A stretch of DNA of 64,000 nucleotides. It comes from Amyelois transitella (lineage: Eukaryota > Arthropoda > Insecta > Lepidoptera > Pyralidae). Below the pieces are notes generated by a model. The model worked only from the letters and a program-made list of their open reading frames with translations. It was not told the origin of the DNA and searched no databases. The position numbers and the translations under genes are program-made. The stretch is taken from NCBI RefSeq assembly GCF_032362555.1, contig NC_083522.1:8534001-8598000 (forward strand), written 5' to 3'. Below, piece by piece: positions 1 through 64,000 of the stretch (the first letter of the stretch is position 1; every line of letters begins with the position of its first letter).

Positions 1-1820
1 ACCTTTAGTCGCCTTTTACGATATCCATAGGAAAGATAAGGGGTGGGTTATTTAAGGGTATTTTTCGGATTGGACGAGAAAGCAGGATTGAACCCCAGAA
101 CTACTCGTACCAATGGCATGGAGTCGAAACCAGTAAATGACTGCATGTAGGTATGTATATGATACGATTTTGATAATTAAGTTAAGTAATTTATTTTAAT
201 CAATGGGGAAAAAATAACTAAGTTCACATTAAATGGAAATACCTATAAAAATTCTTTTACTAATTACAAACTTCATATAATAGTATAATAGCAAGTCGAT
301 TTTATTTTTGCAGTCTTACAGAATATTTGAAATTATTGGAAATTGAGAGAATTGCGATTGTAGGCCTCTTAGGTACTGCAAAATCGTTAAAGTCCGTTAA
401 TGCCCCGGGTTCATCTAATTATTGTGTTATATTGTTGATATATGTTAAAGTTTTTTAGATTTCAACAAATCAGCTTAAAAGTGAAGCTTATACTCAAAAA
501 GTGTTTAACACTTGGTCGCTATTATCACGTTTTTTCCAACACTATATATTATCAAAAAAAAAAAATATGAAACACATTAGTATTTATGATGAATCGATTC
601 TTGAAGCAAATCTTAATATCACTGCACTATGTATTCAAATCCACGCAATCCACGAAACGCATCACTTTGATGTCGTGACAAGAATAGAGAGGTACCACTA
701 AACTTTAAACTTATAAAATAATACTAACGAATTTCATGGCTGATTTGATGTGTGCACTAAGGGAAGTAAAATTGTAATGTGCGAAACAGATGATCCACCT
801 CCATTTTATACCAACAATCTGTTCGATATTTGAATCTTATGAGTTCGGAATGCAACGCTCGATTTTTAAAACCCTTCACTTGAATTCTCGCCTCTATGAT
901 TCCTTATTCAAAGTTTATATATTATTTTTTAACGAAGCAAGGGAATTTAGTTTCATTGAATATTGAAAAAAAAATATATATAAATAAAGAAAAACATTTT
1001 TTTTAATAAGCAAGGATGTTGGGATATCAAATGATTAATATGAATAATAAAGATATTTAAAACATAATAGTACAAATTGAACTGGCAATAATTGTGGCAT
1101 TGAGAAGTACTAAGTCTCATTGATTATGTATGTGATCCATTTAAATGCCTTTTCGACTAATGACGTCCATTTTCTAAGATATCTTCTCGTAGTTTACTGT
1201 AATTATTGTAGCATCTAAATCAAGCCTTCAATTAATTGATCAAATAACTTATTTTTGATTTAATTGCAGTTTTGCAATTAAGGAGGCTGATTAATGTGTT
1301 AATTAATTTTAACATATGTTCAGATTATGATGCCTGTATTAGGAAAGGTCTTATTTTGATAACTGACAGGAAATGATTTTCTGAATTTACTCATTACTTC
1401 ATATTAATTTAACAATAATTGTGTTTGTAAACAAGTCGTTAACGGTCACTAAGGGATAGGCTTATACACTTAGGATTCTTCGTATAATAAATCGGAAAAA
1501 CTTTTTAACATTCTCCGAATCTCAATTCAATAACTAAGCCTTCTAGAGTGACCTTCAAAACTTATCACTGACACTGTCTGCCTCGTAAGGGATAAAGAAA
1601 TATGTGTGTTAAATTAGTAGACTTGTAGTAGGTGTATCATGTTATAAATTGCTCTAATACATCATGTGTAGAATTTATATTTCATTCAAATGAACATATT
1701 CACGAAAAGTCGTGAGTTTGCTCAAAAATTCAAACTATTTGTTACTGAGGCCACCACACGTGGATTTTTATGTTTTAATTAGTAATTTATTTGACTGCGA
1801 TATTACTACGAATCTAACAG
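1..1820. other. AT-rich stretch without a gene
   Basis: The first 55 bases are a minus SA fragment. The rest shows only short open frames with no recognised motif. Confidence 0.6.
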
Positions 1821-1837
1821 TGCAGTAAAGCTTTTTT

Positions 1838-2215
1838 CACGGGGTAGACAGAGCCAACAGTCTCGAAAAAACTGAAAGTCCTAATTCGGCTGGATGAAAG
1901 GAGATTCAGTGCCGTGTGGTTCCCGGCACCAATAAAAAAAAAAAGAATAGAACCACTCCATCTCGTTCCCATGGATGTCGTAAAAGGCGTCTAAGGGATA
2001 GGCTTATAAACTTGGGATTCTTCTTTTAGGCGATGGGCCAGTAACTTGCCACTATTTGAATCTCAATTCCATCATAAAGCAAATCAGCTGAACGTGGCCC
2101 ATCAGTCTTTTCAAGACGGTTAGCTCTGTTTACCCCGCAAGGGATATAGACGTGATTATATGTATGAAAGGAGATTCAGGCAATGACAGGTTGCTAGACC
2201 ATCGCCTTCTGGTAA
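1838..2215 (-). mobile_element. Older SA copy (-) interrupted by a younger SA copy
   Basis: Minus-strand SA text runs 1838-1909, is broken, and resumes at 2180 with GACAGGTTGCTAG. The break is occupied by the + copy at 1910-2163. Confidence 0.8.
1910..2163 (+). mobile_element. SA element with 16-base target-site duplication
   Basis: Complete 254-base copy. ATGAAAGGAGATTCAG occurs directly before it (1894-1909) and directly after it (2164-2179), so both ends are defined exactly: head TGCCGTGTGG, tail GATTATATGT. Confidence 0.93.
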
Positions 2216-2220
2216 TATTT

Positions 2221-2445
2221 TTTTTTTTATACGGGGCAAATTACACTGATTAAGTTAGCCTCGAAGTAAGTTCTAGACTTGTGTTACGAGATACTAACTC
2301 AACGATACTATAATTTATAATAAATACTTATATAGATAAACATCCAAGATCCAGGCCAATCAGAAAATGTTCTTTTCTCATCATACCCTGGCCGGGATTC
2401 GAACCGAAACAAGACAAGCGTACTACCGCTGCGCCACAGAGGCCG
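2221..2445 (-). mobile_element. TS tRNA-headed SINE, copy 1
   Basis: Reverse strand begins with a tRNA-like head (GTGGCGCAGCGGTAGTACG as A box) and ends in the CTCGTAACACAAGTC body and an A/T-rich tail. This copy has lost part of the box B region. Confidence 0.75.
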
Positions 2446-2864
2446 TCACTTATAGTCAATTATAGTTTAAGAAACCTATTATTCTGTTTTGAGTAAAATT
2501 TATTCACTCATCCTATTGCCTTTATATGCAGGTTTCCTCACGATGTTTTCCCTCACCTTCAAAATTGGTAAGCTGTTAAAAATAATGAACATAACTCAGA
2601 AATGAATCATTGGTAAATGCCGCCATGGAATGCCGCTAGGAATTTTTAACTTTTTTAATATAATAGGTAGGTACTATTTTAACGTGCGAGGTTCTATGGC
2701 TTCTTCTTCTTCCTCCTGGCGTTAGTTACGGTTATAATTTTTCATCTTCTGCGCATGCGCATTGGAAGCGGTTGTAGTAGATATAATTAGATTTAAGTGA
2801 TGCGACGTCAGTAAGTGGTACCTTGATTCTAATTTTGAAAATAAATCTATTCTTTTCTTCTCTG

Positions 2865-2945
2865 GAGAGGAGCCCGGAGTGCGCTTTTGGCCATTATAAC
2901 CCTGGATTGGTTTGGTTGCATTGATTGGGTGAGTCAGATTTTTCA
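2865..2945 (-). mobile_element. CS SINE tail fragment
   Basis: Reverse strand carries the TCTGACTCACCCAATC and CTCCTCTCCAGAG blocks seen at the 3' end of CS copies. Confidence 0.5.
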
Positions 2946-2983
2946 AACTCTCTAGTTTATGACCACGTATTTCTTAACTAAAA

Positions 2984-3247
2984 TCTATACTAATATAATA
3001 TAAAGTTAAAGAGTTTGTTTGTTTGAACGCGCTAAGCTCAGGAACTGCTGGTTCAAATTAAAAAATTCTTTTTGTGTTAAATACACCATTTAGCGATGAA
3101 GGCTTAAGGCTTTATAACATCACGCTGCAACTATTAGGAGCGAAGAAATAATGGAAAATGTGAAAAAAAAACGGAGGAAATTATTCAGCCTTGAGGGCTT
3201 CAATGATGCCCAAAAAAAAAGCGGACGAAGTCGCGAACACAGCTAGT
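2984..3247 (+). mobile_element. HEL1 Helitron-like element
   Basis: Begins TCTATACTAATATAATATAA, contains the GAACGCGCTAAGCTCAGGAA block, and ends with a GCGGACGAAGTCGCG hairpin followed by CTAGT. No transposase. Confidence 0.75.
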
Positions 3248-3463
3248 AACGTATAAATTATATCTAACATATAACTGAATTAGCAGTTTTGCAATATATA
3301 TTTGATTAGGGAAAGGTCTTAGTTTCACATATGGTCATTTTAAGGTCTGGGGTCACTAATGATATAAATGATAAATCGATGTTGCCTTTCACAAATATTG
3401 AATTACATGATTGTTTTATCAATTATGTTAAATGTGTGACGATTTGTTTATATAACATGACAT

Positions 3464-3674
3464 GTGCCGTATGGTTTCCGGCACTATAGTATAGGACCAT
3501 ATTTTTCCCATGTATGTCGTAAAACGCGACTAAAGGCCATTAAACTTGGGTTCTTTTTGTAGGCGAGTAACATGCCCCTATTTGAATTTCAATTCTATCA
3601 ATAAGCCACATTTTCAAGACTTTTGGCTCTGTCTAGTCCGCAAGGGATATAACGTGGTATTTTATGTATGTATG
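3464..3674 (+). mobile_element. SA copy, diverged
   Basis: Head GTGCCGTATGGTTTCCGGCA to tail TATGTATGTATGG, with internal losses. Confidence 0.75.
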
Positions 3675-3867
3675 GAACGTGGCATGACCAGCGGCCTGCC
3701 ATGGCTTTTGTCTCAATAAAATTCTTGCATATAACGTAGGTAAGTAAGTAATTATCATACTCTTTAACAGAATTACACTTGCGTCTGAATCATATTATAT
3801 ATTTCCGGTATTATAAGTATAGTTAGAAGAATATCGTTAAACCTTTAAATAAATAATAAATAATTAT

Positions 3868-4095
3868 ATACGGGACAAATTACACAGATTGAGTTAGCCT
3901 CGAGGTAAGTTCGAGACTTGTGTTACGAGATACTAACTCAAAGGTACTATATTTAAAAATAAATACTTATATAGATCAAGACCCAGGCCAATCAGAAAAA
4001 GTTCTTTTTTCATCATGCCCTGACCGGTATTCGAACTCGGGACCTCCGGTGCCACAGACGAGCGTACTACCGCTGCGCCACAGAGGCCGTCAAAC
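3868..4095 (-). mobile_element. TS tRNA-headed SINE, copy 2
   Basis: Reverse strand: GTGGCGCAGCGGTAGTACG (A box) and a GGTCCCGAGTTCGAATACC-like B box, then the conserved body to the CCCGTATATAATTA tail. Confidence 0.85.
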
Positions 4096-4236
4096 CCTTG
4101 CAGTTATAAAGTGACAAGAATTACTGTATGCTCTATTTTAATTCATACTATATTATACTTATAACATTAGGTTAAGAATTAATCAAAGCAGTCATTAATG
4201 TTAATTTACCTACGTAAACATAACTTTTGTGTACCT

Positions 4237-4411
4237 AATCATAAAATTCAAAAATTCAAAATTTTTTATTCATTATTATAGGATATTATTATATCGCTTA
4301 ATAATTGTCGTATGGTTTAACAACTTGGTTGACGTCAAATATATTACTTAAAAACTAAGTTTACTGCCGCTTCCAAGGCGTCAGTGCAGAAGAAGCGGTA
4401 ACAAACTGCAT
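4237..4411 (-). mobile_element. LT2 LINE-type 3' end
   Basis: Reverse strand: ACCGCTTCTTCTGCACTGAC, GCCTTGGAAGCGGC, TTGACGTCAACC, then TTGAATTTT tail repeats. Near-identical copies lie at 16837 and 38866. Confidence 0.8.
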
Positions 4412-4478
4412 AATGAATGCAATTGATAAACTCCGTAACTGTCAATAAAAATATCGATACCGTTTTTTTAAATACCTA

Positions 4479-4652
4479 CATACAAATCACGTCTTTATCC
4501 CTTGCTGGGTAGACAGAGCCAACAGTTTTAAAAAGACTAATAGGCTACGTTCAGCTGTTTGGCTTAATCATAGAATCGTGATTCAAATTAGTAGTGACAG
4601 GTTGCTAGTCCATCGCCAAAAAGAAGAATCCCAAGTTTATAAGCCTATAGTT
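4479..4652 (-). mobile_element. SA copy, 5' truncated
   Basis: Tail ACATACAAATCACG to TATAAGCC; the head is missing, as expected of target-primed insertion. Confidence 0.75.
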
Positions 4653-4937
4653 ATGTGAAAGCATCAATTCTTAGGACCAATATTTCCAATAAATATTTTT
4701 GTATTTCAACATTATATTTATATATATATATATGTATACCTCACTAGGTAATGTGTTAATTGCGCGAAGTCTAGAACTAATGCTATTTAATGATAAATAA
4801 TTGGTTTCCGTAAAAATAAATAATAATTGGGAACAATATATAAACTTTATACAACAATGGAAAAATATTACAGTAGGTACAAATATAAAACAAAATGATA
4901 TCTTGTATTTGTTGTAAAATTGATTTCGTGTAAAATT

Positions 4938-5190
4938 CTGACTCACCCAATCCAGGATCCATGGTCAAAGATTGACCCCGGGTTCTCCTCTTCAGAGTGG
5001 GGAGGATGCACCGGAACTTAAGCCAGAAGGGAGACCTACAAGGCTAATACAAAAAAAGCTTTGGTGGTTTAGAAGTTAGAGTGTCCGACTTAGGTAAGAC
5101 AAAATTTTACTAAAAAATAACAGAACAGGCGTCTGACTGACTCCCGTCTGACCTCCGCAACCTTTGCAGGGGAACCTTAACCGAATTGGA
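4938..5190. mobile_element. CS SINE fragments, rearranged
   Basis: A + tail (CAATCCAGGATCCATGGTCA, to 5050), a + head-like piece near 5058 (TGGTGGTTTAGAAGTTAGAG) and a minus piece at 5128-5190 (CTGACCTCCGCAACC) are juxtaposed. Confidence 0.55.
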
Positions 5191-5481
5191 TCTTTGTAGA
5201 TACTAAATTTATTGCATTTATTACTAACATACCTTCCCATGCTATTCATAAGCTCACTAAATAAGAAGCTTATAATACAATGACATATATAAATTACACA
5301 GCCTTGATTCTCAATACGTATATCCGATTATAACTTTAAAAATATCTATGGTATTGTGCATAAGAATTCAGCATCAATTGAAATGAAACCTACTTCCGAC
5401 ATAAAACCTTCCATAGACTGGTCCATTTATTTATTTACTAAATTAAATATCATGTATTTATACATTATTCATTCATTTATT

Positions 5482-5700
5482 CATATACTCACGTCAATAT
5501 CCCTTGCTATTTATTCATATAGTGGCTGTGTTTACCCCACTACGCGGCCACGTTCAGCTGTTAGGCATAATGATAGAATTGAGATTTAAATAGTAACAGA
5601 TTGCTAACCCGTCGCCTAAAACATGAATCCCAAGTTTATAAATCTATCCCTTAGTCGCCTTTTAGGACATCCATGGGAAAGAAATGGAGTGGTTTTATTC
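5482..5700 (-). mobile_element. SA copy, internally damaged
   Basis: Tail at 5482 and CCATGGGAAAGAAATGGAGT at the head side; middle altered by small duplications. Confidence 0.65.
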
Positions 5701-6264
5701 TACCACATTATCGCAAATTACAATATCGCCCTAATGTTTTTTTGTCGAACGCAATAGTGTAAAAATCTGTGTTGAAGATTCTCTACCCAAAAAAAACCCC
5801 AGGAGTAATACAGTTTATATAATTAATTACAGAATAAATACAGGCCACCATATTACGTACTACTGAAGTAGAGAGCAGAAGCAATTAAACTATTATTAAA
5901 AAAAAAGATCTTATTACCATCAATATGATAAATTTCTTAATGTATCAGCTTTTTAGTATTCATTTAACATAGATTTACTATAATTGCGGACAGACTTAAA
6001 ACAACGGACATGACAAGGGTTACTTCTTGACTTCGGAACCCTAAAAGGTTGTCATTAACTCTATCAAACACTAAAACTAATTTGACGGATTGTTAAAAAG
6101 GCGTAGGTCAAGCTATAAATCTCTTTCACACAAATCAGTGTCGAGATAATAGTTCGCATTGGATACACTCGTTACATAAGTTTTTGTCCACAGAACAAAA
6201 TATTGTGGGTGTGACGGTTGGTCAAAGCTTTGTGGTGACCATTATTGTGATTTATAGACAAAAT
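5701..6264. other. Gene-free AT-rich spacer
   Basis: No open frame with recognisable motifs and no repeat family recognised. Confidence 0.5.
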
Positions 6265-6275
6265 ATGTTCATTAT

Positions 6276-6430
6276 TTTGAGCTGCGCCCGCGACTTCGTC
6301 CACGTGGAATAGTTAATTTGGGCATCATTGAATCGTTTTTTTTTCACATTTTCATTATTTCTTTGCTCCTTATAGTTGCAGCGTGATGTTATACAGCCTT
6401 CCTCGATAAACGGTCTATTCAACGCAACGT
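6276..6430 (-). mobile_element. HEL1 fragment
   Basis: GCGCCCGCGACTTCGTCCAC, GGGCATCATTGAA, TTGCAGCGTGATGTTATA in the usual order; the far end is lost. Confidence 0.65.
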
Positions 6431-6800
6431 CTGCGAGGCTGACTGTGAAAATTATTCCCTTTTCGAAAAGTAAAAATATTATCAGCAAAAGACATTTCAA
6501 GACACAAACAAGTAACATTTAAAAACAAATTATATTGCCGAGTTTATTTGCTAAGTTACAAAAACAACATTTTGCAGCAATTAATTTTTTTTCAAATTTA
6601 TAGTGCAACCAACTGACCTTATGCAGTGCGATAATAAATATATAAAATTATCGTGACTCGTCGTGTGTTGTCACATCCTGAACTTGCAATCTGTTTTTGG
6701 GAAATAAGTACTTAAATAAAATTACGCCTCTTTTTTGGAGGCATGCAAATGTATGCAAATGTATTACGAATGTTTAGAAGAAGATAAATTATTATATTCT

Positions 6801-6851
6801 CAAGAAGAGATTTAAGAATTAGGCTAAACCTAATTCGTAAATCTCTTCTTG
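6801..6851. repeat. Snap-back hairpin, 23-bp stem, 5-base loop
   Basis: Left arm 6801-6823 and right arm 6829-6851 are reverse complements with one mismatch; loop CTAAA. Confidence 0.9.
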
Positions 6852-6879
6852 TCTTAGAATAAGGGACGTATAAATATTA

Positions 6880-7750
6880 GGTATGTATAATTCAAGAAGG
6901 GCCAAGCATTTTTTTTTTGTGAAAATATCGTTATTTGTATATGTGAAAAAACCCATGTAAAATATTTCAAAATCACACCACAAAAGATTTTATGTTTTAT
7001 TTAATTTATGTGTATATCTTGTATTTTTTTTCCATCGACGTCAATATATTTAAATTAGAGTAAAATTTAAAAAAAAAATAATTAAATTCGAATTTAGTTT
7101 TTATTATAAAAAAATTAAGACTTATGTTTACTTATTTTATTTTAATTACTTGAGAAAAATCTTTTGTGGTGTGACTTTTTTCAATATTTAAAGCCATAAT
7201 TTAAATATCTCTCTGTTACACTCGTGTTGAAATCATATGTCTAGATAAAATCCTCTCTAAAATATAATTGGGTGCATTGTTACGAAACTGTCGTTAGTTT
7301 TTGCACACATTTATTCCTGACCTTGTACAGTTTTACGTGACAATAAACGTGGTTACATTTTTACACGTATCTTGAGTTAATTAATTATAAAAAGATTATC
7401 ATGAAAACTAAGATAACCTTTGTAACATACATCCAGTTGAAGTTAACGATTTATTTAAATCACTCAGAGTAAGAGATTTATAAATCCGTAATACCTACAT
7501 CTTTAAATCTTCATGCTTATCTGAAAGCCTATGAAATTGCAAATGAAAAAACAGAAGATTGAAAGATGTATATCAGATGATCCCGTCCGTCCCGTAGAAC
7601 TATATTAATCTAATCTTGGTAAAACTTCTCTGCAATAATTGAGGATTTAAGACGGACTTTGGAGTCAATTCCGGTAAAAACTTGACTTATTCAATTCAGG
7701 ATACCAATAGTGATCATGAACGGATACTGAGCTAATCTCCAGAGAGCTCA
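6880..7750. other. AT-rich spacer without gene
   Basis: Long A/T runs. TTTTGTGGTGTGA occurs at 7161 and its approximate complement CACACCACAAAAG at 6974, about 190 bases apart; nothing else was recognised. Confidence 0.5.
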
Positions 7751-7777
7751 GGATTACGACGACGACGAGAGAGACAG

Positions 7778-7945
7778 ACGACTAAGGGATAGGGTTATAA
7801 ACTTGGGATTCCTTTTTTAGGCGATAGGCCAACAACCTGTCGCTATTTGTATCTAAAGTCCATCTTTAAGCCATACATTTAAACGTGGCCTTTCAGTTTG
7901 CGAGACTTTTTATGACATTCATGGGAAAGATATAGTTATTATAAT
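7778..7945 (+). mobile_element. SA fragment
   Basis: GACTAAGGGATAGG to TTTCAGTTTG, then a misplaced head-side piece (CATGGGAAAGATAT). Confidence 0.55.
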
Positions 7946-8287
7946 TAGATCCAAATATAAAATAAGCAACGCATCGGAAGTTACAAAACGGATAATTATT
8001 ATGTTATTAACATTGAAGATTGATTTCTAAATTTATTAATAACCAAAATATATTACGGCGAATGATAATTACGTACTGGACGCCAATAAATATTGAGTGT
8101 GTTTTTTATAATGAAATTTCATTCTCAACAACAACTTTCAAAGAAAATTTCATTTGTGTCATTGAAATAAATGTTTTAGCGCTATGTTCAGCTTTTGTGG
8201 CTTTAAGGTTCAATCCGGTCTCTTTTGAGTCCCGGGCACCACACGGCACGGGTAAAAGATAGAATTACGAGTATTATTGTAGTATTT

Positions 8288-8655
8288 CGTGAGCATTGGT
8301 GGTCAAATCGGTAAGGTTAGAATGCGTGATGCGCAGAAAGGCACAGGTTCAAATCCCATCTCGGCCATGAACCATTAACTTTTTTCAAAGTTATGTACAT
8401 TAGTTTGAATACTAACCGATGTTTTTACGGTGAGGGAAAACATCGTGGGGAAACTTGCACGTTTATGCTACTAGATGTGTAACCATGACTCCAAAACGGG
8501 TTAGGTTTACCTGAAAAAGTTGCGGAGGTCAGATGGAAGTCGCTTCGTGTATAAACCTGACTCTCCAATCTAGGATCCATAGTCAAAAGCATACCCAGAG
8601 AGGTGAGGTTGCAATCGGTACTAAAGCCAGGAGGAAAAATAGGTTAATTTAATAA
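8288..8655 (+). mobile_element. CS SINE, longest copy
   Basis: tRNA-like head with GGTGGTCAAATCGGTAAGG and a B box GGTTCAAATCCC; body ACTAACCGATGTTTTTACGG and GTTGCGGAGGTCAGATGG; tail ATCTAGGATCCATAGTCAAA ending near AGCCAGGAGGAA. It serves as reference for the other CS pieces. Confidence 0.8.
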
Positions 8656-8972
8656 GAGCACAAGATATTTATTTTGTGCAAAAGTTAAGATTAGTTACCT
8701 AATAGTTATGAAAGGAATCTTTGTTATATTATGTGTGAGATTGACAGCTGAGGTGTGAAGTGTTGAAATTATTGATGGAAAATGAATGATGTTAGTAGGC
8801 GTCAATAAACATTGGTATCATAAATAACTATTCTTCTGTTCACGATTTCATATAAGAGCATTTCATAGCCATAAGAAATACTGGGCCAATGTTAAAATCA
8901 GATTGATAATCTTTAACTTAAAAAGTCACATATAGCATCGTAAAATCCGTGATACGATCGAAAATATTGCAC

Positions 8973-9122
8973 ACTAGCTGTGCTCGCGACTTCGTCCGCG
9001 TGGAATAGTTATTTAGGGCATCATTGAAGCCCTCAATGATGAATAATTTTCTCACATTTCCATTATTTCTTCGCTCCTAATAGTTGCAGCGAGATATTAT
9101 ATAGCCTTAAGCCTTTTAGCCT
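8973..9122 (-). mobile_element. HEL1, truncated
   Basis: Starts ACTAGCTGTGCTCGCGACTT (the 3' end in reverse) and stops after the GTTGCAGCGAGATATTATA block. Confidence 0.7.
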
Positions 9123-9199
9123 TTAAGATTGATAGGGTTCCATGCGGACTGTTGGCTTTGTCTTCCCCGTAAGAGATGAAAAGTGATTATATGTATTTT

Positions 9200-9700
9200 C
9201 GAATACTAAGAGATTTAATTTATACGTGTACTAAAATAATCGAAAATAGTCTAAATTCAAAACCTGCAACAAATGTACCCAACATTACGACTCGTCACGA
9301 CACAAATTGTCACACAAGATTCGTGTCAAAATGAGCACAGTCCCATTGTTAATTCCATTTACTATGCCAAGTCACCAAATTATCATTTAGATCAAATTCT
9401 ACTTTAAAATCATCACCCAAAGTTGAATTTTCATCTTCATAATTCAGTACCAAGTCAAAATTCTGTTTTTTTGCAGAATTACACCTTGTTATTTAAAGAT
9501 TTGGGTTTATTATTGTTCGGATCTGATGAAAAAGATGGTATTTAGATAAGAAATAGAGCAAATACCTTAGTTTGGCTGGCACAGGTTCACGATTTGGTGG
9601 TTAGAAATTACCTACGTGCTTTTAAAGAGCAATGATTGAAAGTTTCATATTCATTGGTGTGTCTTTTTGGCCTTTGAATTAATTTAATTCACAATCAGGT
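9200..9700. other. Gene-free spacer
   Basis: No recognisable coding or repeat signal. Confidence 0.5.
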
Positions 9701-9710
9701 CAGGCGAGTG

Positions 9711-9969
9711 TGTCGTGTGCTTCCCGGAACCAATACAAAAAACAATAGGACCACTCCATCTCATTCCCATGGATGTCGTAAAAGGCGACTAAGGGATATA
9801 CTTACAAACTTGGGATTTTTTTTTAGGCGATGGGTTAGCAACCTGTCTCTATTTGAATCTCAATCATTAAGCTAAATAGCTGAACGTGGCCATGCAGTCT
9901 TTTCAAGACTATTGGCTCTGTTTACCCCGCAAGGGATATAGACGTGACCATATGTTTGTATGTATGTAT
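9711..9969 (+). mobile_element. SA copy, near full length
   Basis: TGTCGTGTGCTTCCCGGAAC head, TATGTTTGTATGTATGTATC tail. Confidence 0.85.
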
Positions 9970-10850
9970 CAGGTGAGATAGAAGACAAATGTTTGATTCA
10001 ATATTGAATTTAAAAAAAATCTCGTGTAAGATGAACCGAATTTCCGTTATTTAAGAACTTTGTAATGTAGGTACATAATGTAATCGCTGTTGATTTTGAT
10101 AATAAAATAGAAAAAAGAAAAAAAAAAGAAAAAAAAGTTTGTGCGGTGCTAATTCGTGAATGAATTTTTTTTGTTTAAATCTGTTTAATATTATTTTATT
10201 AATGTTCTCCGCCTCCAATATTCAGATATAACAACAACCTTTGAACAAGTAAAGTTTCTATTGGTTACTTAAATACTATTATGTGTAAATCCGCATAAAA
10301 AAATAACATAGAAAGTCTGTTATAATATAAAGATGACAGTTATCCTATTATCTGTCTTAGACATTTTAAATAAAGCTTTCGACGTCAATCGTTCGTTTAA
10401 ATACTTACTAGTAATCTTATAATACTAATCACAATCAATACAAATAGTGAACGAAAGAAATTACCAAATAGAATTACTTAATCTGATGATGTGTGGATTT
10501 AAAAAATAATATAATAAAAGCTACCGCAATATTAAGTGTACCGTTAAAAGTTCTGTTGCAATAATATAAATAGGTAATATGATTGAAATTTATTTTATTA
10601 TGCGCTGTACTTGACTATTGAACCTTGACCGTGAGTGGTCCAAGTTATAAGAAAGAGTGATTGTTAATATAATCTTGGGACAGACAAAATTTCTAGCTAA
10701 GCTATGTTAAACTGATGTTTAAGCTATACTATATATATCGTATTACGAGTATGTATTGTAAAATTTAATCAAAATACAGAAAGTAGTTTCAGTCAAACGT
10801 TACCAAAGAAAGAGAAACAATTATAGTAAACATAATCGAACATATATACA
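9970..10850. other. Gene-free AT-rich spacer
   Basis: Short A-rich tract at about 10105-10140; otherwise nothing recognised. Confidence 0.5.
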
Positions 10851-10854
10851 TAGG

Positions 10855-10970
10855 TACATAAAATCACGCCTTTTCCTCGAATGGGTTTGGAAAGACTACA
10901 TCTTTCCACTTGTCACGATCTCTGCATACTTCTTTCGCATCATTTCATTAATGTAGTACACTTTTTTTTT
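10855..10970 (-). mobile_element. L LINE 3' tail fragment
   Basis: CATAAAATCACGCC, then CTTTCCACTTGTCACGATCT, the reverse of the (D/I)[15 protein letters not shown] coding end. Confidence 0.7.
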
Positions 10971-11750
10971 TAATTAAGCGAATGAATTGTTAGCAATGAA
11001 AACTATTCAGGTATTATTTTTTTTAAAAATTAAATCCATTCGCTACAAAAATCGCTAAACGCTCATGGATTTCAGTGACAATAAACATCTAATTAGAAGT
11101 CTGCATCATTACACTAATGCGGCCAAAATTGAATAAAAGTAGTTGATTCGTTGAAGCATTAGCCAATCAGGAAGCAGATGATTAGCACATTTTTGTTGTA
11201 GCATTGTAGTATTGAACTTACTGAATAATATTGTTATCAAAAGAAAAATGTTGTATGGTTGTAAACAATATAATAATATAATGACTATGGATTCGAATTC
11301 TGAATATGATGCCATTCAAGAAATAAATTTCAATAAGTGGATTCTTTTTTTTAATATAACTTTCTATTTTCTAATAAAGATTTCATATGGTAAGCAAACT
11401 AAATTTTCTATTTATTAAAAAAAATACGGACTACATTATTAGTAGTAGTGAAAAACAATATCACGTCTTAAAAATTTAAAATTCAGATTAAAATAAGAAA
11501 ATATCACATATTCTAATAAAATAAACTTATTAAATAAAAAAACCAAATTAATTTTTTACACCAATCTATTCATGAGTCATAAATGGTAATGGAATTTGAA
11601 CCACATACTACATATTATGTTAATTGAACCGTAAATCGGAAAGGTCAATGCTACCATTTTAGCAAAAGCAACAAAATTGACTAATTAATCAAACTCGCGC
11701 ATCAATATTTTGATGATTTAAGTTACTGTAAAAGGAATGGTCTTGTGATT
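10971..11750. other. Gene-free AT-rich spacer
   Basis: Overlapping short open frames at 11109-11418 on both strands have AT-driven composition and no motif. Confidence 0.5.
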
Positions 11751-11756
11751 ATGTAC

Positions 11757-11885
11757 ATAAATCACGTCTTTCGTCGTTTACGGGGTAGACAGAGTTAAAA
11801 GTTTCGAGACTGTTGGCTCTGTCTACCCTGCAAGGGTTATAGACATGATTTTATGTATGTATGTTAATAAATAAGTATGTATGTA
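11757..11885. repeat. Inverted pair of SA 3' ends
   Basis: A minus tail (GGGGTAGACAGAG) is followed at once by a plus tail (CTCTGTCTACCC), forming a palindrome about 90 bases across. Confidence 0.65.
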
Positions 11886-11888
11886 TGT

Positions 11889-12020
11889 ATCGTGTGGTAC
11901 CCGACACCAATAGAAAAAAGAATAGGACCTCTATCTTTTCCCCATGGGTGTCGAAAAAGGCGACTAAGGAATAGGTGATTTGCTAGCATCCTATCACTAT
12001 TTGATTTTCAAATCTATCAT
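11889..12020 (+). mobile_element. SA copy, 3' part missing
   Basis: CGTGTGGTACCCGACACC head; ends after TATCATCAAGC. Confidence 0.7.
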
Positions 12021-12189
12021 CAAGCATCTGTAAACGAATGAATATTTTTAAACTTCCATCCCTGGAATGGTTATATTTTGTAAGCAGTGCCATCTATTCA
12101 GACACTCTGACATTATTATCAAGTATAGTACATAGTTATAGATAATTATCCGAGATGGCGCTAGCAGTTCTGAAAGTCATGTTGTTCTT

Positions 12190-12415
12190 ACATACATATG
12201 ATCACGGCTGTATCCCTTGCGGGGTAGACAGAGCCAACAATCTTGAAAAGATTGAAAGGCCACGGTACAGCTTTTGACTTTATGATAGAATCGAGATTCA
12301 AATAGTGACAGGGTGCTAGCTCATCGCCTGCTAGAGGAATCCCAAGTTTATAAGCGTATCTCTTAGTCACCTTTTACGACATCCATGGAGAAGACATGGA
12401 GTGGTCCAATTCTTA
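12190..12415 (-). mobile_element. SA copy, lacking the last head bases
   Basis: CATACATATGATCACGGC to GATGGAGTGG-like GACATGGAGTGGTCC. Confidence 0.8.
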
Positions 12416-12515
12416 AATGCTAGACACATTTTTAATTTTAAACAGTTTAAATACGAGTGAGTTTCTTATATGGACACTTAACTTATCCTGATGGAGTTAT
12501 CTTATCACCTATTCC

Positions 12516-12592
12516 TTAGTCGCCTTTTGCGACACTCATGGGAAACATAGTGGTCCTATTCTATTTCTATTGGTGTCGGGTACCACGCCTTG
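12516..12592 (-). mobile_element. SA head fragment
   Basis: CTTAGTCGCCTTTTGCGACA to GGTGTCGGGTACCACG. Confidence 0.7.
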
Positions 12593-12697
12593 GATATTTC
12601 ACTTTATTTTAGAAAAACAAAATAAATATATTTATACCTTCACAAATTTTATATAAATATATTTATTTAGTTTGACTCCACATATAATTATCTGTCA

Positions 12698-12800
12698 GAC
12701 CCAATGGTTGACTGGTAGATAATGCTTCTAGCATTAAGTCCGCCAATTGTGTTATACATTTGTATTTTGTGCAAAGAAGTTTAAATAAGTAAATAAAAAC
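12698..12800 (+). mobile_element. LT3 LINE-type 3' end
   Basis: GGTTGACTGGTAGATAATGC, TTAAGTCCGCC, then TGTGCAAAG and an AAATAAGTAAATAAA tail. Confidence 0.6.
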
Positions 12801-12916
12801 GAGACAGACTGGTCCTTTTCTAAAGTGCTAGGAACCACACGGTACAGTTATATAATTTTCCTTCAAATTCAAGCTTTGAATTATAAAATTATATGTCCGA
12901 GTTTGGAGTGTGTAAA

Positions 12917-13187
12917 TCTATACTAATATTATAAAGCTGAAGAGTTTGTTTGTTTGTTTGAACGCGCTAATCTCAGGAACTACTGGTTCGAATTGAAAAA
13001 TTCTTATTGTGTTGATTAGACCATTTATCGAGGAAGGCTTTAGGCTATATAACATCACGCTGCAACTATAAGGAGCGAAGAAATAATGGAAAATGTGAAA
13101 AAAACGGGGAAAATTATTCACCCTTGTGGGCTTCAATGATGCTCAAAATAACTATATCACGCGGACGGGGTCGCGGGCACAGCTAGT
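12917..13187 (+). mobile_element. HEL1, full length
   Basis: From TCTATACTAATATTATAAAG to the hairpin and GGGCACAGCTAGT. Flanks A and T at the ends fit Helitron insertion. Confidence 0.82.
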
Positions 13188-13308
13188 TATGTAATATGAT
13201 TTTAAACTTGTGAGAACGGTTAGTGGGAACGTTCAGGTCAATTGCTATTATGCAAAAGAAGTCATGGGAGTGGTCATATGAGTTATTCATTATCATCATT
13301 TATTATAA

Positions 13309-13553
13309 ACTAACTGTGCCCGCGACTTCGTCCGCGCGGAATAGTTATTTTGGGCATCATTGAAGCTCTCAAGGATGAATAATTTTTCCCGATTTTTTCA
13401 CATATTCCATTATTTTTTTGCTCCTTATAGTTACAGCGTGATGTTATATAGCCTAAAGCCTTCCTCGATAAATGGTCTATTCAACGCAAAAATAATTTTT
13501 CAATCCGTTCAAACAAACAAACAAACTCTTCAGCTTTATAATATTAGTATAGA
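13309..13553 (-). mobile_element. HEL1, full length, opposite to its neighbour
   Basis: Reverse copy from ACTAACTGTGCCCGCGACTT to TAATATTAGTATAGA, 121 bases from the + copy. Confidence 0.82.
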
Positions 13554-13639
13554 TAAGTCCTTAGCAAGTGCCGTGTGGTTTTCGCAAGGAATATATACGT
13601 GATATAAGTGTTATTAATGAATATAGGTTTTTATAGATT

Positions 13640-13816
13640 GTTCCAACCAAATATCACAATGAGATTTGCTATAAATTGACAGAAGTTTATCATGGGAATT
13701 GATACAAACATACATACAGTCAGTACAAGAGATGGGCGGTGCGGCACACCTTGCGCATTGATGGAGATACTGACCTTTCGCACGCCGGCGCGCTCAACAT
13801 TTGGAAGCACTTTCAA
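13640..13816 (-). mobile_element. Possible LINE 3' end with GC-rich coding scrap
   Basis: Reverse strand has a GC-rich open stretch (RAGVRKVSISINAQG) leading into TGTATGTATGTTTG, a tail like those of SA and L. Family unknown; it may be a cellular gene scrap. Confidence 0.35.
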
Positions 13817-13877
13817 TTTTTAAATAACATAAATTGCCTTTCAGATTGCAAAAGTCAGTTAAATAGAAAGGCAAAAA

Positions 13878-14010
13878 ATTGGATTCTTCTTTTAGGCGAT
13901 GGGCCAGCAACCTGTCACTATTTAAATCTCAATTCTATCATTAAGTCAAACAGCTGAACGTGGCCTTTCAGTCTTTTCAAAACTGTTAGCTCTGTCTACC
14001 CCTAAAGGGA
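13878..14010 (+). mobile_element. SA copy, 5' truncated
   Basis: GGATTCTTCTTTTAGGCGATG to CTGTCTACCCC. Confidence 0.7.
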
Positions 14011-14019
14011 TTTTAGTAT

Positions 14020-15650
14020 TTATTTATTGTCACATTTAATTTATATACCTATATTGAAAAAAAATAGAATCAGATCTGTGTCGTATTCCAGAGAATGTGT
14101 TTACATAAAAAACAAAGAAGGAAAGAGTTTAAATAAGTTCCAATTACCAACATGATGAATTAAGTATTTGTGTAAAGAAATAAAAATATTTTATTTATAC
14201 ACGTACGTAAAACGACAAGGATTTTATTTATTAAACTGAAATAAATGAATAAAATAAATCTACAATAATAAAAAGTTACCAATAATCGATGATTTTTGTT
14301 GTATAAAAGAAGGAAAAATTTTACCTACTGATATACCTACACAAAGAAAATGTTATCAACCTCTGCTGGTACAGTACGATCGCCAGACGCTCTCCATGTA
14401 GGTCACCGGTTCAAATCACCGAGACTAGATTATGTAAGCGTACTTACGAGTTATTTAAAGATAACTTAACTTACCCACTTTGTACTAATAATTAAGTTTA
14501 ACTAAATAATTACCGGGGCGTTACTGCCACATAACTTTATGACTTATTTAATTAGTAGGTTGCTTCTGTAGTTAATTAGCTATTTTAAACTTCAGGTCCG
14601 AAAAGGAGGGGTGTTATAAATTTGATGTTTTTGTATGTGTGGCATGTAAACACCAACCAACCATATAGAATGTAATTTCTTTAGGACAATGATGCTGAGA
14701 AAAAACTCGTATCAAGTTCTATATTTTTAAATTATTTTAATTTTCACACCTTTTGGTTATACTTTTATTTGAACTCTGCTTTGACGTATATAATTTAATT
14801 TAAACTTCATCCCACCACCGAGATGAACAAAAGTTGATTTATTTTATTCTTTCATCTAATGATATTACATCATCACGTCCTTAATCGCCTCTTACATTAT
14901 CAACGAAATCGCGTATTTATGTTTTAAACTGCCAAACCACTTGGCACAAGCAAAGTTACAATTAGTTTTGAATTTCTTGATTGATAATAATTTTCATTTT
15001 TTGTGAGTTACCAATTGTCATCATTTTGAGATATTGTAAATGATTTTTTTTATTGCAATTTTTAGTTAGTATAAATACTTATAATAAATTTATTAATTTA
15101 TCTTAACTTTATTAAACTTTAATAAATATACAATAAATAAACAATATACATAAATAAATAGGTGCAGCAATTACCGAAATGAGTGAAAGGTAGGTGTGTA
15201 GGTATTAAACACCAATTATTTTAAGAAAGAAGAGAGTGAAAACATTATTGGGACTGAACGGTGCCCGAACGAAACGGCGGCTCAGATTAGGAATAAGGTT
15301 AGGTTCGAAACAAAAAATATATTTTTTTTTCATTCATAACCCACGACCGGGTTAGGACTTCGGGTTAGTAGTAACTATTTATAATAATAACCGATTATTA
15401 ACTATTTATAGTATTTTATAGTAATAACTGATTCTAGTAAGAATCAGTTATTACTATAAAAAGTTACTATTTATAAACACAGATAACTATTGTTATCTGT
15501 ACAACAATTAGCGTACTGTATGTCAATATTATTTGAAAATCTCACGATTATTACTATTCCTTTTTCTATGTAAAGTGTCGTAATATTGTTCTTAAAGTTG
15601 ATTATTTTGGCAAAGATTATTATTGCAAGAGTTTAAGTCAATTCATAAAT
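14020..15650. other. Gene-free stretch
   Basis: Holds a tRNA-like B-box fragment at about 14372-14430 (GGTTCAAATCACC) and the hairpin at 15415-15460; otherwise AT-rich without a gene. Confidence 0.5.
15415..15460. repeat. Perfect 21-bp snap-back hairpin, 4-base loop
   Basis: Arms 15415-15435 and 15440-15460 are exact reverse complements; loop AGTA. Confidence 0.93.
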
Positions 15651-15690
15651 ATGTATATCTGATGCCTCTGTGATGCTTACACGATCCAAA

Positions 15691-15938
15691 TCTATACTAA
15701 TATTATAAAGCTGAAGAGTTTGTTTATTTATTTGAACGCGCTAATCTCAGGAACTTCTGGTTCGAACTGAATTTTTTTTTTGTGTTTAATAGACCATTTA
15801 TCGAGGTAAGGCTTTAGGCTATTAATCACCACGCTGCAACTGTTAGGAGCGAAGAAATAATGGAAAATGTGAAAAAAAAACTAGGAAAATTATTCAAAAT
15901 AACTATTCCACGCGGACGAAGTCGCGGGCACAGCTAGT
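15691..15938 (+). mobile_element. HEL1, full length with internal loss
   Basis: TCTATACTAATATTATAAAG to GCGGGCACAGCTAGT. Confidence 0.8.
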
Positions 15939-16453
15939 ACGGATATAAATCAGCTCCATTTGCTCAAAGAGTCAGGCAGTTGATTTCCAATTGTCATCGT
16001 GCCTGCAAATATTTTTATAATTCATTGAAGCTCACGGGTGTAGAGTAACTAGGTATTGACTTATACAAAACTTTTATGGTATGAGTTATCTTAAGTAGTA
16101 TTAACGAACATATATTCTTAACTTTCGTCTTCAAGGTCATGAACACTTTTTTTTTACAAAATTGCTAATATCTCAATAAAGACTTAACCGATTTCGATGG
16201 CCCATGAACTTTAAAAGTCTATCGACAGATCCTATATACCTACCTTTAAAAAATGTTAAAATCCAGACCAGTGTTTACCTTTGAAAGTTAATACAAATAA
16301 TATAATATTTTTCGTGCAAATTGATTTGTAGACCTCGTTCAATTAAGATTTTTGTTTTTTTTTTTTGTTTTCTGAACCTAATTTCGATGTCAAGTTTTAA
16401 TTATGTGGCGCGCGAAAATTCAACCTGTAATAAAAGTAGTGATCTTTTTTTTA

Positions 16454-16637
16454 ACTAGCGACCCGCCCCGGCGTCGCACGGGTGCAAAATTCGGAAAAAA
16501 ATATACATAAAAACCTTCCTCTTGAATCACTCTACCTGTTACAAAAAACCGCATCAAAATCCGTTGCGTAATTTTAAAGATTTAAGCATACAGACAAACA
16601 GACTAAAATAGCGACTTTGTTTTATACTATGTAGTGA
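16454..16637 (-). mobile_element. HEL2 Helitron-like element, copy 1
   Basis: Reverse strand runs TCACTACATAGTATAAAAC to an ACCCG/CGGGT hairpin and CGCTAGT. Two further copies at 18353 and 43178 are nearly identical, so activity was recent. Confidence 0.8.
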
Positions 16638-16836
16638 AGATAATGAAACCCTCTATAAATTACAAAGTAGGTAGGTATGGAACCTTGCAAACGTAAATAA
16701 ATACTCTTTGGCACGGTGAAGGACACCGTTTTGAAAGGTCGGCAACTCTGAGATACGTTTAATGAGAGAGTGATCAGATAACAATTGATGTTACGAAGTC
16801 ATTGTGTTTGTGGTCCACTGTGGTAATTGTAGTCAA

Positions 16837-17010
16837 AATTCAAAAATTCAAAATTCAAAATTTTTATTCATTATTATAGGATACTATTATATCGCTTAAT
16901 AATTGTCGTATGGTTTAACAACATTGGTTGACGTCAAATAAATTACTTAAAAACTAAGTTTACTGCCGCTTCCAAGGCGTCAGTGCAGAAGAAGCGGTAA
17001 CAAACTGCAG
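16837..17010 (-). mobile_element. LT2 LINE-type 3' end
   Basis: Same text as 4237-4411 with few changes, including the AATTCAAAATTCAAAA tail. Confidence 0.8.
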
Positions 17011-17094
17011 TGATGTTCTAAATAATAATTGTGTCATATTTTTAGTCTTTTGAATAAATAATAGTACGGAGAAATAAAGTAGATTTACTGAGCA

Positions 17095-17500
17095 TGCCGT
17101 GTGATTCCCGGCACCAATAATAAAAAGACCAGGAACCCTCCATCTCGTTCCCATTTATGTCGTAAAAATCGACTAAGGTATGGGCTTATAAACTACTGAT
17201 TATTCTTTTATGCGATGGGCTAGCAACCTGTCACTATTCAAATCTCAATTCTATCATTAAGCCGAATAGCTGAACGTGGCCTATCAGTCTTTTCAAGACT
17301 GTGGGCTCTGTCTACCCCGCAAGGGATAAGGACGTCCTGGCAAAGGGTCAGGTCAAGAGTACCTACCCGAAACCGCCGAGCTTGTATTAAGAGAGTTATA
17401 ATGTGGATGAAGCGAAGGAAATATGCAAAGATCGTGGCAAGAGGAAAGAAGTAGTCTCTGCCTATCCCTCCGGTAAGAAGGCGTGATTTTATGTATGTAT
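17095..17500 (+). mobile_element. SA-L chimera 1
   Basis: SA from TGCCGTGTGATTCCC to AAGGGATAAG (17334) passes without a break into the L tail GACGTCCTGGCAAAGGGTCA, which continues to TTATGTATGTATG. Confidence 0.8.
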
Positions 17501-17895
17501 GCATACTATAGAGTATGGTGGTACATTTCGAGCGGAGCTGCGGACGACAGCTAGTCTGACTTAAAGATATACAAGGAGAGATATATACAATCAGACACTC
17601 TAACTACTCCGTAAAACAATATAAAAAATATACCATTGTACTTATACTACTAACAGTAACTATAGAACAAGGACGAACATGTCAGAATTTTTAAAACATA
17701 TTCAGAAGTATCGCAACAAACAAACAAACAAACGCAAAGATTCCCAGAGAAAAATCTTCCGCATTCAAGATTCCTTACTATGAATTCGCAACGATTTTCG
17801 TACGTTATTTATATCCTTACAAATATAACAAATGCTGAAGTAAGTTTTTTTTTTGTTGTCCCTTCACGAGTTATCTACTGAACCATTATTTTTAA

Positions 17896-18150
17896 CACAT
17901 ACATACATATAGTCAAGTCTGTATCCCTTGCGGGGTAGACAGAGCCAACAGTCTTGAAAAGACTGATAGGCCACGTTCATCTTTTTGGCTTGATGATAAT
18001 ATTGAGATCCAAATAGTGACAGGTTGTTAGCCTTTTGGCTTATAGAAGAATCCCAAGTTTAGCTTATCCCGTAGTCGCCTTTTACGATATCTATGGAAAA
18101 GAGAAGGAGTTGTCCTATTTTTTTCTTTTTATCGGTGCCGGGAACCATGC
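17896..18150 (-). mobile_element. SA copy, full length
   Basis: ACATACATACATATAGTC to GGTGCCGGGAACCATGCA. Confidence 0.88.
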
Positions 18151-18352
18151 ATCACCAATAAAAAAAAAACAATTTGTGTATATATAAAATTATCAATAAG
18201 AGTAAGAGAAAGGCATAAGGTTCTTAATTAACATCCTAGTAAAAGGTATACCTATGATCTAGTGGAATTTGCAAAAAATCTGTTATATCTTTTCTAGTCG
18301 GCGCTAACCTCGCGGTTTTTGACAAATAATTAAATAACATACATTATAAAGA

Positions 18353-18541
18353 ACTAATGACCCGCCCCGGCTTCGCACGGGTGCAAAATTATAAATGTTA
18401 TTATACATAAAAACCTTCCTCTTGAATTACTCTACCTGTTACAAAAAACCGCATCAAAATCCGTTGCGTAATTTTAAAGATTTAAGCATACAGACAAACA
18501 GACTAAAATAGCGACTTTGTTTTATACTTACTATGTAGTGA
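18353..18541 (-). mobile_element. HEL2, copy 2
   Basis: ACTAATGACCCGCCCCGGCT to TATGTAGTGA; differs from copy 1 by a few bases. Confidence 0.78.
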
Positions 18542-18962
18542 TTTGAAAAACTGCATGAATAGTATCACTTAAAATACCGAGTTACTATAGTTTCGTACGA
18601 AATTCGTTTGCAATTTAAAAGTGAGGGGCCAGAAATCATCAGTGTTTCTGACCTTTACCTGAACCATTTTGGTCGAAATAAAATGTAAAATAATTGATTC
18701 AATAGCAATTTGTTATAACTGTATTCCGGATTAACGCCTTAGGGCTTATTTACATGCATTTAGCATTAAGTTTACAAAAGGTGTGTTTAGAGTGTAAACA
18801 GAGAATTAATAAAATAAAAACAAAAAAAAGTTACTTTTAGATTTACTAAGATATTTTTGCAAACTAATTATTGTGTTAAAAAAAAACAGAATAATCAGTT
18901 GCAAAAAAGTTTATTAATTTTTAAGACAAATTAATTAGTAACATAATAACTGTTACTATTTT

Positions 18963-19262
18963 TACATACATACATACTTAAAATCTTGCCTCTTTCCCGG
19001 AGGGGTAGGCAGAGACTACCTCTTTACTATTTTTAACATCCGCTTATCCTCAGAAAATTAAATAAATAAGGCTATTTAAATTAATTTCTGATTAATCTGA
19101 TTAAAAGATCTTTTCAAATATGAAACAGTTAAAAAATAGTTTGGCTATCTGTATACCCCATATATACATACATACACCTTTTTCCCAGATGGGTAGGCAG
19201 AGATAACGTCTTATCACTTGCCACGAACCCTGCATACTTCTTTCGCTTTATCCATATTTAGT
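18963..19262 (-). mobile_element. Two L LINE tail fragments
   Basis: Tails at 18963 (TACATACATACTTAAAATCT) and 19166 (ATACATACACC), each followed by a short stretch of the coding end. Confidence 0.6.
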
Positions 19263-19309
19263 ATAAATACATAAGTGTTTTTACTCCTAACGGGTTAGAG
19301 CATGTTCAT

Positions 19310-19460
19310 GATATGGCTGAAAGGCCACATTCAGCTGTATGGCCTAACGATGGAATGGAAATCCAAATAGTGACAGGTGGCTAGACCATCGCCTAAAAGA
19401 AGAATTCCGCAAGTTTATGAACCTACCCCTTAGTCGCATTTTAAGTCATCCACGGGAAAG
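19310..19460 (-). mobile_element. SA fragment
   Basis: GGCTGAAAGGCCACATTCAG to TCCACGGGAAAG. Confidence 0.65.
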
Positions 19461-19652
19461 AAAAAAAAGTTAACACATCTCGTTCACTCAGTATACAAAT
19501 TCCGCTTCTCAGATCACTAAGTACGTGTCATTACATAATCAGATCGGGAGCTAGCCCATCTCTAAATGTCACAGCCTTGCCACGACACAGCTCTCGAAAG
19601 TAAATAATGAATGTATCATGTATACTATGAACTTGGGTATTTAATTATTTAA

Positions 19653-19910
19653 ACATACATACCTATGGTCACGTCTATATCCCTTGCGGGGTAGACAGAG
19701 CCAACAGTCTTGAAAAGACTGAATGGCCACGTTCGGCTATTTGGCTTAATGATAGAATTGAGATTCAAATAGTGACAGGTTGCTAGCCAATCGCCTAAAA
19801 AAGAACCCCAAGTTTGTAAGCCTATCCCTTAGTCGCCTTTTACGACATCCATGGGAAAGAGATGGAGTGGTCCTACTCTTTTTTGTATTGGTGCCGGGAA
19901 CCACACGGCA
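19653..19910 (-). mobile_element. SA copy, full length
   Basis: ACATACATACCTATGGTCAC to AACCACACGGCA. Confidence 0.9.
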
Positions 19911-20149
19911 TACTTATTACTTTACTTATTTATTTAAACTTTCCAAAAATGCACAAATATCTTATTTCGGGTCTGCTGGTAAAGATTTCTTTTGAAATAA
20001 GCAGAACCTTTGTAATTTTGTTTCTTGTGATTATCAGTCTCGATGTTTTCTGTATACATAAATTAGTAAATAATTAAATAAAAATGTAGCAAAAAATCGC
20101 GAAAGCAGAATAAATGCGGTGGAAATGAGAGCGTTTAGGTTTATGATCG

Positions 20150-20370
20150 GTGTGAAAGGTTAGGTCAAGAGTACTTAAAATCGCCAAGCTTGCATGAAGA
20201 GAGTTATGAATGCGGATGTAGCGAAAGAATTATGCATAGATCGTGGCAAGCAGAAAGATGTAGTCTCTGCCTACCCCTCTGGGAAAAGTCGTGATTTTAT
20301 GTATGTATGGGAAAAAGATGGAGTGGTCCAATTCTTTTTATATTGGTGCCGGGAACCACACGGCACACAA
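20150..20370. mobile_element. L tail (+) abutting an SA head (-)
   Basis: L codes for MKRVMNADVAKELCIDRGKQ and ends TTATGTATGTATG at 20308. A minus SA head follows at once (AAGATGGAGTGGTCC to CCACACGGCAC). Confidence 0.72.
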
Positions 20371-20860
20371 TATAAATTGAAAAATTATCATAGTTTTCCA
20401 TCTCCCTTGTTTATGTGGTCGTCCTAACTGACACAAACAATATAATTTGTTTGATCTGTAAGATAATACTCATACTGTATCGCGGATGCAAAGTTCAGAG
20501 CGGTTACATGTCATGTTGTTTTTTTTTGCACGTCTTATGCGTGAAAAGTAAAGAATTAAATTAATAAAAAAATAAAGAATGACTTGATCATATGTATGTA
20601 TTCTGCATCACGAATTCCAAATGTTTGAAATTGCACAAGTAACTTAGGTACAAATATGTCGTAAGTAAAGATTATCCTCTGCTCTGCCATTACATAGCGA
20701 ATTTACACCGTTAAATCTACATTTTATAGATTTGTACCAATTTCGTGACAATAATTGTTAATTTGCAACAATTTTATTGTAACGTATGGGTGCGAAAATA
20801 TTCCTAATAAGCTTTTGCCTTGATTCGGATATTAGACTCTCATAATTATTTGAATATATA

Positions 20861-21122
20861 CATACATGCATACAAATAATATCGTCTTTATCCCTTGCGG
20901 GGTAGACAGAGCCAACAGTATTCAAAAGACTGAATAGCCACGTTTCGCTATTTGGCTTAATGATAGAATTGAGATTCAAATAGTGACAGGTTGCTCACCC
21001 ATCGCCTAAAAAAAGAATCCCAAGTTTGTAAGCCTATCCCTTAGTTGCCCTTTACGACATCCATGGGAAAGAGATGGAGTGGTCCTATTCTTTTTTGCAT
21101 TGGTGCCGGGAACCACACGGCA
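20861..21122 (-). mobile_element. SA copy, full length
   Basis: CATACATGCATACAAATAAT to AACCACACGGCA. Confidence 0.9.
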
Positions 21123-21225
21123 TACATACATACATACAAATAACCACGTCTATATTCCTTACGGGGTAGACAGAGCCAATAGTCTTCAAAAGACTGAAAG
21201 GTGTTTGGCTTAACAACCACACGGC
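21121..21225 (-). mobile_element. SA tail fragment joined head-to-tail
   Basis: A new TATG-type tail starts exactly where the previous copy's head ends; it stops after AAAGACTGAAAGG and a CCACACGGCA scrap. Confidence 0.7.
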
Positions 21226-21399
21226 ATTCATTAATATCATTTTAATTAACATTAATTGTGAACTAATTGATTGACACACCGTCAACCCCGTTATAGATTA
21301 ATAAATGTCTATCTGTCTTTTACGATTTTACGGCTAAATAACTTTAACCGATTTTGATAAAAATTTGTATTAATTAATAATATCCAATCTCATGTTTGG

Positions 21400-21545
21400 T
21401 TTCCTTCCACCCAAAGGTTGACTGGAAGAGATTGCATTAGCGATAAGTCCGCCTTTGTACCATCTCTGTCTGTTTTGTGCTGTTTTGTATTACATTTATG
21501 GTGCAATAAAGAGTTTTATTTATCTATCTCTATCTAATTATCCAA
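21400..21545 (+). mobile_element. LT3 LINE-type 3' end
   Basis: GGTTGACTGGAAGAGATTGC, ATAAGTCCGCCTTTGTACC, GTGCAATAAAGAG and a TCTATC tail. Confidence 0.7.
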
Positions 21546-21937
21546 AGTCGAACATAGGCTACTTTCCTCTGAGAATTTTCACGGGAATGAGAAACGAAAA
21601 CGGAAAATATGAAGAATTTTTGTGTCACTTCGCGTTTCGTTTGAGCGTTTTAACGTGAAAGGACTATTTGTAAATCTCCTACCAGCCGCCATATTTGTTT
21701 CCGAAGACAACAACAGTAGGTGTATCTCATCATAAGATAGTAATCTAATGAGTAATATCCACTACACCCAACAATTAGTTATTAGCTGTTATTCTAATAA
21801 CGCTTTAACAATGCATTAAATGATTACGTATATCAAACCCTGAAAGGTTCTTCAATTACACATCAATCAAACACAGCAGTTGTCTTACAAGCTTCTTTAA
21901 GACGTATAGTGTTCACATTGTGCAAGTAAAAAAAAAT

Positions 21938-22330
21938 ACATACATACATATGGTTACGTCTATATCCCTTGCGGGGTAGACAGAGCCAACAGTCTTGAAA
22001 AGACTGAATGGCCACGTTCAGCTATTTGGCTTAATGATAGAATTGAGATTCAAATAGTGATAGGTTTCTAGCCCAATGGCCTGCAAGAAGAATCCCAAGT
22101 TATTAGCCATTCCCTTAGTCGCCTTTTACGATATCTATGAGAAAGATATGTAGTGGTCCTATTCTAAAGTGCCGGTAAGCACACGGCTCAAACTAATAGT
22201 GCCTAATACAAAAAAATTACAAAGTTCACATGTTTTTTTTTTATGCAAACATATTATATAGTCTTGACTATATCCTTTGTAAGGAAGACAGAGCCAACGG
22301 TCTTGAAAGACTGAAAGGCGACGTTTCATT
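21938..22330 (-). mobile_element. SA copy plus an adjoining tail fragment
   Basis: Full copy 21938-22187 (ACATACATACATATGGTTAC to AGCACACGGC), then a second truncated tail at 22250-22325. Confidence 0.8.
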
Positions 22331-22374
22331 TATTCTCTCTTGTTCATACAATTATCTTAAGGTAATAGTGCTTA

Positions 22375-22490
22375 CGGGTTATAACCTGAGTTTTCCAATC
22401 GAGGATCATGTATAGTGTAGGCGCAATTCAGGCTTTTTTCCAGAGAGGTAAGGTCGCAACCAGATGAACCCCAAAAACTTAGAACACTGT
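22375..22490 (+). mobile_element. CS SINE tail
   Basis: CCTGAGTTTTCCAATCGAGG and CAGAGAGGTAAGGTCGCAACC. Confidence 0.6.
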
Positions 22491-22600
22491 GTACTTACTA
22501 AAGATAATCAGATTAGATTTATTTTTAAGTTTATAGCTTTTGAGAGCATTTTAAATAGTATAAAATATAAAAGATATTGATGGCTTTAAAAAAACATACA

Positions 22601-22755
22601 TACATAAATCACGCCTCTTTCCCGGCGGGGTTGGCAGAGACCACATCTTTACACTAGCCACGATCCCTTCTTCTACTTCTTCAGCTTCATCTATATTCGT
22701 AACTCTCTTCATGCAAGCTCGTCGGTTTCGTGTACTTTTTATCTGACCTTTGAAA
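22601..22755 (-). mobile_element. L LINE 3' tail
   Basis: CATACATACATAAATCACGC to TGCAAGCTCGTCGGTTTCG. Confidence 0.78.
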
Positions 22756-23119
22756 CTTGCGCTTGCGTAATTCAGCGTTTGAGAAAATAAATTAACTCGC
22801 TCATTTACTTGCCATCAACTCGACCAATGTGAAAATCTTATACCAAACCCAGGAAGACTGAAACCTACAGAAACTGTAGGCTTTAATTCATTGAAATATG
22901 GTTGAATATAGCACTGTATAGGTGTATGCTAATTCGCCCACGGTATTATGTTAAAATTTGCATACGTTGGTATCGGAAGGCATAAACGTAGATGTAACAT
23001 GTGTTATTATAAATATCTCTATAATAATAGACAATGATCGTGTGAAGATATTTCTTTTTTTGGATACGTACATATATGGTTTATATTATCGCTCCAATAA
23101 AGTACATACATACATATAG

Positions 23120-23400
23120 TCATATGGTCTATCATTAAGCCGTGGGGCCTATCAGTCTTTTCAGGACTGTTGGCTCTGTCTACCCCGAAAGGGTTATACC
23201 TAGACGTGATTATATGTCATGGTAATATATACCTACACTTAAAAATAAAAAAAAAACGTAATGAACGATCTCAGTTAATTATCTATGTTCTATCATGAGG
23301 CCTAACGGCTGAACGTGGCCTATCAGTCTTTTCAAGACAGTTGGCTCTGTCTACCCCGCAAGGGATATAGACGTGATTATATGTATGTATGTATGTTGTG
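23120..23400 (+). mobile_element. Two SA 3' fragments in series
   Basis: TCTATCATTAAGCCGTGG to GATTATATGTC (23215), and TCTATCATGAGGCC to TATGTATGTATG (23397). Confidence 0.72.
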
Positions 23401-23736
23401 AACGTAGAAATACAATTCATGTTACCTACTGTATAAAAATTTTCCATTAACACCTTAAATAAAAAATTCTAATTACTATTATTATCCAAGAGATTATTTC
23501 ACCGACGCAAGATCATCGTCATGGTAAATTAATTTTGCATGATATGCATCTATTTCCACGATGATGCTATTTTGGTAAATGTTCGCATTATAGTGATTAA
23601 TTGTTTCTGTTAGAACTTTCTGTGTGCTAACTTTTTCACCCCACTTTCTATGTTATTTTTGTTTGTTATAATTAAATACTTAGTATTGCGACGTAGCGAC
23701 TCTTCGTACCGAGATTAGATTAATTACTTATGTTAT

Positions 23737-23993
23737 ACTAGCTGTGCCCGCGACTTCGTCCGCGTGGAATAGTTATTTTGGGCATCATTGAAGCCCTCAA
23801 GGATGAATATTTTTTTTTTGTGCTTGTGCTTGTTGCAGTGTGATGTTATAGTATTATTGTCCACAGGTATATTTATCAGTATATAGCCTAAAGCTTTCCT
23901 CGATAAATGGTCTATTCAACGCAAAATATTTTTTTCAACTCGAACCAGTAGTTCCTGAGATTAGCGCGTTTAAACAAATAAACAAACTCTTCA
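23737..23993 (-). mobile_element. HEL1, lacking its far end
   Basis: ACTAGCTGTGCCCGCGACTT to ACAAACTCTTCA; contains a 50-base insertion-like stretch near 23845-23885. Confidence 0.75.
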
Positions 23994-24054
23994 TGGCATG
24001 CAGGTTGATATTTTATCATAATAAAAATACGTATATGGGATGATGCATCGATTT

Positions 24055-24074
24055 CAATATATATATATATATAT
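24055..24074. repeat. AT dinucleotide tract
   Basis: Uninterrupted (AT)n of about 18-20 bases. Confidence 0.85.
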
Positions 24075-24135
24075 TCTCTCGTTCACATTATATCGTAATT
24101 TTTTAAGTTTAGAATATTGTGAATTTAATATTGTT

Positions 24136-24300
24136 GAACAAAATGCTGCAGTGCAGTTTTTTACCGCTTTTTCTGCACTGACGCTTTGGAAGCGGCACTA
24201 AATTAAGTTTTAACTTATATATTCGACGTCAACCAACGTTGTGAAACCAAAAGCTCTAGGTATCTACCCCGCAAGGGTTATAGACGTGATTATATAAATG
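24136..24300 (+). mobile_element. LT2 3' end followed by an SA tail scrap
   Basis: CCGCTTTTTCTGCACTGACG, GGAAGCGGCACTAAA, GACGTCAACCAACG; then CTACCCCGCAAGGG. Confidence 0.65.
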
Positions 24301-24548
24301 AATGAACAAACTACACAATTACACGCGGCCATGCATTGCGATATAAACAGCTTGGATGACCTTATATCAATCAATTCTTGTATCAGTAACATCAAGTTAT
24401 TTGCGCTAGATATTTTAGTTACTGCAAATTGGTCTTTAAATTAGTATTTAGTTGCCTAAGAATAAGTTAAAGAGGCTTTTTCATATATTGACTCGATAAT
24501 TGTTGCAAGATCGTTTGAACTTTGTTGCTACAAATTACTTTTAGATTC

Positions 24549-24612
24549 TTGGTAATTTAAGTGCCTTTATTCTACAAATAGGTTTGTAGAATAAAGGCAC
24601 TTAAATTACCAA
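24549..24612. repeat. Perfect 30-bp snap-back hairpin, 4-base loop
   Basis: Arms 24549-24578 and 24583-24612 are exact reverse complements with loop TAGG. The left arm's text (GGTAATTTAAGTGCC) looks like ordinary flanking DNA. Confidence 0.95.
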
Positions 24613-24627
24613 TAATATAAGATAGAA

Positions 24628-24903
24628 GCCGTGTGGTTTTCAGCACTTATACAAAAAAGAATAGGACCATTCCATCTCTTTCCCGTGGATGTCGATTACG
24701 ACATCGATTCTATCCCTTAGTCGCATATTAATGCGACTAAGGGATAGGCTTATAAACATGGGGATTCTTTTTTTTAAGCGATGGGCTAACAACCTGTCAC
24801 TATTTGGATCTCAATTCTATCATTAAGCCAAAAAGCTGAATGTGGTCATTCAGTCTTTTCAAGCCTGTTGGCTCTGTCTACCCCGCAAGGGATATAGACG
24901 TGG
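24628..24903 (+). mobile_element. SA copy with two internal snap-back inversions
   Basis: Otherwise full length. Between GGATGTCG and GCGACTAAGGG, where the family has about six bases, it carries two hairpins: 24689-24706 (GATGTCG/CGACATC, loop ATTA) and 24710-24747 (17-bp perfect stem, loop ATTA). Confidence 0.85.
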
Positions 24904-25065
24904 AATAAGTAAATGAGACTTTTTCATAAATTGACTGGATAATTGTTACAAGATCGTTTTAACTTGTATGCTACAAATTACCTTTAGATTCTTGTTAACT
25001 TATTATGTACGTGCTTATGTTCTTTATACCTACTACATACCTATATTTACACACTTAACTGAGAT

Positions 25066-25397
25066 ACATACATACATAAAATCACGCCTCTTTCCAGGAG
25101 CGGTAGGCAGAGACTAGGTACATCTTTCCACTTGCCACGATCTTTGCGTACTTCCTTCGCTTCATCCACATTCATAACTCTCTACATGCAAGCTCGGCGG
25201 TTTCGGGTACTCTTGCCTTGACCATTTGCCAGGACGTCCTTGATGAAGATACGTACGTCTTGACTTTCCTAAGGTTGCTAGCCCATCGCCTAAAATAAGA
25301 AGAAGCCTATACCCTAGTCGCCTCTTACGACATCCATGGGAAATGAGATGGAGTGGCCCTATTCTTTTTTATATTGGTGCCGGGAACCACACGACAC
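25066..25397 (-). mobile_element. SA-L chimera 2
   Basis: On the reverse strand an SA head (TGTCGTGTGGTTCCCGGC, to GGGCTAGCAACCT) passes into L (AGGACGTCCTGGCAAATGG) and ends in the L tail at 25066. The joint is at another SA position than in chimera 1. Confidence 0.78.
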
Positions 25398-25702
25398 TTT
25401 CTTGCAGCCAAAAGGTCAAATCCAAATCTTCTCATTGTCAGGGTCCAATAAATCCTGAAGGTTGAAATGCATGTTTTAGGTACAGAGATATCTATCTATA
25501 AACATATAAACAAACTTATGAGTCAGTGTACACCTTGACACAAACGTAGGTGTAACAATAGCTAGCTGATGCCACACCAAATAATTAAGCTATTGTACTG
25601 TGCATAAATATACCAAACTATTTAGGAGTGTTTCAATGAGAATTTTTGATCAAATGCAAAAATAAGGTATTATTTCTTGTGCACCAAGCGATTGGTTCCC
25701 AC

Positions 25703-25856
25703 GTGCCGTGTGGTTCCCGGCACCAGTACAAAAAAGAATAGAACCACTTCTTCTTCTCTTTCCCATGGATATCGTAAAAGGCGACTAAGGGATAGGCTTA
25801 TAAACTTGGGATTCTTGTTTTAGGTGATGAGCTAGCAACCTGTCACAATTTGAATA
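25703..25856 (+). mobile_element. SA copy, 3' part missing
   Basis: GTGCCGTGTGGTTCCCGGCA to CCTGTCACAATTTGAAT. Confidence 0.8.
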
Positions 25857-26162
25857 AAAGAAGGTAGCAAAATATATACCTACGCATTTCTTTTGATTAC
25901 ATTTTTTTATATTGATTACCAGACCAGCATGGCATTTGATAATAAAAATACTATGCTTAGAGAAAAATTGGTGTGAATTAACCCACACAACAAAAAATAG
26001 TTTATATTTTATAAATTATGTACGCAAGTCAATGACTTTCTTTACATTTTCCTGTCGTGGGCCTACTGGAAGAAATTTCTCTTGAAATAAGTAGTGCCCT
26101 TCTAGTGAATTTCTCTTTAGTTTAAGTTCTTTTCTTATTTTTTTTCCTTGAAGTACATAAAT

Positions 26163-26302
26163 GTACCCGAAACCGCCGAGCTTGCATGAAGCGAGTTATG
26201 AATGTGAATGAAGCGAAGAAAGTATGCAGAGATCGTGGCAAGTGTAAAGATGAAGTCTCTGCCTACCCTTCCGGAAAAGAGGCGTGATTTTATGTTTATG
26301 TT
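26163..26302 (+). mobile_element. L LINE 3' tail
   Basis: TACCCGAAACCGCCGAGC to GGCGTGATTTTATG. Confidence 0.8.
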
Positions 26303-26309
26303 TAAGAAC

Positions 26310-26690
26310 ATAAATATATAAATAAATAAATAATAGACGGTCGATCTCCTCAGCTCAAGGTCAAGCGCAGATCAATTTCAGACACGGGAGGTAACAAAAA
26401 TACAAACTTATGAATTGTAACAATTGCTCAATCATTATATTGATGGCCAATAACAGATCATCAGATAAGCCTCGATGGGATCTTTTAGAGCTCATCATTG
26501 AGAGTTTATTTCAAACTTTAAGTATGTAATTTTCTCCTTTTGCGTTATTAGTATTTGCAATAATGACTTTGATAAATGCATTGTGAAACATAATTTGCAA
26601 GCGTGAATTATATGCGCAAATATAATGGGTCTATAGTAACTATAAACTCAAAGATAATATAAGGCTAAATGTAAATAATAAATATAAATA
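26310..26690. other. Gene-free spacer
   Basis: No motif-bearing frame and no recognised repeat. Confidence 0.5.
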
Positions 26691-26925
26691 AATATATACG
26701 GGACAAATTACACTGATTGAGTTATCCTCGAAGTAAGTTCGAGACTTGTGTTACGAGATACTAACTCAACGATACTATATTTTATAATAAATACTTATAT
26801 AGATAAACATCCAACACCCAGGCCAATCAGAATAAGTTCTTTTCTCATCATGCCCTGGCCGGGATTCGAACCCGGGACCTCCGGTGTCACAGACACGCGT
26901 ACTGCCGCTGTGCCACAGCGGCCCG
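26690..26925 (-). mobile_element. TS tRNA-headed SINE, copy 3 (best preserved)
   Basis: Reverse strand: GTGGCACAGCGGCAGTACGC A box, GGTCCCGGGTTCGAATCCCG B box, conserved body, CCGTATATATTTATTTATA tail. Confidence 0.88.
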
Positions 26926-27510
26926 TCAAATGGGTGCAAGTGATAGATTCATAATTCATCGAGAACTAAGCCATTCAGCTCTGTTTACCCCGGTAAGAGA
27001 TGAAGACGTGATGTGTGTATGTACATTATCAGTTGGTATCAATTCTCGGGGTTTTGCTAAAAGTCAGCATGTATAAGATGAACTTTTTTAAATGGCATTA
27101 AAATATCTATTTAGTGTAATTTTTGTATCCGCTTCCCACCCCAGGAATATTTGAAATAACGTCTTTTGTCCTTTAGTCAACTTTTCTAAAGGTAGGTAGA
27201 CGTGAACAAACACGATTCTACTCTATCGGAAACTACACTGCATAATAATATCAGTTTTAAGCTAATAAAATTAATCAAATAAGTAAGCTAATAATCTCAG
27301 TAAGAGTAACTATGAAGACATATTGTGCATTTTTGATTCAGGCGACTGAAAATAAGGTTAATTTCCCCGTTACAAGGCACTCGTAACATATGTTAGTCGA
27401 ATCGGATTATATAATTAAGTTAATACTCTAAGATTCAGTGTCATTTGTGTAATTGTTGTCATAACAAGATCCTGGGAACCCTTCTCCAGAAAGGTGACAG
27501 ATTTTTTTAA

Positions 27511-27715
27511 TACATACCTATATAAGCAGTTCTATATCTCTTCCGGGGTAAGGGCAAAAGTCTTGAAAAGACTGATAGGCCACGTTCAGCTGTTTGACTT
27601 AATGATAGAATTGAGAATCAAATAGGAACAGGTTGCTAGCCTATCGCCTAAAAGAAAAATATTAAGTTTAATAAACTTAAACTAAAGCCTATCCCTTAGT
27701 CGCCATTTATGATAT
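27511..27715 (-). mobile_element. SA copy, head missing
   Basis: TACATACCTATATAAGCAG to CCCTTAGTCGCC, with an AAGTTTAATAAACTT inversion at about 27664. Confidence 0.72.
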
Positions 27716-28125
27716 TTTTTAATTGCATCTTCGTTGAGCTTATTTGAGTTTAGCCAAAAAATGCTACAACGTTTGAGTGACTATTTTTTTGAGCTTTAAT
27801 ATAAATTAAGTTTTAAACTAATTTACAAGGCCCTCAGGCGAGAATAAAATAATAATAAAAAAAAAAACACTTTATCAATGTTCAAAAATTGTCGTAAAAA
27901 GATTAAGTACTCAAATGTTTTTGTCTCAAAAGTTGACATTAAAACTGGAAGCTGGTCCCTAAAAATGTTTCAATTGAACAATATAATATTTGTATCTCAA
28001 TTTCAATCCTTAATCGTTTTTGAATAGGGTTTAATTTAGATGAAACTGAGTCCTATTTTTGCGTAGTTCATCTGACATCCTACAGACACCAACCTTGACA
28101 ATGAAGAGCTTACAAATGTAGCAGG
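27716..28125. promoter_or_regulatory. Upstream region of gene A
   Basis: AT-rich, no repeat family recognised; presumably holds gene A control sites, none of which I can name. Confidence 0.35.
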
Positions 28126-28133
28126 TATAAAAA
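28126..28133 (+). promoter_or_regulatory. TATA box of gene A
   Basis: TATAAAAA inside GGTATAAAAACGA, 63 bases before the ATG. Gene B has the same 13-base core. Initiation would fall near 28157. Confidence 0.75.
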
Positions 28134-28188
28134 CGACCCAAGGTACCCAAGTAAGCATTCCTCCATCGATATTTGGACCGATAGCATC

Positions 28189-31100
28189 ATGGAATTGGTT
28201 AGTAATCACGCATTTTTTATTTATACTGATGCAATTTCGGTAGTTGATCGAAATCACGATTCGGCTTATCAACAAAAGCTCGGGTTACAATGGTGATGTC
28301 ATTTTGAAGAGTCACGATTTGGGTCATCTTAAACTGTGCCAACCTATTTTTCGATCGACTTCAAATCAGGTGATAATCACTTATTTTGTTACAATGTGAA
28401 TCTATTATTTTTCTAATATTATGTGGAAGTCAATTTATAATCTTGCTATTCTTCTTTAAAACCTAAGCTAGCAACCAGGCGCTATCTCTAAATTTCAGTA
28501 ATATCAGTTAAACGCGACCTTCGTTTCGAGTCTTGTGACTACAAACTCTGTTTACCCCGTAAAGGATAAAGGCGTGATATACGCGTGCGGGTGAAAGGCG
28601 AAGAAAATACGAACTTAACTTCCGTGTATAAGGTGTTTGTGTCGCTGAAATTTCACAGAAAGAATTATTATTAATTATTGTACGGGGCTGCATGTAGTTA
28701 TTTGCATGTCCTGTTAATAATGCTTTTTGGGTAATATTGGGGCTGTCCTGGCGTTACAGTGCCTCAGGAATGTTTGCGTGGGCGCACACTGAAGGTTTCT
28801 CAATTACACTGAGAAAGCTGAGTGCCTGTGAAAGCTCTAACAGTATCTTGAAGGTATTTACAAACCGATGGAATACTGTCTTGATTGGGCGATAGCTCTA
28901 AAAATATTAAAATACCAACCATATTGCGACTTATTTGGTAATATTAAATTGTTACTACCACGACAGGCACCGATGAGGTTGTTAAAATGGCAGAATATTA
29001 TTTGAAAATGTGTTTATTGTTGGAAGGATTGCTGAAGAAGTTACTGACACAATATGGACGTTGTCCGAAATTTAATATTTCAATCTTCCTCTCATCTTAT
29101 TTAAAGGTACACGAATCTCAATTATTGGAAAAATAATCTTTGTCTTTCAGATCATCCTCTCAGCCTTCATCGTGGCATGTTCCGCGGGAGCCCTCCCCAA
29201 CTACCTCCCTCCTCAGTTCAGAACCGCCCCGACCTACTACCAGGAATCCGCCCGGCCAAGAGCAGCTTTTGAACGAAACGCCGCCATCTTGAGATCAGTC
29301 AACGACGGGAACGAGTATGGATACCGATTCGCTTACGAGACTGAAAATGGTATGTAATTCTTTATAAAATAAAAAAATATATATAAATACGGTCACGTCT
29401 ATATCCCTTGTGAGGTAGACAGAGCCAACAGTCTTGAAAAGTCTGATAGGCCTCGTTCAGATATTTGATTAAATAATAGAATTGACTGATGAATGATTCC
29501 AATAGTGACAGGTTGCTAGCTCATCGTTTAAAAAAAGAACTCAAGTTTGTAAGCCTATCCCTTAGTCGCCTATTACGACATCCATGGGAAAGAGATGGAG
29601 TGGTCCTATTCTTTTTTGTATTGGTGCCGGGAACCATTAAATTTTCTTTAAATTTCTATCAGAAAGTTCTCTTTAAATTTTAAATTTCCAGACCTAGTTT
29701 GGGAATAGCTAATAAACTTGGGATTCTTATTTAATCTCAATTCTATCATTAAGCCTAACAGTTGAACGTGGCTTGGCCTGAAGTATGCAGGGATCGTCGC
29801 AAATGGAAAGTTGTGGTCTCTGCCTACCCCTCCGGGAAAGAAGCGTGATTTATTTTTGTATGTATGTATGATTTAACAATAAATTTTGGTTCTTAGATAT
29901 CCATAATTTTGTTGCAAGTGATGTTTGTATCTAATTAAGAATGCTGTTTCAATTTCCATACATGCATAAACAAATTTACTCACTAAATATCGTACTTAAT
30001 TATTCGTATACTAGGAATTTTGAATTCATTAGTGTCCTTTTAATTTGACACTGGGCTCATGATTTTGACTTATTTGTATCACTTCAAACTTCGTCATACT
30101 CAAGTAAAGAATATTTAAGCAATTAAAAGAGGAAAGAAAAAACATAACTAGTAAATATTATAGGTATGCTGAGTGGTTCCCGGCAGCAGTACAAAAAAGA
30201 ATAGGACCACTCCATCTTTTTCCCATGGATATCGTAAAAGGCGACTAAGGGATAGGCTTACAAACTTGGGATTCTTTTTTAGGCGATGGGCTAGCAACCT
30301 GTCACTATTTGAATCTCAATTCTATCATTAAGCCAAATAGCTGAAAGTGGCCATTCAGTCTTTTCAAGACTGTTGGCTCTGATATAGACGTGACCTTATG
30401 TATGTATGTACATATGTAGTAAATATTATAAACTATACAGGTAATAAATGTTTGTTTTATATTCGCCGTAGTATATAATATTCGAATTTAGTATAACTGA
30501 AGTTAATTTTATTAGAAACTAGTTTTGTTGTCGGCGTCTGCGCCCGCGTGTTTGTCGTTTTTTTTTTAGTATTTAAGTGGTTGATTAAATAAAAAAAAGG
30601 ATCCTATGTTAGAACGCGGATTTTTAAACTGCATACTAAATTTCATTCGAATTGGTTCAGCTGTTAAAGCGGAACAAACACACAGGCAGACTTTCCCATT
30701 AATAATATTTGTAAGGGATATTAAACTTGTTAAGAGATATTAAATTATTTTGACGTCAACCAATGTTGTTAAACCATACGTTTTGACAATTATTAAGCGA
30801 TATGAAGTATCCTATAATAATGAATAAAAATTTTGTTTTTTTTTTGAAACGATAAAACATTACCTAACAAAATAAAAAAATATATATTCCAGGTATCCAA
30901 GCCGAGGAATCCGGTCAAGAAGCCAACGGTATCCAAGCTCAAGGCAGTTACTCATACACCGGAGACGATGGCCAGGTCTACAGCGTGAGGTACACAGCTG
31001 GCGCCAACGGCTTCCAGGCCGAAGGAGGCCATCTGCCTACCCCCCCACCACTACCTGAAGCGATAGCCAAGGCTTTACAGGAGAATGCCCGTGATGAAGC

Positions 31101-32266
31101 TAATGGCGTCTTTGATGATGGTAAGTTAACAGCTCTTCTGCAGTACTGGTTTTCTTGTGGAATTCGTAAGAGATTACTAAGGTAATAAGCGCTATCACCT
31201 AATGGTTCTTTATAAAAAGGATCACTAAGGATGGGTGCGACCACAAAAATTCCGGACTCGTGCTAGAAGTAATTGGAATATTTAATACATACATATGATC
31301 ACGTCTATATCCCTTGCGGGGTAGACAGAGCCAACAGTCTTGAAAAGACTGAATGGCCACGTTCAGCTATTTGGCTTAATGATAGAACCGAGATTCAAAT
31401 AGTGACAGGTTGCTAGCCCATCGCCTAAAAGAGGAATCCTAAGTTTATAAGCCTATCCCTTAGTCGCCTTTTACGACATCCATGGGAAAGAGATGGAGTG
31501 GTCCTATTCTTTTTTGTAATAGTGCCGGGAACCACACGGCACCTTTATTTAATTAATCAATTTTATTATTCCGACTACATAAATAAGAAAGACGAGAAAC
31601 TGGTTTCCAGTACCTACCAATATAAAAAAATAGGACCACTTCATCTCTTTCCCATGGATGGCGTTAAAGAAAACTTTGGGATTCTTTTTTTAGGCGATGG
31701 AATAGCGACCCGTCACTATCTAAATATCAATTCTATACATACATATTATCACGTCTATATTCGTTAGGGGAAGACAGAGCCAACAGTCTTGTAAAGACTG
31801 ATAGGCCACGTTCAGCTATTTGGCTTTAAGATAGAATTGAGATTCAAATAGTGACAGGTTGCCAGCCCATCGCCTAAAAGAAGAATCCCAAGTTTATAAT
31901 GCCTAGCCCTTAGTCGCCTTTTACAACATCCATGGGAGAGAGATGGGAGTGGTCCTATTCTTTTTTCTATTGGTGCCGGGAACTTCACGGCACAATCAAT
32001 TCTATTACTTCACATATCAATTCTATCACTGAGCCTAACAGCTGAACGTGGCCTATCAGTCTTTCAAGAATGCTGGCTCTGTCTACCCCGCAAGGGATAT
32101 AGACGTGATTATATGAATAAATGGATGAACTTTAATTAAAATTTCAGGAAGCTACCACGACGGTAAATACGAGAACTCGGGCTCCGGAGTGGTACTTGCG
32201 CGTGCGCAGTACCAACCTTCCAGACAGTACCTCGCTCCAGGGTTCAGACAAGGATACCGCTATTGA
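28189..32266 (+). CDS. Gene A: RR-1 cuticular protein, 184 aa, four exons
   Basis: Exons read as 28189-28197, 29151-29349, 30893-31120 and 32148-32266 (555 nt, frame closed by TGA); all introns are GT-AG. Exon 1 is ATGGAATTG followed by donor GTTAGT, which fixes the start 63 bases after a TATA box. Residues 1-17 form a hydrophobic signal peptide ending SAGA. Residues about 59-122 are the extended Rebers-Riddiford type 1 domain: [12 protein letters not shown], then [20 protein letters not shown] and HLPTPPP. This domain binds chitin in family members, so the product is expected in the soft procuticle. The C-terminus has RQYLAP and ends in RYRY-like GYRY. Introns 2 and 3 hold SA insertions. The spacer encoded before the domain is short and Tyr/Pro-rich. 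Seen: frame, splice sites, motifs. Inferred: expression in epidermis and location. Confidence 0.93.
29389..29636 (-). mobile_element. SA copy in gene A intron 2
   Basis: Starts 40 bases after the donor site; GGTCACGTCTATATCCC to GGTGCCGGGAACCA. Confidence 0.85.
29700..29870 (+). mobile_element. SA-L chimera 3, in gene A intron 2
   Basis: SA middle (AATAAACTTGGGATTC to GTTGAACGTGGC) joins L (GAAGTATGCAGGGATCGTCG) and ends TGTATGTATGTATG. Confidence 0.8.
30168..30413 (+). mobile_element. SA copy in gene A intron 2
   Basis: Head GAGTGGTTCCCGGCA, tail TTATGTATGTATGTACAT; 15 bases of the tail stem region lost. Confidence 0.85.
30515..30720 (-). mobile_element. Helitron-like fragment in gene A intron 2
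   Basis: TTTCATTCGAATTGGTTCAG and AACACACAGGCAGAC-type text resembles the HEL3 layout; ends not clean. Confidence 0.45.
30735..30835 (+). mobile_element. LT2 3' end in gene A intron 2
   Basis: TTGACGTCAACCAATGTTG to CCTATAATAATGAATAAAAA. Confidence 0.7.
31286..31542 (-). mobile_element. SA copy in gene A intron 3
   Basis: ACATACATATGATCACG to AACCACACGGCAC, little diverged. Confidence 0.9.
31606..32116 (+). mobile_element. SA copy split by another SA copy, gene A intron 3
   Basis: Head side 31606-31725 and tail side 32006-32116 are one + element interrupted at TCAATTCTAT. Confidence 0.8.
31737..31994 (-). mobile_element. SA copy with 11-base target duplication
   Basis: ATCAATTCTAT at 31726-31736 is repeated at 31995-32005, bracketing a 258-base minus copy. 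Confidence 0.88.
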
Positions 32267-32329
32267 AAGAGGGAGATAGGAGACACCGTGCCATGTATTT
32301 GTATATAAGTTTGTAAACAAAAAATGAAG

Positions 32330-32335
32330 AATAAA
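32330..32335 (+). terminator. Polyadenylation signal of gene A
   Basis: AATAAA 63 bases after the stop codon, the first canonical signal downstream. Confidence 0.7.
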
Positions 32336-32589
32336 TTTTTGAAATGTTGAGGAAGTATATATTTTTTATCCGCCGTGAAATAAGTATATTTTCTTTGACT
32401 AAACAATAAAAGATAGTACAAGAATATTTCCCTCACTAAATGTCTATCGTCGAAATGTTTAACTTCACAACTAGCTTTCTGCTAAAAACAGCAATTAAAT
32501 TTTAGTTTTACCATAATATTTTAAATTACTTTAATATTTTGAAATTATGTATAGGTATTGATTTAAAAACTTACAAGTGAGGAAAAACC

Positions 32590-32740
32590 AAGGCTCAGCT
32601 GCATGTACCTATAATGGAATTGAGATTCTAATAGTGACAGGTTGCTAGCAGATCGCTTACGAAGAATTTAAAGTTTATAAGCCTATCCCTGAGTCGCCTT
32701 TTACGACATCCATGGCAAGATATGGAGTGGCACAAAATAT
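32590..32740 (-). mobile_element. SA fragment
   Basis: GCTCAGCTGCATG to CCATGGCAAGATATGGAGTGG; both ends lost. Confidence 0.7.
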
Positions 32741-33027
32741 GTATATATTTTTTGGAAATACCCAATTAAGCCTCGACTGGATTGTAGGTAGGTTTTTTCC
32801 TATTGAAGATGCAACTAGATATTATATAATCTTAATATCACAGTTCATACTATGAACATATTATATTCAGCACTGAAACTAAGCGCACTGGGAGGAATAC
32901 ATTCACATTAGTTTTAGAGTTAATCGATTCTATTAGGGCGAAGAAAAACATTATGAGCTGCGCATTCAAGCAACTGGGCGTATAGGTAACCACTAACCAC
33001 GATCTGAAATACTTTAGGTTCCCTTTT

Positions 33028-33275
33028 ACATACATACATACATACATATAATCACGTCTGTATCCTTTGCGGGGTAGATAGAGCCAACATTCTTGAAAAG
33101 ACTGATAGGCCACGTTCAGATTTGGCTTACTGATAAAATTGAGATTTAAATAGTGACAGGTTGCCGTCCCATCGCCTACAAAAAAATTCCAAGTTTAGTC
33201 GCCTTTAACGAAGTCAATGGGAAAGAGACGGAGTGGTCTCATTTTTTTTCTATCGGTGCCGGGAACCACACGGCA
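33028..33275 (-). mobile_element. SA copy, full length
   Basis: ACATACATACATACATACAT to AACCACACGGCA. Confidence 0.9.
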
Positions 33276-33299
33276 GATTCCTCTTTAGGTTTTCTAAAA

Positions 33300-34135
33300 A
33301 TAAAATCACATCTACTTGAAGGGATACGATGAAACTATACGTCTACATACGTCACGATTTTTTATAAAAAATACTTAATCATTTTCCAACTCAAACCACT
33401 TTATGACATAGTGCCATCATCACTTCATGTACTTTGTCAGTATCACATATTAGCGACATAGTATTGTCATCTGAAATACTGTGCAATAGGCGTGTAATAA
33501 AAATTTTGGCAATTGTAGAGTTATTAACCTGTAGAGTTGTCATTTCTTTCACTATTTTTACCATGATTTACAATAAAAAAATAAAAAGGGTGAATAATTT
33601 AAGAATGATTTTAAAATAATTCAATGATAATTATATTTCAGAAACTATGAATTAAAATTTGTCCCGTATATATTTATATTTATATATAAAAAAAAACCTA
33701 AACAAAAAAAATTAAATACTTCCTTCCGCTGAAATAATTTTAAGCTACTCCAAAATTGGGAAACATATTACCTATAAATTAAATAAAGAATAGGATGTTT
33801 AATACCGTGTGCATTTTTTTTGTTCATGCCATGTCTATAAAGTATTTACTCTATGATGAATCTGCTCTAGTTGTGCACCCGCGTCTACGCATCTCGTTAC
33901 CGTTACCTAACTATGTCTCACTTGCGTCGATAAATCACATGACTACGTAAACTTTCGAGTTTGGACATTTTAGGATTCTTCTACAGTTTGGGGCTTTGGT
34001 TTTGGTTTAATTTAAACTGTCTTAAACGTTCATGACTTCTTTTCAAATCAAGTCATCATGCTATACAATAATTTAATATTAATTAAATTACTTTTAAATC
34101 TAATTTTTAATTACAAATACTTCTTTTTTTAATAT
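33300..34135. other. Gene-free spacer between genes A and B
   Basis: AT-rich; no recognised repeat except a possible (TA)n patch at 33668. Confidence 0.5.
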
Positions 34136-34154
34136 ACATATATATTTTTAAAGA

Positions 34155-34272
34155 AAATGCTGCGTTGTAGTTTATAACCATTATCTCTGCACTGACGCCT
34201 TGGAAGCGGCAGTAAATTTAGTTATGAGTAATTTAGTTTGACCTCAACCAATGCTGTGAAACCAAAAGGTAC
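34155..34272 (+). mobile_element. LT2 3' end
   Basis: TCTGCACTGACGCC, TTGGAAGCGGCAGTAAA; tail side decayed. Confidence 0.65.
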
Positions 34273-34638
34273 CTATGATGAAAATTATAATGAAAAAAAG
34301 TTTTGAATTTGAATATGGTGTACGGTGAAGTTACCTGTCAAAATCTGATTCTTAATTCTATACTTTAATTCGTTTAGCTAAACATTTTCACGGCTGTTGA
34401 CTTTGATCCCGTCAGAGATAAAGATATAATATATGACTTGTTGGTGGAGTTTGTGTCCATATGTATGTGTATAAAAAAGTAGCACTTATCAATCCGTAAA
34501 AGACGCGTGATTTATTTAGCAGTAAAAGTTAGCGCTAAGAACTATTATTATTGCTGTTTTGCATAGTTATCATGCCCAAAAAATTAAAGTACATTTCACA
34601 TCATAATGTTGCCGCTTACATACTGTCTTCAGCAGATC

Positions 34639-34710
34639 ACCACCTTTCCAATTACCTACTCAACCACCACCTTAAAATTGAGTAATTCTTATAATTGATA
34701 TAAAGGTGGT
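34639..34710. promoter_or_regulatory. Three ACCACCTT octamers upstream of gene B
   Basis: ACCACCTT at 34639 and 34666 on +, and its complement at 34703. They sit 120-190 bases before the TATA box. Candidate factor sites only. Confidence 0.3.
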
Positions 34711-34828
34711 CAAATACACAACGCCATGATGAGAGAAAGCTAAATAAAATGTCCCAAGTTCCAACTTAGAGTGGTCGCAACAACGTAAGTGCAACTTATT
34801 ACATGGATGCGTACTAGGAAATTTTTGG

Positions 34829-34836
34829 TATAAAAA
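34829..34836 (+). promoter_or_regulatory. TATA box of gene B
   Basis: TATAAAAA within GGTATAAAAACGA. About 31 bases on, ATCATTCAGTG resembles an arthropod initiator (TCAGT), so the start site is near 34860-34865. Confidence 0.78.
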
Positions 34837-34904
34837 CGAAACTGTAAATATTTTCGTTATCATTCAGTGATCAACGCTCTCGGATTTAAGTGAATTTGGT
34901 GAAA

Positions 34905-37900
34905 ATGAAGTTGGTTAGTGGCTGTGTTTATTATTCATAAATATTTTTCGGTAGAAATGTGTGTGTGTTCGAATTTTGTGGACTTTTTTAATAAAAGGAT
35001 ATCAAATTTTGTAACATAAATTACATTTAAGAAATCAGATTTCTAAATTCAGTCAGCTTAAAAATCTTATATGTAGTGATTGATTTATTGAATAAAATTT
35101 TCAAAGAGGAGGCGAAGCTCTTTTCTCTTTAAGAAAGATTAAATGATTTTTCGATTATCTTTTTCATATAATAATTTAGTATTCAGAAAAGACAATTTTC
35201 TGGCATTATTCGATTCTAAAGTGAAAATCAGGCATGCCTACTCTACAAATCTCGAATATTCATTTTACAAAAATGTCAATTAATTTTATTAATAAAATTT
35301 ATTCTAAATCATAATTTTAGGTCAAATCCTTTATAATCTCCGCCATCATAGCCCTTGCGTCGTCAGGGCAGGTATTCACCGGCACCAACTTCCCAAACCG
35401 TCCAACCCGAGGGTTCACGGCCGCAGAACAACAAAGGCAGTTGTTACAACGTCAACAGGCCGCGCCAAAACGGCAACAGGCAGAACGACAAAGACAACAA
35501 AATCAGTTACAACAAACCGCCCCAGAACGTCAATATCGCGCGCCAGAATTACAATATGCCGCGCCGCAATTACAATATGCCGCGCCGCAATTACAATATG
35601 CCGCGCCGCAATTACAGCAGGCCATGATTGAACTGCAACCGTCAGCGCCAGAACAACAATATGGAGTGCCTGAATTGCAATTTGCCGCGCCACAAATGCA
35701 ACACGCTGGTCCACAACAATTGCAACAGGTCACGCCACAACAGTTCCAGGTACTATTAATTGTGTTTTATGAATTGATTTATGTAATTTTATTTACAAAA
35801 CTAGAAAGAAAAACTCACGACAAACAAACATATTTTATTTATATCGAATCAAATATAACAAATAATTTAGTTAAAAGTATTTATTCTTAAATAACTTTAA
35901 TTGAACATTACATTACATTTTAGATTGATAAATAAATTAATTTCAGCCAATTCCTGAATCCGGCTTTCAACCAATCATTCCACAGCAGCCAGTTATTCAG
36001 CAGGCTATGCCTCAACATCTTCAAGTAAGCCAACCCAGGCCACAGTTACAACTGAGGCCAGAACTACAGCAACAACAGGCCAGAACGGAGCAGTCTGCAA
36101 GAATTTTGAGTTATATCAATGAAAATGATGGACGCAATTATAGATACGCATACGAGACTGAAAATGGTAATCATTCATTTGTTCCTCTTCATACATACAT
36201 ACAATCACGTCTATATCCCTGGCGGGGTAGACAGAGCCAACAGTTTGGAAAGACTGATAGGCCACGTTCAGCTTTGGCTTAATGATAGAATTAGCCATAG
36301 CCCATCGCCTAAATGAACTCCAAGTCTATCCCTCAGTCGCCCTTTACTTACACTTTAGTGTAAACATATTTTTATTTATGATAAATTTTATGTCGATTTG
36401 TATCAATATCTAAGTAGATATGGTTCTAAGTAATGATATTTGAAATTGAATTTTAGATAGCTTGAACCCAGGTCATACAATGGTTTTTTTCGAAAAACTC
36501 TCTTTAACTTCTATGAAATACTTCAAAATGATCTATCGATTCTAGGAATCAGAGCACAAGAAGCTGGACAAACCATTAAAGGGACGCAAGCGCAGGGCGA
36601 GTACTCGTACACTGGTAATGATGGTCAGACCTACACTGTGAGGTACACAGCTGACGAGAACGGGTTCAGACCCCAAGGAGACCATCTGCCAACCCCCCCT
36701 CCCATTCCTGAAGCCATAGCTAAGGCTATTGAACAGAATGCCCAGGATGCAGCCAATGGTATTTTTGATGATGGTAATTATTTATAAACTTATAGCATTT
36801 TATCAACACAGAATGTATTTAATATTCCATCGAACTGATAGATAAATTAGTTTGAGTACTTGTGTGTACTACGTACTTTGACCCTCGACACCGATGTGAG
36901 TAATCCTGCACATTTAGGAAACTGGGCGTCAAATCATGATCCATATGGATTAGGTTCCCTTTAAATGGTTAGGAGATAAGACTGGAGTCGGATCTTGTAC
37001 AAACCCGACTTTGGTAGGTATTCCACGACCATCGTAGGCCAATCCAGAATTTGGTTTAATGTGCACCCCGGGCTCCAAATTTGAAGATTTAACCGCCAGG
37101 ACTTACAGGAAAAATAAAAGAACGTATTGACGAATTATATTGTACCAATATTTATGAAATATCTAATTCTTAATAAATATTTTATTTTAGGCTCGTACAA
37201 AGAACAGTCGAACCAAGGTTTACAGCAGCAGAACAACTCTCAACTAAGTGGCAACTTTCAACTGAGCGGTAATGTCCAGCAACTAGGCAATCACCAACAG
37301 AACGCCAATATTCAACAGGTAAACAACTACCAACAAATTGGTAACGTGCAACAAGGCAGCAACTTCCAACAAAATGCCAACGTCCAACAGGCTGGCAACT
37401 ATCAGCAAGTAAGCAATGTCCAACAGGGTGGCAACTACCAACAAATTGGCAATGTTCAACAGGGTAGCAACTACCAAGTAATCGAAAATCTGCAACAAAG
37501 TGGCAACAGTCAGCAAAGTGGGAACTATCAGCAAATTGCCAATCTCCAACAAGGTGGCAACTACCAAGATATTACCAATCTCCAACAGGGTGGCATCGTC
37601 CAAAAAAATGCCAACGTACAACAAAACGGCAACATCCAACAAATTAACAACCTTCAACAGGGTGGAAACTACCAAGAAATTGGAAATTTCCAACAAAGTG
37701 GCAACATCCAACAAATAAACAACGTTCAAGAGGGAGGCAACTATCAACAGTCTGGCAATGTTCAACAGGGCGGCAACACCCAGCAAAGTACCAACAACCA
37801 ACAGGGTAACAACTTTCAGCTGGGGGAAAACTACCAATTCCAACAGCTCTTTCAACAGCCAATGAATAACCAACAAATGTCAATAGTTGTTGATGGCAAC

Positions 37901-37927
37901 ACAGATTTTCAGTACAGCTATTTTTAA
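34905..37927 (+). CDS. Gene B: RR-1 cuticular protein with 33-unit Q/N hexapeptide tail, 540 aa
   Basis: Five exons: 34905-34913, 35321-35749, 35947-36166, 36546-36773, 37191-37927 (1623 nt, stop TAA). The start ATGAAGTTG|GTTAGT lies 76 bases after a TATA box. Residues 1-20 are a signal peptide. Residues about 24-200 are a Gln/Pro/Ala-rich arm with YAAPQLQ heptads. Residues about 207-272 are the RR-1 domain ([17 protein letters not shown], then [29 protein letters not shown]), followed by GIFDDG at the exon 4/5 junction. Residues 316-513 are 33 hexads of type GN(Y/V)QQx; the last 27 residues are non-repetitive and end FQYSYF. RR-1 proteins are usually 100-250 aa, so this is unusually long. 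A chitin-binding module joined to an assembly-prone Q/N module suggests a structural cross-bridge; that role is inference. The extra intron splits the Q-rich arm. Confidence 0.92.
35547..35609 (+). repeat. Three perfect 21-base tandem repeats coding YAAPQLQ
   Basis: Three identical 21-base units starting at 35547, 35568 and 35589 inside exon 2 of gene B. Diverged heptads continue on both sides (APELQ, APEQQ, VPELQ). Exact identity suggests recent expansion and possible length polymorphism. Confidence 0.9.
36190..36345 (-). mobile_element. SA fragment in gene B intron 3
   Basis: Begins 24 bases after the donor; CATACATACAATCACG to AGTCGCCC. Confidence 0.78.
36870..37110 (+). mobile_element. 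CS SINE remnant in gene B intron 4
   Basis: TGGTTAGGAGATAAGACTGG, CTTGTACAAACCCGAC and CCAATCCAGAATTTGG keep the CS order. Confidence 0.5.
37250..37843 (+). repeat. 33 in-register hexapeptide repeats (18-base units) in gene B
   Basis: 198 codons divide into 33 hexads with no gap. Gln occupies position 4 in all 33 and Asn position 2 in 32. Position 3 is mostly Y, V, F, I or L. Position 6 tends to alternate between I/V/S and G, giving a 12-residue super-unit such as [15 protein letters not shown] units have diverged at the third base, so the protein pattern is kept beyond simple slippage. Confidence 0.95.
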
Positions 37928-37999
37928 ATTTCCGTAATTGTTAAAAAAATACTAAAATATAAGGGCCTTTTTATACTGTGACAAAAAAATTACAAAAAT

Positions 38000-38860
38000 A
38001 TATGAATCAAAATGGTAAGTTATCTTTTCAGTTATAGAATAATAGCACGCTGTAGTGGCGAAAGTGTGATGAGAAAAATCATGTCTTTCTTAAGACAGAT
38101 ATTTATGAAATCAAATTATGACATATACATCCAACCTTAGGTCAAACAGCTGTTTTATTGTTTCATTTTGTTACAAAAAATAATGAATTTGAACCATAAG
38201 ATTATATATGCAAGGTTCAAAATATAATGTGAATGAAACATAGTTTAATAACGGCTTAATCTAAGTTTGATCAGATGTTAACGTGTTGAAATATAGCCTA
38301 AAGCGAAAAATAAGTTAATTTTTTTTTGATGCTCTGTCAAATTAGGCTATATTATGTCGGCAGTTACAATGACATGAAGATATAAATTTGATTGGCATAA
38401 TAACAGATTAAATATTGTACATAATTGAAAAAGAAATTAGGTACATTATAAAAGTCAAGTGTGAATGGTTGTGTTTTAGTCATTCGTAAAAGTAATCTAC
38501 TCCATGATGTTTTACAAGTAAAATTCTAAACCAAATAAAAATGTCACAGTGTAAAAAATTTGGTCAAAGTTTCATAGTTTTAATTTTTGTTGTTAATTGT
38601 TATTTGCAATATACCTAGTCTTTGATTATGTTAGATTAAGAAGTTATTTGTTTTTTTACGGTGAAGTTAATAAAAATGTTGTTTTATTTTTCTATACTTT
38701 TTTATTCTTTAAGTAACTTTCTTTTTTTTTTAAAGTATTCTTATTTTTCGTTCAAATAAATATTTAGATATTTTACTTTCTCAATAGTAACAACTTTTAA
38801 AATTAAAGGAACATCGCAAAACATAATATTTTTTTTTACTATTTATTATGTACACCAACA
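38000..38860. other. Gene B 3' flank, AT-rich
   Basis: Contains the candidate polyadenylation signals; no further gene. Confidence 0.5.
38534..38539 (+). terminator. Candidate polyadenylation signal of gene B
   Basis: AATAAA about 600 bases after the stop; another candidate lies near 38690. The choice is uncertain and the 3' UTR would be unusually long for this family. Confidence 0.35.
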
Positions 38861-38865
38861 AATTC

Positions 38866-39036
38866 AAAAAAATTCAAAATTCAAAATTTTTTATTCATTA
38901 TTATAGGATATTATTATATCGCTTAATAATTGTCGTATGGTTTAACAACTTGGTTGACGTCAAATAAATTACTTAAAAACTAAGTTTACTGCCGCTTCCA
39001 AGGCGTCAGTGCAGAAGAAGCGGTAACAAACTGCAA
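38866..39036 (-). mobile_element. LT2 LINE-type 3' end
   Basis: AATTCAAAAAAATTCAAAAT tail to CGGTAACAAACTGCA. Confidence 0.8.
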
Positions 39037-39061
39037 CATCAGATATCTGGATACTTTTTTT

Positions 39062-39222
39062 ATTACATACATAAAAATCATGCTTTTTTCCCGGAGGAGT
39101 AAGCAAGCAGAGACTACATCTTTCCACTTGCCACGATCTCTGCATACTTCCTTCGCTTCATCCACATTCATACAAACTCTTTCATTCAAGCTTGGTTTCG
39201 GGTAGGTACTCTTGACGTGACT
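39062..39222 (-). mobile_element. L LINE 3' tail
   Basis: TACATACATAAAAATCATGC to CAAGCTTGGTTTCGGG; reverse coding end reads DEAKEVCRDRGKWKDVVSA. Confidence 0.8.
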
Positions 39223-39239
39223 GACCCTTTTCCCTATTG

Positions 39240-40610
39240 TTTCTATTGTTTTTACATATAAAAAATTAGCTATTAGCACTTTCAAAGTCGGTTAGAGTTT
39301 CATTCACAATACAACATTCGCCCCACCCAATCAGTACTTAAACATATTTTAACACTAGAAAATTTGTGATTCATATCCTACCTACACCACATAGAACGTG
39401 TATAGAAATTTGCCGCACAAATACATTCCGATTTATGAACGAACATGAGTAAATATACCGCGTGTGTAGGCTTCACATCTGCAATAAGGTTCAATTCAAT
39501 TGTTCAAAGGTTTTTAAGGTTCATACCCTTTATTCTGTTTCATTGTGTATACACAAAACATTTTACAAACGTGAAAGGGGAAAATAACGTCATGAAAAGA
39601 TAAATTACTAAATCGACTGTTTAAAATTTGCAAAGATATCTATAAAGTAAGTATGTAAGTAAAAAAAAAAATAATTAAAAAACATATACTTTGAAAATTT
39701 AACATTCTAATCGAAATTTAATTCTTCGAAGCCCGGACTTTGCCACAAATCACTTTACCACGATATCAAATCCCTAAAAATGTCCTCTAGTTATTTGTAC
39801 TCACTCATGCGCTTAGTGCAATACTGCTTCGATCCATTTTGACCCAATGACATTCAACCCACTTCAAAATTTAGCGTAGCCCGAGGCATTAATTCTTATA
39901 AATGGTTTTATCTATTTGTAATCTGCCATTAAAACTAAGTTCGCTACTAAATGTGTTTCACGGTGTTGTAATTAAAAATTGTTAAGATTTTATACGATCC
40001 GTTAGAATAATAAATTGATTTAAACTTTAGAATTTTTTATTTAGGAATAAATACTTGTAATTGTGTGTTGTATTTGACAATATGAAAATATCGTTAGAAA
40101 ACCATGAACATGCATTTGTCAGACGCAGAAGTTTATAGTTTCAATTTTAGCTTTCGTTACTTCGAGAAGAGACACCTATCTTAACATTCGAACTAGGGTG
40201 CTTTGAAACGTGTTTGTTTTGAGTCTGTTATCTCAACCACTCATCACATATGTAACAGAAATTTGAATGATAACATAATATCGCAGAAAAATGGTCCAAG
40301 TTATTAAACTGTATTTTTTAAATCTTTATCTAGAATCAAACTGAATTATCCAGTGTGGAATAAACCAGACATTCTTCAATAAACCCAATCAAGGACAATA
40401 TTGAGAAGGATATCAAATATGATGTGCAAGAATTTTGTTTGTCTTAGAATTAGTCACTTTTTGATATGAAACTTTTCACATGCAAAAAACAAAGCTTTGT
40501 TTTTTATGAAGCTTAAACCTTGCGGTTTTAACCACGACATCTCAACCTTAATAATTGCATCATCTTAACTATTTGTTAACCAATTCTTTTCCTCTTCTGA
40601 ACAACATTCA
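39240..40610. other. Gene-free spacer between genes B and C
   Basis: No gene or repeat family recognised in about 1.4 kb. Confidence 0.5.
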
Positions 40611-40611
40611 T

Positions 40612-40805
40612 ACTATATTCCTTGCGGGGTAGACAGTCTTGAAAATACTAAAATACCATGTTCGAACTAAGAAGCTATCTCCTCGTAAAAGAAAACAAAA
40701 ACTGTCATAAAATTGATATTGTTTATCATAAAGCCATGCATCTGTACCTATCCTTTCAAAGTTTTCGAGACCGTTGGCTCTGCCTACCCCGTAAGGGAAA
40801 GATGT
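40612..40805. mobile_element. Opposed SA 3' scraps
   Basis: Minus tail at 40615-40665 (CTTGCGGGGTAGACAG) facing a plus tail at 40735-40800 (GTTGGCTCTGCCTACCCC). Confidence 0.6.
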
Positions 40806-41259
40806 ATAGTGTAATGTATGGTGATGTATAATGAAAGATTTGTAAGGTGTAAATTCCTTTTAAGCAGCCATCTTGTTCAAACCAAACAACTTAATTGCAT
40901 AGTTGTCAACAGGATTAATTTGGTACGTTAAATCTCAAGACAATACATCATAAATTAAATACATATTTCATGGCTGTTTTGTCTTATTAGTTCAAAATAT
41001 GTTTACCCTGATATATTATAGTGATGAAACTTATCTATACTTTAAGTTCGCCTCGTCAAATATTTAGTCCAGATATGCAGATACCTACCTCACATAGACT
41101 TCAAAGCAATAGGTAGTATATTAAAATTTAACTCTGCTGTTACTAAGTCATAACTAACGCATGACCTAAAATCTAACATATACCTACTACTTCTGACAGT
41201 TAAATGCAGTACTAAAAGATAATTTATTGAAATTCCCACGAAAACTAGTTCCTTTATTG

Positions 41260-41400
41260 TTTGCCGGTTGACTGGAAGAGATCCCTTCATGGGATAAGTC
41301 CGCAATTGCAACTGATTTATTTCTTTTAGAACTCTAAATGTAGTATTTCGTTTAACTGTGTTATTTTCAGTGCAATAAAGATATTACCAACAAACAAACA
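41260..41400 (+). mobile_element. LT3 LINE-type 3' end
   Basis: GGTTGACTGGAAGAGATCCC, GATAAGTCCGC, GTGCAATAAAG, then (ACAA)n. Confidence 0.7.
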
Positions 41401-41466
41401 AAAAATAATACATTGCATAATGATATAAAGACATCCATACTAATACATATTATTTATTATATTACA

Positions 41467-41682
41467 CACAGCTGCCCGCGACTTCGTTCGCATGGAAACC
41501 CTAACGATCCCGCGTTAACTCCGGGATAAAAAGTAGCTTAAATGTTATTCTGGGTCTTCAGCTTCCCACATACCAAATTTCATCGTAATCCGTCCAGTAG
41601 TTATTGCGTGAAAGAGTAACAAACATTCATACTGACATCCTGATATACTTACAAACTTTCGCATTTATAATATTAGTAGGAT
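41467..41682 (-). mobile_element. HEL3 Helitron-like element
   Basis: GCTGCCCGCGACTTCGTTCG to CATTTATAATATTAGTAGGA; shares the middle (TTCATCGTAATCCG) with 57826-58021. Confidence 0.7.
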
Positions 41683-41929
41683 GTATGTAGATCGCAATAG
41701 ATATTTGACGTAAGTTTAAGTATATGGTTTTATTTTAAAGTGGGGAAAACCACAAGTCATAATTTAATTCGATTTAAATAAATAAACTTGAGCTTTAAAA
41801 GAAAAATTTAGACTACTTTATTTTTTGTAGTAAAAGGTGACTAAAAGTATTCTATTCGTCTTAGTGAATGTTTATCCTAATCATATATGGCTTAGCTTCC
41901 CCTTAAGCTTACGGATGGCAAACGGAACT

Positions 41930-42050
41930 GGCTTCGTCTAAAAACCTGACTTACCCAAACTAGGACCATTGCCGAAAGGCGAAAACTCTACACCAGAGAG
42001 GTGATGATGTTACATAGATTTACGCCAAAAGGAAGAAAAGTAGACTAATT
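41930..42050 (+). mobile_element. CS SINE tail
   Basis: AAAACCTGACTTACCCAAAC, CCAGAGAGGTGATGATG, CGCCAAAAGGAAGAA. Confidence 0.6.
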
Positions 42051-42365
42051 TATTTTAAATCTCACGGGAGCGAAGCCTCTTGCAAACGTCTAGTCGCCAA
42101 TAAAACAATTTTAACAACCGTATCGGTATATTACACAAGTGTAGCGGTTGTGAGAGCTGCCTCTAATAGATGTACTAGAATTTTTTTAAATGTCAGCATG
42201 GTAAAGGTTACGATGAAGATCAAGGGCTCAGGGTTGGAGGTCTCGGATTCTTTGTTTTTCGTTTCATCGTAATTACGGAGGAAATGTATAAGGAACATTG
42301 GAAGTGGAAGGCCTATTCATGATTTGGTTCAAAGTCAAAAATTCAACATCAACATTTTTATTCAT

Positions 42366-42790
42366 AACTAGCTTTGCACGCGACTTCGTCCGCGTCTTTG
42401 GGCATCATTGAGGTGATGGCACCGTGTGGTTTTAGTGGGTTCAAGCCCCACATAACTCGTCTGGCTTCCCGTAGCCGGCCGGGTAGACGAAGGTCTTTCC
42501 ACACGTCAAAAGAAGGCCTAAAACCCCAATAACTCTGTCAATTGGAAGACATAATCCCGACAACTTGTCCAATCATTAAGATTTAAATGTGAGCCTCATG
42601 TCAAGTATTTATGTTTTTTAGTCCATGAGGAACACATTCCTGGAAGTTCAGGAAGTAAGGATGATTCAACTGAAGAGGATCTAGCTTAAAAGGACCGTGA
42701 GAGAGCGGTTGAATTGTGGACTTCGTGAAAAAAGACTAAGAGTCCTTAAGTTACCTCAAGACATCCACAAGAGAATACGGACTGCAGTAT
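42366..42790. other. HEL1 scrap followed by an unclassified GC-richer patch
   Basis: HEL1 end at 42366-42415. The following 370 bases have a GGTTCAAGCCCC box and short coding-like text with higher GC than neighbours; not assigned. Confidence 0.4.
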
Positions 42791-42932
42791 ATAAATCAAA
42801 AAAAAGCTGTGAAATGATATTTTGAACTGTTAGTAATCACTAATGGCTACCGCTAACCTTTACAAAAACTTGACACCTATTTGAACTCGCAAAATCGACG
42901 TGTGGCAACAGTGTGTTGCATTTTATTTGATT

Positions 42933-43145
42933 ACTAGCTGTGCCCGCGACTTCTTCCGCGTGGAATAGTTATTTTGAGTATCATTGAAGGAATTGAAGCC
43001 CTCAAGGATGAATAATTTCCCCCGATATTTTCAAATTTTTCATTATTTCTTTGCTCCTTATAGTTGCAGCGTAATTCCTCGATAAAAGGATATTAGCGCG
43101 TTCAAACAAACAAACAATCTCTTCAGCTTTATATTATTAGTATAT
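42933..43145 (-). mobile_element. HEL1, shortened
   Basis: ACTAGCTGTGCCCGCGACTT to CTTTATATTATTAGTATA. Confidence 0.75.
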
Positions 43146-43177
43146 ATTGTTTGCTGCCTTTTCTACTTATATACATA

Positions 43178-43358
43178 ACTAGCGACCCGCCCCGGCTTCG
43201 CACGGGTGCAAAATTTTGTTATTATACATAAAAACCTTCCTCTTGAATCACTCTACCTGTTACAAAAAACAGCATCAAAATCCGTTGCGTAATTTTAAAG
43301 ATTTAAGCATACAGACAAACAGACTAAAATAGCGACTTTGTTTTATACTATGTAGTGA
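43178..43358 (-). mobile_element. HEL2, copy 3
   Basis: ACTAGCGACCCGCCCCGGCT to TATGTAGTGA, flanked by A/T as for Helitrons. Confidence 0.8.
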
Positions 43359-43369
43359 TGATCACATCT

Positions 43370-43901
43370 TTATATCTTACCGTGTAGGCAGAGCCAACAC
43401 TAAAAGACTAACCACCAGCAGACCACGTCCAGCTATATGGTTTAATGACAGAATTGAGATTCAAATAGTATTAGTTGCTAGTCAATCGTCTAAAATAAGA
43501 ACCCCACGTTTATAAGCCTTTTATGAGAAGAAAAATATCATATGATACTAGAATTTTTCTTCGCAACCAAACCAGCAAGGTAAATTTACGCGGACGAAGT
43601 CGCAGGCAACAGCTAGTACTAGATAAATTAAAAACCTATAATAATCGCCCGTGGTTTAATGGTTAATGTTATTTTTTTAGGCGATGGGCTAGCAACCTGT
43701 CACTAGTTGAATCTCAATTCTATCGTTAAGCCAAATAGCTGAACGTGGCCATTCAGTCTTTTCAAGACTTTTGGCTCTGTCTACCCCGCAAGGGATATAG
43801 ACGTGATTATATGTAATGTATAAGCTTATCCCTTAGTCGCATTTTACTACATCCATGGGGAAAAATATTTCTTTTCTGAAGTGCCGGGAACCACACGGCA
43901 T
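43370..43901. mobile_element. Three SA fragments: -, +, -
   Basis: 43370-43525 (-), 43668-43816 (+, to GATTATATGTAATG) and 43819-43901 (-, head CCACACGGCA). A HEL1-like 3' end (GCGGACGAAGTCGCAGG, CTAGT) lies at 43590-43618. Confidence 0.7.
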
Positions 43902-43939
43902 TAATGAAAAGTAAGTTAATTTACAATAAGGTTTTAAGC

Positions 43940-44470
43940 TTGTTCATCTTTTTCTAAATAATTTCATCCGCTCGTAATAAACTTCGCAAATTATAATCCA
44001 TAGTGTAATGGTTATGTCAAGAATTTTATAACATCCATTCAGGTATAATAAAAATCCAATAATAAATCTGAATATGACCTTTCATTCTTTTGGAGATTTT
44101 GGGCTCTGTCTACCCCGTATCAGATAAAGACTTGATTGCAGACAATGTATCATTTTCAAAATCATTTCACCCGCCGGCTATTAACTTCACATATTATCAG
44201 GAAAATTTATTCGTCGAGTCTACAATATTGTAACATCCATTCATGTATGACACAGCTAAACATTACCTGTTCTGGCTAAATGGCTCTGTCCACCCCGTAT
44301 GGGATAAAGACGTGACTGCACATGTCATGTATCTTTTTCAAAATCATTTCACCCGCCCGCTATTGACTCCACATACATATATACTATCAGGAAAAGTTAA
44401 TTCGTTGAGTCTAGAATTTTGTAACATTCATTCACATATATAAGCGAGTGGTAAGGTACTGTGTTTGTAT
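43940..44470 (+). repeat. Three degenerate tandem copies of the gene C promoter segment
   Basis: The motif AACATCCATTCA or a close variant recurs at 44031, 44233 and 44424. Before it in each copy are a TCATTTCACCCGCC-like stretch and a GTC(T/A)A(G/C)AAT stretch. Copies 2 and 3 also include an SA tail at 44102 and 44282. Only the last copy ends in a good TATA box and the coding start. Confidence 0.8.
44437..44444 (+). promoter_or_regulatory. TATA box of gene C
   Basis: TATATAAG 61 bases before the ATG, at the end of the third copy of a duplicated promoter segment. Initiation is predicted near 44467. Confidence 0.72.
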
Positions 44471-44497
44471 TCGTACGGTAACCTCCGACCTGACAAC

Positions 44498-47400
44498 ATG
44501 CAGTTGGTGAGTTTTTTGTTACATACATATATACATATAATCACGTCTATATCCCTTGCGGGGTAGACAGAGCCAACAGTCTTGTAAAGACTGAAAGGCC
44601 ACGTTCAGCTATTTGGCTTTAAGATAGAATTGAGATTCAAATAGTGACAGGTTGCTAGCCCATCGCCTAAAAGAAGAATCCCAAGTTTATAAGCCTATCC
44701 CTTAGTCGCCTTTTACGACATCCATGGGAGAGAGATGGAGTGGTCCTATTCTTTTTCTATTGGTGCCGGTTTTTTTAGTATGTAACATTATTATATTACA
44801 TACATACATAAAATCATGCGTCTTTCCCGGAGGGGTAGGCAGAGGCTGGCAGGCTTTCCTCTTGACACGATCCTTGCGTAATTGCGTATTCTTCCGCTTT
44901 ATAACATTCATAACTCTGTTCATGCAATATATGTATATATATTTAGTGCCGAGAATCAAAGCAGTATTTGCATCTTGTTTGTTTTTAAGTTTTATGAGTG
45001 ATATGATAAGGAACTGTGAAATTTTGAAAGAACTTCGTGGCAAGTCGCGGGCAAAAGCTAAAGTTTTTTTGCATAATAATAGAACAATGCACCGTCGTGG
45101 GTGCTAACATCAGATTTGTAGTTCCAACTTTTGAGAAACTTTAAGCCAAATGACGTAAAAAGAATTGCGTGCTCTTAATTTATCAGCTGTATATCTTTAG
45201 TCAGAGTGACTAAATGTAGAACGCGCGGATTTAGATATCTGTAAACTTTAAAGTATGTTGAATTTTTTCTAATCCAAAATTTTAATTAGATTTTTACGAG
45301 CTCTGAAATTAGATGCAACATCTTAATAAAATTATTTGCTTCAGTGCTTTTTAAAATTCTTTTGTTTAACTTTCTTCCTTTTCATATAAAGAATTTTATG
45401 AATTAAAATATCTTCTGTGCTGTGATAAATTGTTTATTGTATCTTAGTTTCAATAAAAAAATCAGGCTGAATATTTAATTTATTTTTAATTATGGCAGGA
45501 TCTTTACCGCTTTCAAAGTATCAGTAAGTTTGTCTCATGACATTAATCTACTATAAGCAAATATTGATAAAGAAATGATAAAATTGTAATACATAATTCA
45601 AAATAGATAAACAGGCATAAAATTTTTAAGCGCATTCTATAATCAATGAAGATAATTCGCCTACTCTATTATTTCCATTGAAGCTTCCTACTTTTCTTCA
45701 ATATGAACTTAATTATAATTTTTATCTTTCGCAAAATACTTGCGTGACCATAAAATTTCATATCATCAATATATCAAATTACCTTCCACTCGTAAGAAAT
45801 GACATTTCCTTATTTGCATCAAATTTATTCTATTGTAGTAATGTCAATTTCTTAACTTTTTAAATGTTCATCTTTATCACTTTCAATTCTGCAATCGCGT
45901 CTATTGTTAAGGTAATCAGATTTAAGAGTTTCTTTAACTATTAGGATTTTTTTATCGAGAAAATGAACTCTAATGTAAATCAACTTGAGTTCAAAAGATG
46001 ATTTTTTTTTGTTCTAAAAACATTTCTTCAGCTGATGCAATAGGTCATGTAGATTTACGTATAATTACCTCTCCCTTTCATCATAGTCAGCTGTAGACTT
46101 CAAACCTTGGGATCGGATATTTTACACTCTAATTGCATGTTACATTTTTCTTGAACGCTGGGAACAGATTTTGCTAATATTTTTCAAAGTTATGTACATT
46201 AGTTTAAATACTAACCGATGCTGTTACGGTGAGGGATTAAATAATGGGGAAACCTGCACATTCAGGTACCTGGAATTGTAACTGTGATCCAAATCGGTTT
46301 AGGTTCCGCTGCAAAGGTTGCGGAGGTCAGATGGGAGTCGCTTCACGTAAAAACCTGACACCCAAGCTAGAATCTGGTCTATTTTATTGCATGCTGGGAA
46401 TAAATTTTTAGTATTTTTCGGGTTATCACGTTGTTTTTTTCAGATGAACTAATTTTGTTATTGCTTTTCCTTCCTCCTTGCCTCTTACGACATCTAGAAG
46501 AAGAAATTTTTTCACTTTATTGTATCAACAACCTGATGGCGAATTACTAAAATCACTCCTTTCCCTGAGGGGTAGGCAGAGACTTCAACTTTCCTCTTGC
46601 CACTGCATACTTCATTCACTTTATCTACATCTTACAAGCTCGTGGGTAAAGTAGTTTGGTCGTAATATGGAATAAAATTAGATTTTCACAGCCTTCAAAT
46701 CTAAGTAATATACTCGTAATATTACGATCGATTTGAAACACTATCTCAGAAATGTTGCAATTTGAAACGCCTTTAGTTGGAATCGAGTTACCTACTAGGA
46801 ATGACTCGAGAAATCTCGCTTCTTTGTTTTTATAAGATCACAAGTATTTTTACATGTAGGGGGAAGTCCCGTAGTGCCGAACACCTAAGCTTAGAGGGTA
46901 TTAAAAAAAATACGAGTGGATTTCTATTAATTTATTTCACATTATTGGGTACACAACAATCCTAGACATGTAAGTAAATTAACAAATAATTAACAGAATA
47001 CAAATTCTTAGTGAAAATTGTAGCTAATCATTGGTATTAATTTTTGGTTCATCATTCTGTGGCACCTAGTACCGAACATACCTAAAAATGACCGAACATT
47101 TCTAGTAAAGGTGGCACCAGTCACAAATATACATGTCAGAGCACTCAGGAATATCAGCGCATGCCTCTTGAGCCCATTCTTTACACGAGTTGCACTGAAT
47201 CCAGTCCTCGTCATGACATTCTAAACATACCACACGATACGTCTCTTGGGTTGTGTGCGCAGATTGGTTACGCTTTGGACGGTTTTCTTGTAACGGCAAA
47301 GTTTTGTCTTTTTTATCTTCTCTTCTTTATCTATCTTCTTGAATATACCACGAAGTAATTTATTTTCCTCTTTCATTATCTGCTTATTTTCTTTAATTTC

Positions 47401-50400
47401 CATAGCCAACTTATATGGAGAAGAAGTCACTGAAAATATTTTTGTCAAACGGATATATCGTACACTCGAATCCCGATGCTGCTATGTCATAACGTGCTAC
47501 CTTTTTAAAGCATCTGAAACAAGTCCAGCACTGTCTAATTCAGTAATTCTAGCCCCTGAATTAGCTCTTATCCACATCCCTCATTGTTCATTATAGGCAT
47601 TCTTAAAGGGTTTCATGAACGACCTGTCCAAAGGCTGGGGTTTTGAACGATGAACGACCTTTTTTCGCCCTCACCATTATTAATATATAACATTATCTGA
47701 AACCATAAAATGGAATTTTTAACATCAATGAAAATAAAATAATTGCAGAAAAATAATTGTTCGGTCATAGGGGAAAATATACTGTTCGGTACTAGGGGAT
47801 CATAGAACAAAATTAATATGAGAATTAACTCAAACGTACTTATTTAATATTAGTTTTAAGTACTAAAATTGCATTAATACTTACCAAAGACAACTTAAAC
47901 TCTAATAGGAATGTCTCCACTCGTAAATCTTGTAACAACCGGTATTTTCTTCTGTACACGATACGTCACGTTCCCGCGGAAAATGAATGCATCTCCTCTT
48001 ACGGCCGCTCTGAGCATAACTGACTGCTGCAGCGCCGCCCGCGGCTTATCTAGCTTTGTCTCTTTCTTTCTCACAACAAATGACCGCTTTCGTTTGCTTA
48101 TTTTTAAAGGTACCGTATTCGTTCGGTACTACCTGCCGTTCGGCGCTAGGGGACTTCCCCCTAGGTGTTTTTTTTATAAAGGTCAAAGTCAGGTTTGACT
48201 ATAAGACAATATAAATCGACACTGTTAGAAGAAATGTATACCTATTTTTAGTAATCTTTTTTACCGAATGCTTTTGCTTAATAACCCCTTGAATATAATA
48301 CATATTTACTTAAAATTATTTCAAGTATAGGTAAACATAATCGTACTAATAAGTAGGAACAAACATTAACTTCATATAAATTCCCAAAACTTGCAAGTCA
48401 GTTGTAATTTTTTTTTTATTTTTTTCTTAAATATCCGAAATGTTTAAAAAAAGATAATTTCTGAGAAATACCTTAGATCGTAATATCATCGAGGTAGACA
48501 GTGCTTAAAGTCTATGAAATACTTTTTTACACTGATCAACTCATATTTTACCTCCAGGTACTCTTCGCCGCCCTTTTCGGCTTCGCCGCCGCCGGCTTCG
48601 CTGGCTCCTACCCTGAGCAGTCCAACAGGCCCCAAGCCCAGTACGAGAGGAACGCCAGGATCTTAGCCCTGGACTCAGACGTCAAGGAGGACTCCTTCAG
48701 ATATAACTACGAAACTGAAAACGGCATTAAGGCTGAGGAGCAGGGTCATGAGGTGAGTTTGGTTTCGCAAATTTTGATTTGATTTTGTAAAAAAACATAC
48801 ATACATACATATGGTCACGTTTATATCCCATGCGGGGTAGACAGAGCCAACAGTCTTGAAGACTAAATGGCCAAGTTCAGCTATTTGGCTTAATGATAGA
48901 ATTGAGATTCAAATAGTGACAGGTTGCTTGCCCATCGCCTAAAAGAAGAATCCCAAGTTTATAAGCCTATCTCTTAGTCGCCTTTTACGACATCCATGGG
49001 AAAGAGATGGAGTGGTCCTATTCTTTTTTGTATTGGTGCCGGGAACCACACGGCACAAAAAAAAACTTATTTTTTTTATATATAGTGGAAAATATATACA
49101 ATCACGTTTTTATTTCTAAGGTCTATGTCCATTGCAGGATAGACAGAGCCAATAGCGGAAAACTGATGGCCATGTTCAGCTGTATGGTTTAATAATGGAA
49201 TTGGGATTCAAATAGTGACAGGTTGCTAGCCCATCGTTTAAGAGAAAAATCCCAAGTTTATATGCATATCCCTTAGTCACCTTTTACGGGACCTCCGGAA
49301 TATGGGAAATGGATGGAGAGGACCTATTATTTTTTCTATTGGTGCCAGGAACTTACGTCAAAATTTTACTTTATGATTGCAATGTGAAATAAAATTTGAT
49401 CATTTATTTTTATTAAAATTATTATTTTAAATATATAAACAGATATTTAATGAATTCAGTTTCGCAAAGCGTTGAAAGGTTAATCTGATTTATAAAACCA
49501 AAGTGCTTAAATTATAATATTTATAATTCATGTATGGTAGGTGGAAAATGTCAAGAATAAATGATCATTATTCATATTCAGTTTTACATAAATTTTAATA
49601 TAAAATTATAGATTGGTCGATAACTATAGAGTTCCTGAAAAAAGTACATTTATTTATTTAAACCTTATTGCATTAAAAATAATTTACAACAGGTGCACTT
49701 TATGCCATAAGGCATTCTATTCTAGTCGAACCTTCAGACCAAAATGAGATTTACTTTTACTCAACTACAAATTACATACATTCATATGGTCACGTCTATA
49801 TACCTTATAGTGTAGACAGAGCCAACAGTCTTGAAAAGACTGACAGGCCAAGTCCAGCTATTTGACTTAATGTTAGAATTGAGATTCAAATAGCGACAGG
49901 TTGCTAGCCCATCGCCTAAGAAAAGAATCTCACGTTTGTATGCCTATCTCTTTAGTCGCCTTTTACGACATCCATAGGAAAGAGATGCAGTAGTACACGA
50001 CACTACTACTTACTATTAAAAATATCCCACAATCCAAAATTAATCTTTAATTTTGCTTCGCATGTAATCATGAACGTCTGAAGCTAAAATCATAACCCAC
50101 TTTTTTAAGCCCAGTTAGTCAAAAGGAGTTTCTCATTCATTCAAAGGCTGGACATAACTATGGGAACTAATCTACACTGAATGTGACCTATGCTTCAGTA
50201 TTACTGTGACCTATGAGTGGTATTACAGCAGTCGCCAAAAGGTCAATGACCAGGTCTTAGAAATGTCAACGAAGTCAGGTGAACACATTATACAAGTGAC
50301 ATAGTATTAGACAGGTTGGTCAATGAAGTAATGAATATTGCGTATATGGTCATCATTTTGATTAATTTGATGTTAATGTTTCAAAAATGGTAAAGCGCGT

Positions 50401-53400
50401 GTCGGAATAACATGACATACATAAATATAGTCACGTCTATATCTCTTGTGGGGGTAGACAGAGCCAACAGTCCTAAAGAGACTGACAGGCCACGTTCAGC
50501 TGTTTGGCTTTATGATATAAAAATATGATTGAGAGAAATTAACTGTTATATTTGCAAATTATTGTTATTATGCAATAGAGATTTTAAGTAATTTTTCATA
50601 TCTGTATTCATCTACTTGTCAGTATTCTTGGTATTTTACATACACAAAGGTATCATACATCTTATAAAGTATTACTTTCAGTGAGATTAAAAGAAAGATC
50701 ACGTCTTAATGAAAAATGAACGTTTTTCATTGTTTTCATTCTTTGATTTATAACTTTATAATTTATGACATACATACACACAATCACGTCTATATCCCTT
50801 ATGGATAGACAGAGCTAACTGTCTTGAAAGGACTGATAGCCATATGGTGTTCACCTATATGTTTATATGATGATAGGTTGGTACGATTGATAGAAATTCC
50901 CGCAGGAACAGAATTATTGGCAGGCTCTTTTTTAGATGAAGCTAACCTTAATTTATTATGATTTAGCCTTGAAATTCCAATACCAATTTTGGGAGAATTG
51001 ATTTATAAACACTTAACGTTAGACATTTCATATAATGATTGCTCTAGCGTCAGTGAGGGCAAATTTAATGATTATGTTTCAAAGGGCACATGACTGTATG
51101 TTAGTTTGACATTTAAAATTTATGATTTAGTAGATCAATGATACAGGATGTGCTCAGATATTTATTTATTTGAATTATTTCCTTTCCATTTGATGTCAAT
51201 GATTTATTACTATCTGGAATTCGCGTGAACTTGAAAATATTTCAAGTATTAAGATCTGCCTGAATGCCGCTTTGATAAATAACTTGGAAAAAATATTATA
51301 TTTTTGTGGCAGATTTTTTCCACGAGTTATGGTGACTTCTTCTAATGGCAGATAATCAGTCCAATCTTATGGTCATTCACTTAAAATGCACAAAAGAGAT
51401 TTCGCTATGTAAAATTTGATGAAAATGCCATTTCATCAATAAAGTTAACGTAATGGACTAAAAAGGATTTTTTAAAGAACATTGCATTTAAGTCTTTTCA
51501 AGACTGTTGGCTCTGTCTACGCCGCAAGGGAAAATGACGTATATTGTATGTAGGACAGAAAAAAACTCAAGTTTGAGTCGGTCATGTCAAAGATTTAATG
51601 ATCGTTATAATGTTATCAGTCAATTTTGCTATAATTTTGTTACATCGAGTTTTTCATATATTCAAACAACATAAATTATTCATTCACGTACCAACCTACC
51701 TGTATTAAATAAATCCCTTTCTCAAATTCCAGGCTGACGGCATCGAAGCCCAGGGTGGTTTCCAATACACCGGTGATGATGGCCAGGTCTACTCCATCAG
51801 CTACGCAGCAGGCCAGGGTGGTTTCCAGCCCCAGGGAGCCCACATCCCGACCCCTCCCCCCGTACCAGAAGAGATCCTGAAGGCTTTGGAGCAGAACGCT
51901 AGAGACGAGGCAGCCGGCATTGTTGATGATGGTATGTGTATCGTATATATGTATATAATCACGTCTATGTTCCACGCGGGGTAGTCAGAGCCAATCATCA
52001 AAAGACTGAAAGGCTACGTTCAGCTGTTTGGCTTTATGATAGAATTGAGATTCAAATAGTGACAGGTTAGGCCAGCCCATCGCCTAAAAGAGGAATCCCA
52101 ATTTTATAAGCCTATCCCCTAGTCGCCTTTTACAACATATATGGGAAAGAGATGGAGTGGTCCTAAACTTTTTACATTGGTGCCGGGAACCACACATGTC
52201 ATCAAACACAAAATGACTATGTCCCATGGGGTTAATGGTATTTTTATGACTGTTGGCTCTGTATACCCCGCAAGGGATATAGACGTGATTATATGTATGT
52301 ATGTACTTAAATAAGCTTAAAAGCTCTGCGTCACGCGTCCAAACTCAGCTTTCACAATGGTTACAAGCAGTTTATGATGCATTAAGGATCTTCACAGGAA
52401 AGAGATGATAAATTATTTTAAACTAAACAAGTAAATAAATTAATGACTGCATGTAGAGGGAGGGGCATAACACGTTTCTAACATCAATAGTTAAGAACAT
52501 TCTTCGAAACGTAGGTGTGAATTGTGGGGGCAAGGAATTCTCTGTAAAACTTATGTTACAGCGTGGGAAATGTGCAAATATAAAATGACTTTAATTATAT
52601 ATAAAACTAGCTGTGCCCGCGACTTCGTCCGCGTGGAATAGTTATTTTGGGCATCATTGAAGCCCTCAAGGATTAATAATTTTCTCCGTTTTTTTTTTTC
52701 ACATTTTCCATTATTTCTTCGCTCCTAATAGTTGCAGCGTGATGTTATATAGCCTAAAGCATTCCTTGATAAGTGGTCTATTCAACACAAAAATAGTTTT
52801 TTAATTTTTTAATTCGAACCATTAGTTCCTGAGATTAGCGCGTTCAAACAAACAAACCCTTCAGTTTTATAATACTAGTATAGATTTTAAGAGGCAAACT
52901 TTGCATAGACATATGTGTGGACTTATTCATGCATACGTAATAATACTCCTTTTTCTTGTAGTGGGTAGAGACTGCACAGTCTCATGGCATATTTTTACGC
53001 TTTAAAAAAGTTGGTTCTCAGTTTGACCTGTATGAATGTATGTATGTTTGTTTTTTATGCTTGTTTCGTTAAAGTTATGTATAGGTACTCGAACGTTAGT
53101 CTAGGCCTTCGCATGCCAAAGTTTCTGTAAGCAGTTAACCGCCTTCAAAACAAAAGGTTGTTCTTAGTTTGACCTGTATGTATGTTTGTTCGCGATTATC
53201 TCGCGTTTCGCTGAACCGATTTTGATGCGGTTTTAAGGACAGTGTTTCTTACACTCAGAAGAATGTTTAACCGACCGTCAAAAAAAGAGGATATTGATTG
53301 GAGGCGGTTCTCCTTTTACAAAAGTTTTAATTATATTCGTCCTATCCAGATGAACTAACAACTTGGCCTTCCAGTTTCTATTCCTGTCACCAAGTAAATC

Positions 53401-54536
53401 ATCTATCATAAATTACAACACATTTAACAAATAACAAGACGAAACAAAAGCTGCAATAAGATAATTATATATATCAAGTGTTAGATAATGACCCAAGATT
53501 TATATGTCCAATAGTATGGATATTAAACTTCGTCTGACCTTTCTGTTGCACAATGACCTCTCACTCTGAATTTGCTTGGGAAACCGAGCACAAAAATAAA
53601 ATTGCATTTAATAAACCTCTATTGCATAGACAATAAGATTCTAAATCATTTGAAAATGCAGCGAAATAGTTTTGTATTGGGATTCATAGTGAGGAATTTA
53701 TTTGCGTGTGTCATAATCTTTATTGTATTGTTATTAAGGCTATTTCTTGATTGAAATCTTGTGAGAGGAATTTTGTAAAGGATAATCCACGCTATTGCTG
53801 GGATTTAAATGAATAATAGCAGCTTTTGTCAAACAATGAATGCATGCAGTGAATGGTATAGTGACCAACAGTTAGTAGGATGGAGTACATATTATGAGAA
53901 TTGCATTTTTCCCACTCATTTCGAGATGTATTGTCTTATGATCTGATATCAAATTGTGTTTAATTTTTGTTTTAACCTCGAATACAAAAAATATATTTAT
54001 ATATATCTTAAGATCAACTTATAAAAATTGGTAAACCAATAAGTTTATTTTTTCTTCATAATTTACTTTTCACAGCCGTATTTGTTCTAATCTCGGTTTA
54101 ATTAAACAATTCATTTAAACACAATATACATATAATCACGACTATATCCCTTGCAGGGTAGACAGAGCCAACAGTTTTGAAAAGACTGAAACGCCACGTT
54201 AAGCTGTTTGGCTGAGTGATAGAATTGAGTTTCACAGATTGCTAGCTCATCGCCTAAGAATCCCAGTTTATAAGTCTATCCTTTAGTCGCCTTTTACGAA
54301 ATTCAAGAGGAGTGAATTTTTTTTTCGGTTTTTACTGTCATAGCACATAAGTACCCTGTTTGTACTGTTAAAGCAATTTCAATAACACAAAAATAAAAAA
54401 AATATATCATCTATTTTCAGGTCAATACAACCCCGGCAAATATGGAGACGCCCCTGCTGCGGGTTTTGGCCAACAACAGCAATACGCAAGAGCCCAGGCC
54501 TCAGCTGGCTTCGGAAGACAAACATACAAATACTAA
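44498..54536 (+). CDS. Gene C: RR-1 cuticular protein, 172 aa, four exons over 10 kb
   Basis: Exons 44498-44506, 48558-48752, 51733-51931 and 54421-54536 (519 nt, stop TAA). Start ATGCAGTTG|GTGAGT follows a TATA box by 61 bases. Residues 1-16 are a Phe/Ala-rich signal peptide (ends AGFAGS). A short [14 protein letters not shown] linker precedes the RR-1 domain at about 49-111: [58 protein letters not shown] straddles intron 3; the tail is Gly/Gln/Ala-rich and ends TYKY. Coding exons are GC-rich against AT-rich introns of about 4.1, 3.0 and 2.5 kb filled with transposons. Intron 2 is phase 0 after HE, unlike genes A, B and D. Predicted extracellular chitin-binding cuticle component. Confidence 0.93.
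44521..44935 (-). mobile_element. SA copy and adjoining L tail, gene C intron 1
   Basis: SA 44521-44769 starts 15 bases after the exon 1 donor and stops at GGTGCCGG. L tail follows at 44797 (TACATACATACATAAAATCA). Confidence 0.82.
45110..46150. other. Intron 1 of gene C, AT-rich part
   Basis: No repeat family or coding signal recognised. Confidence 0.45.
46160..46380 (+). mobile_element. CS SINE, head missing, gene C intron 1
   Basis: TTTCAAAGTTATGTACATTAG, GTTGCGGAGGTCAGATGGG, TAAAAACCTGACACCC. Confidence 0.75.
46552..46640 (-). mobile_element. L LINE tail scrap, gene C intron 1
   Basis: CACTCCTTTCCCTGAGGGGT and CTGCATACTTCATTCACTTT. Confidence 0.65.
46859..48161 (-). mobile_element. pogo/Tigger-like DNA transposon relic with TA target duplication
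   Basis: Ends are inverted repeats of about 24 bases (GGGGGAAGTCCC followed by TAG(T/C)GCCGAAC), two mismatches between them, flanked by TA on both sides (46857-46858, 48162-48163). Internal copies of a GTACCGAACA-type motif lie near both ends in matching orientation. It sits in intron 1 of gene C. TA duplication points to the Tc1/mariner-pogo superfamily; the exact family is inference. Confidence 0.8.
47102..47448 (-). pseudogene. Remnant of transposase C-terminus with PHD-like zinc finger, frameshifted
   Basis: A reverse-strand frame (47299-47102) contains [18 protein letters not shown], then AC, C and CDWC: a Cys-rich PHD-like finger with a WIQC core such as is found at the end of some insect pogo-like transposases. 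A Lys/Glu-rich stretch just upstream (47448-47300) is in another frame, so the gene is broken. No DDE catalytic core was recognised, so the element is not autonomous. Confidence 0.65.
48796..49056 (-). mobile_element. SA copy in gene C intron 2
   Basis: ACATACATACATACATATGG to CCACACGGCAC; starts 44 bases after the donor. Confidence 0.9.
49094..49350 (-). mobile_element. Second SA copy in gene C intron 2, older
   Basis: TATACAATCACG to GGTGCCAGGAAC with many differences. Confidence 0.75.
49774..50000 (-). mobile_element. SA copy in gene C intron 2
   Basis: ACATACATTCATATGGTCAC to CCATAGGAAAGAGATG. Confidence 0.8.
50415..50515 (-). mobile_element. SA tail fragment, gene C intron 2
   Basis: GACATACATAAATATAGTCA to GTTTGGCTTTATGAT; 5' truncated. 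Confidence 0.72.
50768..50860 (-). mobile_element. SA tail fragment, gene C intron 2
   Basis: ACATACATACACACAATCAC to CTTGAAAGGACTGATAG. Confidence 0.68.
51950..52305. mobile_element. SA copy (-) and SA tail (+) in gene C intron 3
   Basis: Minus copy 51950-52193 begins 19 bases after the exon 3 donor; plus tail 52245-52300 ends TATGTATGTATG. Confidence 0.8.
52606..52884 (-). mobile_element. HEL1, full length, gene C intron 3
   Basis: ACTAGCTGTGCCCGCGACTT to AATACTAGTATAGA. Confidence 0.82.
52900..54120. other. Gene C intron 3, mixed old repeats
   Basis: TCTCGCGTTTCGCTGAACCG near 53200 resembles an old transposon relic; otherwise no signal. Confidence 0.4.
54124..54310 (-). mobile_element. 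SA fragment close to gene C exon 4
   Basis: ATACATATAATCACGAC to CGCCTTTTACG; ends about 110 bases before the acceptor. Confidence 0.72.
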
Positions 54537-55137
54537 ACTTAGTCCTAATCCACCCAAGTGTTAGTTACATTTCGAAAATGAATTCAGAAAAACAAGATTC
54601 AAATTTTGAAAATTCGAACTAAGGTTGTCGCCTTAATAACGCACACAAAGAACGCGATGATTCTATTGGTTGACTGTTTTCGTGTTATATATGTTAACAC
54701 ATACTTTTGCGTCTTGTCATTGGGCGATTGTTTTGTAATAGATTTATTTTATTAAGGTGACGATCATTCATTTTTCTGATTTCGTCGAAGTGCTTATGGT
54801 TGTCTAGTTATTGTTAGAAATTTTAGAACTAGTTTAAATAAATATTTTTAATCCTTTAAGGCTTTAAAGTGGAAGCTAAGTTATAAAACGAGAATCTAAA
54901 ATTTCACCAAAATGTATTTAAATAATTTTTTTATTCAATGAAATACTCGAAATTGCGGCAGGCTACGCAATATTTTATTAATTAAAAATTTTATTATAAT
55001 ACTTATAACTAGACTATCATATATACTTCATTTCGAAATGTTTTTGAAAACAATGTGATTTAATTAAGTGTTAGTCTCTTATCTATTTTGTTTAAGTGTA
55101 ACCAGTGTGATACTCAAGATCTTGTATTTATTCTGTG

Positions 55138-55143
55138 AATAAA
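55138..55143 (+). terminator. Candidate polyadenylation signal of gene C
   Basis: AATAAA about 600 bases after the stop; an earlier one is at 54837-54842. Either could serve. Confidence 0.4.
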
Positions 55144-55259
55144 GGAATAAATATTATTATTTCAGTAAATAAATACTTTCTTATTAATTTTATAAATCAT
55201 AGAGTACACCAGCTGCTTCTTTTTTGTGTAGAATATAAAAGTCTATCAAGAAAAGGCAA

Positions 55260-55580
55260 ATTTTTGGATTCTTCTTTTTGTGGATGTGATAGCAACTATT
55301 TGAATCTAAACTCCATCACTAAGTCAAACATCGGAATGTGGCATTTCAGTCTTTTTGAGACTCGTGACTCTGCCAAGCACATAAGGAGAACAGGGCCAAG
55401 AGTCTCAAAAAGACTGAAAAGCCACAAATAGCATAATAGGTCTTCGGACCTATCACTGTTTGAGTTTCAATTCTATCATCAAGCCAAAAAGCAGAACGTG
55501 GCCTATCAATCTTGCCAATACTGTTACGTCTGTCTACCCCACAAGGGATATAGACGACTATATGTATGTACGTATGTATC
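55260..55580. mobile_element. SA fragments with an inverted segment
   Basis: Plus piece 55260-55365, minus piece 55395-55430, plus piece 55440-55575 ending TATGTATGTACG. Arms 55347-55363 and 55400-55416 are perfect 17-base complements. Confidence 0.75.
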
Positions 55581-55699
55581 GCTATAAATCCGCAACCCTT
55601 TTCCTTGATTTATCTATCTCTTATCATTTTCTCGGAATGAAATGCGATTGGTATAAAAAGCAAGAAATAAAAAATAAAGCATGCATACCACCTTTGCAA

Positions 55700-56280
55700 A
55701 ACGCAAACCTCTAATAATATATAATATGAGCTTTCTGTAAAGTATAAGCTACCTATGTACTTATAAAAAGAATCGGATTTGTTATTTGTTTTTTGTTGTG
55801 ATAATGTAGATGGCGCTACCGCTTATGTTAGTTCCAAAAGCTTTACATAGAGGGAGTTAAAAGTGAATTAACCAGCTTTATCCGACAATTATTCCTATTT
55901 ATTGATAATCAACAGGACGATTCAAAATTTACAGTATAACAGAGCTTAACAAACCAGCTTACAAATATTATCATTAAAAAATCATATATGACGAAGTTCG
56001 TGAACGCATGATATATGGCATATTAACTACTTACCTTCATATACGATCGAATTGAGATGGAGATGGAGAGATATTGAGATTAATTAAAATAAAATTAGGT
56101 TATTAATTGCATTACTTTTTTTTAAAATGATTTGCGATGATGTATACATGTGTGGATGTATGTTAGTCTTTCACGCAACATTTACTAGACGGATTTTAAT
56201 GCAAATTGATACAAGGAATAGAATATAACCTGGAATAACATAATAAATACTTTGTATCCCGAGATGCCTAAGTCCGTGGG
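55700..56280. other. Intergenic spacer between genes C and D
   Basis: No gene; a possible old element at 56150-56280 (CAACATTTACTAGACGGATT). Confidence 0.4.
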
Positions 56281-56285
56281 CGCGG

Positions 56286-56518
56286 CTAGCTTTATAATAT
56301 GAAATTCGTGTCACAATGTTCGTTCCCGTACTCCTACGAAACGGCTTGACCGATTCTCATGAAATTTTGTGAGCATTTTGAGTAGGTCTGAGAATCGGCC
56401 AACATCTATTTTTCATACCCTTTAGTCATAAGGCGGTCCACCCTTAACGTTTTTATTTTAACCAGAAATTACTTAAAATTATTTATATAGCAAAATAACG
56501 TTTGCCGGGACAGCTAGT
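56286..56518 (+). mobile_element. Helitron-like element ending GGGACAGCTAGT
   Basis: Starts near GCTTTATAATATG, contains TACGAAACGGCTTGACCG, ends GCCGGGACAGCTAGT; family distinct from HEL1-3. Confidence 0.6.
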
Positions 56519-56632
56519 ACCTAAGTCCGCCTTTGTACCATCTCATCTCTATATGTTTTGTGCTGTTTTGTATGTTTTACTCTCATGGTTCAATAAAGAA
56601 TTTTATCTATCTATCTGTCTATCTAGTATGAT
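56519..56632 (+). mobile_element. LT3 3' end with CTAT tail
   Basis: CTAAGTCCGCCTTTGTACC, TTCAATAAAG, then (TCTA)n. It begins at the Helitron-like end. Confidence 0.65.
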
Positions 56633-56973
56633 ATATAAAATTTATATTACCTCACCTTACCTAGGTCGGTGTAGTTTTTGTCATTTAATGACTAAAACTA
56701 GTAACTAGGTCATTAAGCCATCATTTAAAGACAGGTAACTCCATCTTCCCATGACAGAGGATCCAAGTTAATTGGTACGTTACGTGATATACGAGTACTT
56801 TGTACGACTTAGGTCTGAATTAATTGAGTCTAAATGCTAAGTCAAGGTTGTATCATAATGAGTTATTGCTCAACGCATCATTACTTTAAGAATTCAAACA
56901 TCATATAAAACTAACAAGCTTTTGTTTCTGGGCCATCAAGATCTTATTTTCTGCAACAGTTATGAATACAATG

Positions 56974-57224
56974 ACATACATATAATCACGTCTATATCCA
57001 TTGCAGGGTAGACCGAGCCGACAATTTTGAAAATACAGATAGGCCACGTTTAGTTTTTTGGCTTAGTGATAGAATTGAGATTTAAATAGTGACACTAGGT
57101 TGCTAGCCCATCGCCTAAAAGAGGAATCCCAAGTTTATAAGCCTATCCCTTAGTCACTTTTTACGACATCCATGGGAACGATATGGAGTCCTTTTTTATG
57201 AGTGCCGTGAACCACACGGCATGG
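56974..57224 (-). mobile_element. SA copy between genes C and D
   Basis: ACATACATATAATCACG to AACCACACGGCA; the nearest repeat to gene D's 3' end. Confidence 0.88.
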
Positions 57225-57272
57225 TACACGACATAATATGAAGTAAAACGAATTAATAAAGCTGTGATCTTC

Positions 57273-57278
57273 TTTATT
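57273..57278 (-). terminator. Candidate polyadenylation signal of gene D
   Basis: AATAAA on the reverse strand, about 345 bases past the stop; no nearer canonical hexamer was found. Confidence 0.4.
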
Positions 57279-57622
57279 ACATTTAAAATGTAGGTACATA
57301 TTAATCAAAATTAAATTTCTAGTTACATTTATCTACGTTAGATAAAAATCTTTTTTTTTTAATAAATAGCTAATTAAACGTTTGATAAGTAAATATTTTT
57401 CGAAAATCTAATAAATCTTTACAGCAGCATTATAAAATTCTAACTTAATTTTTTCACTGGTTTAATAAAAAAAAGCTGTTAACTGATGATCTATTTCAAA
57501 GATAAATACTTTTATATACATTACATTAAATATTGTTATGGTGCAAGTAGGTAAATATAAATATAATATTCTTTAAGCAAAAGCAATTAAGTTACCGTTG
57601 TATAAATCTCAAACAAATAATA

Positions 57623-60007
57623 TTAATACTTGTAGCCAGCGTTTGAACTGAAACTATTTTGATGACCTGATGACCCGAAGTTTTGGTTGGATGATGAGGA
57701 GATGCCACTGCCAGGTCTGTTTCCTCCACCATGAGCATCAGGTCGGTAATTACCTAGAGAAATCAGAATAAAAAGTGTCAGTCAAGATTGCGACTTTTTA
57801 AAATTCCGTTTACCAGAATAGTTCAATCCTACTAATATGCGACAGTTTCTATGCAGTATGGATGTTTGTTACTCTTTCACGTAAAAACTACTGAACCGAT
57901 TACGATGAAATTTGGTATGTAGGGAGCTGAAGACCCAGAATAACATATAGGCTACTTTTTATCCCAGAGTTCCCGGGGGATTGAAAGGGTTTCCATGCGG
58001 ACGAAGTCGCGGGCGGTCTCTAATCCGTATATATATGTAATATACATACATATAATCATGTCTGTATTCCTTGCAGGGTACACAGAGCCTGTATGGATTA
58101 ATGACAGAAGTGAGATTCAAATAGTGACAGGTTGCCAGCCCATCGCCTAAAACAGGAATCTCAAGATGAAAAAAACATACCATCATCAAAAATACCAGCG
58201 GCCTCATCCTTCTCATTCTGCTGAAGACCAGCCAGGATTTCTGGTGGTATCGGTGGGGCTACAGGCAGATGGGCACCCTGGGGTTGGAAACCACCTTCTC
58301 CAGCAGTGAAGGTGACAGTGTACGTATTACCATCGTCGCCCTGGTATGAGAAACCGCCTTGAGTTTGAGCCGCGTTACCAGCCTCCTCGGCTCGGATTCC
58401 GTTGGACGTTTCGTAACTGTAATGGAATCCTGAAAAAGAAATTAAGAGGTTTTTATTGTTGGTTGAGGTGCCGTGTGGTTGCCGGCACCAATACAAAAGA
58501 ATAGGACCACTCCATCTCTTTCCCATGGATGTCGTAAAAGGCGACTAAGGGATAGGCTTACAAACTTGGGATTCTATTTTAGGCGATGGGCTAGCTACCT
58601 GTCACTATTTGAATCTCAATCCTATCTTAAAGCTAAATAGCTGAACGTGGCATATCAGTCTTTTCAAGACTGTTGGCTCTGTCTACTTCGCAGGGATATA
58701 GACGTGATTATAATTATGTATGTATGTAAGAAGGGAGAGTATATTATCCAGCATCAGGACATGATATCAAACCAATGCTTTTACGGTAAGGGAAAACATA
58801 GTGAGAAATAAAACCTGCACATTTGGACAACTGGATTCGTAACCATGATTCAAGCAAGGCTGGTTCCCCTATTATCAGGGTCATTGTCACGGAGGTCAAA
58901 AAAGAGTCCATCCCTTAAAAGTAAGTACACAAAAGGAATAAGAGATCATAATTTTTTTGCTATTACTGTTTTCTACTTCAGTACTTGCATTCTCCTTCTT
59001 CCGTACTTATGCATATACATACCTATCATATGTTTTTAGTTACGGGGTAGACACAGGCAATAATTATAAGACTCAAAGAGCACGTTTAGCCGCAAAACCT
59101 AGTAATCATACATACATACATACATATGGTCACGTCTATATCCCTTGCGGGGTAGACAGAGCCAACAGTCTTGAAAAGACAGAATGGCCACGTTTAGCTA
59201 TTTGGCTTAATGAAAGAATAGAGATTCAAATAATGACATGTTGCTAACCCATCGCCTAAAAAAGAATACCAGGTTTGAAAGCATATCCCTTAGTCGCCTT
59301 TTACAACATCCATGGGAAAGAGACGGAGTGGTCCTATTCTTTTTTGTATTGGTGCCGGGAACCACACGGCACACCTAGTAATCACTGTGAGAAAACTAAC
59401 CATTTTCATTAATCTCTTGTTCCTGTTTTATAATCTGTGCGTTCTTCTCCTGTTCTTGCTGGGGTCGTCTGTTTCCCGTTCCACCTGAACTGAACTGATT
59501 CTGGGATCCCTGGAAACTGGAGCTTTGACCCTGGAATGACCCCTGTTGGTAACCCTGGTTTGGTGGGAGATAACTGTTTGGGAGCTGAGCGGCTGAGCTT
59601 AGCGCTATTATGGATGTAAAAATTACCTGAAATTAAAGGATTTGAGGTTATAGTTGGATGGGTTTATGCATATATAAACTTTGAAATTCATGACTTTCCT
59701 GATAACGATGATATCTTTTTCTGATGATATCTGTTCCTGTTTTATAAAATTGTCTTGTATTTTGAATATATACTAGTATGTTTAACGATGATAAGAATTT
59801 TAAATGTGCATATGAAGTACGTACTTTCTGATTTTACCCCCAAAATCTTTGATAACCAGCAAATTCCCTTCAACATTAAACCATATTAGCAATTAAAATC
59901 AATTATATTTGCCAGTATATTTAATTAAAACTAGTTTCCTAGTGATATTTTCAAAATAATATTTTTTATTAAAATAAATGAAAAATTTAAAGGCTTACCA
60001 AATTCAT
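57623..60007 (-). CDS. Gene D: RR-1 cuticular protein, 204 aa, four exons
   Basis: On the - strand, exons are 60007-59999, 59626-59401, 58429-58181 and 57753-57623 (615 nt, stop TAA). Start ATGAATTTG|GTAAG is 81 bases after a TATA box. Residues 1-17 form the signal peptide (ends SSAAQ). Residues 18-60 are rich in Gln, Ser and Gly with SFQGQSS-type repeats; a charged stretch [14 protein letters not shown] follows. The RR-1 domain spans about 80-138: [55 protein letters not shown] spans intron 3, and the Ser/Asn/Gly-rich tail ends GYKY. Intron 2 falls ten residues before the ETSN motif, so earlier than in A and B. Intron 2 contains two opposite SA copies. Likely a flexible-cuticle chitin-binding protein. 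Confidence 0.93.
57826..58021 (+). mobile_element. HEL3 in gene D intron 3
   Basis: TCCTACTAATATGCGACAG to GCGGACGAAGTCGCGGGCGG, reverse of the 41467 copy. Confidence 0.7.
58042..58162 (-). mobile_element. SA fragment in gene D intron 3
   Basis: ATACATACATATAATCATG to AACAGGAATCTCAAG; ends 18 bases before exon 3. Confidence 0.75.
58468..58729 (+). mobile_element. SA copy in gene D intron 2
   Basis: GTGCCGTGTGGTTGCCGGC to TATGTATGTATG; 38 bases before exon 3 on the gene strand. Confidence 0.9.
58735..58900 (+). mobile_element. CS SINE piece in gene D intron 2
   Basis: CCAATGCTTTTACGGTAAGG, AAACCTGCACATTTGG. Confidence 0.65.
59107..59373 (-). mobile_element. SA copy in gene D intron 2
   Basis: CATACATACATACATATGGT to CCACACGGCAC; 27 bases from exon 2, opposite to the 58468 copy. 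Confidence 0.9.
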
Positions 60008-60080
60008 TTTGTTTTTTTTTTATACTACCACTCTTTCCGACGAAGATCACCCAATGTGAGTTTTCAAAAAAGGCCACTCA

Positions 60081-60088
60081 TTTTTATA
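60081..60088 (-). promoter_or_regulatory. TATA box of gene D
   Basis: Reverse strand reads GTATAAAAATGA, close to the A and B cores, 81 bases before the ATG. Confidence 0.7.
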
Positions 60089-60099
60089 CTTATCCGAAA

Positions 60100-60825
60100 T
60101 AATATTAAAAGAATCTTTATTGTTTGGCATCCCATAATTGAGAGCCTTGGTGCTTAATTGTCGAAAACCAATACTTTCTAGACTTGGTGACAATTCGTTT
60201 CAATGTTGAGAATTATAGTCCAGGAAAGGAGGATTTTTTTTTCTATACATTTTTTATTTTGTTTTGTTAGTTCACTAGTTTTTATACTCATGTAAACTAA
60301 ACATATGCGTAAAGTTAAATATGTACAGTATATATTTTTATGCAGACATATAGAAAAATAATATAGACGATCTTCGCAAACAGCATTAGATATCATTGAA
60401 GCAGAAATTATAAATACAACATTGAAATATCTTCAATTGACTAAATCATTAACAATAATATCTTGAGTAATAAATTTTTTAACGTAATAATAATTTTTTT
60501 TATTTGCCAATTATGAATATGCTTTACATAAAAAAAAGTTTCACAGAGTTAATGAATTAATGTTGAAAAAAAAAAATTAAACCTAACTGGCTCCTAGACT
60601 AAAACAATAAAATTTTAAACAGTTAATACTGAGGCCAATTACACTTGCCCGAACAAAAAAACGTAAGAATGTGCATCTTAACGATTATTACAAATTCATT
60701 CGATAAATCACTTTGATTATTCATTTATCAATTCAATGATGTCGCATGATATCAATGACTTGACTGACTGACAACTGACTTACTCCTGGTTTTTTTCAAT
60801 GATGAATGTTAGGATCTACCTAAGA
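60100..60825. other. Upstream region of gene D, no repeats seen
   Basis: AT-rich, free of the repeat families that crowd the rest of the window; a plausible control region. Confidence 0.4.
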
Positions 60826-60829
60826 CTAA

Positions 60830-61005
60830 GCATTGTGATCAATATCCAGGGAGGGGATAATAGGTTGCGAAGGTCATATGGGAGTCGTTTCGTGTAAAAA
60901 TCTGATTCTGCCAATCTAGGATCCATGGTCAAAGGTATACCCTAGGGTCCTCTCCAGAGTGGTGAGGATGCAACCGGGACTAAAGCCAGGAGGAAGAAGA
61001 CAGGT
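60830..61005 (+). mobile_element. CS SINE, 3' half
   Basis: GTTGCGAAGGTCATATGGGA to AAAGCCAGGAGGAAG. Confidence 0.8.
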
Positions 61006-61369
61006 ACCTTAAATAGTCTTAAAATATAAACTCTTACTAAAAACATAATATAGGACTCCAGGGTCAACCAAAGATTCAAACCCAGAACAAGCTACCTTAA
61101 CATAATCACTAATTCATACTACCCATTCGTTGTAGGTAGGTATAGTTGATAAATTATTTTTATTAATAAGATTTATTTAATTAACATCAAACAAAATGAT
61201 TTACCAATCAACGTCATTTTTTTTATCGACTTAAAATCTCAATTTTAACATAATTACGTTGAAAATTTAATGCATATTCCGTGACTACACATATACAAGT
61301 AGTATATTAATGAATTTATGAACGCACGTATGCATCCGGGCTAGAAAAATAACAATTAAAACGAAGAAG

Positions 61370-61915
61370 GCTTACAAACTTGGATTTATTTAGACTTGGA
61401 TTCTTTTTTTACGCGATAGACTAGCAACCTGTCACTATTTGAATCTCAATTCTATCATTAAACCAAATAGCTGAACGTGGCCATTCATTCTTTTCAAGAC
61501 TGTTGCCTCTGTCTACCCCACAAGGAATATAGACGTGACTATAATATCGCAAAAGGCGACTAAGGGATAGGCTTACAAACTTGGGATTCATTTTTAGGCG
61601 ATGGGCTAGCAACCTGCCACTATTTGAATCTCAATTCTATCATTAAACTAAACAGCTGAACGTGGCCATTCATTATTTTCAAGACTGTTGCCTCTGTCTA
61701 CCCCACAAGGGATATAGACGTGACTATAATATCGCAAAAGGCGACTAAGGGATAGGCTTACAAACTTGGGATTCATTTTTAGGCGATAGGCTAGCAACCT
61801 GCCACTATTTGAATCTCAATTCTATCATAAAGTCAAAAAGCTGAACGTGGCCATTCAGTCTTTTCAAAACTTTTGGCTCTGTCTCCCCCGAAAGGGATAT
61901 AGACGTGACCATTAT
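61370..61915 (+). repeat. SA-derived tandem array, 185-base unit, about three units
   Basis: ATAATATCGCAAAAGGCG occurs at 61541 and 61726; units share GTTGCCTCTGTCTACCCCAC, absent from other SA copies, so they arose by local duplication rather than separate insertions. Confidence 0.9.
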
Positions 61916-62129
61916 GTAAGTATGTAAAACGAAGATGAACTTGTGGTCGAACTTGACCAAGCTTCACAGCTCACTTCAAGTTCAAGGTTATAGTGAACGG
62001 TGTTATGAGCGCTTTGAACGACTGAGCTTTCGTTATAGTCACGATAAAGGTTATAGAAAAAGGTACCGTGTGGTTCCCGGCAGAACAGGACCTCTTTATC
62101 ACATTGCCTTCAAGATTTACCATAATCGA

Positions 62130-62510
62130 ATATGAGATATGTTCCGCTACAAAGGTTGCCGAGGTCAGTCGGGAGTTGCTTCGTGTGAAAACTTACTCAA
62201 TCTCGGATTATTTAAAAAGGCAACTGTTCAAAACCGTGAGGATGTAACCAGGTTATCATAATATTTATGATACTTATTCATTCATATAATTACGTCTATA
62301 TCCCTTGCGGGGTAGACAGAGCCAGCAGTTTTAAAAGCTGACAGGCCACGTTCAGCTCAGTAGGCTTAATGATAGAATGAAGATTCAAAAAGTGAACGGT
62401 TGCTAGCCCATCGCCTAAAAGATGAATTCCAAGTTTAAAAGCCCTAAGTCGCATTTTACGACATCCACGGGAAAGAGATGGAGTGGTCCTATTCTTTTTT
62501 TTTGTATTTT
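62130..62510. mobile_element. CS tail (+) then SA copy (-)
   Basis: CS: AAAGGTTGCCGAGGTCAGTC at 62150. SA: 62286-62510, ending in a T/A-rich run in place of the head. Confidence 0.75.
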
Positions 62511-62514
62511 TACA

Positions 62515-63055
62515 CAAACAAGACAAACGCTGTAAGTGTAATAATGACATATTATCAAGATAAAATCAAGACCTTGACCAATCATAAAATCATGTTTTTA
62601 GTCATCAGGTATATATAAAAATCAACTTCAACCAGGCTTTATTACAAAAAATGAAACCAATATTTTATTGCCAGATGTATCTACACAAAATGTAAGAAAA
62701 AAGATTCCAAAAAATTAGGTGTAGCAAATGTTTAATTGCCAACCACGACTATAGTTTAATTACTGGTTCGATGTGAAGTATGGCTAATCCTGTCAGAGGT
62801 GTTAAATGATCGTTTTTTACATAAATATTTGGCGTTGTAAAATGGTCGTTTTTTTTTTTATATAGAATTTGTCCAAGTAGTGTTTGAATCCTGGTCTTGA
62901 GTTAATCTTTTCTTCATTAAAGCAAATTTGAGGTTACACTTTAAGTTATTCTCTTCAACTTATTGATGTTACATGCCCTAAAAAGGGGGGACTGACACTA
63001 AATACTTTGCTTAAAGAAATTTCTTAGGAAATAAGTAGCGCCGTTAAACTCAATT
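62515..63055. other. Gene-free spacer
   Basis: No recognised gene or repeat. Confidence 0.5.
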
Positions 63056-63058
63056 TCT

Positions 63059-63170
63059 TACATACATACATATAATCACGTCTATATCCCTTGCGGGGTA
63101 GACAGAGCCTATAGTCTTGTAAAGACTGGGCCACGTTCAGCTATTTGGCTTTAAGATAGGATTGAGAATT
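63059..63170 (-). mobile_element. SA tail fragment
   Basis: ACATACATACATATAATCAC to TTTGGCTTTAAGATAGGATT. Confidence 0.78.
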
Positions 63171-63300
63171 AAATTACTAAATTTCTTCTAAGTGTTAAGT
63201 TCTAGTTGTATTTTTTTCTTGATGTACATAAATAAATAAATAACCCTCATATTATCAAGTTTTGATGCAGTAGTATGTATGCCTCATATAATCAAGTTTG

Positions 63301-63568
63301 ATGTGTGGTTCCCGGCACCAATACAAAAAAGAATAGGACCGCCCCATCTCTTTCCCATGGTTGTCGTAAATAGGCGACTAAGGGATGGGCTTACAAACTT
63401 GGGATTCATTTTTAGGCGACGGGCTAGCAACCTGTCACTATTTGAATCTCAATTCTATCGTTAAGCCCAATAGCTGAACGTGGCCATTTAGTCTTTTCAC
63501 GACTGTTGGCTCTGTCTACCCCGCAAGGGATATAGACGTGACCATTCTCGTATGTATGTATGTATGTT
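63301..63568 (+). mobile_element. SA copy, nearly full length
   Basis: ATGTGTGGTTCCCGGCACC to TATGTATGTATGTATG; lies in the 3' flank of gene E. Confidence 0.9.
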
Positions 63569-63854
63569 TGATGCAGTAGCTGTTAGAGCAGTATAAAAAG
63601 TTATTTCTTACACTTGTTCCTCCTGGTTTTTAGTCATTTTTGCATCCTTTTCACTCTGAAGACGAGCCTGAAGTCTTATGCCATTGACCATGGATCCTGG
63701 ATTGGATGGATTTTTCACATACATTTGGTGCATTTATACCTCCGACATAACATCGTCGGAGCCGGTACAAGTCGTTCCTGACGTAAATAAAAAGCAATCT
63801 TTATCATATTACATATATTTACGAGAACACATATACATCACAATTAGCTATGAC

Positions 63855-64000
63855 CTAATACTGGTATCCTGTCTTCTCATCGAAGGCTTGCTGTGGGATA
63901 TTGTCGAAGTTTGAAGCTTTAGGCGCCAGGTACTGACGGCTGGCGGCGCTGGCTGCCCCAAACTGGTTTTGACCCTGGCTTTGACCCTGACCTTGGGGCT
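63855..64000 (-). CDS. Gene E: C-terminal end of another RR-1-type cuticular protein (partial)
   Basis: The reverse strand is open from the right edge to TAG at 63857-63855, giving 47 residues: a PQGQGQSQGQNQF stretch, then ASRQYLAP, then a tail ending TGYQY. RQYLAP also occurs near the C-terminus of gene A, and the G-Y-x-Y end matches A and D. The RR-1 domain and upstream exons would lie beyond the window. Identification rests on tail similarity and position next to gene D on the same strand, so the family is inferred, not shown. Confidence 0.7.
   Translation of the reverse strand, partial: PQGQGQSQGQNQFGAASAASRQYLAPKASNFDNIPQQAFDEKTGYQY

Follow-up and report, generated by a model that had tools for sequence, protein, structure and literature searches.

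The closest described systems are the cuticular proteins of the CPR family with an RR-1 domain, a domain which binds chitin. These proteins have in common with the product of gene B, studied here, a signal peptide, the RR-1 domain, low-complexity flanks and clustering of their genes; gene B differs from them by a long gapless array of Asn/Gln (N/Q) hexads in its tail exon. Curli and other bacterial functional amyloids are beta-solenoids with Asn/Gln ladders, built on a longer repeat than that of gene B. Silkmoth chorion amyloids share its six-residue period, but they belong to the eggshell, are rich in Gly and have no RR domain. Short repeated motifs of chorion proteins are reported to be enough for the formation of amyloid fibrils (PMC2932725).

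Among cuticular proteins, AgamCPR132 and its Drosophila orthologue drosocrystallin are Gln-rich R&R proteins like that of gene B (PMC2259329, PMC4646701). Where gene B has its ordered N-x-Q hexads, this pair has a run of Gln (AgamCPR132) and RREE repeats. In drosocrystallin fibres and transglutaminase cross-links have been demonstrated. In Tribolium, laccase 2 cross-links a cuticular protein of low complexity (PMC4440208). The association of cuticular proteins with each other and with chitin has been called unresolved (PMC5395146). With its highly regular N/Q hexads next to a chitin-binding domain, the natural module of gene B would be a compact, expressible test of a contribution of amyloid-like or solenoid assembly to the mechanics of insect cuticle, and it might serve as a template for materials made of chitin and protein.

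Gene B and its hexad array

The window is the whole stretch of 64 kb which was analysed (C18:8534001-8598000). Gene B has five exons with GT/AG borders; spliced in silico they give an open frame of 540 amino acids, with 131 Gln, 58 Asn, 25 Tyr, 7 Lys and no Cys. The first exon is very short, and the N-terminus is hydrophobic as read by eye, a putative signal peptide. Residues 205-270 match PF00379 with 78.7 bits (Pfam cut-off 25): gene B is a Rebers-Riddiford (CPR family) cuticular protein, as the preliminary description had stated. We take its domain to be RR-1 rather than RR-2, following that description and general knowledge of the family. The positions of all features are given in Table 1.

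Table 1. Gene B, its hexad array, neighbouring RR genes and other repeats. Positions are those of the window unless a contig or locus is named
Feature	Position	Strand	Description
Exon 1	34905..34913	+	Start codon, MKL; 9 bases; GT donor follows; spliced frame open
Exon 2	35321..35749	+	Rest of putative signal peptide and Gln-rich region with A-P-Q-L-Q-Y-A-type heptads; AG/GT borders
Tandem repeat in exon 2	35531-35616		Period 21 bases; tandem-repeat finder
Exon 3	35947..36166	+	Gln/Pro-rich linker and start of presumed RR-1 domain; AG/GT borders, spliced frame open
Exon 4	36546..36773	+	Bulk of presumed RR-1 chitin-binding domain; PF00379
Exon 5 (tail exon)	37191..37927	+	G-S-Y first, phase-1 intron before; end ...FQYSYF, TAA stop
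Hexad array	37232..37843	+	34 gapless N/Q hexads, consensus G-N-(Y/V)-Q-Q-(I/G)
Unit 15 (GNSQQS)	37502..37519	+	12-residue phase slips here
Two degenerate flanking units	37844..37879	+	37844-37861 with Q4 only; 37862-37879 with N2 and Q4
Gene A	29190-32263	+	RR-type cuticular; split RR domain, short tail exon, GYRY end
Tail of gene A	about 32148-32263		Ending GYRY
Gene C	48600-54534	+	RR-type cuticular; split RR domain, short tail exon, TYKY end
Tail of gene C	54421		38 aa, ending TYKY; tail-exon scan
Gene D	59632-57626	-	RR-type cuticular; split RR domain, short tail exon, GYKY end
Tail of gene D	57753	-	43 aa, ending GYKY; tail-exon scan
Gene E (probably one gene)	about C18:8.6587-8.6612 Mb; L013:1718-1113 and L012:9125-8660	- (both parts)	Heptads flank RR domain
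Two tails in L012			155 aa ending GYSF; 568 aa ending GYYY; tail-exon scan
Tail in L014			453 aa, ending GYVY; tail-exon scan
Dispersed repeat copy	36226-36242		Intron 3 of gene B
Tandem repeat	61394-61909		About 2.8 copies of a 185-base unit containing the core GGTAGAYAGAGCCAACA

The 33 hexads without indel which had been described at 37250-37843 are all there: Q4 is present in 33/33 and N2 in 32/33, position 3 is V, Y, F, L or I in 29/33, and position 5 is Q in 25/33. Upstream they are preceded by one more unit which has both N2 and Q4 (37232-37249). This brings the array to 34 units rather than 33: all of them have Gln at position 4, and 33 have Asn at position 2. Chance periodicity is ruled out: when the 198 residues of the 33 units were shuffled 10,000 times, no hexad phase had more than 10 N-x-Q units (mean 3.9), against 32 observed. 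At the DNA level the tandem-repeat finder detects nested units of 36, 72, 90 and 126 bases.

A super-unit of 12 residues, previously attributed to position 6, is only partly borne out, and at position 3 rather than 6. In our own grouping of residues (Y/F/H versus V/L/I) the class at position 3 alternates strictly in units 1-14, slips at unit 15 and is loose afterwards. With 20,000 shuffles of unit order, the class is the same at lag 2 in 18/32 pairs (P 0.026) and at lag 1 in 8/33 (P 0.05). At lag 3, which corresponds to 18 residues, it is the same in 8/31 (P_hi 0.96), so that a core period of 18 residues was not found. At position 6 there is only a weak alternation (P 0.07 and 0.16 at lags 1 and 2).

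Neighbouring cuticle genes and their tails

The RR exon of gene B has its closest counterpart in the window in the adjacent gene A (68.8% identity over 77 residues); identity is 61.5% over 65 residues with gene C and 56.8% over 88 with gene D. Pfam was run on five neighbour exons, of which three lie above 25 bits: the second exon of A (57.9), C (38.5) and D (63). With 19.1 bits the first RR exon of C fell below 25, and that of A was unmatched. In the whole 327-Mb genome 150 of the 170 candidates for chitin_bind_4 were scored and matched, counted exon by exon.

Seven genes of the cluster, B included, have a tail exon with G-x-Y at its start and paired aromatic residues at its end; in gene B these are G-S-Y and QYSYF. 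Our scan for such exons required a G-x-Y start at an assumed phase-1 acceptor, a stretch rich in pyrimidines and a length of 25 residues or more. The ends are thus independent evidence and the starts are not, since the scan itself demanded G-x-Y. It returned the tails of B, C and D, two in L012 and one in L014; it missed gene A and gave no rows for L009, L010, L011, L013 and L015. The tail of L015 reaches the edge of the locus and is seen without its end. Because of this homology with paralogue tails, the repeat exon is very likely joined to the RR-1 exons of gene B in the transcript, as first proposed, a conclusion drawn from the sequence of the exon ends.

The tails of A, C and D have the same start and end as that of B but are short (38-43 aa), and none of the tails which we read has N/Q hexads, unlike gene B. 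At the same exon position the paralogues show what looks like ordinary low-complexity sequence rich in G, S and Q. One paralogue has GSQGAF repeats. In gene E the domain is preceded by near-perfect GNGFAQN heptads and followed by QGNxxRx heptads; from their order and strand, its parts in L013 and L012 are probably one RR gene. It is the closest analogue of the array of gene B that we noticed within this genome. A further RR gene (L014:3208-1850, minus strand) has a tail of 453 residues rich in SRPSQQYGAP-like motifs, which resemble resilin repeats; a similar repeat has been printed for Anopheles (PMC2259329).

The periodicity of modal residues was scored in six hand-picked regions of unequal length, and z grows with length: the module of B has z 26.5 at period 6 (204 aa), the heptad stretches of gene E 18.2 and 13.9 at period 7, the N-terminal heptads of B 12.5, L010 6.3 and L014 1.8. 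By plain modal share the N-terminal heptads of gene E are more perfect than the module of B (0.88 versus 0.63); the longest strictly periodic stretch among the six is that of B. Private repeats are thus a habit of this cluster. Gene B is a variant of the RR-1 repeat-tail kind, as neighbouring cuticle genes have repeat tails too. The earlier remark that no cuticular family like this has been described went too far: the gene is an RR-1 member, several of its paralogues carry low-complexity repeats of their own, and the polyglutamine RR protein AgamCPR132 is in print with a remark on amyloid (PMC2259329).

Codon constraint, predicted fold and searches for relatives

The codons of the 34 units show constraint on two positions of the hexad. 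Departures from the modal codon are 10 synonymous and 1 replacement at position 2 (P 5e-6), 6 and 0 at position 4 (P 9e-4), and 10 and 9 at position 5 (P 0.04); these P values come from a neutral codon model with kappa 5 and independent units, and they are overstated because some units arose by duplication. The Nei-Gojobori ratio between units is 0.17 over all pairs, a rough value since synonymous differences are near saturation, with more than one per site in two columns. The data support constraint on N2 and Q4, and the third-base divergence reported before is real. We reject a minisatellite which just happens to be open, given the few replacements at N2 and Q4 and the homology of the exon.

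AlphaFold2 without alignment predicts for 235 residues a beta-solenoid with turns about every 24 residues and a mean pLDDT of 67. No residue reaches pLDDT 90, and the blocks drop from 62 at residues 181-190 to 31 in the last one. Unit 15 coincides with a low-confidence break in the predicted solenoid (model residues 95-99). The single control, one antisense frame, gave pLDDT 32, with 129 instead of 235 residues and a different composition. AlphaFold2 is reported to give a beta-solenoid fold to over 40% of perfect repeats of random sequence, in many cases at high pLDDT (PMC11795689); since such invented solenoids are a documented fault of the program, the prediction is only moderate evidence. 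The model was compared by Foldseek with solved structures, among them beta-helix folds such as the SufB-SufC-SufD complex; of the 39 matches listed none has E <= 0.001, and the best E is 0.2. The model thus agrees with a beta-rich solenoid, as had been expected, but with turns of about 24 residues rather than 18. By prediction the module is beta-rich, which is no more than suggestive of cross-beta fibres.

A protein search of the 327-Mb genome, with nine candidates scored, found the array itself and no second copy of the module. Two other, weak matches (E 2.4e-5 and 0.02) are minisatellites in L017 and L018 which read through in several frames; no such protein was seen there. When the module was scanned against Pfam up to E = 1, a range in which the filters of HMMER lose most matches above about 0.1, NSF and DUF7486 were the only families listed; the hexapeptide family (Hexapep) and the curlin repeat were absent. 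These two matches, and those to designed armadillo-repeat proteins in the PDB, were weak or driven by composition and were set aside. Pattern searches gave 17 matches in viral contigs and 28 in bacterial and archaeal genome contigs, with no relative in either; neither search bears on conservation in insects. In the parts of the literature searched, peptide strings of the module matched two papers, one on yeast prion design and one on a mushroom peptide. No cuticular N/Q hexad protein is named in the titles and abstract beginnings among the matches listed, which are part of those in the openly accessible literature.

Possible roles of the tail

Our preferred reading, which we hold tentatively and at not quite an even chance, is that the tail is an elongated beta-solenoid or amyloid-like structure: an N/Q beta-rod, anchored to chitin, which associates with itself. 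The product of gene B would be secreted and its RR-1 domain, by family, would hold chitin. The hexad array probably expanded inside an ancestral short tail exon. The hydrophobic and aromatic residues at position 3 would be packed inside the solenoid, and the side chains of Asn 2 and Gln 4 would form ladders from coil to coil and from molecule to molecule. Through their open edges the tails could join end to end or side by side, and their association would tie the chitin-bound heads into a fibrous network. Against this reading speak the readiness of AlphaFold2 to fold repeats as solenoids, the pLDDT below 90 throughout with its fall towards the end, the single control of other length and composition, the absence of a Foldseek match at E <= 0.001 among those listed, and the ordinary low-complexity look of the paralogue tails. 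The most specific form of this reading is rather doubtful: a secreted N/Q beta-solenoid with coils of about 24 residues, expanded by hexads within an ordinary RR-1 cluster, which polymerises as a functional amyloid and ties chitin fibrils directly.

It is possible, with a lower probability than the beta-rod, that the tail is a disordered Gln-rich spacer: transglutaminase would link its Gln to Lys of other cuticle proteins, its Tyr would be tanned or joined, and the regularity of the hexads would merely space Gln evenly. The composition of the protein, with 131 Gln, 25 Tyr and 7 Lys among its 540 residues, is in keeping with such a role, as are the four matches to the transglutaminase N domain above cut-off in the host genome. 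The R&R protein drosocrystallin of Drosophila is cross-linked by transglutaminase, which yields stable fibres (PMC4646701). For the RR-1 proteins of Anopheles the mean Gln content is 11.7% in the final pellet, versus 6.4% for soluble ones; however, solubility class overall has no significant relation with Gln content (PMC5395146). The reactivity of Gln should need neither a fixed hexad frame nor Asn 2, and the predicted model is beta-rich rather than disordered. If the tail were only a cross-linking spacer, it would be one more case of private repeats in cuticle genes. Association of the tails and cross-linking may also both act, in turn: drosocrystallin self-associates into fibre-like structures with calcium, and transglutaminase stabilises them (PMC4646701).

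We find it unlikely that unequal crossing-over merely expanded the array in this lineage as low-complexity sequence of little specific structure, into a tail which only adds bulk and water-binding polar mass like those of other cluster members. The nested units of 36 to 126 bases would be expected from it, and so would the different private repeats of the paralogues (GNGFAQN and QGNxxRx, probably in one gene, and GSQGAF elsewhere). Short repeats are reported to have appeared independently in distant cuticular paralogues, with drift given as an alternative to adaptation (PMC2932725). Against such an expansion stands the excess of synonymous over replacement departures at positions 2 (10:1) and 4 (6:0). 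The left-handed hexapeptide beta-helix of 11 turns with three hexads per turn, as first proposed, is very improbable: the class at position 3 repeats at 12 residues and not at 18, the predicted turns have about 24, Hexapep is not among the Pfam families listed up to E = 1, and structural comparison gives an rmsd of about 10 to 11.

Outside the genes, no Rfam family was found within the 64-kb window. A dispersed repeat with the core GGTAGAYAGAGCCAACA, which we take to be probably a lepidopteran SINE, has 44 copies in the 64 kb (at most 2 mismatches), against none in 100 shuffles; one copy lies in an intron of gene B, and the same core is found in the 185-base tandem repeat.
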